A DNA stretch of 29,949 nucleotides from a virus: positions 1 to 29,949 of IMG/VR virus record IMGVR_UViG_3300024520_000358, one strand, 5' to 3'. The translations under genes were made by a program, and so were the position numbers. Positions 1-29,949 of this stretch are shown here, piece by piece (within the stretch, counting starts at the first letter, position 1; the number at the start of each line of letters is the position of its first letter). The notes beneath the pieces were generated by a model. It did no database searches and was not told where the DNA came from. It saw only the letters and a program-made list of their open reading frames with translations.

Positions 1-3000
1 GCGCCCGTGTTCGGGTCAGTCCAAACAAACAAATCAGAAATATCATTATCCCAAGTAACAAGGTTTGGATTTAGATTCCCAGCAGAATCAGCCGTCTGCA
101 ACAGTTGGGCAGTTTGGAAATCCTCAACCAGAGGAGCAATATGGTAAGCCTCACCCCCAGGCCCAACCGACATATACGAATTAGGAGCACCAAACCCAAG
201 CTCACGATACACAGCGTTAGCTAACACCTCAGAAGCAGCACGATCTACCGAAGGAACAGGATTCCCATCTTCATCTAATTTCGGAACTGGACCCCCTTCA
301 TCCACAACCTCGTCGTACCGTTTGACGTAATACTCATTCCCATTTGCATCTGTAGCGAAACCACCAGGATTAGTACCTCGATTTGGTTCGGTACCTCCAG
401 CAGCCTGATTCCACTTAACATCTAGTTTGTCAATCCCAGGACGAGAAAACCCAATAGGCAACTGCGCAGTATTCTTCTGCGCCTCAATCGCATTACGCAT
501 CTGACGCAAATACACGTAATCCCGAACAGTCAAAACCTGTTCCTTGCCGTTGCCATCCACATACGACAAATTCAACTGAGAACCACGAGCACCAATCTCA
601 TCACCCAACTCGTTCAAACGCCCAGCAATCTTCGCCCCAACCTGCTGCTCTATCCCATCCAAAGCACCCATATCAGGCAAATAAGTAGGACTCGGCAAAT
701 CACCAGACGCATAATAAGTTCTTAACGCCTGAGCAACCTCAGGGTTACTCGTCAAATACTCAGTCAACTCCCCAGGCAAACGATCACCAGCCTGCACAGC
801 CTGGTCAAACTCACCCGTCACAGTCGCAATAGTTTCCTGTGCCTCCATAACAGCCTCAGGAGTAGGCAGAACAACCTCTTCACCAGTGACATCCATGTAT
901 CGTTGAGCGACGCCTACAGCATCATCAAGTTCAGTGTTGATCTTGTCCAGCATGTAAGCGGCCTTATTAGCTGGATTATTGGCTTGGTTCCCTAGATTCA
1001 GAATGTCGATATCTCGTTCGACACCCATCCACAGGCCAACACCAGAAGCATCTTCCATATCCAAGACTTCTTCTAGGCGACCCATAGCATCTTGAATCTG
1101 CTGCTCATTAAGTACGCTTCCATCAGGAAGCGTAATCTCCATACCGAAATCCATTTCTGATGCGTCGGTCCCAGCCATTACCCGCTGAAACTCATCAAAG
1201 TTTTCGCCACTACCAAAGATAGAACGAAGCTGCTGTTCGATATGAATCTTGCGTGCCGTACCAGACGCAATAGTTTCATAGGCATACCGAATCCGTTTCG
1301 GATTCGACGCCACCCGATCTAACTTACGAACAAGATCCTGACGTTCAGCCTCCAACCGAATAAGCTCTTCACCTTCGGACTCAGGGATCTTTCCTTCGAC
1401 CTCATCCAACACCCGTTGAATGTCGTCCAACTCGGCGTCCCCGCCCATAATCTCTTGCTGCAATCCAGATTGACGAGAAAAGATTTCTGCCTCTTCACGA
1501 ACAGCGGCATCGACAGCATCTTCAGCAAGATCAGCATTTCTCTGCGCCTGCTCCAACGCCTGCTTCGCTAACGCCTTCTCCTCCCCAACAGCATGTTGGA
1601 ACTTGTGTGCCCGCTCAATAACTTTTGCTGTTGCGGCAGACCAGACTTCCTCAGCCCTATTCAACTTCTTCGACGCCATCACCGCAGCAGCAGAAGGGAA
1701 CTTCGCATACTCAGCCAACCGCTGAATAATGATGCCGTCCTGCGTCAAGATAGTCTCAGTTGCCACCTCACCAACACGAGGAGAAACCTGATCCACCCAA
1801 CCTTTAAGAGCCACGTTGATGTCATCAACGAACAGCGAATAGTCGCCACCGTTACGTTCAATGATCGCAGCTATCTGACCCTCAACGGACCCCATAACTT
1901 CGCCATCAACAGTGGAACCAGGCTTATGCAGTTCCTCACCAAAGAAATGGTCAGTGAGAGTGCCGTCTTTCCTTAAAATGTCAGCAGCTTCTTCTACCGA
2001 AATCTTGTCAGTAGCCGCTTTGGCTTTTGCCGCTTTCGCAAAGTCTTTACTATCGACATACCCTCGGCGCATCTCGGGGCCTGTAGGCGTATATGTTTCA
2101 CCCTTACGTTTGTGAACCCGTTTGTTGTATCTTCCGCTGCCTTCTAACGCTTCTTCAATTAACTCTCGCTGAGATCTTTTACCATCTAATGCTTCATCAG
2201 TTAATTGACGAGGAACATAGTTTTCTGTGTCAGCAAGAAACTCTCGGCCACCAAGTTTGTTTGCTTCATCCCGCAGAGCCGCAACAACCCTTTGAGCTTC
2301 AGGCAACAAATCGGGATCAATCTTATTGAGTACTGCCTGTGCGTCAAGATCTCCACCCAAAGCGTGATACACAGTTGTGGGGTCAGCCCCAACAGCATCA
2401 ATCGTTTTAGCCAAGTCATTAACAAGACTCATCATCACAGGCTTGGCTCTACGACCAATAGAAGTACCCCGAGCTACTGCATGAATCGCACGTTTACCCT
2501 GCTGAATCAGTACCGCATCATTAGTTTCACGCAACGTCCGTTTCAAAGCGTTCATGCGTCCACCAACCAAAGCCTTACCAGCCTTAGAAAGCCCAGCACG
2601 ATTCACAGCCCGACGCACACCGCGAGGCAAACTCATCGCAATCTTGCCAATAATCGGAGTTTCAGAAGTCATCACCCGAATACCGACAGGAGCGCTTACA
2701 CCCTTGCGAGTAACTTTGTTAATCGCATTAGTGATCGGATCAGCGACCCGAAGCGCCCGACCAATAGGGCCAGTACCAGGAACCCTGAAACCAATCCCCA
2801 CTTTCAAGTTGGCTGCCTCATCGGCAGACAACAACGCACCCCGATACCCCTTAGAACCAACAGTACGACCAGCAGTATCTAACTCACTACGAGCCATAAA
2901 CCCAGCAGCACGCCGCAACTCGTCAGGGTCAATAAGACTGGCACCCTTTTGCTGAGCCTTACTTGAAATCCTATAAAAATCGGTTAGATCATCAGCAACA

Positions 3001-3875
3001 GAGTCACCAATTTTGACCGTCCCAGCAACAAATTCTTTTGTTCCTTCTTCGGTACCTTCCCTGGCCCAAACATCCATCTGGTAGCCGCCCTTGCGGCCAC
3101 GCTTTATGGTGACATTCCCGATTCGTAAACCTTTAAAGGCTTCAGGACCAGTTTTCTTAACTGCGCCGCTAGCAATAGCGTCACCCACCTGCATAAATAC
3201 GTCGTCACCCAATGTGCGGGCAACATCATCCCCCGCAGTCCGAGCAATATGACTCAACGTCATTTTCTTCAGACTCTCACCCACAGCTTTACGGGAAAGG
3301 TTTCTCGCACCACCCGAAGCCAACTTCGCAGCAAACCCCGCACCCTTACCAACCAAACCGATATAAGAAAGAGGATCTAACGCAACGTCACCAAGGAACC
3401 CCAACGACGCTGCACCAAACTTCTGCCACCCGCTATTACGATTCTGCATCAAATCGTAGTCATGGAGTAAACGGCCAAAGGTGTAGTTCTCGTTGTACTG
3501 CTGACGCAAATCACCAAAGTCGAAGCCTTGACCTGTAGCCATGTCAATGCTTTCTTTAGCCAACGACGAACCCAAAGCCAAAGGCTTTTGGATCGCATTG
3601 AAGAAGCCGCCTACAGGTCCAGAGGCAAGAACTTTCTGCCACGCAGGAGTAGCAGCATTTATGTGGCCTTCTTCCACCCAGTTGTAGGTGGAGGGTCCGA
3701 TTACGGGCTTATAGAGTTCTTGTTGCGCAATCTGAGGAGTCTCAACTCCCAAGACTTGCGCTACACGAGAACCCGTTGTAGCAATGTTCGGGTCACCGTA
3801 TAAAGGTTTCTTTTTGGGTTTGCTATCAGTTCCTAGAATTTCGGATATGCGGCTCCGATTGGTTGATACTGCCAT
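1..3875 (-). CDS. Giant putative internal virion protein with kinase-like C-terminal region (partial, 3' end outside window)
   Basis: The reading frame is open from ATG at 3875 to the window edge, giving at least 1291 residues with no stop. The ATG follows GGGG and lies 9 nt after the stop of the 751-aa gene. The N-terminal third has Ala/Gly-rich, potentially amphipathic stretches (residues about 140-180, 'GDVALDPLSYIGLVGKG'). The middle is charged and probably coiled-coil (about 720-850). From about residue 1163 the text reads 'NPGGFATDANGNEYYVKRYD', then 'DRAASEVLANAVYRELGFGAP', then a beta-hairpin-like segment. This resembles the N-lobe of HipA/PI-kinase-like folds found in some phage head proteins (GG..G..YYVK; ..E.LAN.LY..LG...P). 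Position at the end of the structural operon and size suggest an internal or ejected virion protein. The virion role is inference, and the kinase-like call rests on motif memory only. Confidence 0.7.
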   Translation of the reverse strand, partial: MAVSTNRSRISEILGTDSKPKKKPLYGDPNIATTGSRVAQVLGVETPQIAQQELYKPVIGPSTYNWVEEGHINAATPAWQKVLASGPVGGFFNAIQKPLALGSSLAKESIDMATGQGFDFGDLRQQYNENYTFGRLLHDYDLMQNRNSGWQKFGAASLGFLGDVALDPLSYIGLVGKGAGFAAKLASGGARNLSRKAVGESLKKMTLSHIARTAGDDVARTLGDDVFMQVGDAIASGAVKKTGPEAFKGLRIGNVTIKRGRKGGYQMDVWAREGTEEGTKEFVAGTVKIGDSVADDLTDFYRISSKAQQKGASLIDPDELRRAAGFMARSELDTAGRTVGSKGYRGALLSADEAANLKVGIGFRVPGTGPIGRALRVADPITNAINKVTRKGVSAPVGIRVMTSETPIIGKIAMSLPRGVRRAVNRAGLSKAGKALVGGRMNALKRTLRETNDAVLIQQGKRAIHAVARGTSIGRRAKPVMMSLVNDLAKTIDAVGADPTTVYHALGGDLDAQAVLNKIDPDLLPEAQRVVAALRDEANKLGGREFLADTENYVPRQLTDEALDGKRSQRELIEEALEGSGRYNKRVHKRKGETYTPTGPEMRRGYVDSKDFAKAAKAKAATDKISVEEAADILRKDGTLTDHFFGEELHKPGSTVDGEVMGSVEGQIAAIIERNGGDYSLFVDDINVALKGWVDQVSPRVGEVATETILTQDGIIIQRLAEYAKFPSAAAVMASKKLNRAEEVWSAATAKVIERAHKFQHAVGEEKALAKQALEQAQRNADLAEDAVDAAVREEAEIFSRQSGLQQEIMGGDAELDDIQRVLDEVEGKIPESEGEELIRLEAERQDLVRKLDRVASNPKRIRYAYETIASGTARKIHIEQQLRSIFGSGENFDEFQRVMAGTDASEMDFGMEITLPDGSVLNEQQIQDAMGRLEEVLDMEDASGVGLWMGVERDIDILNLGNQANNPANKAAYMLDKINTELDDAVGVAQRYMDVTGEEVVLPTPEAVMEAQETIATVTGEFDQAVQAGDRLPGELTEYLTSNPEVAQALRTYYASGDLPSPTYLPDMGALDGIEQQVGAKIAGRLNELGDEIGARGSQLNLSYVDGNGKEQVLTVRDYVYLRQMRNAIEAQKNTAQLPIGFSRPGIDKLDVKWNQAAGGTEPNRGTNPGGFATDANGNEYYVKRYDEVVDEGGPVPKLDEDGNPVPSVDRAASEVLANAVYRELGFGAPNSYMSVGPGGEAYHIAPLVEDFQTAQLLQTADSAGNLNPNLVTWDNDISDLFVWTDPNTG

Positions 3876-3884
3876 GCAGCCCCA

Positions 3885-6140
3885 TTATCTAGTGAATGCG
3901 CTTGCACGCTCTCGTTGTCTCGTATTCTCAGAATCAATAGCTTCTCTCACATTTCTGAGATCCACTGATGCAACATCTCTTGCCAACTCTGCGTACAGAG
4001 TGTCAATCATCGAAGTCTCAGCCACGGACAAACCTTTAGCACCAAACGCATCGGTAGTACGCAACCCTTCGAGATACTCATCTCGTCTTTTCTGAGCATC
4101 TTCTTCGGCATTCAATGTGTCAATACCCAACATCGCATTCACATGAATAAAGAAATCAGGGTCAAGTTTCGGATACTTCTGTTGAAGGTTCTGCATCGTT
4201 CCCATCGGGAACGCTTCCTGACCGATACCTGCAAGGCGTTGCGTTTCGATCCAATCGTTACGCAACGATTCACGCTCGGTGGCACCCATTTGCCGCCAAA
4301 TGGCGACATCGACTTTGTATAGATCGGCTGCGGTTTGGTCATCGGCAGCTTCAGCCTCAGCAGCCATCGTCGCTGCCTCTTGCTGCAACCTTGCAGCATC
4401 TTCATTAGCAGCCCGAACAATTTCAGCCTGCTCAGACTTGTAGGTTTGGGCAGCTTCACGTTCCGTAGTTTGAAACGCCTGACTCAAAGCAGACTGTTTA
4501 CCCGAGAAGGTCCGACTAAGAAGAGCTTGTTCAGCGGAGAACTCACGGCCAAGTAAACCTTGGTCAGCGGAGAAGTCACGACCCAACTGGGATTCCCCAG
4601 CCTGGAAATCACGGCCAAGCTGCGCTTCACCAGACTGCCACGCCTGCGTATCCTTCCGAATCAAATCACCAACAAGAGACTCGATCATTCTCTGATCCCG
4701 ACCAATGTTGAAATTCTCTTGACGCATCGCCTCACCAATAATGCGTTCAGACTCTTCAGCATCCAACCCAGCTAACGCCTCACTCAGATTGCTTTGCAAC
4801 TGCTGTGTGTAAGCGAACTCTTCATCACCCAAAGCCAACTCGGATTCAGCAGCCAGTTGCGCAGGAGCAGCCAACCGCTCCCTTGCGCTCATATCTCCTA
4901 TCTGAGTCAAGCGAGCCATCGCATCCTGCGATGACGCAGCTTGCGACCCAGCCTGAGAACCCACAATTTGGGCAATCTTCTCAAACTCGTCAGTGACCTG
5001 ATCGCCAAGACCCTCACGGGCAGCAGTCAAACTAGCTTCCGTACCAGACTGCATTTCCTGGGCACGAAGCGCCACAGCATCCACAAGACCCTGCTGCACA
5101 CCAGCACGATCAGCATCCAAAATACCAAGCTCTGTTTCCAACGCTGTTTTGATGTCACCGATTTGGCCTGTGCGTCGTAGCACACTGGCAGCAAGCTGCT
5201 CCACAGACTGCTTGTTCAAATCTTTCAGATTTGTTTCCCGTTCAGTCATCATGGTGCGAAGCATGTCGGAGAAATCACGAGTAGACATCTCACCATATAG
5301 GGAACGAATAGTGTCGCTTACAGGAGCGGGAGCAGGGCCAGGCGCTACAGGCGCTCCTGGCGCTCCTGGCGCTACGGGCGCTACAGGCGCTACAGGGGCT
5401 ACAGGGGCTACGGGGGCTACGGGAGTTACAGGAGTTACAGGAGTTACAGACGCAGCAGGGGCACCGTAAGGCAAACTTTCTAAATCACTTAAATCAGAAC
5501 CGAAACGTCGTATCGGGGTGCGGTTACGTTGCGTTGCCGCAGTCTCACCCTCCAAAGCACCTAACCCACCTTGAGGCTGAGTAGCCCTCGCAACGGCACC
5601 CTCAACAAGAGCTTGAAGATTATCTAAAGCACCAGGAGCCGCACCTTGTGGCCCCCATCCTTGTTGTTTACCTAAAGTTCCAGGGTCTATCACGGACCAG
5701 TCAGTACCACTTCTCGGTCCAGGCCCACCAGGGCTTTCAGATCTTGGATCAAAAGGATTGCGGATATTGATAGCGTTTCGTCTGGTTTGACCCTCAGCAG
5801 CCGCCCGCTGAATCGCAAGGTTTTTGATAGCTTCATTTATTTGTTGGCTACCAACAGGAGTTCCAGGTAACGCAAATTGGTCACCCTCTTTGTATCCCTG
5901 TCGAAGATCACGACCGATAGCAATCGGGAGTTTCGACTTTATTTTGTCAACACCAGGAGCAACCGCCCGAGCAACAGCACGGTCCATAAGACCGCCCTCG
6001 CCGATGCCCGCCTCAACAGCCTTGGGTATCCAATCAGCCGCAGCCCCCACTCCCGTACCTAGACCACCGAAATATCCTGGTCTGCTTTCTCCACCAGTAC
6101 GGCCCCGAATCGCTGCCAAACGCTCTGCTTCTGTGGGCAT
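3885..6140 (-). CDS. Large coiled-coil virion protein with Pro-rich linker and 11-residue repeats
   Basis: This is a 751-aa protein of unknown family. The N-terminal 220 residues are Gly/Pro/Arg-rich. A low-complexity (P-V/G-A/T)n linker follows, and then a long Ala/Glu/Gln-rich helical region. Inside it, residues 501-566 form six consecutive 11-residue repeats opened by an aromatic residue (W501, F512, F523, F534, F545, F556, with Y567 closing) and carrying a loose 'LGRDF' motif. This is a hendecad pattern typical of right-handed or straight coiled coils. Its ATG overlaps the TAA of the 137-aa gene by one base. Length, helicity and location before the giant protein fit an internal core or ejection protein of a podovirus-like virion. 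No enzyme motif was seen. Confidence 0.75.
4443..4640 (-). repeat. Six in-frame 33-nt (11-residue) repeats
   Basis: The segment codes for six units of 11 residues in the 751-aa protein, each starting with W or F and most containing (L)GRD/E or SR/SQ before the next aromatic residue. DNA copies have diverged but unit length is perfectly kept over 66 residues. Confidence 0.8.
5341..5449 (-). repeat. 9-nt tandem repeat encoding a (Pro-Val/Gly-Ala/Thr)n linker
   Basis: About twelve 9-nt units of the type GCTACAGGG/GCTCCTGGC (plus-strand reading) encode PVTPVT...PVAPVA...PGAPGA in the 751-aa protein. Neighbouring copies are nearly identical, which suggests recent slippage-type expansion. The antisense reading looks collagen-like (GAT)n, but this is only a shadow. 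Confidence 0.8.
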
Positions 6141-6553
6141 TACGCCAAGCCTCCGACCGTTTGCGCAATCGCAAACCGACGCAACGCATTAGCAATCTGG
6201 TCATCAATCATCGAACCATACAACTGCTCCTCCAAAAGGTTACGTTGCTGATCCAACTGCCTCCGAGCCTCTTCACCCTGCGCAGCAGCACCAAACCGAG
6301 CCAACTCAGTCTCACCCGCCTGAATCTCCTGCGCACGCCGAAACTGCCCCGAATCAATCATCCCACGACGATTAAACGCACCAGGCAAAGTACGAGCAGC
6401 ACGCCCAGCCTGCTGCTCAACATTAAACTTATTCATCGCATCCGAACGCCCAATACGTTCCTTCGCACGCTGAATATCGCTCAAACCATACCCATACTCG
6501 CGAGTCTGGGTACCCAAAGAACTGGCACGATCTCCATAACCCGCAAAAGCCAT
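6140..6553 (-). CDS. Small putative virion protein (137 aa)
   Basis: The protein has 137 residues: a Gly/Tyr-containing N-terminus ('MAFAGYGDRASSLGTQ'), then a largely helical, Arg/Gln/Glu-rich body with 'NKFNVEQQAGRAARTLPGAFNRRGMIDSG' split over its middle and a helical C-terminus. No family is recognised. It is locked between the fibre-like 118-aa gene (stop and start share bases at 6553) and the 751-aa coiled-coil gene (TAATG overlap at 6140), so it is co-translated with them. Similar small helical proteins next to internal core proteins are often minor virion components. The role is inferred from position. Confidence 0.65.
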   Translation of the reverse strand: MAFAGYGDRASSLGTQTREYGYGLSDIQRAKERIGRSDAMNKFNVEQQAGRAARTLPGAFNRRGMIDSGQFRRAQEIQAGETELARFGAAAQGEEARRQLDQQRNLLEEQLYGSMIDDQIANALRRFAIAQTVGGLA

Positions 6554-6909
6554 TAGCCAAACACCTGACCAGCCAACACCAACGTGCCAGCATCCACCGT
6601 TATCGAAATAGCAGGAGTAGCCCCACCCGAGGAAACAATGGGGGCAGTCCCAGTCACAGACGTAACCGTGCCCGCTAACGCCGTGATATCAGAGATAAGA
6701 GCTTTCTTAACAGCATTAGAATCATCCGTATCAGAAATAACAACATAATCGGCTGCCGTTGCCGTCGCCAGAGTCGCCGTAAACGGAGCCAATGTAAGCG
6801 CTAAATCTCCTGTCGTACCGCCTCCCTGCAAGGGAGCGGTAGTAGTAACAGCAGAAATGTCACCAACCGAAGTTTGCGTAATACGTTGCTCGATACGTTG
6901 AAGAGTCAT
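6553..6909 (-). CDS. Small tail-fibre-like structural protein (118 aa)
   Basis: The protein has 118 residues and is Thr/Ala/Val-rich, with beta-strand patterning. It contains the phage fibre-type strings 'ADYVVISDTDDSNAVKKALI' and 'GTVTSVTGTAPIVSSGGATP', which recur in tail fibre and neck-appendage proteins of environmental phages. The N-terminal 'MTLQRIEQRIT' may be a helical attachment. Starts and stops overlap by one base with both neighbours. A function as a fibre or whisker subunit is inferred; the composition is what is actually seen. Confidence 0.65.
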   Translation of the reverse strand: MTLQRIEQRITQTSVGDISAVTTTAPLQGGGTTGDLALTLAPFTATLATATAADYVVISDTDDSNAVKKALISDITALAGTVTSVTGTAPIVSSGGATPAISITVDAGTLVLAGQVFG

Positions 6910-7220
6910 TAGTTATCCAAACCGAAGAACGAAATCTGAATATCGGAATCACTAGCAACACGAATCAACTTGACCTGCGTCAAATCTTTCGTATACAGAT
7001 CCATAACCGAATACGGATTCAAATAATGACCAATAGCAGCAGTAGGGTCACCACCACCACCACCAGTCCAGCGCACACGGACAGCTTCAGCACCATTCGT
7101 AATCATCGCACCCACAGCACCAGCGGGCACCGTTAAAGCAACAGCGGTGTTTGAAACTGTTAATTGCTGGTCGCCCTTAAAGACACCGTAAGCACTTGCG
7201 TTAGCTAATATCGAACTCAT
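6909..7220 (-). CDS. Small beta-rich virion protein (103 aa)
   Basis: The protein has 103 residues: 'GDQQLTVSNTAVALTVPAGA', a segment around 'NGAEAVRVRWTGGGG', then 'YLNPYSVMDLYTKDLTQVKL' and a beta-rich end 'SDSDIQISFFG'. The pattern resembles small jelly-roll or decoration-like proteins common in phage structural operons. A clear SD (GGAG, 5 nt before ATG) lies in the end of the preceding gene. It sits among tail genes, so a tail or capsid accessory role is likely, but the family is not firmly recognised. Confidence 0.65.
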   Translation of the reverse strand: MSSILANASAYGVFKGDQQLTVSNTAVALTVPAGAVGAMITNGAEAVRVRWTGGGGGDPTAAIGHYLNPYSVMDLYTKDLTQVKLIRVASDSDIQISFFGLDN

Positions 7221-7221
7221 T

Positions 7222-7488
7222 TCAACTCCAAAGTCCTAGTCGGACTGCTTCAAGATCGTTTTGTAACAATGTAATCGCAGCCGCATTCGTAGCTGCACTA
7301 GCAGAAACAGCGCCTACAGCGACCTCAGCAGATGTGGCAATCGCCATAGCTCCCGAAGCAACCGCACGAATATCGCTATCCGTATCGCTGATAGTTTCAA
7401 ATTTTTGAGACAGTTTCCTTAATTCGTATTCTAAAGAAACGTTGTTTTGTCCCAGAAATTTGTGGGTGGGGCGATACGTAACAGTCAT
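7222..7488 (-). CDS. Small structural protein with alanine-rich helix (88 aa)
   Basis: ATG at 7488 gives 'MTVTYRPTHKFLGQNN' and an 88-aa product. A GTG at 7497 would add 3 residues and sits closer to an AGGGG motif, so the start is uncertain. The N-terminal half is polar and the C-terminal half is a long Ala-rich helix ending 'LQNDLEAVRLGLWS', probably oligomerising. The gene lies directly after the stop of the 124-aa gene and its TGA is one base from the next ATG. No family is recognised; a minor tail component is the simplest inference. Confidence 0.6.
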   Translation of the reverse strand: MTVTYRPTHKFLGQNNVSLEYELRKLSQKFETISDTDSDIRAVASGAMAIATSAEVAVGAVSASAATNAAAITLLQNDLEAVRLGLWS

Positions 7489-7489
7489 A

Positions 7490-7864
7490 TCAACCACTAG
7501 CCCCTACAGGGTCAGTAGTCCATTCTCCGTTAATAAACCATTCCTTCGGAACAGGCTCAGGATACGCAAGGACTGTTTCGTTCAAAACGGGGGTTGCTTC
7601 CCAACGATTTTCGGAATCGTTCCAACCAGCCTCTAAACGGTATTTCTTAAATTCGGTAGCAAACCGAACATTTTCACCATTTGGCCCAACCTCATCTTCA
7701 ACAAATGTCACATCAACAGAGTCAGGTATTGGAGTTGCTAGCACAATTTCGGCCCAACCCTCAGGTAAATCTTGGCCTTTAACCCAATCAGGACTATGGT
7801 CCTTTATGTCTTGGGGATAACGAGGCCAGTTGCCATCAGGATCTCTATAACAAAGAAAACTCAT
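7490..7864 (-). CDS. Hypothetical protein next to beta-propeller tail protein (124 aa), possible fibre assembly factor
   Basis: The chosen start is ATG at 7864, because it forms an ATGA overlap with the stop of the 526-aa gene. A longer version starting at 7909 would run deep into that gene. The 124-aa acidic protein is Trp/Pro-rich: 'CYRDPDGNWPRYPQDIKDHS', several 'GW..' motifs and a C-terminal 'EWFINGEWTTDPVGASG'. The size and position immediately after a large tail/fibre gene resemble phage tail-fibre assembly proteins, but no diagnostic motif was recognised, so this is inference. Confidence 0.6.
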   Translation of the reverse strand: MSFLCYRDPDGNWPRYPQDIKDHSPDWVKGQDLPEGWAEIVLATPIPDSVDVTFVEDEVGPNGENVRFATEFKKYRLEAGWNDSENRWEATPVLNETVLAYPEPVPKEWFINGEWTTDPVGASG

Positions 7865-9441
7865 ACTAACGGCGTCCCATTCACAGTAGAAACTGGAGTT
7901 GCAGTCCACCCAACAGAAACCGACAGGTAAGAGGGGTTTGTGGAATAGTTTGCGTCGTTAGTAGTGTTTTCGGTTCTTACAAGATCTCCCGTAGCAGAAG
8001 TCATATTGGTTTTGTTGTCGTAGTAGTGAACTGTTCCGCCAGGGCTACTGCCACCACTCAACGTAATGGGAGCACCTGTCCCTGAACCGTCACTTGCTAA
8101 ACGAGCCACCCAACCACACGCACCGTCACCAGCAGTAGAACCCAAATTGGTTTTACCCCCAATAACAATGTCGTCATTAGAGTTAATGCTCATGCTGTGG
8201 GCGTAAGTGTCCGAAGCCACCAAACCACCAGAAGCAGTTACTTTCAGAATGTTGCTCCAGTTGAAAGTTCCGTCAACATCGTAACGACTTATACTGACAT
8301 ACGCCCCACTGGAATATGTCCAACTAAACGCCACATACACGTTTCCTATTGAATCAACCGCAGGGTTGCAATAGGGTGCACCTGCTGGGGTATCCAAATC
8401 ATAACCATCTAGGGATGGTCCAGTTCCAGGGGTCAAAGTTCTGGCCCAGTCGATTGCCATATCTGTCGTACTACTATCCACACAATCAATTCGGGCTACA
8501 TGCAATTTATTGTCAGTAAAACGATCATTTACACCGACGAAGTATCCGTACTCGTCCGATCCAACAGCAGGGGCAGGAACAATATATCCACCACGACAAG
8601 TCATGCTGCCATCGGTATCCGCAAACTTTGATCTGCGGCGAGTCGAACTACCAGACGCAATGGTGTACCCGTATGCACGCCAATGGGCGTAGCTGTCGCT
8701 CATACCAGTGATGTATTGACGATCTACACCCTCATGGTAAATGTTTGCTCTAATGAACTCGGCACCAGCATCACCATAAAACGCTGTACCCCAACCCGAA
8801 TAGTCCTCAAATGTTAAAGCAAACCACTGAGCCTGCCCCCACACATTTTTTTCACCCCAAGCAATATCGTATTTAGTTGAATTACCAGCAGCCGTTTTTC
8901 GGGCCTGCATGTGACGGCCTTCTTTGAATTGAGCAACGTTGGTGTTGCCTGTGTGTTGATAATATTTTCGGGGACCGTCAGGATCAGCAATCGTGGATGT
9001 TGTCGGAGCAGTAAACGTGTAGACGGCTTCCCTGTAGCCACCCGAATATAGACCAGTAACAGCGATTTTGTCGTCAGATTCTCGTGACGCTATATCCCAT
9101 ACCTGATCCCAGTCAGTAGTGTTAGTACTTCGACCGCTTGCGGCCAGCAAACTGGGCGTATCGCCACCATCAATTTTGGCTATACCAAAGGTACCGTCAC
9201 TGTATCGACCTACAACATAAATGTTGTCTGAAGTATCTACACAAAGACCCCGACCATTTACATGAATGTTACTTGGCCCTTGCCAATGGGCGAACCACGA
9301 AGAACGAGAAGCACCAGCAAACATAACGCTGTTTAGCCAAGTAGAAATAGCGGTGCTTGGATGCGCCTTCGGGGTCGATGTGCGACCCTTCCAATTAGAT
9401 ACCGCTGAAGCTGGATTAGTTCTGTCCTGACGGAAAGACAC
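7861..9441 (-). CDS. Beta-propeller tail or fibre protein (526 aa)
   Basis: GTG at 9441 is preceded by AGGGG with 7-nt spacing. The 526-aa protein has repeated blade-like segments of the SBBP/NHL kind: 'VDTSDNIYVVGRYSDGTFGI' near residue 70, 'VDSIGNVYVAFSW' near 365, 'INSNDDIVIGGKT' near 425, with aromatic and Asp/Gly-rich turns throughout. This predicts a beta-propeller that could bind a receptor or glycan on the host surface. The C-terminal 100 residues are Ser/Thr/Gly-rich. It is flanked by small fibre-type genes. Receptor-binding is inferred; the propeller pattern is visible. Confidence 0.7.
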   Translation of the reverse strand: MSFRQDRTNPASAVSNWKGRTSTPKAHPSTAISTWLNSVMFAGASRSSWFAHWQGPSNIHVNGRGLCVDTSDNIYVVGRYSDGTFGIAKIDGGDTPSLLAASGRSTNTTDWDQVWDIASRESDDKIAVTGLYSGGYREAVYTFTAPTTSTIADPDGPRKYYQHTGNTNVAQFKEGRHMQARKTAAGNSTKYDIAWGEKNVWGQAQWFALTFEDYSGWGTAFYGDAGAEFIRANIYHEGVDRQYITGMSDSYAHWRAYGYTIASGSSTRRRSKFADTDGSMTCRGGYIVPAPAVGSDEYGYFVGVNDRFTDNKLHVARIDCVDSSTTDMAIDWARTLTPGTGPSLDGYDLDTPAGAPYCNPAVDSIGNVYVAFSWTYSSGAYVSISRYDVDGTFNWSNILKVTASGGLVASDTYAHSMSINSNDDIVIGGKTNLGSTAGDGACGWVARLASDGSGTGAPITLSGGSSPGGTVHYYDNKTNMTSATGDLVRTENTTNDANYSTNPSYLSVSVGWTATPVSTVNGTPLV

Positions 9442-9453
9442 GAAATGCCCCTA

Positions 9454-9816
9454 TCAGGCTGTGATTTGGTTTACATAACCATGAATGATGATGTCGTTCG
9501 TTACCGCAGCCCAAGCTCTGACTACCAATGGAGTCCCATTTCCCTTGATAAGTAACCCAGGAGCAACAAGCATTAAACCTGACTCAGCAGTAACGGTCAC
9601 TTCGATGAGGTCATTGGAGACTGTAACTCCACCCCATTCCAAAGTTAATTTGACATCGGCAGCGTCACTGTTTACCGCATACAGCCAAATCTCATCCAAC
9701 GTGGTCGCCGTAGCGCTCCCCGTATGAATCAAAGTGCCTGCCGTAGCAGTAGCAGCTACCAGAATACCTCGCCCGTCGGTACTTCCCGACAGAATTGTTT
9801 TCGTATATGTCGCCAT
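9454..9816 (-). CDS. Small beta-structured tail protein (120 aa)
   Basis: The 120-aa protein is Thr/Ala/Val/Ile-rich, with 'ATATAGTLIHTGSATATTLD', 'LYAVNSDAADVKLTLEWGGV' and a C-terminal 'DIIIHGYVNQI'. This layout (hydrophobic strands split by short polar turns, a LEWGG core and a HGYVN end) is typical of a small protein family that recurs in tail regions of environmental podo- and siphoviruses. No catalytic residues. It lies between two fibre-like genes with gaps of about 10 nt, so the group is one operon. A fibre accessory or decoration role is inferred. Confidence 0.65.
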   Translation of the reverse strand: MATYTKTILSGSTDGRGILVAATATAGTLIHTGSATATTLDEIWLYAVNSDAADVKLTLEWGGVTVSNDLIEVTVTAESGLMLVAPGLLIKGNGTPLVVRAWAAVTNDIIIHGYVNQITA

Positions 9817-9825
9817 ATCTGTCCC

Positions 9826-10341
9826 TTAGCTAAAGACTTGATTAGAAATAATGTTATCCGACGTACCATTCACGGAAGCGGGTATATCAGTAATAAGAGC
9901 AACTGTCCCAGTTGCGTCAGGCAAAGTCAGCACCCGATCCGCAGAAGGATCAGTAACCGTAATAGTTGTTTCGTACGCATTACCTGTCGAAACACCCGTT
10001 AAAAGTATTGGGCTAGCACCCTGAAACGTAACAGCACCAGTAAAAGTACCGCCAGCGAGCGGCATCTTCGTCGCATCCGCAGGAGCAGCAGACCACACCA
10101 AACCCGTACCAGTAGTCGAATCAGCAGTCAACACATAAGTATTACTACCAACAGCCAACCTAGTAACAGTATCCGCCGCAGAAGCAACAATAATATCGCC
10201 CTTAGCGTCCACAATGTCTATCTGAACAACACCAGGAGTAGTATTCACAAACGTTTCAATGTCCGCAAAGTTCTGGTTCATATCAGCAGCCACAATGGTT
10301 GTGCCCGCATTAAAATCGTTTAGAGGTCCAAGAGTCGCCAT
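9826..10341 (-). CDS. Tail fibre-type protein with repeat motifs (171 aa)
   Basis: The 171-aa protein contains the fibre motifs 'DAKGDIIVASAADTVTRLAV', 'VLTADSTTGTGLVWS' and 'PLAGGTFTGAVTFQG', followed by 'DRVLTLPDATGTVAL'. These short repeats are well known in shafts of phage tail fibres and form trimeric beta structure. The N-terminus 'MATLGPLNDFNAGTTIVAAD' may attach to the tail. The protein is short for a full receptor-binding fibre, so it may be one part of a fibre built from several small subunits. It abuts the nozzle-like gene with no gap. Confidence 0.75.
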   Translation of the reverse strand: MATLGPLNDFNAGTTIVAADMNQNFADIETFVNTTPGVVQIDIVDAKGDIIVASAADTVTRLAVGSNTYVLTADSTTGTGLVWSAAPADATKMPLAGGTFTGAVTFQGASPILLTGVSTGNAYETTITVTDPSADRVLTLPDATGTVALITDIPASVNGTSDNIISNQVFS

Positions 10342-11913
10342 TTAACGCAGTCTCCTTGGCGTATACGTGAACGCCAACGCATTTATTTCCCAATGGAAAT
10401 TATTAGTAGGACCGCTGACCTTCATACTTACACTCCGTCCTGTCCCAAGTGTAGGCAAGTTTTTGACATCAGCGGTAAGATCACGACCAATAGCATCCCA
10501 CTTAGCAACATAAGTACCTGACGCTTCATCCCATTTAGCTGTATCCCAACGAGAAGCAGACGTTTTACCTGTCACACTCACACTAAAACTAGATGTTTGC
10601 GTAGATTTGTCGTAGTCCTTAAAAATACTTACAGGCAACGTAATTGTTTCCTCAGCGGAAACAACAGCCCTGGGCCGACCCCAACGTTTCTTAACGATGG
10701 GGTCTTTCCCCGTTACCCAACGAGTAATGAAATAAGAAGAAATGTGGGTTTCCGTGCTACCCGTGTATCGATCGGCGTCACGTTTCTGTTCGTCCTCAAC
10801 ATCGATAACTGAACCCGTGTTTGCTACGCAACCCGCAAAAACTGTAGGCGTCTGATTTGGGGGACGATATGCGAATAAAGGTCCAGCATCTATATCGGTG
10901 GCAGCCCAAGCGCCACCCTCACCGAGAGTCGGATCATAAACAAAAGTGCGGCGAGTTGTGGCAGCGGCATCCGTCCAGTCAACCGAAACATAAAGTTTGT
11001 TGTTTCCCCACGCCAGTTGCGGTTCACTACTAAAAGTTATTCGTCCGTCGTCTATGGCGGGTTGTAGTTTGCTGAACAGCCACGTAAAGTTTTGGCCGTC
11101 GTACACAAAAATGCCTTCTTGTGCATGCCAAAAAAATGTGCCAAACGTCGTATTTACAGGCGATGACAACGCAACCGATCCCATGTCGTTCGTTAATGTC
11201 ACTACTTGAAACGAATCGGAATCAAATCCGAAGATCGCATACACGCTGTTGGTCTTAAAAACTAGAAGGCGATCACCGTCGGCGACTATTGCTGTGATGT
11301 AGTCGCCGTGTTCTCCGAGGTCGATGTCAACGTAGTCTGCTGCGGCCCAGGTTTCTGGGTCGTTGACTGCTGACCATCTAACTCGGGACTGGTGTCCTGT
11401 TCCTGATTCATAGGTGTTTGCCACCCATGCGAAGTTGTTCCAGAAAGCCACATATTGGGCTTGCGGCATATTCCCGCTTGCCCCAAACGTGGTTCCGAGA
11501 TCCGCAGCCGTTGTCCCATTCCAACGGAATGACGGCTGGTCATAACTAACGCCATAAGCCACATTGTTCATTGTGATCCCGTAAACACGAGATCCGTCCG
11601 TCCTTGCTGTGATACCTGCGAGATCTGTAAAGTCACCCACCGCAGAGCGAGCAACTTTGGTTCCGTAGTTGACCATTAACTGGCTAGTGCCAGAATCGGT
11701 ATGGAATCCCCACATGCCTTTAATGTCGTCACTCAGGGCTGTGTTGTTTCGACGGTCAACGCCGTCACGCATACGAATACCACCACGAGGGTCAACGGTG
11801 ACGTTGAGCATGTCGGGTGATTCGTTGTCTGCGAGGTTGAACTGGTCGCTTCTCAGATTCAATCCACCTGAGAATGATTCCAGTACTTCAAGAGAGAAAC
11901 CTTGACGAGCCAT
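10342..11913 (-). CDS. Podovirus-type tail nozzle / stabilisation protein (523 aa)
   Basis: The 523-aa protein opens with 'SFSGGLNLRSDQFNLADNES' and then 'PDMLNVTVDPRGGIRMRDGV', the characteristic start of podoviral tail-tip (nozzle, T7 gp12-like or P22 gp10-like) proteins. The body shows repeated beta-propeller-like segments such as 'DYITAIVADGDRLLVFKTNS' and 'LAWGNNKLYVSVDW'. It lies immediately after the adaptor gene and before fibre genes, as expected for a protein extending the short tail below the portal-adaptor ring. The family call rests on the N-terminal signature and gene order; it was not tested by a search. Confidence 0.75.
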   Translation of the reverse strand: MARQGFSLEVLESFSGGLNLRSDQFNLADNESPDMLNVTVDPRGGIRMRDGVDRRNNTALSDDIKGMWGFHTDSGTSQLMVNYGTKVARSAVGDFTDLAGITARTDGSRVYGITMNNVAYGVSYDQPSFRWNGTTAADLGTTFGASGNMPQAQYVAFWNNFAWVANTYESGTGHQSRVRWSAVNDPETWAAADYVDIDLGEHGDYITAIVADGDRLLVFKTNSVYAIFGFDSDSFQVVTLTNDMGSVALSSPVNTTFGTFFWHAQEGIFVYDGQNFTWLFSKLQPAIDDGRITFSSEPQLAWGNNKLYVSVDWTDAAATTRRTFVYDPTLGEGGAWAATDIDAGPLFAYRPPNQTPTVFAGCVANTGSVIDVEDEQKRDADRYTGSTETHISSYFITRWVTGKDPIVKKRWGRPRAVVSAEETITLPVSIFKDYDKSTQTSSFSVSVTGKTSASRWDTAKWDEASGTYVAKWDAIGRDLTADVKNLPTLGTGRSVSMKVSGPTNNFHWEINALAFTYTPRRLR

Positions 11914-11919
11914 CAGGGC

Positions 11920-12642
11920 TTACCAGATCACTCCGCCAGTATTGGCGAACCTCAGCCTTCCAAGACCCGAAGCGAAACGACTTGATCTTCGACTGTTCGC
12001 AACCATTGGTTGCGGGGCAGGAGTGTCAGCGTAACGTCGGGCAAGGTTATCGAGTTGGGATTGGAACAACGCCATGTACTGGTTGCCCATTGTGGGGTCT
12101 TCCTGCTGGAAATATGCTGCACTAGTAGCGTAAGTAGCAAGAACCGCATGGAACGGATCGGGAAGATCAGGTTCGGTGCCACTTGCGGTACCTAAACCAA
12201 ATGGTGTTGCATTGCGGATAGCTCGAACATATAAAGTAGCGGTGCTGTCAGGAACGGGGTAAAGGCGAACTGTGTCGTTCCAGAAACTCCACTCCCACGG
12301 GTTACCCGACGGTAACGAGTTCAAAGGGTAATCAAAATCTGCGCTATCGGAACCAATGTATTCCAAAACATGGTCATCGTTACGAATAGCGATCATGTCA
12401 CGCAAACCCTGAGTTACAGCGTCAGGAGCAGCCGCAATAGTGGTAAGCGTATAATCCTTCGTTGTATCCGCAGTATTAAACGTCGTGCGCACCTCATAGA
12501 AAGGCCAACGTTTCTCGCTGTAAACAATGAGATCAAAACCTTGACCGATCATTGTGTCTAGCGTTGTGTCATCAATATCAGTTGAGTCAATATCTACCAC
12601 ACTACGAACCTGTGTTCGCATTTGTGCCAGCGTTAAAGCCAT
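11920..12642 (-). CDS. Head-tail adaptor (T7 gp11 / P22 gp4-type) (240 aa)
   Basis: The start is taken as ATG at 12642 because TGATG joins it to the preceding gene; an upstream start would overlap that gene by 36 nt. The sequence begins 'MALTLAQMRTQVRSVVDIDS' followed by 'TDIDDTTLDTMIGQGFDLIV', a helical N-terminus typical of the phage adaptor family. 'YSEKRWPFYEVRTTF' and later 'VRLYPVPDSTATLYVRAIRN' also match that family's beta hairpins. The adaptor binds the portal ring and carries the nozzle, which is the next gene. The family is recognised by pattern and order. Confidence 0.75.
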   Translation of the reverse strand: MALTLAQMRTQVRSVVDIDSTDIDDTTLDTMIGQGFDLIVYSEKRWPFYEVRTTFNTADTTKDYTLTTIAAAPDAVTQGLRDMIAIRNDDHVLEYIGSDSADFDYPLNSLPSGNPWEWSFWNDTVRLYPVPDSTATLYVRAIRNATPFGLGTASGTEPDLPDPFHAVLATYATSAAYFQQEDPTMGNQYMALFQSQLDNLARRYADTPAPQPMVANSRRSSRFASGLGRLRFANTGGVIW

Positions 12643-12908
12643 CAGTCTGCCGCCTTCTGGCGGGTATGACCAATGCAAATATCCGACCCGCCGACTGGCC
12701 GTGCTTTACACGGATTGCCTGCACGGGTCGTTGCGGAACAAAAATGCTGTGCTGTGACAGTTGAAAGCACTTCGTCTACATACGCAGTTACCCCAGGAAC
12801 AGGGCGAGCATCGCGTGATTCGCCAGGTGCGTAGTGGCCTGGACGACTGCCAGTTGAACCAGCAATGCGAGCATCTGGTCTGTAGGTGAGTGCTGTTTCT
12901 CGCTGCAT
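12642..12908 (-). CDS. Small zinc-binding-type protein (88 aa)
   Basis: ATG at 12908 is chosen because GGAG lies 6 nt upstream; a longer reading from 12968 would include the hairpin. The C-terminal third has 'HFCSATTRAGNPCKARPVGG' and then 'DICIGH', a Cx7-8C...CxxH arrangement recognisable from small phage and bacterial proteins of the 'CxATTxxGxPCKA' type, which probably coordinate one zinc ion. The N-terminal half is Arg/Pro/Gly-rich and likely disordered. It sits between capsid and adaptor genes; whether it is a virion component or regulatory is unknown. Confidence 0.7.
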   Translation of the reverse strand: MQRETALTYRPDARIAGSTGSRPGHYAPGESRDARPVPGVTAYVDEVLSTVTAQHFCSATTRAGNPCKARPVGGSDICIGHTRQKAAD

Positions 12909-12931
12909 TTTTGCTCCACTAAACCGAATTG

Positions 12932-12963
12932 TGGTGTGGGGGTGCCGAAGCACCCCCCCACCA
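12932..12963 (-). terminator. Very stable UUCG-loop hairpin after the major capsid gene
   Basis: On the minus strand the RNA reads GGGGGTGC, loop TTCG, GCACCCCC, with five further outer pairs (TGGTG/CACCA) beyond a one-base mismatch. It lies 16 nt after the capsid stop codon and before the SD of the next gene. There is no U-run, so it may be a partial terminator, an RNA-stability element or a processing site that keeps capsid mRNA abundant relative to the tail genes. Confidence 0.6.
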
Positions 12964-12978
12964 AACACCTAATCGAAA

Positions 12979-13920
12979 TTAGGCGATGTTAAATAAACGT
13001 CCTTGCCTTGAGCGGTTGCTGCAAGTCAAGTTTCCGTAACACAAGATCTGCGCAAAGCGAGCATCTTGGTTTGTGGGACGCACAAACGGAGTTGGTTGGA
13101 ACCAGGTTTCCGTATGTCCTACAAGCCTGATGTACTTCGTGTTAAGGAAGTACATAGCATTTGCTTCACAAGCATCATCAAATGTTACAGGAGCGCCTTT
13201 GAAAAGAAGATTCTGGAAACCAGCATCAGCAACCTCGGCACTTGTGTACCGAAGGTTTGTCTGAAGCAGAGCTTCATAATCTTCATAACGCTCTTGATCA
13301 GTAAATATGATCGTCGGCTGATCGTTACCAACCGAAACGGTGTTGTACACAGACGACATCGCTGCCAATGACAAGGCTGCCGCACCGTGGTTAGTCATGG
13401 TTGGAACCCACCATGAGTTACCAGCACCAGTTGGGTCAATACCACCCAAAATGCTACCGCCAGCAACGATACCTTGGATACCCATCCAGTCGTCGCCACC
13501 GTTACCTGTGCCATCACCCCAGAACATGGTGTTCATGTTGTCGATGATGGTTTGTTCGGCTTGCATAATCTTGCCCTCAAGGAGGTCAATGATTGCTGCT
13601 TCGCCGTTGTTTTTGCCTTCTTCAATACCAGTAATGGTTACTGTTGCTGCGTACTGTTTCCAGTCGTACTCTGCGGCACTAATGCCATCTTGAGCAGTAA
13701 TTGGAATTGTGTCAGCGCCAGCGTATGAAGCGGCAGTTGAGTTAGACCCATAGATGATTGGAACGATGATCTTTGCACCGCCGCCTACACGCCTAATGGT
13801 CTGGCCATTGGTAAGCGCATAAAACAGAGGACGGGCACCGAAAACGTTGTCAGCCAACTTAGGGACGTAATTATAGAGAGTGGTTGACAGAATTTGGTCG
13901 AAATTTGCGTTACCAGCCAC
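12979..13920 (-). CDS. Major capsid protein (HK97-fold type, 313 aa)
   Basis: The 313-aa protein matches a known phage major capsid family: 'STTLYNYVPKLADNVFGARP', 'GAKIIVPIIYGSN', 'AEYDWKQYAATVTITGIEEG', 'FWGDGTGNGGDDWMGIQGIV' and a C-terminal 'LCYGNLTCSNRSRQGRLFNI'. These strings correspond to the N-arm, the long strand/helix region and the A-domain. It follows the scaffold gene by 17 nt, as usual. No N-terminal scaffolding domain is fused, since scaffold is separate. The downstream hairpin may raise its expression over the following genes. Confidence 0.92.
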   Translation of the reverse strand: MAGNANFDQILSTTLYNYVPKLADNVFGARPLFYALTNGQTIRRVGGGAKIIVPIIYGSNSTAASYAGADTIPITAQDGISAAEYDWKQYAATVTITGIEEGKNNGEAAIIDLLEGKIMQAEQTIIDNMNTMFWGDGTGNGGDDWMGIQGIVAGGSILGGIDPTGAGNSWWVPTMTNHGAAALSLAAMSSVYNTVSVGNDQPTIIFTDQERYEDYEALLQTNLRYTSAEVADAGFQNLLFKGAPVTFDDACEANAMYFLNTKYIRLVGHTETWFQPTPFVRPTNQDARFAQILCYGNLTCSNRSRQGRLFNIA

Positions 13921-13937
13921 GTCTACTCCTTAGTTAG

Positions 13938-14636
13938 TTATTCGGATAATTGTTTTGTTGCAAGCTCGTAAGCATCCCGAATTGAATCAACTGCGGTACC
14001 AAAATCACGACTGATAGAGCCTTCCGCTGAACCCGAACCATCCTCAATAACTGAGGCTGCACGCTTCTCATCCACAATGTCAGAGTTCTTGGCTTTGCTT
14101 TGCAAATCCGCATAAGTCATATGCGCATAAGCGGCATCCAAGTTCCCAATGTTGTGTTTCAAAGCGTGAGAGTACAACGCATTCTCGTCAATATCAGACT
14201 GATATTTGTCTCGCAGACCATTCATTTCTTTCTGCAAATTTTGCTGTCTGTTTAAGCGACCTTGTTCTTCAATGGCTGATTCAAGTCGTCTAAGCCTGGT
14301 TTCTTCTGGGTCCAGTTCTTCCATCTCTTCTTGAGGGACGGCAGCTTGGTTGCCCATTCTGATCCCAAACGCATCAGCTAAAGCCGATACGGCACTTTCG
14401 GGGTCAGACTCCAATGCTTGGACGATTGCCTCACCTTGAGCCAATCTTTCGCGTTCAGTTGCCAACTCTTGCGTCTTACGGGTGTAATCCGCTTGGCGTT
14501 GGTAGCCATTAATAAGTTCCGTTTGTGACACATCCATTTGCTCACCGTCAACGGTGACCGTATGGGTAGGGCCATTCACTTCACTTGAAGCACTCGGGTT
14601 GCTGGTATCCAGTCCCAAAGCTGTATTCTCATCCAT
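13938..14636 (-). CDS. Capsid scaffolding protein (232 aa)
   Basis: The 232-aa acidic protein is highly helical, with 'HTVTVDGEQMDVSQTELING' followed by 'YQRQADYTRKTQELATERER', the recognisable N-terminal signature of phage scaffold proteins. A long central coiled coil and a disordered acidic segment 'EDGSGSAEGS' follow, and the C-terminal helix 'SIRDAYELATKQLSE' is likely the capsid-binding end. It lies between portal and capsid genes. The product should be an internal scaffold that exits or is degraded during maturation. SD-like AAAGGA precedes the ATG. Confidence 0.88.
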   Translation of the reverse strand: MDENTALGLDTSNPSASSEVNGPTHTVTVDGEQMDVSQTELINGYQRQADYTRKTQELATERERLAQGEAIVQALESDPESAVSALADAFGIRMGNQAAVPQEEMEELDPEETRLRRLESAIEEQGRLNRQQNLQKEMNGLRDKYQSDIDENALYSHALKHNIGNLDAAYAHMTYADLQSKAKNSDIVDEKRAASVIEDGSGSAEGSISRDFGTAVDSIRDAYELATKQLSE

Positions 14637-14682
14637 CAGGAATCCTTTCGGGTGTTCCTATATGACACATCGAAGTGTCCCA

Positions 14683-16575
14683 TTACTGCATGTTGGGCAA
14701 CTCTACACCCATTTGGTTTTCGAGTTGCTTGACTAGCTCGGGTGGTACTCCGCCTGTGCCTTCAAAGACCTGTTCGGGAATTGGTCCTGGCCCCATGCCG
14801 CCTTGCGACATTGGGGGTGGACCCATTTGTTCCCCGCCACCAGCACCCATATCGGGGGCCATTGGCTGTTGCTGAATCATGTAACGGTCAGGATCATTAA
14901 TCCCAAACCCATAAGACAACACATGTTTAGCTATTTCCGCAGGATCAACAACAGTGCCGATCAGCGGAGCCATAGCGTTCAGTAAAGAAATTGCTTGCTG
15001 ACGGCGAGCCGTTTCGTTAAACGGTTGCGTAGAACCGCCTTCTACAGCGAAATCAAATTCTCCAATAATGTCATCACGGGTGTAAGCGACAAAATACTTT
15101 TGGTCATCTTTGCCTGTGATTCGCACCATTTGGGCATCAGTCATGTACTGCATCATCAGTTGCATAACCATGCGTGCTACTTCTGAAATAGAAATTTCTA
15201 CTGTCGCAAGTTTGTCGGCTGCACGAGCATTGCCCGCATCGACAATGATGCTGGCTTCCGTCGCCGTGCGCCGTGTCTCGGGCATCTGTCCACGGGCATA
15301 CTCTGATACGCCGCTTACAGTGTTGATGTCTCCCTCAATAACATTGGAATGGTTATACATTTCAGGAGCTAAAGGAACTTGCGGTAACGGTTGCACCACT
15401 CCAGCAAGATCACGGTTCTCGTCAATGACGGGAACGAAACGTCCGTCATCGTCGGACTCTAACGCTTCACGGCCTTCAGGCCCAAAAGAACGCTCGTGAT
15501 ACAGGTACTTTCTGGCGTACCGTTTTCTGTGATTCACCATCTGTGAACGAGTCTTATTTAGTTCCTCTTGCAACGATTCGATTGCTTCAAGATCACCCAT
15601 CGGATAGAACACATCAGGAACGTCGTAGTTTCGGATCATCGCAAATGGGTGACCCATGTGGTACGGCATCGGTTGTGGATCAAGAAGATAATCGTCGCCG
15701 CTACTGGCGCACACCGACAACGTACCGTTTTCTAAATCGTAGTATTCGTAGAGAGTAACTCTCGCTGAAACTTCGTTGTATCGTTCCCGTTCGTCGTCAC
15801 CATCCCAGCGGTAACGAACACCAGCATCACCGACAAGGTTCTGTCGAACCGATCTTTTGTAGCGAGTGTCTTTTTTGACTTCGGCCAGAGGACGCACGAT
15901 GCGTTGACATATCCAACGGGCATCTTCCAAACACGTAGCTTCTGGATCAACCATCATGTCGAACGGCGAAATTCGTTCCACGAACGCTTGATCTTCAACA
16001 ACTTCCATCGTTTTGTGAGGAATACTGTCCATCACATCTTCATCGGATGGAAGATCATTCATCATTTCGGGGTTGTCGTAAGCGAACTGATCTACTTCGT
16101 TTGTGGCCCTGTTGTATTCTTCGGCCATTTCAACAGGAGACAAATCTCTTTCCTGTTCAACGAATCGCCAACCAACTTTCAGCCACCCATGCCCGATGAT
16201 AAGAAAGTCTTTGACAGCACGACGAAACGGTTTCCGATAGTCGTGATGTCGCCACAAATAGTTGATTACTGCTTCAACAAAGACGGCTCGTGATTCGTCA
16301 CCCTCTTGGTTAGCAACAACAGTAATCGTTGGATGATTCACAGCGACACTTGGCCCAATTACATTGACCGTTGAGAAAGCCATGTTCACAGAAATGCGAT
16401 CATTCGTCACATTTCCTTCATACCCACCAACACCGCCGCCAAACGTTTTCCCTCGATAAAGGTCAATCATTCGACGCCACTTAGCGTCGTAGCCTTCTTC
16501 GCTACGCCACCTGTAAGTGTTATCAATTCTCTCTTTAGTTTGAGAGAACCGTTCGGCTTTCGACATTCTTGCCAT
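14683..16575 (-). CDS. Portal protein (630 aa)
   Basis: ATG at 16575 (MARMSKAERF) is preferred over an upstream TTG. The 630-aa protein has portal features: a helical N-terminus, 'DLYRGKTFGGG', 'VNHPTITVVANQ', 'VEAVINYLWRHHDYRKPFRR', 'SPFDMMVDPEATCLEDARWI', 'MANEELNKT'-like clip region near residue 345 ('LQEELNKTRSQMVNHRKRYA') and 'VSGVSEYARGQMPETRRTAT' preceding the helical crown. The C-terminus is Met/Gly/Pro-rich. It forms the dodecameric DNA channel at one capsid vertex and docks the terminase and the adaptor. It is placed between two small genes and the scaffold, as in many phages. Confidence 0.9.
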   Translation of the reverse strand: MARMSKAERFSQTKERIDNTYRWRSEEGYDAKWRRMIDLYRGKTFGGGVGGYEGNVTNDRISVNMAFSTVNVIGPSVAVNHPTITVVANQEGDESRAVFVEAVINYLWRHHDYRKPFRRAVKDFLIIGHGWLKVGWRFVEQERDLSPVEMAEEYNRATNEVDQFAYDNPEMMNDLPSDEDVMDSIPHKTMEVVEDQAFVERISPFDMMVDPEATCLEDARWICQRIVRPLAEVKKDTRYKRSVRQNLVGDAGVRYRWDGDDERERYNEVSARVTLYEYYDLENGTLSVCASSGDDYLLDPQPMPYHMGHPFAMIRNYDVPDVFYPMGDLEAIESLQEELNKTRSQMVNHRKRYARKYLYHERSFGPEGREALESDDDGRFVPVIDENRDLAGVVQPLPQVPLAPEMYNHSNVIEGDINTVSGVSEYARGQMPETRRTATEASIIVDAGNARAADKLATVEISISEVARMVMQLMMQYMTDAQMVRITGKDDQKYFVAYTRDDIIGEFDFAVEGGSTQPFNETARRQQAISLLNAMAPLIGTVVDPAEIAKHVLSYGFGINDPDRYMIQQQPMAPDMGAGGGEQMGPPPMSQGGMGPGPIPEQVFEGTGGVPPELVKQLENQMGVELPNMQ

Positions 16576-16577
16576 AG

Positions 16578-16844
16578 TTACACCCAACGCCTGCCTTGAT
16601 AAACAGGTTCATGCCCACCAGCTTGAGCCTCTGAAATAATTTTTTTCTCTCGTTCCCTCATAGTGAGATCACGATCTTCAGGAGGCAGCATCTTTCGTCT
16701 AGTTTCGCCTCGGGCAATCGTCACCGATTTCAATCGAAGGCGACGCTCATAAAGTTCCCTGAGTTCTCGCAAAGGAACATCTCGCCTAGCAAGAACATAT
16801 TCAGCAAACTCTTCAAAGCTGGCCCCATCATCTAGGACCGCCAT
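16578..16844 (-). CDS. Small basic helical protein upstream of portal (88 aa)
   Basis: The 88-aa charged protein has 'SFEEFAEYVLARRDVPLREL' and 'RELYERRLRLKSVTIARGET', with many Arg and Glu residues, predicted mostly helical. The stop (TAA) lies two bases before the portal ATG. No family is recognised. Genes of this size between terminase and portal are often head-assembly or packaging accessories, but that is only context. Confidence 0.6.
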   Translation of the reverse strand: MAVLDDGASFEEFAEYVLARRDVPLRELRELYERRLRLKSVTIARGETRRKMLPPEDRDLTMREREKKIISEAQAGGHEPVYQGRRWV

Positions 16845-16846
16845 AA

Positions 16847-17113
16847 TCAGGTGCTACGAACAGCACTATCAGGTTGAGGAAGCCCACGACTAGGAGCCAC
16901 TTTGCCAGTGGTTCCATGCTGATTGAGAGGCGTTTCCCGAATTTTCATTCCAGCACCTTTATCACCAGGATGAACTTCGTTCATTGCACCAGTAAATCGG
17001 GGCTTGTTGGGTTGCGCCCCACCTTCAGCGGGGGGACCATTATAAAGTTGTGCATGGTTCAGGGTCATTGTTTCGCCCATCCCTGATGCGTTGTATCTGC
17101 GGTTACTAGCCAT
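16847..17113 (-). CDS. Small Gly/Pro/Asn-rich hypothetical protein (88 aa)
   Basis: ATG at 17113 (MASNRRYNAS) is chosen because GGAG lies 9 nt upstream; a TTG five codons earlier overlaps that SD. The 88-aa protein is low-hydrophobic and probably disordered, with 'LYNGPPAEGGAQPNKPRFTG' and 'QHGTTGKVAPSRGLPQPDSA'. The gap to the preceding nuclease gene is 42 nt, one of the longer gaps in this operon. It holds two copies of TATGTCTAT. The function is unknown. Confidence 0.55.
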   Translation of the reverse strand: MASNRRYNASGMGETMTLNHAQLYNGPPAEGGAQPNKPRFTGAMNEVHPGDKGAGMKIRETPLNQHGTTGKVAPSRGLPQPDSAVRST

Positions 17114-17155
17114 TATCGGCTGCTCCAATCATAGACATAAGTCCTATAGACATAT

Positions 17156-17821
17156 TTAAGCTGTCCCACGAACAGTATTCACACCGATGGTATCGCCTAC
17201 AGGTTCATGCTTGTTGGCTTTCCTCATCCACCAATCAAACGTGTAGGTGTCATCCACCTGTTGAACATACTCGGGAACAAAAGCGTATTTGCGCATTTGG
17301 TTAGCTAAAGCCAACGCCATCACACGGTCATCGTGAGGAGAACCTGACATGCCGCCACGCTCATTACGCACATAGGTACGCAACTCTGCCAACGTATGTT
17401 GGCATCTCAAAACGATTTCATCATTACGCAACGCCATTGACAGATCGTCAATCATCAACGGCTTAGAAGTCCTCGTCGTTTTCCACCCAAACTCTTGTGA
17501 CATGCGATCCGTTTGACTATTCAACGACCGACGCCGAAACATGTTCGGATACCCCAACTGACGTAACTGAGTGATAGTAGTCAACCCGTGGTTATTTGAC
17601 TCCACACAACACAAAGCATTCCCGTACCAAATTCCAATGTTATAAACCTCGTAAGCAAGCTCATCAGGTGGGATATGGCCATGCCATACGGCCACCTGTT
17701 TCCCTTCCTTCGCATCCAAAACCTGGATACACGAATAATCGCCATGACCCAACCCCTCAGCCGTGTCCACGCCAAGGACGTATCCGTTCCACCGCTCTGG
17801 TTCCTGCCACAACGTCAACAC
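17156..17821 (-). CDS. terL: Large terminase, nuclease half (221 aa, separate ORF)
   Basis: This is the RNase H-like nuclease domain of a large terminase: 'YVLGVDTAEGLGHGDYS' (metal-binding D19), 'CCVESNNHG' (E74) and 'SPHDDRVMALALANQ' (D164/D165) supply the acidic triad. The GTG start at 17821 overlaps the TGA of the ATPase ORF, and GGAG lies 5 nt upstream of it, so independent translation by coupling is plausible. The frame is -1 relative to the ATPase half. The break falls precisely in the linker between the two domains, so each half is complete. It may be a natural two-subunit terminase, a frameshifted fusion or an assembly error. Confidence 0.85.
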   Translation of the reverse strand: MLTLWQEPERWNGYVLGVDTAEGLGHGDYSCIQVLDAKEGKQVAVWHGHIPPDELAYEVYNIGIWYGNALCCVESNNHGLTTITQLRQLGYPNMFRRRSLNSQTDRMSQEFGWKTTRTSKPLMIDDLSMALRNDEIVLRCQHTLAELRTYVRNERGGMSGSPHDDRVMALALANQMRKYAFVPEYVQQVDDTYTFDWWMRKANKHEPVGDTIGVNTVRGTA

Positions 17822-18702
17822 CTGAACTCCAAAACTTTGGGTTGAAGCTCATGGAGATACCCGTAACGGCCAGCCTGCACATGAATTTGCATAGCATCAA
17901 GAATATCCAAATCAAAGACAGGATTTCCCGAACGAATAAAAGCCTCTTCGGGGGTGGTCGGGTATTCCTGAGCCAACTGCCACGGCAACATCGACTCCCG
18001 CTTCGACTGATACCACGCATCATCCCTATCCTCCGTCGCAGACCAAGGAAAAAACATTGGCGAAAACTTGTTATTACCCGTCGTAGCCCCAGTCCACAAA
18101 TGGTGATAAAAGTTGCCCGACCCATTCGCCGTACTCAAACCAATAATACGGCCACCAACATCCGCCACAGGCTCAATACTCGCCCACGCCTCCTCAGCAT
18201 TAGGCAAAAACGCCCACTCATCCACAACAATCAGAGTCGCAGACTCACCACGGGCAGGATCACTAGCAGAAGGCATCGAAACAATCTGAGAACCATTGTC
18301 GAACGCCATGCGCTGCTGGTGTTCGACCAAAGACTTAGGTCCACGATCCACCATCCAACCAGGCAAATGCTTATGCCCATACTTCGTTTTGCGAAGCAAC
18401 AACACCGCCTCACGCTCAGTACGAGACAAATCAATAATGTTCTGATCCGCCTTAAAAAACGCCAACCAAAACTGGTGCGCCGCAACAAGCGTCGTCCACC
18501 CAATCTGGCGTGCCTTCAATGTAAGCGAATACCTATTTTCTTCCCACTCTTCAAGAGCTTTCGACTGAGCCTCACGTAAAGCAAAAAGAATACGGCCATA
18601 AGCAGGGTGAGCAATAAACCAATAATTCTCAAAAAAATATTTCTCACTACGAACACACTTCCGCCACTCAACCTCTTGCCGCAACTCCGCCAAACGAGAC
18701 AC
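17815..18702 (-). CDS. terL: Large terminase, ATPase half (295 aa, separate ORF)
   Basis: This is the packaging ATPase domain: 'LTLKARQIGWTT' is the Walker A-like loop (K63-T71), 'LIVVDEWAF' is Walker B with catalytic D161/E162, and 'GLSTANGSG' is the coupling motif (about 189-196). The sequence ends '...VLEFRC' just where the nuclease domain would begin in a normal 500-aa terminase. The GTG start at 18702 forms a TAGTG overlap with the preceding gene. The enzyme powers DNA translocation into the prohead through the portal. Together with the next ORF it equals one ordinary terminase. Confidence 0.9.
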   Translation of the reverse strand: MSRLAELRQEVEWRKCVRSEKYFFENYWFIAHPAYGRILFALREAQSKALEEWEENRYSLTLKARQIGWTTLVAAHQFWLAFFKADQNIIDLSRTEREAVLLLRKTKYGHKHLPGWMVDRGPKSLVEHQQRMAFDNGSQIVSMPSASDPARGESATLIVVDEWAFLPNAEEAWASIEPVADVGGRIIGLSTANGSGNFYHHLWTGATTGNNKFSPMFFPWSATEDRDDAWYQSKRESMLPWQLAQEYPTTPEEAFIRSGNPVFDLDILDAMQIHVQAGRYGYLHELQPKVLEFRC

Positions 18703-19142
18703 TAGTAACCCAAAAAGTCGTTTAACATCTCATCACCCCAAGACCTAGAACGAATAGCCTCCTCAAATGCCCAAGAACGATGATTCAAATCATCCAACTC
18801 CCAACGCAACTCCTCCCCAGAATCACGATCCAACTCGTCAATCCACTCCTCAAACTCATCAAGACGCTCAGAAAGCTCATCAGCGCCATCAACGTTTTCG
18901 CTCAAATCGTCCAAAGCATCTTCCATCGCATCCAAACGAACCAAAATCGCTGGATCAGTTTCCTGGATTGCATTCATATCGGTTTGAATCCGATTAACAG
19001 AGTTCTCCAACTCCCCAATACGGCCAGCAACCTGAGCGGCATTCCAAACAACCACCCCAGAAGTAACCGCTACCGACATAATCAAACCCAACGTGAGCCG
19101 ACTCACCTTGATCTGCTTAAAATCGCTCTCAAGATCCTCCAC
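18702..19142 (-). CDS. Membrane-anchored acidic coiled-coil protein (146 aa), possible holin or spanin
   Basis: The 146-aa protein has a short basic N-terminus, one transmembrane segment ('LTLGLIMSVAVTSGVVVW', residues about 17-34) and a long, strongly acidic heptad-rich region with little proline ('RLDAMEDALDDLSENVDGAD'). The GTG start forms a TAGTG overlap with the 55-aa gene, and its own TAG overlaps the terminase GTG in the same way. A type II membrane topology with an outside coiled coil would fit an i-spanin-like or holin-like lysis protein. It could also be an unrelated membrane anchor. Its place within the terminase cluster is unusual for either. Confidence 0.65.
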   Translation of the reverse strand: MEDLESDFKQIKVSRLTLGLIMSVAVTSGVVVWNAAQVAGRIGELENSVNRIQTDMNAIQETDPAILVRLDAMEDALDDLSENVDGADELSERLDEFEEWIDELDRDSGEELRWELDDLNHRSWAFEEAIRSRSWGDEMLNDFLGY

Positions 19143-19309
19143 TAGCCCTCACCACCCAACACAACCTCAGGCACATACGGACACGGCGTCCTAAACACAG
19201 GCAAACCACGCATCACCATCTGATCCTCTTTCCTGTACTCACGCACAATCGGACGAATCCGAAACCCCTGACCCGCACACACCGAAACCCTAAAACTATT
19301 TACTGGCAT
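19142..19309 (-). CDS. Small basic hypothetical protein (55 aa)
   Basis: ATG at 19309 opens a 55-residue frame, 'MPVNSFRVSVCAGQGFRIRP' continuing 'IVREYRKEDQMVMRGLPVFR' and ending with a Pro/Gly-rich tail. Its TAG overlaps the GTG of the next gene (TAGTG), and its start lies inside the end of the 52-aa gene, so start/stop overlaps support that it is real. No family is recognised. It is beta-prone with two cysteines. Confidence 0.55.
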   Translation of the reverse strand: MPVNSFRVSVCAGQGFRIRPIVREYRKEDQMVMRGLPVFRTPCPYVPEVVLGGEG

Positions 19310-19458
19310 GACTCACACACATCAATCTCGTCTAAGCCACACTCAATAGGCTCATCATCCAAAAACGGGTCAGTCAACAACTCAGAACGCTCCCCCATCA
19401 ACTCAGGAAAATCCTCCAAAACCTCCACCAACGTCCTCGGATGCTGCAACCCAGTCAC
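19300..19458 (-). CDS. Tiny acidic protein ending in a Cys cluster (52 aa)
   Basis: GTG at 19458 overlaps the TGA of the 37-aa gene as GTGA, and GAGGA lies about 8 nt upstream. Both facts support the start. The 52-aa protein is very acidic ('VEVLEDFPELMGERSELLTD') and ends 'CGLDEIDVCESCQ', three cysteines that could bind a metal or pair with another protein. It overlaps the start of the 55-aa gene by 10 nt. The family is not recognised. Confidence 0.55.
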   Translation of the reverse strand: MTGLQHPRTLVEVLEDFPELMGERSELLTDPFLDDEPIECGLDEIDVCESCQ

Positions 19459-19568
19459 CGACTCTTCCTCGTATGCGTCACCTTTTTACCAACCCTCTTC
19501 GCCCGCTTAGAAGCCGCAGCACGACCCTTAGCCGTATACGGATAATGTTTCCTACCAACCCTAGGCAT
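19455..19568 (-). CDS. Tiny very basic protein (37 aa)
   Basis: The 37-aa frame reads 'MPRVGRKHYPYTAKGRAAAS' and then 'KRAKRVGKKVTHTRKSR'. It has an aromatic 'HYPYT' followed by a Lys/Arg-rich helix. Short proteins of exactly this shape ('M-P-x-VG-K..-YPYT-x-G') recur in phage genomes near structural genes and probably bind nucleic acid. It starts inside the end of the small terminase gene (8-nt overlap) and its stop overlaps the next GTG. Confidence 0.65.
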   Translation of the reverse strand: MPRVGRKHYPYTAKGRAAASKRAKRVGKKVTHTRKSR

Positions 19569-20031
19569 CGTCCAAACCACCCTTAATCAAACGCAACGAA
19601 GCAACTTCCTCTTCCAACAACGAAGCCAACTCATCATCACTAAAAGACTGAGCGTCCCGCTCATCCTCCATAACCACCTTACGGCGAGGAGTAAACTTCT
19701 CAATATACTGCAAATACAACGAAGCAGCCTTCACATCACCATTAGCAGCCTGCTGCCAAAGAGCATCAATGACGCTCTGAACCCTTTCAGGGTTGATGTT
19801 CAGTTCCGCTGCACGACGATCCCACTCACGAACAAAACGGGGGTCACGTTTGATACGTCGGATTGAGTCCTGATGGATGGCGTGCTCGCCAGCCCATTCC
19901 TTTTGGGTGCGAGGGGACCTCTCAGGTCCACGAAGCAACCACTCCAGTAATAACTTCCAGTTCTCGGGCATGACTCGCTGATGAGAGTCCTCATCCCAAG
20001 CCCATCCTCGTCCTCCACCGTTCTGTGGCAT
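19561..20031 (-). CDS. terS: Small terminase subunit (156 aa)
   Basis: ATG at 20031 is chosen because GAGGAG lies 7 nt upstream; a longer reading to 20136 would cover the regulatory inverted repeat. The 156-aa protein has an N-terminal helix-turn-helix-like part, 'RTQKEWAGEHAIHQDSIRRI', and 'KRDPRFVREWDRRAAELNIN', then 'VQSVIDALWQQAANGDVKAA' and 'SLYLQYIEKFTPRRKVVMED', which matches the pattern of phage small terminases (DNA-binding helices, oligomerisation core, 'A..YL...K..P' end). It recognises phage DNA and loads the large terminase. It is the first gene of the leftward operon. Confidence 0.82.
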   Translation of the reverse strand: MPQNGGGRGWAWDEDSHQRVMPENWKLLLEWLLRGPERSPRTQKEWAGEHAIHQDSIRRIKRDPRFVREWDRRAAELNINPERVQSVIDALWQQAANGDVKAASLYLQYIEKFTPRRKVVMEDERDAQSFSDDELASLLEEEVASLRLIKGGLDDA

Positions 20032-20087
20032 GTATGCGCTCCTCTGTTGTGTGTCAATACCATAGGGTAGATGTCCCAAACAGGCAC

Positions 20088-20116
20088 CTGTAACTGATAT
20101 TACAGTACTGTTACAG
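20088..20116. promoter_or_regulatory. Inverted repeat CTGTAAC-N15-GTTACAG
   Basis: The 7-nt arms at 20088-20094 and 20110-20116 are perfect complements, and the spacer contains further TTACAG and ACTGTTAC overlaps. It lies about 57 nt upstream of the small terminase start and 40 nt upstream of the rightward -10 box. An operator for the leftward transcript is the likely reading. Confidence 0.5.
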
Positions 20117-20131
20117 AACAGCCCACACAGG

Positions 20132-20223
20132 TTCAAAAGCGGGACACAAAACCTCTATACTGAGTAATTACTCAGTACCAATCTCCTCACCCCCCAGGGG
20201 AGGAGATTGATACTCAGTACCAA
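20132..20223 (+). promoter_or_regulatory. Early rightward promoter with palindromic operator and leader hairpin (copy 1)
   Basis: A TATACT -10 box lies at 20156-20161, with a weak TTCAAA -35 18 nt upstream. It overlaps the perfect 18-nt palindrome ACTGAGTAATTACTCAGT (20159-20176), placed at the expected start site. A hairpin with 10-bp stem (CAATCTCCTC paired with GAGGAGATTG, 20179-20209) follows, and then the 15-mer GATACTCAGTACCAA (20209-20223), which repeats the operator half-site. The same order of elements recurs at 27241-27304. Confidence 0.65.
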
Positions 20224-20321
20224 TACCAAGCACTTTGGCGCATACAGGCGACAAAGGAGCCAAGTTCCAAAAACCAAACGCACTGTAAATGGATATCTAT
20301 ACATATGCATGTGCGCGGGGG

Positions 20322-20369
20322 CCACCCCCCGAAGGGGGGTGGGGTCGGGTCACCGAACTGTGTTCGGTG
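20322..20369 (+). other. Two adjacent G/C-rich leader hairpins
   Basis: The first stem is CCACCCCCC, loop GAA, GGGGGGTGG (20322-20342). The second is CACCGAA, loop CTGTG, TTCGGTG (20351-20369). Neither is followed by a U-run. They lie in the presumed early leader RNA and could act as a roadblock, terminator or protein site. Confidence 0.6.
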
Positions 20370-20382
20370 GTCGGCTGCTGCA

Positions 20383-20425
20383 CTTAGTACTCTGTACTAA
20401 GTAATTCTCAGTACTTTGTACTGAG
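20383..20425 (+). promoter_or_regulatory. Two AGTAC-type palindromes in tandem
   Basis: CTTAGTAC-TCT-GTACTAAG (20383-20401) and CTCAGTAC-TTT-GTACTGAG (20407-20425) are perfect inverted repeats with 3-nt spacers. The junction between them (20394-20414) is a near copy of the promoter operator ACTGAGTAATTACTCAGT. They therefore look like extra binding sites of the same regulator, or hairpins in the leader. Confidence 0.6.
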
Positions 20426-20563
20426 TTTCGCCCAGGATTTACTCCGTAAATTGAGGAAGCTGTCGGCAAATGGCGGACCGCTGGACCTACGGTCCAACCC
20501 TTCGGTTTGTTGGTGGTTGGTGCTGTTGGGGTTCTGAAAGTAGCTTGGTTCTCTTTGAAAGAG

Positions 20564-20598
20564 GTTTCTCTCCCCCCTCTTTTGGAGGGGAGAGAAAC
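20564..20598 (+). repeat. Intergenic hairpin 1
   Basis: The stem is GTTTCTCTCCCC paired with GGGGAGAGAAAC around a short loop. The 35-nt sequence is identical to the copy at 21701-21735. It precedes the SD of the 48-aa gene by 16 nt. Confidence 0.8.
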
Positions 20599-20623
20599 CC
20601 CCAAACCGAAATTTGGAGGCAAG

Positions 20624-20770
20624 ATGTCGGAGAAGTTCTGGTATTTCGTTGAAGGGATTCATCATCGTTTCGTCTGTCGGAATGATGTTTATGTTCCTCA
20701 TTGTGATGAGGAAAGTTGTGATTATGGTTTCTGGGTTGATCCTGAGGAGAATCCTTGGAGGTTCATTTAG
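20624..20770 (+). CDS. First early gene: small Cys/Trp-rich protein (48 aa)
   Basis: ATG at 20624 has GGAGG 5 nt upstream. The 48-aa acidic aromatic protein starts 'MSEKFWYFVEGIHHRFVCRN' and contains 'CRNDVYVPHCDEESCDYGFW', with three cysteines and nearby His residues that may bind zinc. It ends 'DPEENPWRFI'. The family is not recognised. As the first gene after the early promoter it should be made immediately on infection, so a host-takeover role is possible, but this is only inference from position. Confidence 0.65.
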   Translation: MSEKFWYFVEGIHHRFVCRNDVYVPHCDEESCDYGFWVDPEENPWRFI

Positions 20771-20793
20771 AAGAGCTTGAATCACTAGAAAGA

Positions 20794-20828
20794 GTTTGTT
20801 TCCCCCTCTTGTTTGAGGGGAAACAAAC
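20794..20828 (+). repeat. Intergenic hairpin 2
   Basis: GTTTGTTTCCCC pairs with GGGGAAACAAAC. The inner sequence CTC..TTGTTT..GA resembles the other intergenic hairpins, but the lower stem is different in sequence and still fully paired. Confidence 0.8.
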
Positions 20829-20841
20829 CCCAAATTGAAAT

Positions 20842-20857
20842 TCGACTGGGAGGTCGA
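20842..20857 (+). promoter_or_regulatory. SD-in-loop hairpin, 60-aa gene
   Basis: TCGAC (20842-20846) pairs with GTCGA (20853-20857); the loop TGGGAG holds the Shine-Dalgarno core. The ATG follows 4 nt later. One of a family of nine such elements. Confidence 0.7.
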
Positions 20858-20861
20858 TTGG

Positions 20862-21044
20862 ATGATGAAATCATTTGAGTTTGAAGCTGTTTATGTTGAG
20901 TCTGAAAGGGATCTTGTCTTGAATCCTCAAGATATTTTGGTTCCTGAGTTTAAAGTCAGAATGACTTTGACTGAGGATCAGATCGAAGATCTGTTGTTGA
21001 AGTTGCTGCCGAAGTTGGAACCTAAGTCGGCAAGTCTTTATTGA
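20862..21044 (+). CDS. Small acidic early protein (60 aa)
   Basis: The ATGATG at 20862 follows the SD hairpin. The 60-aa acidic protein has an N-terminal beta-prone half 'SFEFEAVYVESERDLVLNPQ' and a C-terminal helix 'LTEDQIEDLLLKLLPKLEPK'. Such a two-part shape could form a small dimer, but no family is recognised. It lies between intergenic hairpins 2 and 3, forming one hairpin-SD hairpin-gene cassette. Confidence 0.65.
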   Translation: MMKSFEFEAVYVESERDLVLNPQDILVPEFKVRMTLTEDQIEDLLLKLLPKLEPKSASLY

Positions 21045-21050
21045 AATGGT

Positions 21051-21100
21051 TTGAGGTTGTTCTCTCCTCCTCTCTTTTGAGAGGAGAGAACAACTCTCAA
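21051..21100 (+). repeat. Intergenic hairpin 3
   Basis: A 14-bp stem (GTTGTTCTCTCCTC with GAGGAGAGAACAAC, 21056-21094) is extended by TTGAG/CTCAA outside. It has the same layout as the other intergenic hairpins but another stem sequence. Confidence 0.8.
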
Positions 21101-21104
21101 CAAA

Positions 21105-21119
21105 TCGGCTGGAGGTCGA
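21105..21119 (+). promoter_or_regulatory. SD-in-loop hairpin, 61-aa gene
   Basis: TCGGC pairs with GTCGA through four Watson-Crick pairs and one G-U pair. The loop is TGGAG. The ATG begins 1 nt after the stem. Confidence 0.6.
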
Positions 21120-21120
21120 G

Positions 21121-21306
21121 ATGCTAACCAGGAAACACTTTGAAAGAACTGCTGTAATTATTAAAGAGGCAGTTGACGCTTTGGATTTGGATTGTGATGG
21201 CGAGGATTATCTGATTAAAGAATTCAATATATTCTTTATGAATGAGAATCCTAACTTTGATCCTGATCGCTTTACTGCTGCGATTAAGACATTTGGTCTT
21301 AGTTGA
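21121..21306 (+). CDS. Small acidic helical early protein (61 aa)
   Basis: The 61-aa protein starts with 'MLTRKHFERTAVIIKEAVDA' and continues 'LDLDCDGEDYLIKEFNIFFM', ending 'NFDPDRFTAAIKTFGLS'. It resembles small phage proteins that begin 'M.T..HF...A..I' and end with 'NP.FD..RF..A', which are common in phage early and nucleotide-metabolism regions and of unknown function. This resemblance is from pattern memory. SD is in a hairpin loop just upstream. The next gene is 150 nt away, and the gap holds three further hairpins. Confidence 0.75.
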   Translation: MLTRKHFERTAVIIKEAVDALDLDCDGEDYLIKEFNIFFMNENPNFDPDRFTAAIKTFGLS

Positions 21307-21433
21307 CGCTTACAGCGTTGGTTGACCTTTCTTTCCAAGCCTTAGGGCTTGGAGGGTTAGGCCAGCTAATAGGCTGGTTCTCTCGTCTTATTTACTTCGT
21401 AACGTAGTGAAGAAGTAAATAAGACAGAGAAAC
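21306..21433 (+). repeat. Cluster of hairpins between the 61-aa and 77-aa genes
   Basis: In order: ACGCT/AGCGT (21306-21318), CCAAGCC/GGCTTGG (21335-21352), CCAGC/GCTGG (21362-21377), and a perfect 14-bp stem GTCTTATTTACTTC/GAAGTAAATAAGAC (21385-21398 with 21412-21425) flanked by partial GTTCTCTC/AGAGAAAC pairing. The last is AT-rich, unlike the C-rich stems of its neighbours. Confidence 0.7.
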
Positions 21434-21437
21434 ATGG

Positions 21438-21451
21438 CAACTTGGAGGTTG
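21438..21451 (+). promoter_or_regulatory. SD-in-loop hairpin, 77-aa gene
   Basis: CAAC pairs with GTTG, extended by G-U pairs outside. The loop is TTGGAG. The ATG starts 6 nt after the stem. Confidence 0.6.
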
Positions 21452-21456
21452 TTGAA

Positions 21457-21690
21457 ATGGAAGAAATTACTACGTCGAATGGCTACGCCATTATCGACAA
21501 GGTTGAAATTGCTCACGACCCTGGATTCTTTAGAATCCTTGTGCAACGACCTGAAGGTCGTTGCCCGTTCCCTGAAGCACCGTTTGTGGTGGCTATCAAG
21601 GACTTTAATCGACCTGAGGTCGATGGATGGGCCTATGCCGTATCTTATGACTTGACGCTTGAAAGGGCTGTTGAGTTGCTCGGCAAGTGA
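21457..21690 (+). CDS. Small early protein (77 aa)
   Basis: ATG at 21457 is chosen because it follows the SD hairpin; a competing ATG at 21434 in another frame has no SD. The 77-aa acidic protein begins 'MEEITTSNGYAIIDKVEIAH' and contains 'GFFRILVQRPEGRCPFPEAP' and 'VVAIKDFNRPEVDGWAYAVS', a compact beta-rich fold with a C-terminal helix 'DLTLERAVELLGK'. The family is not recognised. The coding DNA itself holds four short inverted repeats (21523-21538, 21544-21563, 21579-21592, 21608-21624). Confidence 0.7.
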   Translation: MEEITTSNGYAIIDKVEIAHDPGFFRILVQRPEGRCPFPEAPFVVAIKDFNRPEVDGWAYAVSYDLTLERAVELLGK

Positions 21691-21693
21691 GAA

Positions 21694-21744
21694 GTTGGGT
21701 GTTTCTCTCCCCCCTCTTTTGGAGGGGAGAGAAACTCCCTAACA
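21694..21744 (+). repeat. Intergenic hairpin 5
   Basis: The 35-nt core (21701-21735) is identical to hairpin 1. Outside it, GTTGGG pairs with CCCTAAC around a one-base bulge. Confidence 0.8.
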
Positions 21745-21759
21745 GTTTGGAGGAACTGT
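21742..21759 (+). promoter_or_regulatory. SD-in-loop hairpin, 67-aa gene
   Basis: ACAGTT pairs with AACTGT, a 6-bp stem, and the loop is exactly TGGAGG. The GTG start codon (21758) is partly inside the right arm, so folding would directly compete with initiation. Confidence 0.75.
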
Positions 21760-21961
21760 GCATTTATTAATTAAAGAAGATGTCAATGGCGATGCCGTTG
21801 AGGGTTGGGAAGTTTGTTCTGACTCATGCCACCGTTGGCTTGCAGGTTTTCTTGATCTGCCGTACAAGGGCTGGTATGGGTGCCATGAGGCTGAGTTTGA
21901 CACTTCGTGTCATTCTTGTGGTGATGAAATCGTTGGGGTCTGTGGACCCTATGTGGACTGA
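21758..21961 (+). CDS. Cys-rich early protein, zinc-ribbon-like (67 aa)
   Basis: The start is GTG at 21758 behind GGAGG. The 67-aa protein carries 'WEVCSDSCHRWLAGFLDLPY', then 'GWYGCHEAEFDTSCHSCGDE' and 'GVCGPYVD', six cysteines plus two histidines in CxxxC and CxxC pairs. This pattern predicts one or two zinc sites and possibly nucleic-acid or protein binding. No named family is recognised. It sits in the early cassette array and ends within the SD hairpin of the next gene. Confidence 0.7.
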   Translation: MHLLIKEDVNGDAVEGWEVCSDSCHRWLAGFLDLPYKGWYGCHEAEFDTSCHSCGDEIVGVCGPYVD

Positions 21962-21972
21962 TGGAGGTCAGT
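21957..21972 (+). promoter_or_regulatory. SD-in-loop hairpin, 89-aa gene
   Basis: ACTGA pairs with TCAGT; the loop is TGGAGG. The left arm contains the TGA stop of the preceding gene. Confidence 0.7.
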
Positions 21973-21973
21973 T

Positions 21974-22243
21974 ATGAATGAAAATGATATGTCCGATCTC
22001 TTAGAAGAGATCCGTACATTTAGAAGGTTTATGCCTGGTACGCAGAATTTGTCATTTCGGATTACTTCTGCGTGTTTTGAAATGGTTCTTGACCCAAGGG
22101 TTTTGGCTGATGCTTTGGCATCAATTAATCGAACCATCGAAGATGGCATAGAGAAATACCAGCTTATCTATGACAACCAGCACGCTAGGCGTCATGGTTT
22201 AGATGTTGGGCAGGTGACTGCTGAACGACATGCTGCTGAGTGA
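21974..22243 (+). CDS. Early protein of unknown function (89 aa)
   Basis: The 89-aa mostly helical protein has 'MNENDMSDLLEEIRTFRRFM', a middle 'SFRITSACFEMVLDPRVLAD' and a long helix 'ALASINRTIEDGIEKYQLIY', with a basic C-terminus 'NQHARRHGLDVGQ'. No family is recognised. Near its start the DNA has a perfect 8-bp inverted repeat (21995-22012). The SD lies in a hairpin loop shared with the stop codon of the upstream gene, which could couple the two. Confidence 0.7.
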   Translation: MNENDMSDLLEEIRTFRRFMPGTQNLSFRITSACFEMVLDPRVLADALASINRTIEDGIEKYQLIYDNQHARRHGLDVGQVTAERHAAE

Positions 22244-22250
22244 TTGAGTC

Positions 22251-22298
22251 GGGGCCGCCACCTATGGTGGTGGTCCTGCCCCAATTCCTTGGAATTGG
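22251..22298 (+). repeat. Two hairpins after the 89-aa gene
   Basis: GGGGC..GCCACC pairs with GGTGG..GCCCC with internal mismatches (22251-22282). CCAATTCC then pairs with GGAATTGG (22281-22298) over a 2-nt loop. They take the place of the usual C-rich intergenic hairpin. Confidence 0.65.
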
Positions 22299-22317
22299 AA
22301 ACAAATAATTTACGCAT

Positions 22318-22333
22318 ACAACATGGAGGTTGT
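22318..22333 (+). promoter_or_regulatory. SD-in-loop hairpin, 101-aa gene
   Basis: ACAAC pairs with GTTGT; the loop is ATGGAG. The ATG start is 1 nt after the stem. Confidence 0.7.
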
Positions 22334-22334
22334 G

Positions 22335-22640
22335 ATGAGTACATGGATAGAGGGTGCGGCGCTGTACGCCGTGGGTGGTGACATCGTTGGTATGGGTGCC
22401 ACTGTTGAGGCTAGGTTCCGTCCTTTGGACGGTGCTGATGTGTCTTTGGTTCGAGCATTCTTGGATGCGCAAACCGCTGAAGCGGTTTACGCTTTGGCTG
22501 GAGCTATCGTTCCAAATGTCAACGAGGGAGCGAACATTTCCCATAAGCGTTATGAGTATGGGAACCAGCTAATAGAAGCTGGTGTGTTTACGTCTAAGTA
22601 TGATGTCCGTTCGACTTGGATTCTGACGGAGCAAGTGTAA
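22335..22640 (+). CDS. Early protein of unknown function (101 aa)
   Basis: ATG at 22335 (MSTWIEGAAL) is preferred to one at 22323 which lies inside the SD. The 101-aa protein has a Gly/Val/Ala-rich beta start 'LYAVGGDIVGMGATVEARFR', an Ala-rich helix 'VSLVRAFLDAQTAEAVYALA' and an aromatic C-terminus. It may be a small alpha/beta protein. No family is recognised. Perfect short inverted repeats occur in its DNA at 22418-22432, 22471-22488 and 22565-22582. Confidence 0.7.
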   Translation: MSTWIEGAALYAVGGDIVGMGATVEARFRPLDGADVSLVRAFLDAQTAEAVYALAGAIVPNVNEGANISHKRYEYGNQLIEAGVFTSKYDVRSTWILTEQV

Positions 22641-22646
22641 GTAGAT

Positions 22647-22697
22647 GTTGGGTGTGTTCAACCCCCTCTTCGTTGAGGGGTTGAACACTCCCACAAC
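22647..22697 (+). repeat. Intergenic hairpin 6
   Basis: The inner stem GTGTTCAACCCC/GGGGTTGAACAC differs in sequence from other copies but keeps the outer GTTGGG/CCCACAAC frame and the CTCTT...GA loop region. Confidence 0.8.
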
Positions 22698-22701
22698 CAA
22701 A

Positions 22702-22715
22702 CGGATGGAGGTCCG
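22702..22715 (+). promoter_or_regulatory. SD-in-loop hairpin, 60-aa gene at 22716
   Basis: CGGA pairs with TCCG; the loop is TGGAGG. The ATG follows directly. Confidence 0.65.
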
Positions 22716-22898
22716 ATGTTTGAGGTACACACTTCGTGGCGACCTATAAGGGTTGAGAGTTATGCCACGGCTATAGAAATTGCTAATCAGTTTTTTACTG
22801 ATTACGGTATACTGGTCGCTGTCGTAGAAAACGACAGTTGGAATGTCGCTGTTGAACCTGTGACTTTGGTACGGATGGAGGTCCGAAATGACAAATGA
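22716..22898 (+). CDS. Small early protein (60 aa)
   Basis: The 60-aa protein begins 'MFEVHTSWRPIRVESYATAI' and continues 'EIANQFFTDYGILVAVVEND', a short alpha/beta pattern with a hydrophobic strand 'ILVAVVEN'. It ends within the beginning of the next gene (11-nt overlap). Its coding DNA contains two near-perfect hairpins (22784-22804 and 22819-22837). No family is recognised. Confidence 0.65.
   Translation: MFEVHTSWRPIRVESYATAIEIANQFFTDYGILVAVVENDSWNVAVEPVTLVRMEVRNDK
22872..22885 (+). promoter_or_regulatory. SD-in-loop hairpin, 122-aa gene
   Basis: CGGA/TCCG around TGGAGG, the same 14-nt string as at 22702-22715, but here inside the coding end of the previous gene, so the element is kept even at the cost of codon choice. 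Confidence 0.65.
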
Positions 22899-23256
22899 AG
22901 ATTACAACGGTTGGGTCAACCGTGAATCGTGGTGTTTTAATTTGCATCTGCGTAATGATGAAGGCCTGTATAACATGGCTCTTGATGCTGCCCAGGTTGG
23001 CATGGATAAGGCCCAACACATGCAATGTGAGTTCCCTGAACTTACGGTTAAGCCTGACCTGTTCGTTGGTGAGGCCATTATGAAGATGATGACTGAAATC
23101 TATAATGACGCTATAGATGTGCTCCTCAGTGGGCAGTCGGGTGGCGCTGTAGCTGACACGCTGCGGATGTTCGTCGAAATTGGGTCATGCTGGCGTGTCG
23201 ATCTCGGTGAGATCGGTTCGGCCTGGATCGAGGACCTAGAGGAGGTGGGTGCGTGA
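22888..23256 (+). CDS. Conserved phage protein of the 'NGWxNRExW..NL.L.NDEGLY' type (122 aa)
   Basis: The N-terminus 'YNGWVNRESWCFNLHLRNDE' and the following 'GLYNMAL' match a small protein family frequent in actinobacterial and other phages that I recall as having no known function. The rest is helical and acidic: 'LFVGEAIMKMMTEIYNDAID' and 'WIEDLEEVGA' at the end. The stop overlaps the GTG of the next gene as GTGA. Its SD is inside a hairpin loop that lies in the end of the upstream gene. Confidence 0.8.
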   Translation: MTNEDYNGWVNRESWCFNLHLRNDEGLYNMALDAAQVGMDKAQHMQCEFPELTVKPDLFVGEAIMKMMTEIYNDAIDVLLSGQSGGAVADTLRMFVEIGSCWRVDLGEIGSAWIEDLEEVGA

Positions 23257-23423
23257 GTTTGCCACCTGTGCCTACATATCCAGGGTTTTTGCTGGTGTTG
23301 TGTGTGGTCATGTTTGTGTGTGGCTGTTATGACCTGAGTCGGGCCTATTGGGCACGGGAACGTGCCCGTGGCTCGGAGTACTGGCAGGCTTTATTGGATT
23401 CGGAGTTTCGGAAACGAGGCTGA
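23253..23423 (+). CDS. Small single-pass membrane protein (56 aa)
   Basis: GTG at 23253 gives a 56-residue protein that overlaps the preceding TGA (GTGA) and is served by GAGGAGG 9 nt upstream. It has a short N-terminus 'MSLPPVPTYP', one transmembrane segment 'GFLLVLCVVMFVCGCY' and a charged C-terminal tail 'RAYWARERARGSEYWQALLD'. The N-out/C-in orientation follows from the positive tail. The small size and early timing could suit a membrane effector or superinfection factor; that is speculation. No family is recognised. Confidence 0.6.
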   Translation: MSLPPVPTYPGFLLVLCVVMFVCGCYDLSRAYWARERARGSEYWQALLDSEFRKRG

Positions 23424-23427
23424 AGGT

Positions 23428-23478
23428 GTTGGGTGTTTCTCTCCCCCTCTAGTTTGAGGGGAGAGAAACCCCCACAAC
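23428..23478 (+). repeat. Intergenic hairpin 7
   Basis: GTTGGG...CCCACAAC frames the stem GTTTCTCTCCCC/GGGGAGAGAAAC. It is almost the same as hairpins 1 and 5, with a different loop (CTCTAGTTTGA). Confidence 0.8.
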
Positions 23479-23481
23479 AAG

Positions 23482-23544
23482 AGAATGTAGCTAATAGAGC
23501 GTGGCACCGTGCTGGAGCCAAGGGGTGCAAGTCCCCGCATTCCA
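23482..23544 (+). ncRNA. tRNA-like cloverleaf RNA (uncertain)
   Basis: Four potential helices stand in tRNA order. An acceptor-like GAATGT (23483-23488) pairs with GCATTC (23537-23542). GCT/AGC is D-like (23490-23500). TGGC/GCCA (23502-23520) is anticodon-like. GGGG/CCCC with 7-nt loop TGCAAGT (23522-23536) abuts the acceptor 3' strand as a T-arm does. However the D loop is only 5 nt, the variable loop is 1 nt, position 33 is not U, and the T-stem has 4 pairs. It may be a degenerate tRNA, or an unrelated structured leader. Low confidence. Confidence 0.35.
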
Positions 23545-23571
23545 CGATGCTGAGTGAGTGTCCCACCCACT

Positions 23572-23580
23572 TGGTATAAT
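23572..23580 (+). promoter_or_regulatory. Extended -10 promoter for the DUF932 gene
   Basis: TGGTATAAT is a perfect extended -10 (TGn plus TATAAT, 23575-23580). No good -35 is seen, as extended -10 promoters allow. It lies 36 nt upstream of the ATG at 23616. Confidence 0.6.
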
Positions 23581-23597
23581 AAAAACAATTAACAAAT

Positions 23598-23613
23598 ACA
23601 CATGGAGGTGTGT
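23598..23613 (+). promoter_or_regulatory. SD-in-loop hairpin, DUF932 gene
   Basis: ACACA pairs with TGTGT; the loop is exactly TGGAGG. The ATG follows after 2 nt. Confidence 0.7.
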
Positions 23614-23615
23614 TT

Positions 23616-24596
23616 ATGACATGGGAAACAGTAATTGACCACTCTGTTGGTCACGACTTCCTGACCGCCGAGGTTAGCGAGTATGGACGCAACGTCGTTG
23701 ACGTAGCGTCTGAGGTGAGTGCCAACTTCGGTTGCCACATTTCACCGAAAGGGTATTTGGACCCGATAACAAACCAGTTTGTTGTCCCCAAGTATGAGAC
23801 AGGTAACAAGCGTGGCAAACCACGTGGCCTGTATGTGTTGCGTAATGACACGATGGAACCCCTCGGGGATCACTCGGGTCGGTACCCACATCGTGATGGC
23901 TATAAGCATGTGTTCGAGACAATCGAAACGTTGTTTCCGAATTCTTGCACCGACATCACTGTGTTCGGTAAAGGTGAACGCCTTGCGATTACACAACAGA
24001 TCAGTGACCGTATCGAAATTGTGGACGGTGATTGGATTGACCCGATTGTAATTACAATCATGTCACTCAATGGTGTGTGGCCTACAGGTATGTTTGCGTT
24101 TGACTATCGCATTAGCTGTGCAAATATTCTTAACCTTGCGGATGCTTTCATTAAGGTGAAAGCAACTAAGAATCACGACGACATGTTGACCTTTAGGTCT
24201 GCTGTGTTGGAGGCTTCACGGGTTGAGAGTGAGCAGGTTGCGACGTTTGCTCGGAAGCTGTCACAGTCAACACTTAGTGACAGTGCGTTCTATCGGATGC
24301 TTAACCGTGTGCTGCCAATAGCTCCAGAGTCTGCGGCAACTAAAACGAAGAACGTTGTAGATGCGAAACGTGCTGCGATTCTGAACGCTTGGTCACAAGA
24401 AACTAATGGTGACTGGGGTAATGGATGGCTCGCTTACAATGCATTTCAGGGTGCGGAACAGCACCGAATTAACCAAGGATTTAAGGACACGACTGCTGCG
24501 AAGCAGAAAGGTCTTATCAAATCCTTGGACGGTAAGACACCTATAGCTGACGCTGCGGAGGAGTATCTCCGTGAGCAGTTGTTGGTGGGTGCCTAA
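23616..24596 (+). CDS. DUF932-family phage protein (326 aa)
   Basis: ATG at 23616 follows the SD hairpin. The 326-aa protein matches the DUF932 layout: 'YVLRNDTMEPLGDHSGRYPH' near residue 75, 'VFETIETLF', 'FGKGERLAITQQISDRIEIV', then 'PIVITIMSLNGVWPTGMFAF' and 'DYRISCANIL' with conserved Arg, Cys and Asn. The C-terminal 'GDWGNGWLAYNAFQGAEQHR' matches family members that end 'T.W....A...Y..H'. DUF932 is abundant in phages and plasmids and its function is not known to me. The gene has its own extended -10 promoter. The coding DNA includes a perfect 16-nt palindrome at 24044-24059. Confidence 0.8.
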   Translation: MTWETVIDHSVGHDFLTAEVSEYGRNVVDVASEVSANFGCHISPKGYLDPITNQFVVPKYETGNKRGKPRGLYVLRNDTMEPLGDHSGRYPHRDGYKHVFETIETLFPNSCTDITVFGKGERLAITQQISDRIEIVDGDWIDPIVITIMSLNGVWPTGMFAFDYRISCANILNLADAFIKVKATKNHDDMLTFRSAVLEASRVESEQVATFARKLSQSTLSDSAFYRMLNRVLPIAPESAATKTKNVVDAKRAAILNAWSQETNGDWGNGWLAYNAFQGAEQHRINQGFKDTTAAKQKGLIKSLDGKTPIADAAEEYLREQLLVGA

Positions 24597-24608
24597 GGTA
24601 AGATAATC

Positions 24609-24735
24609 GAGGGGGGCCAGGTGATACCTAACGGTATACCTCCCTCCTCGGTTCCCCCCCTCCAGGGGTGCGTCTGGGTTATCAACGCACTTCCTCGGTG
24701 TATCACACCCCTCACAAAGTGAGGGTGTGATGCAC
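24609..24735 (+). other. Highly structured intergenic RNA segment
   Basis: GAGGGGGG (24609-24616) pairs with CCCCCCTC (24655-24662) around an inner AGGTGATACC/GGTATACCT stem. GTGCGT pairs with ACGCAC (24668-24690). A long stem with one bulge, ATCACACC-CTCAC with GTGAG-GGTGTGAT (24698-24735), follows. No U-run is present. The segment lies between the DUF932 gene and the 122-aa gene and could be a terminator region or a leader element. Confidence 0.6.
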
Positions 24736-24773
24736 CTGAGATAAACAAATCCACAAACCATAGGAGGTTACAA

Positions 24774-25142
24774 ATGTGGGTATTCAATGAGGACGGTTTC
24801 TTTTCGACCGTCGTAGATAGAGATGATCCAACGGTGTTGGCTGTGCGTAGTCGTGACGAAATGTCGATAGCTCGCTTTTGTCGGCATGTGGGCATAGATC
24901 CCCATGTGGAAGCTGTGTTTACACCTGAACGGGATTACCAGGTTCGGGTTCGTGTTCCGAAGGCCGTTTGGGTTGGGTACATGGCAAGCAAAGCTGACGG
25001 ACTGGATTATGTGGACTACAAGTCACACATGACCGAACGTATGCACGCTGGTGGCTTTCAGTTCAAGCAACTCAAAACGCTAAGTGCGATTTGGGCCATC
25101 ATGGTGGACCACTGGGAAGTCCGAAGCATGGACGATCGGTAA
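24774..25142 (+). CDS. Conserved hypothetical protein, 'MW-F-x-x-G-F-S' type (122 aa)
   Basis: The protein begins 'MWVFNEDGFFSTVVDRDDPT' followed by 'VLAVRSRDEMSIARFC', and later 'YQVRVRVPKAVWVGYMASKA', 'DGLDYVDYKSHMTE' and a helical end. I recognise this layout from small uncharacterised proteins in actinobacteria and their phages (N-terminal beta part, then a DY..FK motif). The SD TAGGAGG is 7 nt upstream, partly in a weaker AACC/GGTT stem. The TAA overlaps the ATG of the endolysin-like gene by one base, so the two are translationally coupled. Confidence 0.75.
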   Translation: MWVFNEDGFFSTVVDRDDPTVLAVRSRDEMSIARFCRHVGIDPHVEAVFTPERDYQVRVRVPKAVWVGYMASKADGLDYVDYKSHMTERMHAGGFQFKQLKTLSAIWAIMVDHWEVRSMDDR

Positions 25143-25477
25143 TGAATATTTGGTTGGCTATTTGGGCCATCCTTGACTTTGCGTCGGTGAGTGATGAGCC
25201 ACCGAACGCAGAGATCCCCGCAGTTGTATGCGAATACTTCGCAGATGACTGTGTTAGGGCGCTGGGGATTGCGTGGTGCGAGTCACTACACAATCCCCGT
25301 GCCTATAACGGGGAGGATCATGGCTTATTTCAAATTAACAAACATTATTGGGGGGACGTATTTGCTGACAGATGGCCGATGAGGTTCGAGGTCGAGCAGT
25401 CAACAAGGTTTGCTCACCACATTTTTTCACACTCACGGGGCCAATGGTCCTTGTGGACTTGCGGGAGGATCAAGTAA
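25142..25477 (+). CDS. Small lysozyme/transglycosylase-like endolysin with signal-like N-terminus (111 aa)
   Basis: ATG at 25142 (TAATG overlap) gives 111 aa. The N-terminus 'MNIWLAIWAILDFASVS' looks like a signal sequence or anchor. The domain holds 'ALGIAWCESLHNPRAYNGED' and 'HGLFQINKHYW', the SLT/lysozyme motif with catalytic Glu (E47) followed by GLFQIN. Cysteines at 30, 37, 46 and near the C-terminus may form disulfides outside the cell. It should cut peptidoglycan during lysis or entry. It is very short and has no wall-binding domain. The next gene starts right after its TAA. Confidence 0.8.
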   Translation: MNIWLAIWAILDFASVSDEPPNAEIPAVVCEYFADDCVRALGIAWCESLHNPRAYNGEDHGLFQINKHYWGDVFADRWPMRFEVEQSTRFAHHIFSHSRGQWSLWTCGRIK

Positions 25478-26308
25478 ATGGGAACGAAAAAAGAGGTTAA
25501 AGACAAAAAAGTTTGTAGTGACTGTGGTGACCGTTTAGTCACAGGCAAAGGTGCTCGTGGTCTATGTGCCAGTTGCTATGGCCGACACTACGCTCGGGGA
25601 ACACTAAGCGACATACGACCTGCTAAAAGACGTTTGAAAGTAACAGCTACTTGTGTGTCTGTTATTGCTGCACACTGCAAAAAAAGAAATGGTGTGTGGG
25701 AACTTTTCTATTACCACGACACAGGTGTTCCTCCTACAGAAAATTACAAATGTGGGGGTTGCGAAAAAGCAGAGTTGTTTCGCATTCGTGGGGAAGAACG
25801 AGCACGTCTAAAGAAAAAACAAATATTAGAAAAGAGACGTTGGCAAGCGTCTACGTTGGGTGACCTTTGGGGTTTACCGTGGATTGAGAAAGTTCCTTAT
25901 TGGATTAACCCTGATTTCATTCCTGCGATGCCTAGGAATGGGGGTAAAGGGTTTGGGGGTGCTGTTGGGAAAACCCTAGGTAAACCATTCGTTGTGCGAG
26001 ATGGAGATTGTTTGCTGTGGCAATCGACCATTGACAGCAAAGGGTATGCGAAAGCAGGTGGCGGTGGTCAGCCGTCGAAAAGAGTGCATCGTTTGGTTGT
26101 GGCTTGGGCACAAAACGATGGGGTGGCTTTACCTAGGGACCAGTGCGTTCACCACATTTGTGGGAATAGGAATTGCGTGAATCCTGACCATTTACAAATA
26201 GTGAGTTATCAAGAAAATAGTAGTGAAGCTCAAAGAGCCAAAATGCTACGAGAAGAAATTGCTGAACTTAAAGCTGAGATACGGCGACTGAAACGGAAAG
26301 CCGCATGA
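25478..26308 (+). CDS. HNH endonuclease with N-terminal zinc finger (276 aa)
   Basis: The N-terminal CxxC...CxxC zinc finger ('KVCSDCGDRLVTGKGARGLC' continuing 'ASCYGRHYARG') is followed by a linker, a second CxxC ('CGGCEK'), and the HNH nuclease core 'QCVHHICGNRNCVNPDHLQI' with its His-His, Asn and His residues near residues 224-242. The C-terminal 'REEIAELKAEIRRLKRK' is a short coiled coil. Such free-standing enzymes are usually homing endonucleases in phage genomes. It overlaps the next HNH gene by ATGA. The two share layout, including the coiled-coil tail. Confidence 0.88.
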   Translation: MGTKKEVKDKKVCSDCGDRLVTGKGARGLCASCYGRHYARGTLSDIRPAKRRLKVTATCVSVIAAHCKKRNGVWELFYYHDTGVPPTENYKCGGCEKAELFRIRGEERARLKKKQILEKRRWQASTLGDLWGLPWIEKVPYWINPDFIPAMPRNGGKGFGGAVGKTLGKPFVVRDGDCLLWQSTIDSKGYAKAGGGGQPSKRVHRLVVAWAQNDGVALPRDQCVHHICGNRNCVNPDHLQIVSYQENSSEAQRAKMLREEIAELKAEIRRLKRKAA

Positions 26309-27009
26309 CCGAATTCAAACCCTACGCAGACAAGCGAGGGTACACCGACACCTCTTGGCCTGACCGCATCAAGCGTTACAGGGACCAAGGGTGTTGGGCC
26401 ATCATGCCTGACGGTACCGTTTGCGTCAGAAGTAGAAAGACAAGCAAAGAGTGGGATGGGCCAGGGTCCGTGGACGGGCGCATAGCGCTGTGTGCTGGGC
26501 ACGCTACACGATTCATTAAATACGGTAACCCTCGTACAGATATTTTTTTGAACCTACAACTAGGGATGACGTTTGAGCAGCGTGTAGAGCATTACATGAA
26601 TCCCGCAAATAAGTACGTCACTATCCAAAATCTTGGTTACTACACGCCGTGTATCATTTGGGAACGAAGCCGTATCCAAAGAGGATACGGCATCGTGAGT
26701 AGCAGAGTAGTCAATGAAGCCTGTGGTAAAGCTGAGAACTATCGCAGCAACATGCTGGTACATCGGATGATGTGGATTTACCACAACGGTTTAATTGAGG
26801 ATGGAGAAGAAGTTGACCATCTTTGTCATAAGAAACCGTGTTGCAACATAAACCATTTAGAACTTAAAAGTAGATCGGTTCACCGAGCAGACACTCGGAT
26901 GCACTCAGTCATAATATTTGAAAAAAATTTAAGAATCGCTGAACTGGAGAAAGAACTTGCCGAAATTAAATTACGGACAAGCACGAACGCCAAGAAAAAG
27001 ACGGCATAA
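26305..27009 (+). CDS. Second HNH endonuclease (234 aa)
   Basis: This gene starts at the ATGA overlap with the first HNH gene. The N-terminal part has a Cys-based motif 'QGCWAIMPDGTVCVRSRKTS' with 'LCAGHATRFIKYGNP', likely a zinc knuckle. The nuclease core is 'EEVDHLCHKKPCCNINHLEL' (HNH residues DH, N, H). The C-terminal helix 'RIAELEKELAEIKL' matches the coiled coil of the upstream paralogue. A homing or packaging-site nuclease role is the usual alternative. The two adjacent copies look like a tandem duplication that diverged. Confidence 0.85.
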   Translation: MTEFKPYADKRGYTDTSWPDRIKRYRDQGCWAIMPDGTVCVRSRKTSKEWDGPGSVDGRIALCAGHATRFIKYGNPRTDIFLNLQLGMTFEQRVEHYMNPANKYVTIQNLGYYTPCIIWERSRIQRGYGIVSSRVVNEACGKAENYRSNMLVHRMMWIYHNGLIEDGEEVDHLCHKKPCCNINHLELKSRSVHRADTRMHSVIIFEKNLRIAELEKELAEIKLRTSTNAKKKTA

Positions 27010-27193
27010 CTGCAAAGGTGAACCCTCCCGCAACCATTACAGCAACGGTTGTAGATGTGAGGGATGCCAGAATGCTTGGTCTAAATACAAGAAAGAACGT
27101 AAACCCCGTGGCGGGGTGCGTCGAGACAATCCCCTAATCGAGCACGATGCTTTCACTAGGGAACAGATTTTGAAGGCACGAGAAACCAGTTGA
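26957..27193 (+). CDS. Small zinc-finger protein of the 'GCRCEGC..AW' type (78 aa)
   Basis: A TTG at 26957 with GGAG 8 nt upstream gives 78 aa; the start is uncertain because the N-terminus overlaps the HNH gene by 53 nt. The core 'NHYSNGCRCEGCQNAWSKYK' is a Cys motif seen in many phage proteins ('H.....Y..KCRC..C...W..Y'), probably a zinc finger with a basic tail. A nucleic-acid-binding regulator is plausible. After it comes the second promoter region. Confidence 0.7.
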   Translation: MPKLNYGQARTPRKRRHNCKGEPSRNHYSNGCRCEGCQNAWSKYKKERKPRGGVRRDNPLIEHDAFTREQILKARETS

Positions 27194-27217
27194 GACACCG
27201 AACGTCTGTAGCGTTGG

Positions 27218-27304
27218 TTGCGCGCGAGACAGGTGTTCGCTATACTCAGTAATTACTCAGTGCCCCCCAATCATGGAAGGTGATTGGGGGATACTCAGTA
27301 CCAA
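27218..27304 (+). promoter_or_regulatory. Second early promoter with operator and leader hairpin (copy 2)
   Basis: TTGCGC (-35, 27218-27223), 17-nt spacer, TATACT (-10, 27241-27246). The sequence from 27241 to 27261 matches copy 1 at 20156-20176 with one difference (C for G at position 7). Then a 10-bp hairpin CCCCCAATCA/TGATTGGGGG (27264-27290) of unrelated sequence, and the same 15-mer GATACTCAGTACCAA (27290-27304) plus an extra ACTCAGTG. It drives the replication module starting at 27338. Confidence 0.75.
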
Positions 27305-27337
27305 CTCAGTGTCACACCCTCCTGAGAAACTAGATGT

Positions 27338-28138
27338 ATGAAGAAATATCCACTACACAGAGACAGCGACGGACGATGGGTCCACGATTGGGTTCGCCAA
27401 TCGTCCATCAAGACCGCCGATATGTGCTTAGAAAGATTCCGAAACACTATCTTTGGACTTGTAAGCGAAGAAACAAAAGACGCCGCCACACTGGGTACTG
27501 CCTGTCACGCAGTCGCAGAGGACGCTCTCAACACCCGCATAGGGGGAGGAGAGATGACTGAGCAAGACATGGTTGACGCATTTGAGATGCACTGGGAGGA
27601 GCTACTCCCCACCATAGAGGTGTGGAACAGTTATTCAGGTGAGAGCGCTTACGCAGCGGGGCTACGCAAGATCGAGTCGTGGCGCACCGAAGTTCTGCCT
27701 GGCCTAAAGCCAGTAGCAGTCGAAGAATATTTCAATTTACCTTTCCATGAAGATGACAGCAGGGTCGTCAACTTCTCAGGGACGATTGACCTAGTAGAAG
27801 AGGACAGGCTGTGGGACTGGAAGTTCCCTGGCCGTGACTACAGCAGGGAGAAATGGCAGTACGAAAGATGGGATGTTCAGTCAATGGCCTACTGCTGGGC
27901 AAAAGACATTTCTAATTTCTCTTATGCGATCATGCACCCTAAAGGGGTTGGTCGCATGGATATAGTTCGAGACAAAAACCATAGTGAATGGTTACGTCAA
28001 AAGGTCTTGGGGTTATGCCGCATCGTGGAACAGCAGGTGGGAACGTACCCGCTTGGTGACGATGGTTGGTGGTGCTCCGAGAAATGGTGCCCAGCGTGGG
28101 CACGGTGCAAAGGCGCAACAATAGGAGGCGCAAACTGA
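27338..28138 (+). CDS. PD-(D/E)XK exonuclease, RecB/Cas4-like, with likely Fe-S cluster (266 aa)
   Basis: Motifs run in family order: 'TLGTACHAVAE' (H57), 'VNFSGTIDLVEE' (D151), 'LWDWKFPG' (D160, K162) and 'QSMAYCWA' (Q181, Y185). Cysteines C30, C246, C251 and C257 ('WWCSEKWCPAWARCKG') have the one-plus-three arrangement that binds a 4Fe-4S cluster in AddB/Cas4-type nucleases. The enzyme should trim DNA ends, probably for phage recombination or replication. It is first in the operon behind the second promoter. The start at 27338 has only a weak SD; the 27334 ATG is in another frame. Confidence 0.82.
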   Translation: MKKYPLHRDSDGRWVHDWVRQSSIKTADMCLERFRNTIFGLVSEETKDAATLGTACHAVAEDALNTRIGGGEMTEQDMVDAFEMHWEELLPTIEVWNSYSGESAYAAGLRKIESWRTEVLPGLKPVAVEEYFNLPFHEDDSRVVNFSGTIDLVEEDRLWDWKFPGRDYSREKWQYERWDVQSMAYCWAKDISNFSYAIMHPKGVGRMDIVRDKNHSEWLRQKVLGLCRIVEQQVGTYPLGDDGWWCSEKWCPAWARCKGATIGGAN

Positions 28139-28139
28139 T

Positions 28140-28841
28140 ATGGCATGGAAACCAATGGAACCGCATGAGCGGGAGAGTATAGAAGCCCAAGTGATCCTGA
28201 AAGGTGCTGTCGAGTTGACAGCAGCGCAGGTAACAATGAACACCACAGATCCTAACGAGGATATTTTGACGACGTTGACGGATAATGCCGCAGCGCTGAC
28301 GAACATCCTTACGGATGTCAAAACCCAATTAGGATCACTTGCTCCAGTAGCAGCAGCGGTACAGCTAGAAGCTCAAGCTGTAGCGAAAGTGAATCAGGCA
28401 TTCACAGGGGGGGATCGTAAGCAGAGCTTGTACCTAGATGATGATGACTACGACGGAGTGCACAAAATATTTATGGCTGAGAAGAATGCTGGTGTTGTGT
28501 ATGCGTCCAAAGATTCTGCGTTTATGGATAACCAGGCAATCCGTAAGCTCTTTCAAACAGGGGTTCGTCAGTTTCCTGGCGACTATTGGGCAGATTCGAT
28601 GCGAGGTAAAGACATTCCGCAAACCAAAACAGGAAAATGTGGACTAGGTGACTTCAAACTAAAGAAAGGATTGTCTGTCGGTGAAGATGGGCAAGCCTTT
28701 GTTGGTCAAGGCGACGGTAACCATCCTCTTGCAAGTAAGAGTGGTTACTTCGCTGGACTACAGAAGAACACCCCGTGGTCGTGGCCTGAGCGTCCTGAGC
28801 CAGTGGACCCGCAGGGTTGGCTAGCTGGGATTAGTGGCTGA
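28140..28841 (+). CDS. Hypothetical protein in the recombination module (233 aa)
   Basis: ATG at 28140 lies one base after the TGA of the exonuclease. The 233-aa protein has a helical N-terminus ('EVLKGAVELTAAQV'-like, residues 15-35), then a long Ala/Leu-rich segment 'NAAALTNILTDVKTQLGSLA', a loop 'GDRKQSLYLDDDDYDGVHKI', and a Gly/Asp-rich C-terminal half ending 'EPVDPQGWLAGISG'. No family is recognised. Location between an exonuclease and a RecA-like ATPase suggests a single-strand annealing or ssDNA-binding role, but nothing in the sequence proves this. Confidence 0.65.
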   Translation: MAWKPMEPHERESIEAQVILKGAVELTAAQVTMNTTDPNEDILTTLTDNAAALTNILTDVKTQLGSLAPVAAAVQLEAQAVAKVNQAFTGGDRKQSLYLDDDDYDGVHKIFMAEKNAGVVYASKDSAFMDNQAIRKLFQTGVRQFPGDYWADSMRGKDIPQTKTGKCGLGDFKLKKGLSVGEDGQAFVGQGDGNHPLASKSGYFAGLQKNTPWSWPERPEPVDPQGWLAGISG

Positions 28842-29832
28842 AGAAATCAGTTTGGAGGAAGCAAGGAAACTTGTGGCGGGGGCGACTTCTGCGGTCGCAC
28901 CCGCTCCTCCCGAAACTGAACCACCTGTGGTTGAGGGGGTTTCCCCCGAAGATCTACGCAGATTATTTACTTCTAAAGGCGAACAAGTTCGTCGTATGCG
29001 GCATGACCTACGTGCTGGTAATGAATGGAGTTTCGGGGTCAGGTCTTTTGATGAGGCCACACTTGGCGGGGCCAGACCAGGGCAGTTAGTGACCTTGATA
29101 GGTAGATCGCATACAGGAAAAACGTTGCTGGCGATGAACATGGTTGCCAAGAACAGAAACCATCGCACCCTGTGGGTCAGCCCCGATGAAACGGAAACAA
29201 TGTTTTGGGGACGGTACTCGTCTATTCGTTTGGAGTATGACCAGAAAGAATGGATCACTCGGCTGATCCGCGAAGATCCCAAGGCATGGGAACGGGTCGA
29301 ACAAATCATGCAAGACGAAACCAATTTGCATTTCGAGTCCACAGGTATGAGCGTGGACGACTTAGACAAAGCGTTACGCATTGCGTCCACCACTCTGTGG
29401 GGAGGTAAACGGCCAGAAGTTTTGGTTTACGATTTCCTTGAACTGATTAGAGGAGGAGAATCGGGGGACGCAGCCAGCGTCCAAGCCAAGATTGAATCAT
29501 TCAAACAACTGGTATCGGACTGGCGATTGGTGGGTGTCATCATCCACCAATCAGGTAGAGGCACGGGGAACCGTGGCAAGGCTGGTGGTTTGGAGGCGGG
29601 CAGGTACGCATCCACAAGTGAAAGCCATTTCTTAATTGAAACGTGGCGTCGTTGGGATGACACGAACTTGGATGAGGAAACTCGGGCCTATTATGAGGAC
29701 GAAGTTTCCGCTGGCCTGTGGAAAAACAAGGCAGGGGATGGGGAAAAAGCTGAGGTAAACCTCACCATAGACAGCAGTGGACGTATCCTAGAACCAGGAA
29801 TCGCTTGGGAACAAGGGACATTCGATGGATAG
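28834..29832 (+). CDS. RecA/DnaB-like ATPase, probable replicative helicase (332 aa)
   Basis: GTG at 28834 overlaps the upstream gene by 8 nt. The N-terminal 60 residues are acidic/Pro-rich. Walker A is 'LIGRSHTGKTLLA' (G90-T97) and Walker B is 'PEVLVYDFLELI' (D200), followed by 'GVIIHQSGRGTG' (237-244, a DnaB motif-3-like Q). 'TLWVSPDETE' sits at the position of the first DnaB-family catalytic glutamate motif. These match RecA-core hexameric ATPases such as DnaB-like helicases or RadA-type proteins. It lacks a normal DnaB N-terminal primase-binding domain, so a helicase that loads alone or a recombinase is possible. Confidence 0.82.
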   Translation: MAEEISLEEARKLVAGATSAVAPAPPETEPPVVEGVSPEDLRRLFTSKGEQVRRMRHDLRAGNEWSFGVRSFDEATLGGARPGQLVTLIGRSHTGKTLLAMNMVAKNRNHRTLWVSPDETETMFWGRYSSIRLEYDQKEWITRLIREDPKAWERVEQIMQDETNLHFESTGMSVDDLDKALRIASTTLWGGKRPEVLVYDFLELIRGGESGDAASVQAKIESFKQLVSDWRLVGVIIHQSGRGTGNRGKAGGLEAGRYASTSESHFLIETWRRWDDTNLDEETRAYYEDEVSAGLWKNKAGDGEKAEVNLTIDSSGRILEPGIAWEQGTFDG

Positions 29833-29949
29833 CGACGCCGCAAAAGTCTTTGGGAACGTGTTCGAGGGGTTCCCGTATGCGCACGGCACCGACTCTGGTG
29901 GGTGCCGATGGGTACCCGTATCCACAGAATCCCTTGAGAGGCACCTAGA
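29825..29949 (+). CDS. Start of a further gene, probably replication-related (partial)
   Basis: ATG at 29825 overlaps the ATPase TAG by 8 nt, the same overlap as the previous pair, and the frame stays open to the window end. The visible 41 residues, 'MDSDAAKVFGNVFEGFPYAH' and 'GTDSGGCRWVPVSTESLERH', have a phage-protein look ('GFPYAHGTD.GGCRW.PV'). Such openings occur in primase/polymerase-like proteins, but the fragment is too short to be sure. Confidence 0.55.
   Translation, partial: MDSDAAKVFGNVFEGFPYAHGTDSGGCRWVPVSTESLERHL

Follow-up and report, generated by a model that had tools for sequence, protein, structure and literature searches.

The stretch of DNA analysed here (hereafter the window) is a virus record of 29,949 bases from a tailed phage. 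Its late genes (terminase, portal, capsid) lie on the - strand and extend to about 20035, and its early and replication genes begin on the + strand at about 20600, where Pfam and PHROG scans assigned DUF932, HNH endonucleases, an exonuclease and a helicase. Comparison of positions 19900-20900 with named phages gave no near DNA match, and the protein relatives among named phages were distant (669 records for a terminase fragment, all below 60% identity, and one record for the helicase). One terminase relative in the genome collection comes from a contig assigned to the MAG with the label Acidimicrobiaceae bacterium TMED189; this hints weakly at an actinobacterial host, since contigs of MAGs may be misbinned. 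The phage group is presumably marine, judged by this MAG label and by metagenome numbers. Rfam gave no match in the window at gathering score, the intergenic stretch matching only far below it, and a tRNA scan of the window returned none. The region between the late and the early genes contains the following features:

20072-20077, - strand: TGTCCC (GGGACA on the - strand), probable element of a divergent late promoter, from the sequence and from YGTCCC in relatives
20141-20146, + strand: GGGACA, conserved promoter element 9 nt before TATACT, from the sequence and from GGGACR in relatives
20156-20161, + strand: TATACT, probable -10 box of an early promoter, from the sequence, consensus scoring and conservation
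20158-20177, no strand: perfect palindrome of 20 bp, two 9-bp sites 11 bp apart, spanning the -10 box and the expected start
20179-20209, + strand: hairpin of the first element, from fold prediction and covariation in relatives
20211-20219, no strand: third 9-bp site, TACTCAGTA, a direct repeat of the second site
20294-20305, + strand: TATCTATACATA, followed by a G/C-rich inverted repeat at 20323-20341, common to the other lineages read
20381-20427, no strand: two small hairpins with site-like arms, ACTTAGTAC/GTACTAAGT and CTCAGTAC/GTACTGAG

The first element (E1, 20141-20223) occupies this divergent region. The halves of its palindrome, TACTGAGTA (20158-20166) and TACTCAGTA (20169-20177), are mutually inverted, and the palindrome is best read as two inverted 9-bp sites, TACTNAGTA, 11 bp apart. 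The hairpin that follows has a perfect outer stem of 10 bp, which is extended in the predicted RNA fold (-28.6 kcal/mol, z -6.8). A first-pass annotation of this DNA had described a TATACT box overlapping a perfect palindrome of 18 nt (ACTGAGTAATTACTCAGT, 20159-20176), followed by a hairpin and a repeat half-site. All of these were found again, the palindrome being longer than claimed and the half-site, our third site, lying within GATACTCAGTACCAA (20209-20223). The annotation's view that a two-fold symmetric site stands at the expected start was strengthened by the conserved promoter, the third half-site, a second full element and the lineage-matched sites; the second element (27241-27311), the hairpin covariation and the lineage-specific pairing had escaped it. 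The site-like arms of the two small hairpins at 20381-20427 are possible further sites. In the lineages of the family that were read, TATCTATACATA and its C/G-rich inverted repeat (20294-20341 in the window) adjoin terS. Perfect or near-perfect hairpins were also observed before several small early genes, near ribosome-binding sites (20563-20599, about 20797-20832, 21053-21090 and 23433-23472); their arms differ and their style is alike.

In order to assess how far the palindrome departs from chance, shuffled sequences were compared. A palindrome of at least 20 bp appeared in 3 of 200 dinucleotide shuffles of the whole window and in 3 of 5000 when the intergenic stretch was shuffled, and one of at least 18 bp in 19 of 200 and 10 of 5000, respectively. 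Because shuffles also yield such palindromes, the palindrome by itself is only fairly unusual in 30 kb. Its recurrence is stronger evidence than its length: the 18-mer, allowing up to three mismatches, occurs twice in the window against 0.02 occurrences expected, and the second occurrence belongs to a full element at 27241-27311. The predicted early promoter at E1 matches the consensus at 9 of 12 positions. Consensus-type promoter sites in the window number 6 against a shuffle mean of 10.6, that is, they are no commoner than chance. The E1 promoter by itself is weak evidence, and its support comes from conservation in relatives.

The second copy of the whole element (E2, 27241-27311, or 27226-27311 with its upstream motif) lies before the exonuclease gene and heads an operon of exonuclease, helicase, primase and RusA:

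27226-27231, + strand: GAGACA, resembling GGGACA, 9 nt before the second TATACT, from the sequence
27241-27246, + strand: TATACT, probable -10 box of a second promoter, from the sequence and from TANNCT in relatives
27243-27262, no strand: second copy of the composite site, TACTCAGTA and TACTCAGTG 11 bp apart, from the 18-mer and composite-site searches
27264-27290, + strand: hairpin of the second element, unlike the E1 hairpin in sequence, from fold prediction
27292-27311, no strand: two more sites after the hairpin, TACTCAGTA (27292-27300) and AACTCAGTG (27303-27311)
27338-28138, + strand: exonuclease gene (PHROG exonuclease)

Reading by eye showed a very short frame, with SHP following its start, at about 27309-27341 of the window and upstream of the exonuclease in L241 and L254. 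In several relatives this frame overlaps the start codon of the exonuclease gene; it may reflect a TGTCNCACCC DNA motif only.

Relatives were gathered by a terminase search (80 loci kept of 486 relatives), an exonuclease search (80 loci kept of 125 relatives) and a search with a conserved downstream motif (at least 120 stretches). Matches to this motif stood at no fewer than 154 places on either strand, or at least 116 once near-identical and short ones were dropped. In the divergent regions of the relatives the order of parts is the same: GGGACA, then a -10-like box, a hairpin with sites before and after it, TATCTATACATA and finally a G/C-rich hairpin. Among 81 non-redundant divergent regions, 68 carry GGGACR on the + side, 73 carry YGTCCC and 66 carry both; TAT begins 8 or 9 nt after the GGGACA element in 29 of the 68 regions that bear it. 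For E2, 27 non-redundant exonuclease-upstream regions were taken from 84 with at least 55% identity to the protein of the window. A hairpin of at least 8 pairs was found in 23 of them (no hairpin under this strict rule in the other 4), sites on both sides in 18 and a TANNCT box at the first site in 16. In many relatives the last E2 site immediately precedes the exonuclease ribosome-binding site.

Comparison of 18 chosen E1 hairpins revealed that 99.5% of 198 cells were paired, with 67 changed on both sides and no one-sided changes, whereas sliding the partner by 1-3 columns left 43-51% paired; this set was hand-picked and trimmed to 11 pairs, which favours pairing. A less selected count, which also takes the best axis, gave 292 Watson-Crick, 7 G-U and 15 mismatched cells for 26 E1 hairpins and 267, 20 and 11, respectively, for 24 E2 hairpins. 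The structure of the hairpin has therefore been kept while its sequence was free to change, and few G-U pairs occur in E1. The sites flanking the hairpin are direct repeats, the centre base being the same in 37 of 39 distinct hairpins, different and non-complementary in 2 and complementary in none. Their start-to-start distance ranges from 32 to 44, and they are therefore not fixed to one helical phase. In the predicted folds of both E1 and E2 the flanking sites pair around a central mismatch. Most E1 loops are rich in pyrimidines, and 16 of 17 have A as their last base. Among close relatives (L261, L267, L294-L308) the E2 loops read TTTA or TAAA, which are reverse complements, as if the loop had been flipped; the E1 loops, unlike these, keep a single orientation.

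The sequence of the sites differs between lineages. ATCNGAT was found in L143, CATGNCATG in G017 and L164, CTAGG repeats in L116, ACTAGTAC in G021, TATACAGTATAAC in G022 and a TTGTATCC-like motif in G019 and L094. When E1 and E2 of one genome were compared in 12 lineage representatives, the shared 7-mers summed to 268 against a permuted mean of 99.7, and none of 20,000 permutations of the pairing reached 268. G006, which belongs to the already represented window lineage, was left out; its inclusion gave an observed sum of 292 and a mean of 110.2, again with 0 of 20,000. The own E2 ranked first in 7 of the 12 lineages, the others being G016, G018, G020, L094 and G015. For G005 and G020, in which GGGAC was not found, the E1 stretch was chosen by a fallback rule; this gave a wrong place for G005, which stands outside the 12 representatives, and G020 is among them. 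The composite 20-bp site (at most 2 mismatches) was found 16 times in 410,625 bases of 14 window-lineage records, always at E1, at E2 or in the leader after E1, against none in 303,492 bases of 8 records of other lineages. In some genomes the site is inverted in E2 relative to E1 (ATCAGAT/ATCTGAT in L143, CATGACATG/CATGTCATG in G017 and GGTACTGAGTAAA/TTTACTCAGTACC in G007), and such inverted reuse suits recognition of double-stranded DNA better than recognition of an RNA sequence. E2 of G002 is placed farther upstream. The G012 genome carries five composite sites in the leader between E1 and the first early gene (L208:8580-8870), in the counterpart of positions 20381-20427 of the window, each centred in a longer inverted repeat whose arms have a sequence of their own. 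A search of all viral contigs for the composite site returned 53 stretches. Leaving aside 15 loci already known, 11 of 38 new loci encode proteins of the phage family; the remaining 27 gave no family protein match, many of them lying in A/T-rich sequence. Outside the phage family, therefore, the composite site has no diagnostic value by itself. A search for the ATCAGAT arrangement returned 29 stretches. Directly visible in the DNA are the two elements and their conservation, the covarying hairpins and the lineage-matched sites.

Candidates for a protein that reads these sites were sought among the phage genes. Pfam scans of ten small early proteins in the window detected no DNA-binding family, and the first-pass statement that no repressor gene is seen in the window agrees with the Pfam and PHROG scans of the + strand genes and with the HTH_3, HTH_31 and RHH_1 searches. 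That annotation had further proposed a search of the full genome for a helix-turn-helix gene. In 9 records of the window lineage no match was obtained to HTH_3, to RHH_1 or to the HTH family of other lineages, and none to HTH_31 over cut-off. Across 17 records, which may be incomplete, HTH_3 (at E 0.5), RHH_1 and ParA were found in none, HTH_31 in none over cut-off and an integrase in one (G020), the window being without it. On visual inspection, the divergent region of G020 (L222) also seems to contain a tRNA-like gene.

Sister lineages do encode a small HTH protein, detected by profile in 5 of the 17 records and in none of the 9 window-lineage records. In L143, L094, L216, L225 and L226 its gene stands ahead of E2 within the early operon, and the protein is also present in L108, L112, L129, L169, L175, L221 and L230, several of which are pieces of the same records. 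In its structural model (pLDDT 73) the HTH matches sigma region 4 and ArdK, the latter over 35 residues at 1.1 A (Foldseek probability 1.00, E 0.23); no Foldseek match to the model reached E 0.001 or better, and Pfam KORA matched the L094 protein at E 0.09, below cut-off. The model thus faintly resembles the KorA/ArdK plasmid repressors in fold. The last part of the early operon, which extends past the window, encodes a sigma-region-4-like protein (L195:6658-7038). Of 19 other records or loci compared, it was detected in 14; the five that lack it are the window, three B-lineage loci and L193, all of them partial. The HTH stretch around PKT of this protein is nearly constant in the members listed, and the protein may read the common GGGACA. 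TerS was considered as a reader of the lineage-specific sites and rejected, its HTH stretch differing very little between lineages A, B and C, which use different sites. A 122-residue protein (24774-25142), which none of the compared records carries outside the window lineage and G021, was likewise set aside: its model (pLDDT 88.1) gave no PDB fold match at E 0.001 or better. A 233-residue protein at 28140 is also lineage-restricted.

Taken together, we consider it moderately probable that E1 and E2 are two co-regulated promoter-leader elements and that a single lineage-specific DNA-binding factor, probably a repressor, recognises the operators at their start sites. In each element the -10 box of a promoter would extend into an operator composed of the 9-bp sites TACTNAGTA; at E1 this operator would be a 20-bp dyad centred on the expected +1. 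Transcripts are expected to start at about 20168 (E1) and about 27253 (E2). The operator would be followed by a hairpin near the 5' end of the transcript and then by one or two more sites. The factor, which would be encoded by each phage and less likely by the host, would cover the -10 box and start of both promoters, sit again after the hairpin, and repress or time the early and replication operons jointly. The lineages would have switched the site sequence at both elements simultaneously, as repressor-operator pairs do. The lineage-matched sites lead to the reading of one protein per phage serving both elements; promoter activity, binding, repression and a single reader are all inferred. The hairpin is most likely a 5' leader stem, which is the weakest step. 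A transient early-gene repressor of the KorA/ArdK sort is more likely as the factor than a lysogeny repressor. Against this explanation, the searches of 9 records of the window's own lineage returned no reader, the own E2 was not the best match in 5 of 12 lineages, E2 of G002 lies apart from the usual place, and promoter consensus matches in the window were not above chance. Moreover, the hairpin-flanking sites are always direct repeats, which a simple symmetric repressor does not require, and the HTH evidence is weak both by sequence (Pfam below cut-offs) and by fold.

Several observations could also be explained if E1 and E2 were replication initiation sites, at which an initiator binds lineage-specific, iteron-like sites and the hairpin serves as a single-strand initiation or priming signal for the phage helicase and primase. 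Such a role is compatible with an E1 hairpin almost without G-U pairs (7, beside 292 Watson-Crick and 15 mismatched cells), as in a DNA inverted repeat, with the lack of one-sided changes in the chosen hairpin set, with the position of E1 at a GC-skew switch and of E2 at the head of the replication operon, and with the array of five composite sites in G012. We nevertheless regard it as unlikely: the two elements are 7 kb apart and each overlaps a conserved -10-like box, the last E2 site often stands just before the exonuclease ribosome-binding site, the skew switch coincides with the switch in coding direction, and no initiator gene was identified. The same rarity of G-U pairs in E1 tells against an account at the level of RNA, in which the palindromic sites pair and lengthen the hairpin into a 5' leader that is read by a protein or an RNA and controls mRNA stability or translation. 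The predicted pairing of the flanking sites around a central mismatch in both elements, the very strong hairpin covariation (99.5% of 198 cells paired, 67 changed on both sides), the mostly pyrimidine-rich E1 loops that end in A and the frequent position of E2 just before a Shine-Dalgarno sequence would all fit such a leader. However, the inversion of sites between E1 and E2 in some genomes changes the RNA sequence, and the first site overlaps the -10 box and would not be wholly transcribed, which makes this account improbable as well.

An operator for lysogeny or superinfection immunity of a temperate phage, the setting that the first-pass annotation had suggested for repression of the early promoter, is very unlikely. 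The lineage-specific, matched sites do resemble the operators of heteroimmune Cluster A mycobacteriophages as described in PMC6550527, and the palindromic putative operator overlapping the predicted early promoter is a feature of CI-type systems; but the HTH_3-type repressor gene and the partition genes of such systems were not found in the 17 records, which may be incomplete (HTH_3, RHH_1 and ParA 0 of 17, integrase 1 of 17), and each genome has two or few site clusters, not 20-30 dispersed ones. What is supported in the earlier proposal are the traces expected of a DNA-binding regulator at the early promoter; the temperate setting is not. Finally, the matching sites within a genome might reflect common ancestry, not a common reader, if E2 were a recent copy of E1 in each lineage. 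This is extremely unlikely, as only the sites match between the E1 and the E2 of a genome, their hairpins, spacers and promoters being different.

The preferred reading of E1 and E2 as co-regulated promoter-leader elements can be carried a step further, to a proposal that we hold to be tentative and rather unlikely as a whole: this large family of uncultured, apparently non-integrating and presumably marine phages would attain immunity-like specificity by just two operator-hairpin-operator elements whose sites are replaced at both together, the inverted repeat would be active itself (in strand initiation or as a cruciform), and one lineage-specific factor, in the window lineage a protein of no known DNA-binding family, would gate early transcription and replication. 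Control by operator and repressor is known; the putative operator-hairpin-operator build, with its wholesale switching of sites between lineages, is unusual. No description of these paired elements was found in the open-access literature, which is limited evidence, most subscription papers lying outside its scope. With the matched pair, regulatory specificity can be approached from sequence alone in a widespread phage group that has no cultured hosts, and so can the wholesale swapping of operator specificity between lineages. The sites could be used as affinity bait for a DNA-binding protein not yet known, and a reader, if found, would show how integrase-less phages diversify repressor specificity.

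In the middle promoters of phage T4, the -10 box is preceded at a short distance by a phage-specific MotA box, which takes the place of a -35 box. The GGGACA element, which stands 7-9 nt before TATANT, is similar in position; its sequence is different, and its candidate reader is the sigma-region-4-like protein. Repeated sequences with inverted repeats are also known from Cluster K mycobacteriophages, where PMC3203893 describes start-associated sequences (SAS) of 13 bp, GGGATAGGAGCCC, in 11-19 copies at start codons, and extended forms (ESAS) with inverted repeats of variable spacer near the translation starts of a subset of genes. The hairpins before the small early genes of the window are placed like ESAS, whereas E1 and E2 differ from SAS and ESAS in sequence, number and place, being two promoter-linked elements. 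According to PMC6550527, the temperate Cluster A mycobacteriophages carry 20-30 dispersed asymmetric sites, one of them at the early promoter, with a consensus that differs between groups and is matched to the repressor. Several sites per genome and group-specific, matched sequences are common to these operators and stoperators and to the phages studied here. Unlike the asymmetric sites of Cluster A, which have one orientation, the sites here are palindromic and lie in two, sometimes three, hairpin-bearing clusters, and most records are without a lysogeny gene that could be found. KorA and ArdK are small HTH repressors that shut several early plasmid promoters together, KorA binding an inverted repeat at the -10 box and ArdK direct repeats and also inverted ones (PMC9723621). 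Similarly, E1 and E2 of the window carry a repeat-type putative operator at the -10 box of the predicted promoters. In contrast to the plasmid systems, the phage sites flank a hairpin and vary between lineages, and no such gene was found in the lineage of the window. Membership in either system goes beyond the present evidence, and by analogy the element may be described as one that works like the KorA/ArdK and Cluster A systems.

Follow-up and report, generated by a model that had tools for sequence, protein, structure and literature searches.

Two operons of an uncultured marine phage are preceded by copies of one compact module in which palindromic boxes flank a strong hairpin, and this module is a real regulatory device, not a chance repeat, because it recurs in many related phages. 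Each copy would be a promoter-leader module with two overlaid functions: a single regulator bound to the boxes would repress both operons, and the hairpin would form a 5′-terminal mRNA structure that most likely protects the transcript. To this combined reading we assign about an even chance of being correct.

The window, that is, the whole stretch of DNA that was analyzed, comprises the 29,949 bases of IMG/VR virus record IMGVR_UViG_3300024520_000358. Up to ∼20.1 kb, the minus strand encodes the terminase, the portal, and other virion proteins; to the right of this point, the plus strand carries many small ORFs, followed by genes for an exonuclease and a DnaB-like helicase. The first gene of the rightward operon is a small ORF of 48 amino acids (positions 20624 to 20770, plus strand) that follows an intercistronic hairpin and is absent from the list of ORFs of at least 50 amino acids. 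The first gene after the second element encodes a PD-(D/E)XK exonuclease (27338 to 28138, plus strand; phrog_1218, 4e-14; PF12705, 2e-12), and the same operon region includes the genes for a 233-amino-acid protein without a known family (28140 to 28841, plus strand) and for the DnaB-like helicase (28834 to 29832, plus strand; phrog_19, 5e-17; PF03796, 2e-8). Two adjacent HNH endonuclease genes (25478 to 27009) lie immediately upstream of element 2. Strong hairpins of differing sequence are found between the small rightward genes (20563 to 20599, 20794 to 20828, 21056 to 21094, 21385 to 21425, 21697 to 21739, 22649 to 22693, and 23430 to 23474), and many of these inter-gene hairpins stand shortly 5′ of a Shine-Dalgarno-like GGAGG and a start codon; in one relative, G002, the rightward leader (L277, 14886 to 15262) holds about eight near-perfect hairpins of different sequences, ∼35 to 60 nt apart. 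Relatives were collected via the exonuclease and via the terminase. When cellular genomes were searched with the exonuclease to find a host, a single distant match was obtained, which was uninformative. The boxes, their positions, the conservation of the structure, and its register with the predicted start were all computed here.

The original prediction rested on two repeats. The first is as described: the 21 nucleotides at 27241 to 27261 (TATACTCAGTAATTACTCAGT) differ by one base from those at 20156 to 20176 (TATACTGAGTAATTACTCAGT). A 22-mer pattern matches the window exactly only at the two elements, against a shuffle expectation of 0.00, with an additional match at three mismatches on the opposite strand of the first element's site. 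The second repeat, the 15-mer GATACTCAGTACCAA, is indeed identical between 20209 to 20223 and 27290 to 27304, but it does not stand as a separate motif, because it holds another copy of the same box. Both repeats are built from a single palindromic box, TACTNAGTA, which takes the form (GG)TACTNAGTA(CC) and is often extended to GGTACTNAGTACC; the 21-nt repeat comprises two box copies 11 bp apart, and the 15-mer contributes a third copy right after the hairpin. Allowing at most one mismatch, TACTCAGTA has 20 matches in the window, compared with 4.3 expected and a maximum of 10 among 100 shuffles.

On the plus strand, element 1 consists of tandem boxes 11 bp apart (20158 to 20177), namely TACTGAGTA (20158 to 20166) and TACTCAGTA (20169 to 20177), followed by the hairpin (20179 to 20209) and a further TACTCAGTA box (20211 to 20219) that forms the core of the 15-mer. 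Element 2, on the same strand, has the tandem boxes TACTCAGTA (27243 to 27251) and TACTCAGTG (27254 to 27262), again 11 bp apart (27243 to 27262), then the hairpin (27264 to 27290) and two more boxes, TACTCAGTA (27292 to 27300) and AACTCAGTG (27303 to 27311), with the same 11-bp spacing (27292 to 27311). Extra boxes occur at 20381 to 20427 (plus strand) as two small palindromes, ACTTAGTAC-TCT-GTACTAAGT and CTCAGTAC-TTT-GTACTGAG, and close relatives also have box clusters at the equivalent place.

Both elements include a promoter-like stretch on the plus strand, GGGACA - 9 nt - TATACT in element 1 (20141 to 20161, with the −10-like hexamer at 20156 to 20161) and GAGACA - 9 nt - TATACT in element 2 (27226 to 27246, hexamer at 27241 to 27246). 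The spacing is equal in the two, and in each the first box overlaps the hexamer TATACT. A scan with the sigma-70 consensus returned TTCAAA-18-TATACT for element 1, at chance level, and no promoter for element 2. The pattern GGGACA-N7-9-TAnnnT recurs at the same place of the divergent region in both box-bearing and box-less relatives (window 20141 to 20161; L277, ∼14458 to 14480), and its 7- to 9-nt spacing is unlike that of a −35/−10 pair. Another stretch, ATATCTATACAT (20293 to 20304), is conserved among the divergent regions of several relatives, some of them without the box, and is followed by a G/C-rich hairpin; it is possibly another promoter.

The hairpin enclosed by the boxes has 13 pairs and one A bulge in element 1 and 11 pairs in element 2, with folding energies, calculated for RNA, of −31.5 kcal/mol (z −5.1) and −29.8 kcal/mol (z −2.7), respectively. 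The two were predicted to be of the same size but of different sequence; they are indeed unrelated in sequence, but their sizes, 31 versus 27 nt, are only roughly equal. The sequence of the element 1 hairpin also varies among relatives. Across 36 representatives below 85% identity, the eight fixed positions of the box columns carry 1.4 to 2.0 bits, and the first seven arm positions are 39% identical versus 86% for box 1, a conservation that is partly a condition of detection because boxes 1 and 2 were found with the box pattern. Among similar elements of equal length, the stems differ by 21 compensatory versus 3 one-sided changes (in full, 21 compensatory, 2 double changes without pairing in both, 2 one-sided mismatches, and 1 G-U), a count biased against broken stem intermediates by the requirement of at least eight contiguous pairs. 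As in stabilizing stem-loops, it is the pairing that is conserved and not the sequence. Of the distinct box pairs 33 to 46 bp apart in relatives, 47 of 59 enclose a stem; boxes that are kept while the hairpin is lost were seen only as box clusters elsewhere or, once, as an interrupted stem. Thus, the stems diverge but remain paired and most box pairs enclose one, indicating that the hairpin is kept as structure, with its sequence free to change, as had been proposed.

A search of the relatives for further copies of the module, which covered 165 loci that overlap and include near-identical strains, identified 120 box-hairpin-box elements in related phage contigs totaling ∼1.6 Mb, whereas the reversed and the shuffled controls contained none. 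When viral contigs were scanned with the box pattern, the matches listed included chance matches in unrelated phages. By our reading of the tables, 11 of the 18 near-complete relatives, besides the window itself, carry two elements at the window's two places, one separating the terminase operon from the rightward genes and the other 5′ of the exonuclease gene. The remaining near-complete relatives have incomplete sequence, a degenerate box (G010), or no box (G011, G012, and G016). The terminases of the three box-less genomes are 81 to 82% identical to that of the window, and their exonucleases are distant (28 to 43%); the box therefore travels with the early region. These phages are generally rich in strong hairpins, and the module could in principle be an ordinary leftover, that is, a duplicated promoter and an unrelated stable hairpin beside a repeated motif, with no joint function; set against the absence of elements from the controls, the conserved position and order in relatives, and the compensatory stem changes, this reading appears extremely improbable.

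In most exonuclease loci, down to ∼60% protein identity, the start codon is preceded by a box, the hairpin, a box, and a Shine-Dalgarno-like sequence; a few loci are without the module directly upstream of the start codon. The lineage of G012 follows the same plan with another palindrome, CTGCTAGCAG or GCCAGCAGGCTGGC, 5′ of the hairpin, and in the lineage of G016 the hairpin abuts the −10, with no recognizable box. Because distant relatives keep a start-site hairpin with a different box or none, the hairpin is more general than any one box. Among named phages, only MW202803 has a relative of the exonuclease, and it shows no such module in the regions checked.

Several features of the boxes point to DNA sites. 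Where boxes occur in tandem, their spacing clusters at 11 bp, with 16 distinct cases. The central bases of the two boxes that flank the hairpin are the same in 23 of the 36 representatives, complementary in 8, and neither in 5, a distribution that copies of a DNA site would explain better than would selection for the boxes to pair with each other; a selected RNA helix formed by the two boxes is disfavored by these identical central bases. The first box overlaps the presumed −10 and so lies upstream of the start, and, provided that this hexamer is the −10, it would be left out of the RNA; therefore, the boxes should act as DNA operators, and (GG)TACTNAGTA(CC) would be the double-stranded binding site of one dimeric, lineage-specific regulator. 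At both operons, the repeated palindromic site overlaps predicted promoter elements, as in phage repressor operator sets: one box shares bases with the −10-like hexamer, and a second, 11 bp farther, would cover the predicted start, so that binding of the regulator would repress. The type of the central pair (C/G or A/T), read from tables, is mostly shared by both elements within a genome, an agreement to which no probability was attached because the genomes are related. This agreement, along with the presence of both elements at the same places in 11 near-complete relatives, upholds the proposal that the two operons share control and points to one DNA-binding regulator that would serve both, such that the small rightward-gene operon and the exonuclease-helicase operon would be controlled together; both the binding protein and repression are inferred. 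Lambda-type operators similarly comprise several palindromic copies at two early promoters and overlap the −10 and the start; however, those of the module flank a hairpin within the leader, whereas the lambda operators do not.

Protein clusters from 19 genomes were searched for the regulator, and none of the genes with a recognizable HTH followed the distribution of the box; the window is not complete, and some small proteins belong to no family. The only box-tracking cluster over these genomes is the 233-amino-acid protein encoded 3′ of the exonuclease gene, which is present in all genomes that have the box and this region and absent from G011, G012, and G016; it has no family and no recognized HTH. 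A small protein with a sigma-region-4-like motif (IPKTTVARKRD; L290, 5658 to 6041) is encoded in 16 of the 19 genomes, two of them without the box, and was rejected as a box-tracking regulator because of its presence in box-less genomes; it is a candidate late regulator.

The palindrome could also act as DNA, with negative supercoiling extruding a cruciform that would place the flanking operators in register and a multimeric regulator sensing or fixing the extruded state at the promoter. The box-to-box distance across the hairpin is mostly 36 to 45 bp, with no helical phase in linear DNA, but subtracting the hairpin leaves 10 to 12 bp in 33 of the 36 representatives, near the 11-bp spacing of tandem boxes. 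The palindrome of the box-less relatives starts directly at the −10, and therefore its outermost bases would escape transcription. Stem intermediates with G-U pairs or mismatches are few, and G-U pairs are rare overall (2 versus 996 Watson-Crick pairs), which counts against an RNA role, as selection at the RNA level would be expected to tolerate them; a G-U test of RNA versus DNA was suggestive in one set, but a wider matched comparison with other hairpins was not significant. The stems abut the boxes, but this is equally expected of an RNA hairpin whose ends are boxes, and a limited literature search yielded no phage operator that works by extrusion. We consider the cruciform unlikely. Less probable again is a DNA switch in which extrusion would cut the operator distance to one helical turn, the regulator would read supercoiling or lock the promoter, and the mRNA would subsequently have these same bases as its paired 5′ end.

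For the transcript-protecting role that we prefer, the position of the hairpin relative to the start is central. In 38 leaders, −10-like hexamers were assigned by eye from the consensus and the start was set seven bases downstream. In 33 of the 38 (87%), the predicted RNA opens with a nucleotide that is paired or adjacent to a paired one, versus 38% in dinucleotide shuffles; this value peaks at zero shift of the start and drops to 74 to 79% for one-base and 63 to 74% for four-base shifts. The hairpin would accordingly lie within a few nucleotides of the 5′ end in 33 of the 38 leaders, with starts predicted from the hexamers; the true start sites and mRNA protection are inferred. In the transcript, the hairpin between the operators would make up the very 5′ end. 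The operators are palindromic and flank the hairpin; an RNA begun inside the first operator would therefore base-pair at its 5′ end with the following operator, and its 5′ tail would be almost or entirely free of unpaired bases. Paired 5′ ends hinder 5′-end-dependent decay, and the most likely role of the hairpin would therefore be to yield long-lived transcripts, in line with the strong hairpins 5′ of many rightward-operon genes.

The mRNA of ompA carries a stabilizing stem-loop at its 5′ end. In Escherichia coli, a 5′ hairpin impedes RppH and can stabilize mRNA, and in Bacillus subtilis, long stretches of downstream RNA are protected by 5′ hairpins, although the stability of some mRNAs is independent of a sequestered 5′ end (PMC3997798). 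The 5′-terminal stabilizing stem-loops of papA, engineered bla, and the aprE leader of B. subtilis resemble the present hairpin, which would stand at the very 5′ end and act by structure (PMC3997798). Unlike these stem-loops, the hairpin here is enclosed by a conserved palindromic site that overlaps the predicted promoter and recurs at two operons of one genome, and its protective effect is presumed.

Alternatively, the nascent hairpin might be a cis-acting antitermination or anti-pausing RNA that stays with RNA polymerase and allows read-through of hairpin-rich operons. The put RNA of phage HK022 is placed after both early promoters, at the start of both early operons (PMC9378689); the module follows the same logic in standing at the start of two phage operons, and hairpins abound in the rightward operon. 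In G002, element 1 is followed, ∼30 nt on, by a terminator-like hairpin that has seven consecutive T (L277, ∼14566 to 14592), but a scan found no T-run terminator between the window's elements and their first genes. Moreover, putL and putR share sequence and form two stem-loops of ∼70 nt that contact RNA polymerase (PMC9378689), whereas the module has one inner stem of free sequence between conserved boxes, and no Rfam family matches in the window. Antitermination is thus about as doubtful as the cruciform. Hairpins near conserved boxes are known from other phage leaders: in the nut sites of lambdoid phages, boxA lies next to the boxB hairpin in early leaders, whereas the boxes here are palindromic, one of them is upstream of the predicted start, and a single genome can have two different hairpins. 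The early mRNA of T7 carries RNase III processing hairpins 5′ of early-operon genes; in contrast, the operon-leading hairpin here has flanking boxes.

Finally, the module might be a replication origin or a recombination or processing site, with the boxes bound by an initiator or recombinase and the hairpin recognized as a single-strand feature. Next to element 1, near 20 kb, the cumulative GC skew changes direction, but this turn coincides with the change of coding strand. Element 2 heads the replication operon, and hairpin-less box clusters lie near element 1; however, the location of both copies at gene starts, with element 2 preceding, in many relatives, a Shine-Dalgarno-like sequence and a start codon, fits leaders better, and no initiator or recombinase gene that tracks the box was found in the 19 genomes. 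An origin or recombination site is, in our judgment, quite improbable.

Operator arrays and 5′-terminal hairpins are each known; their combination as seen here is, judging from a limited literature search, apparently undescribed. This regulatory architecture recurs across a large group of uncultured marine phages: between 100% and ∼60% identity, most exonuclease relatives keep the module, and distant ones keep the plan with another box or none. The arrangement suggests a compact design in which repression and transcript protection would be drawn from the same bases, and the module may serve as a marker for finding the cognate regulators through comparison of lineages with differing boxes.
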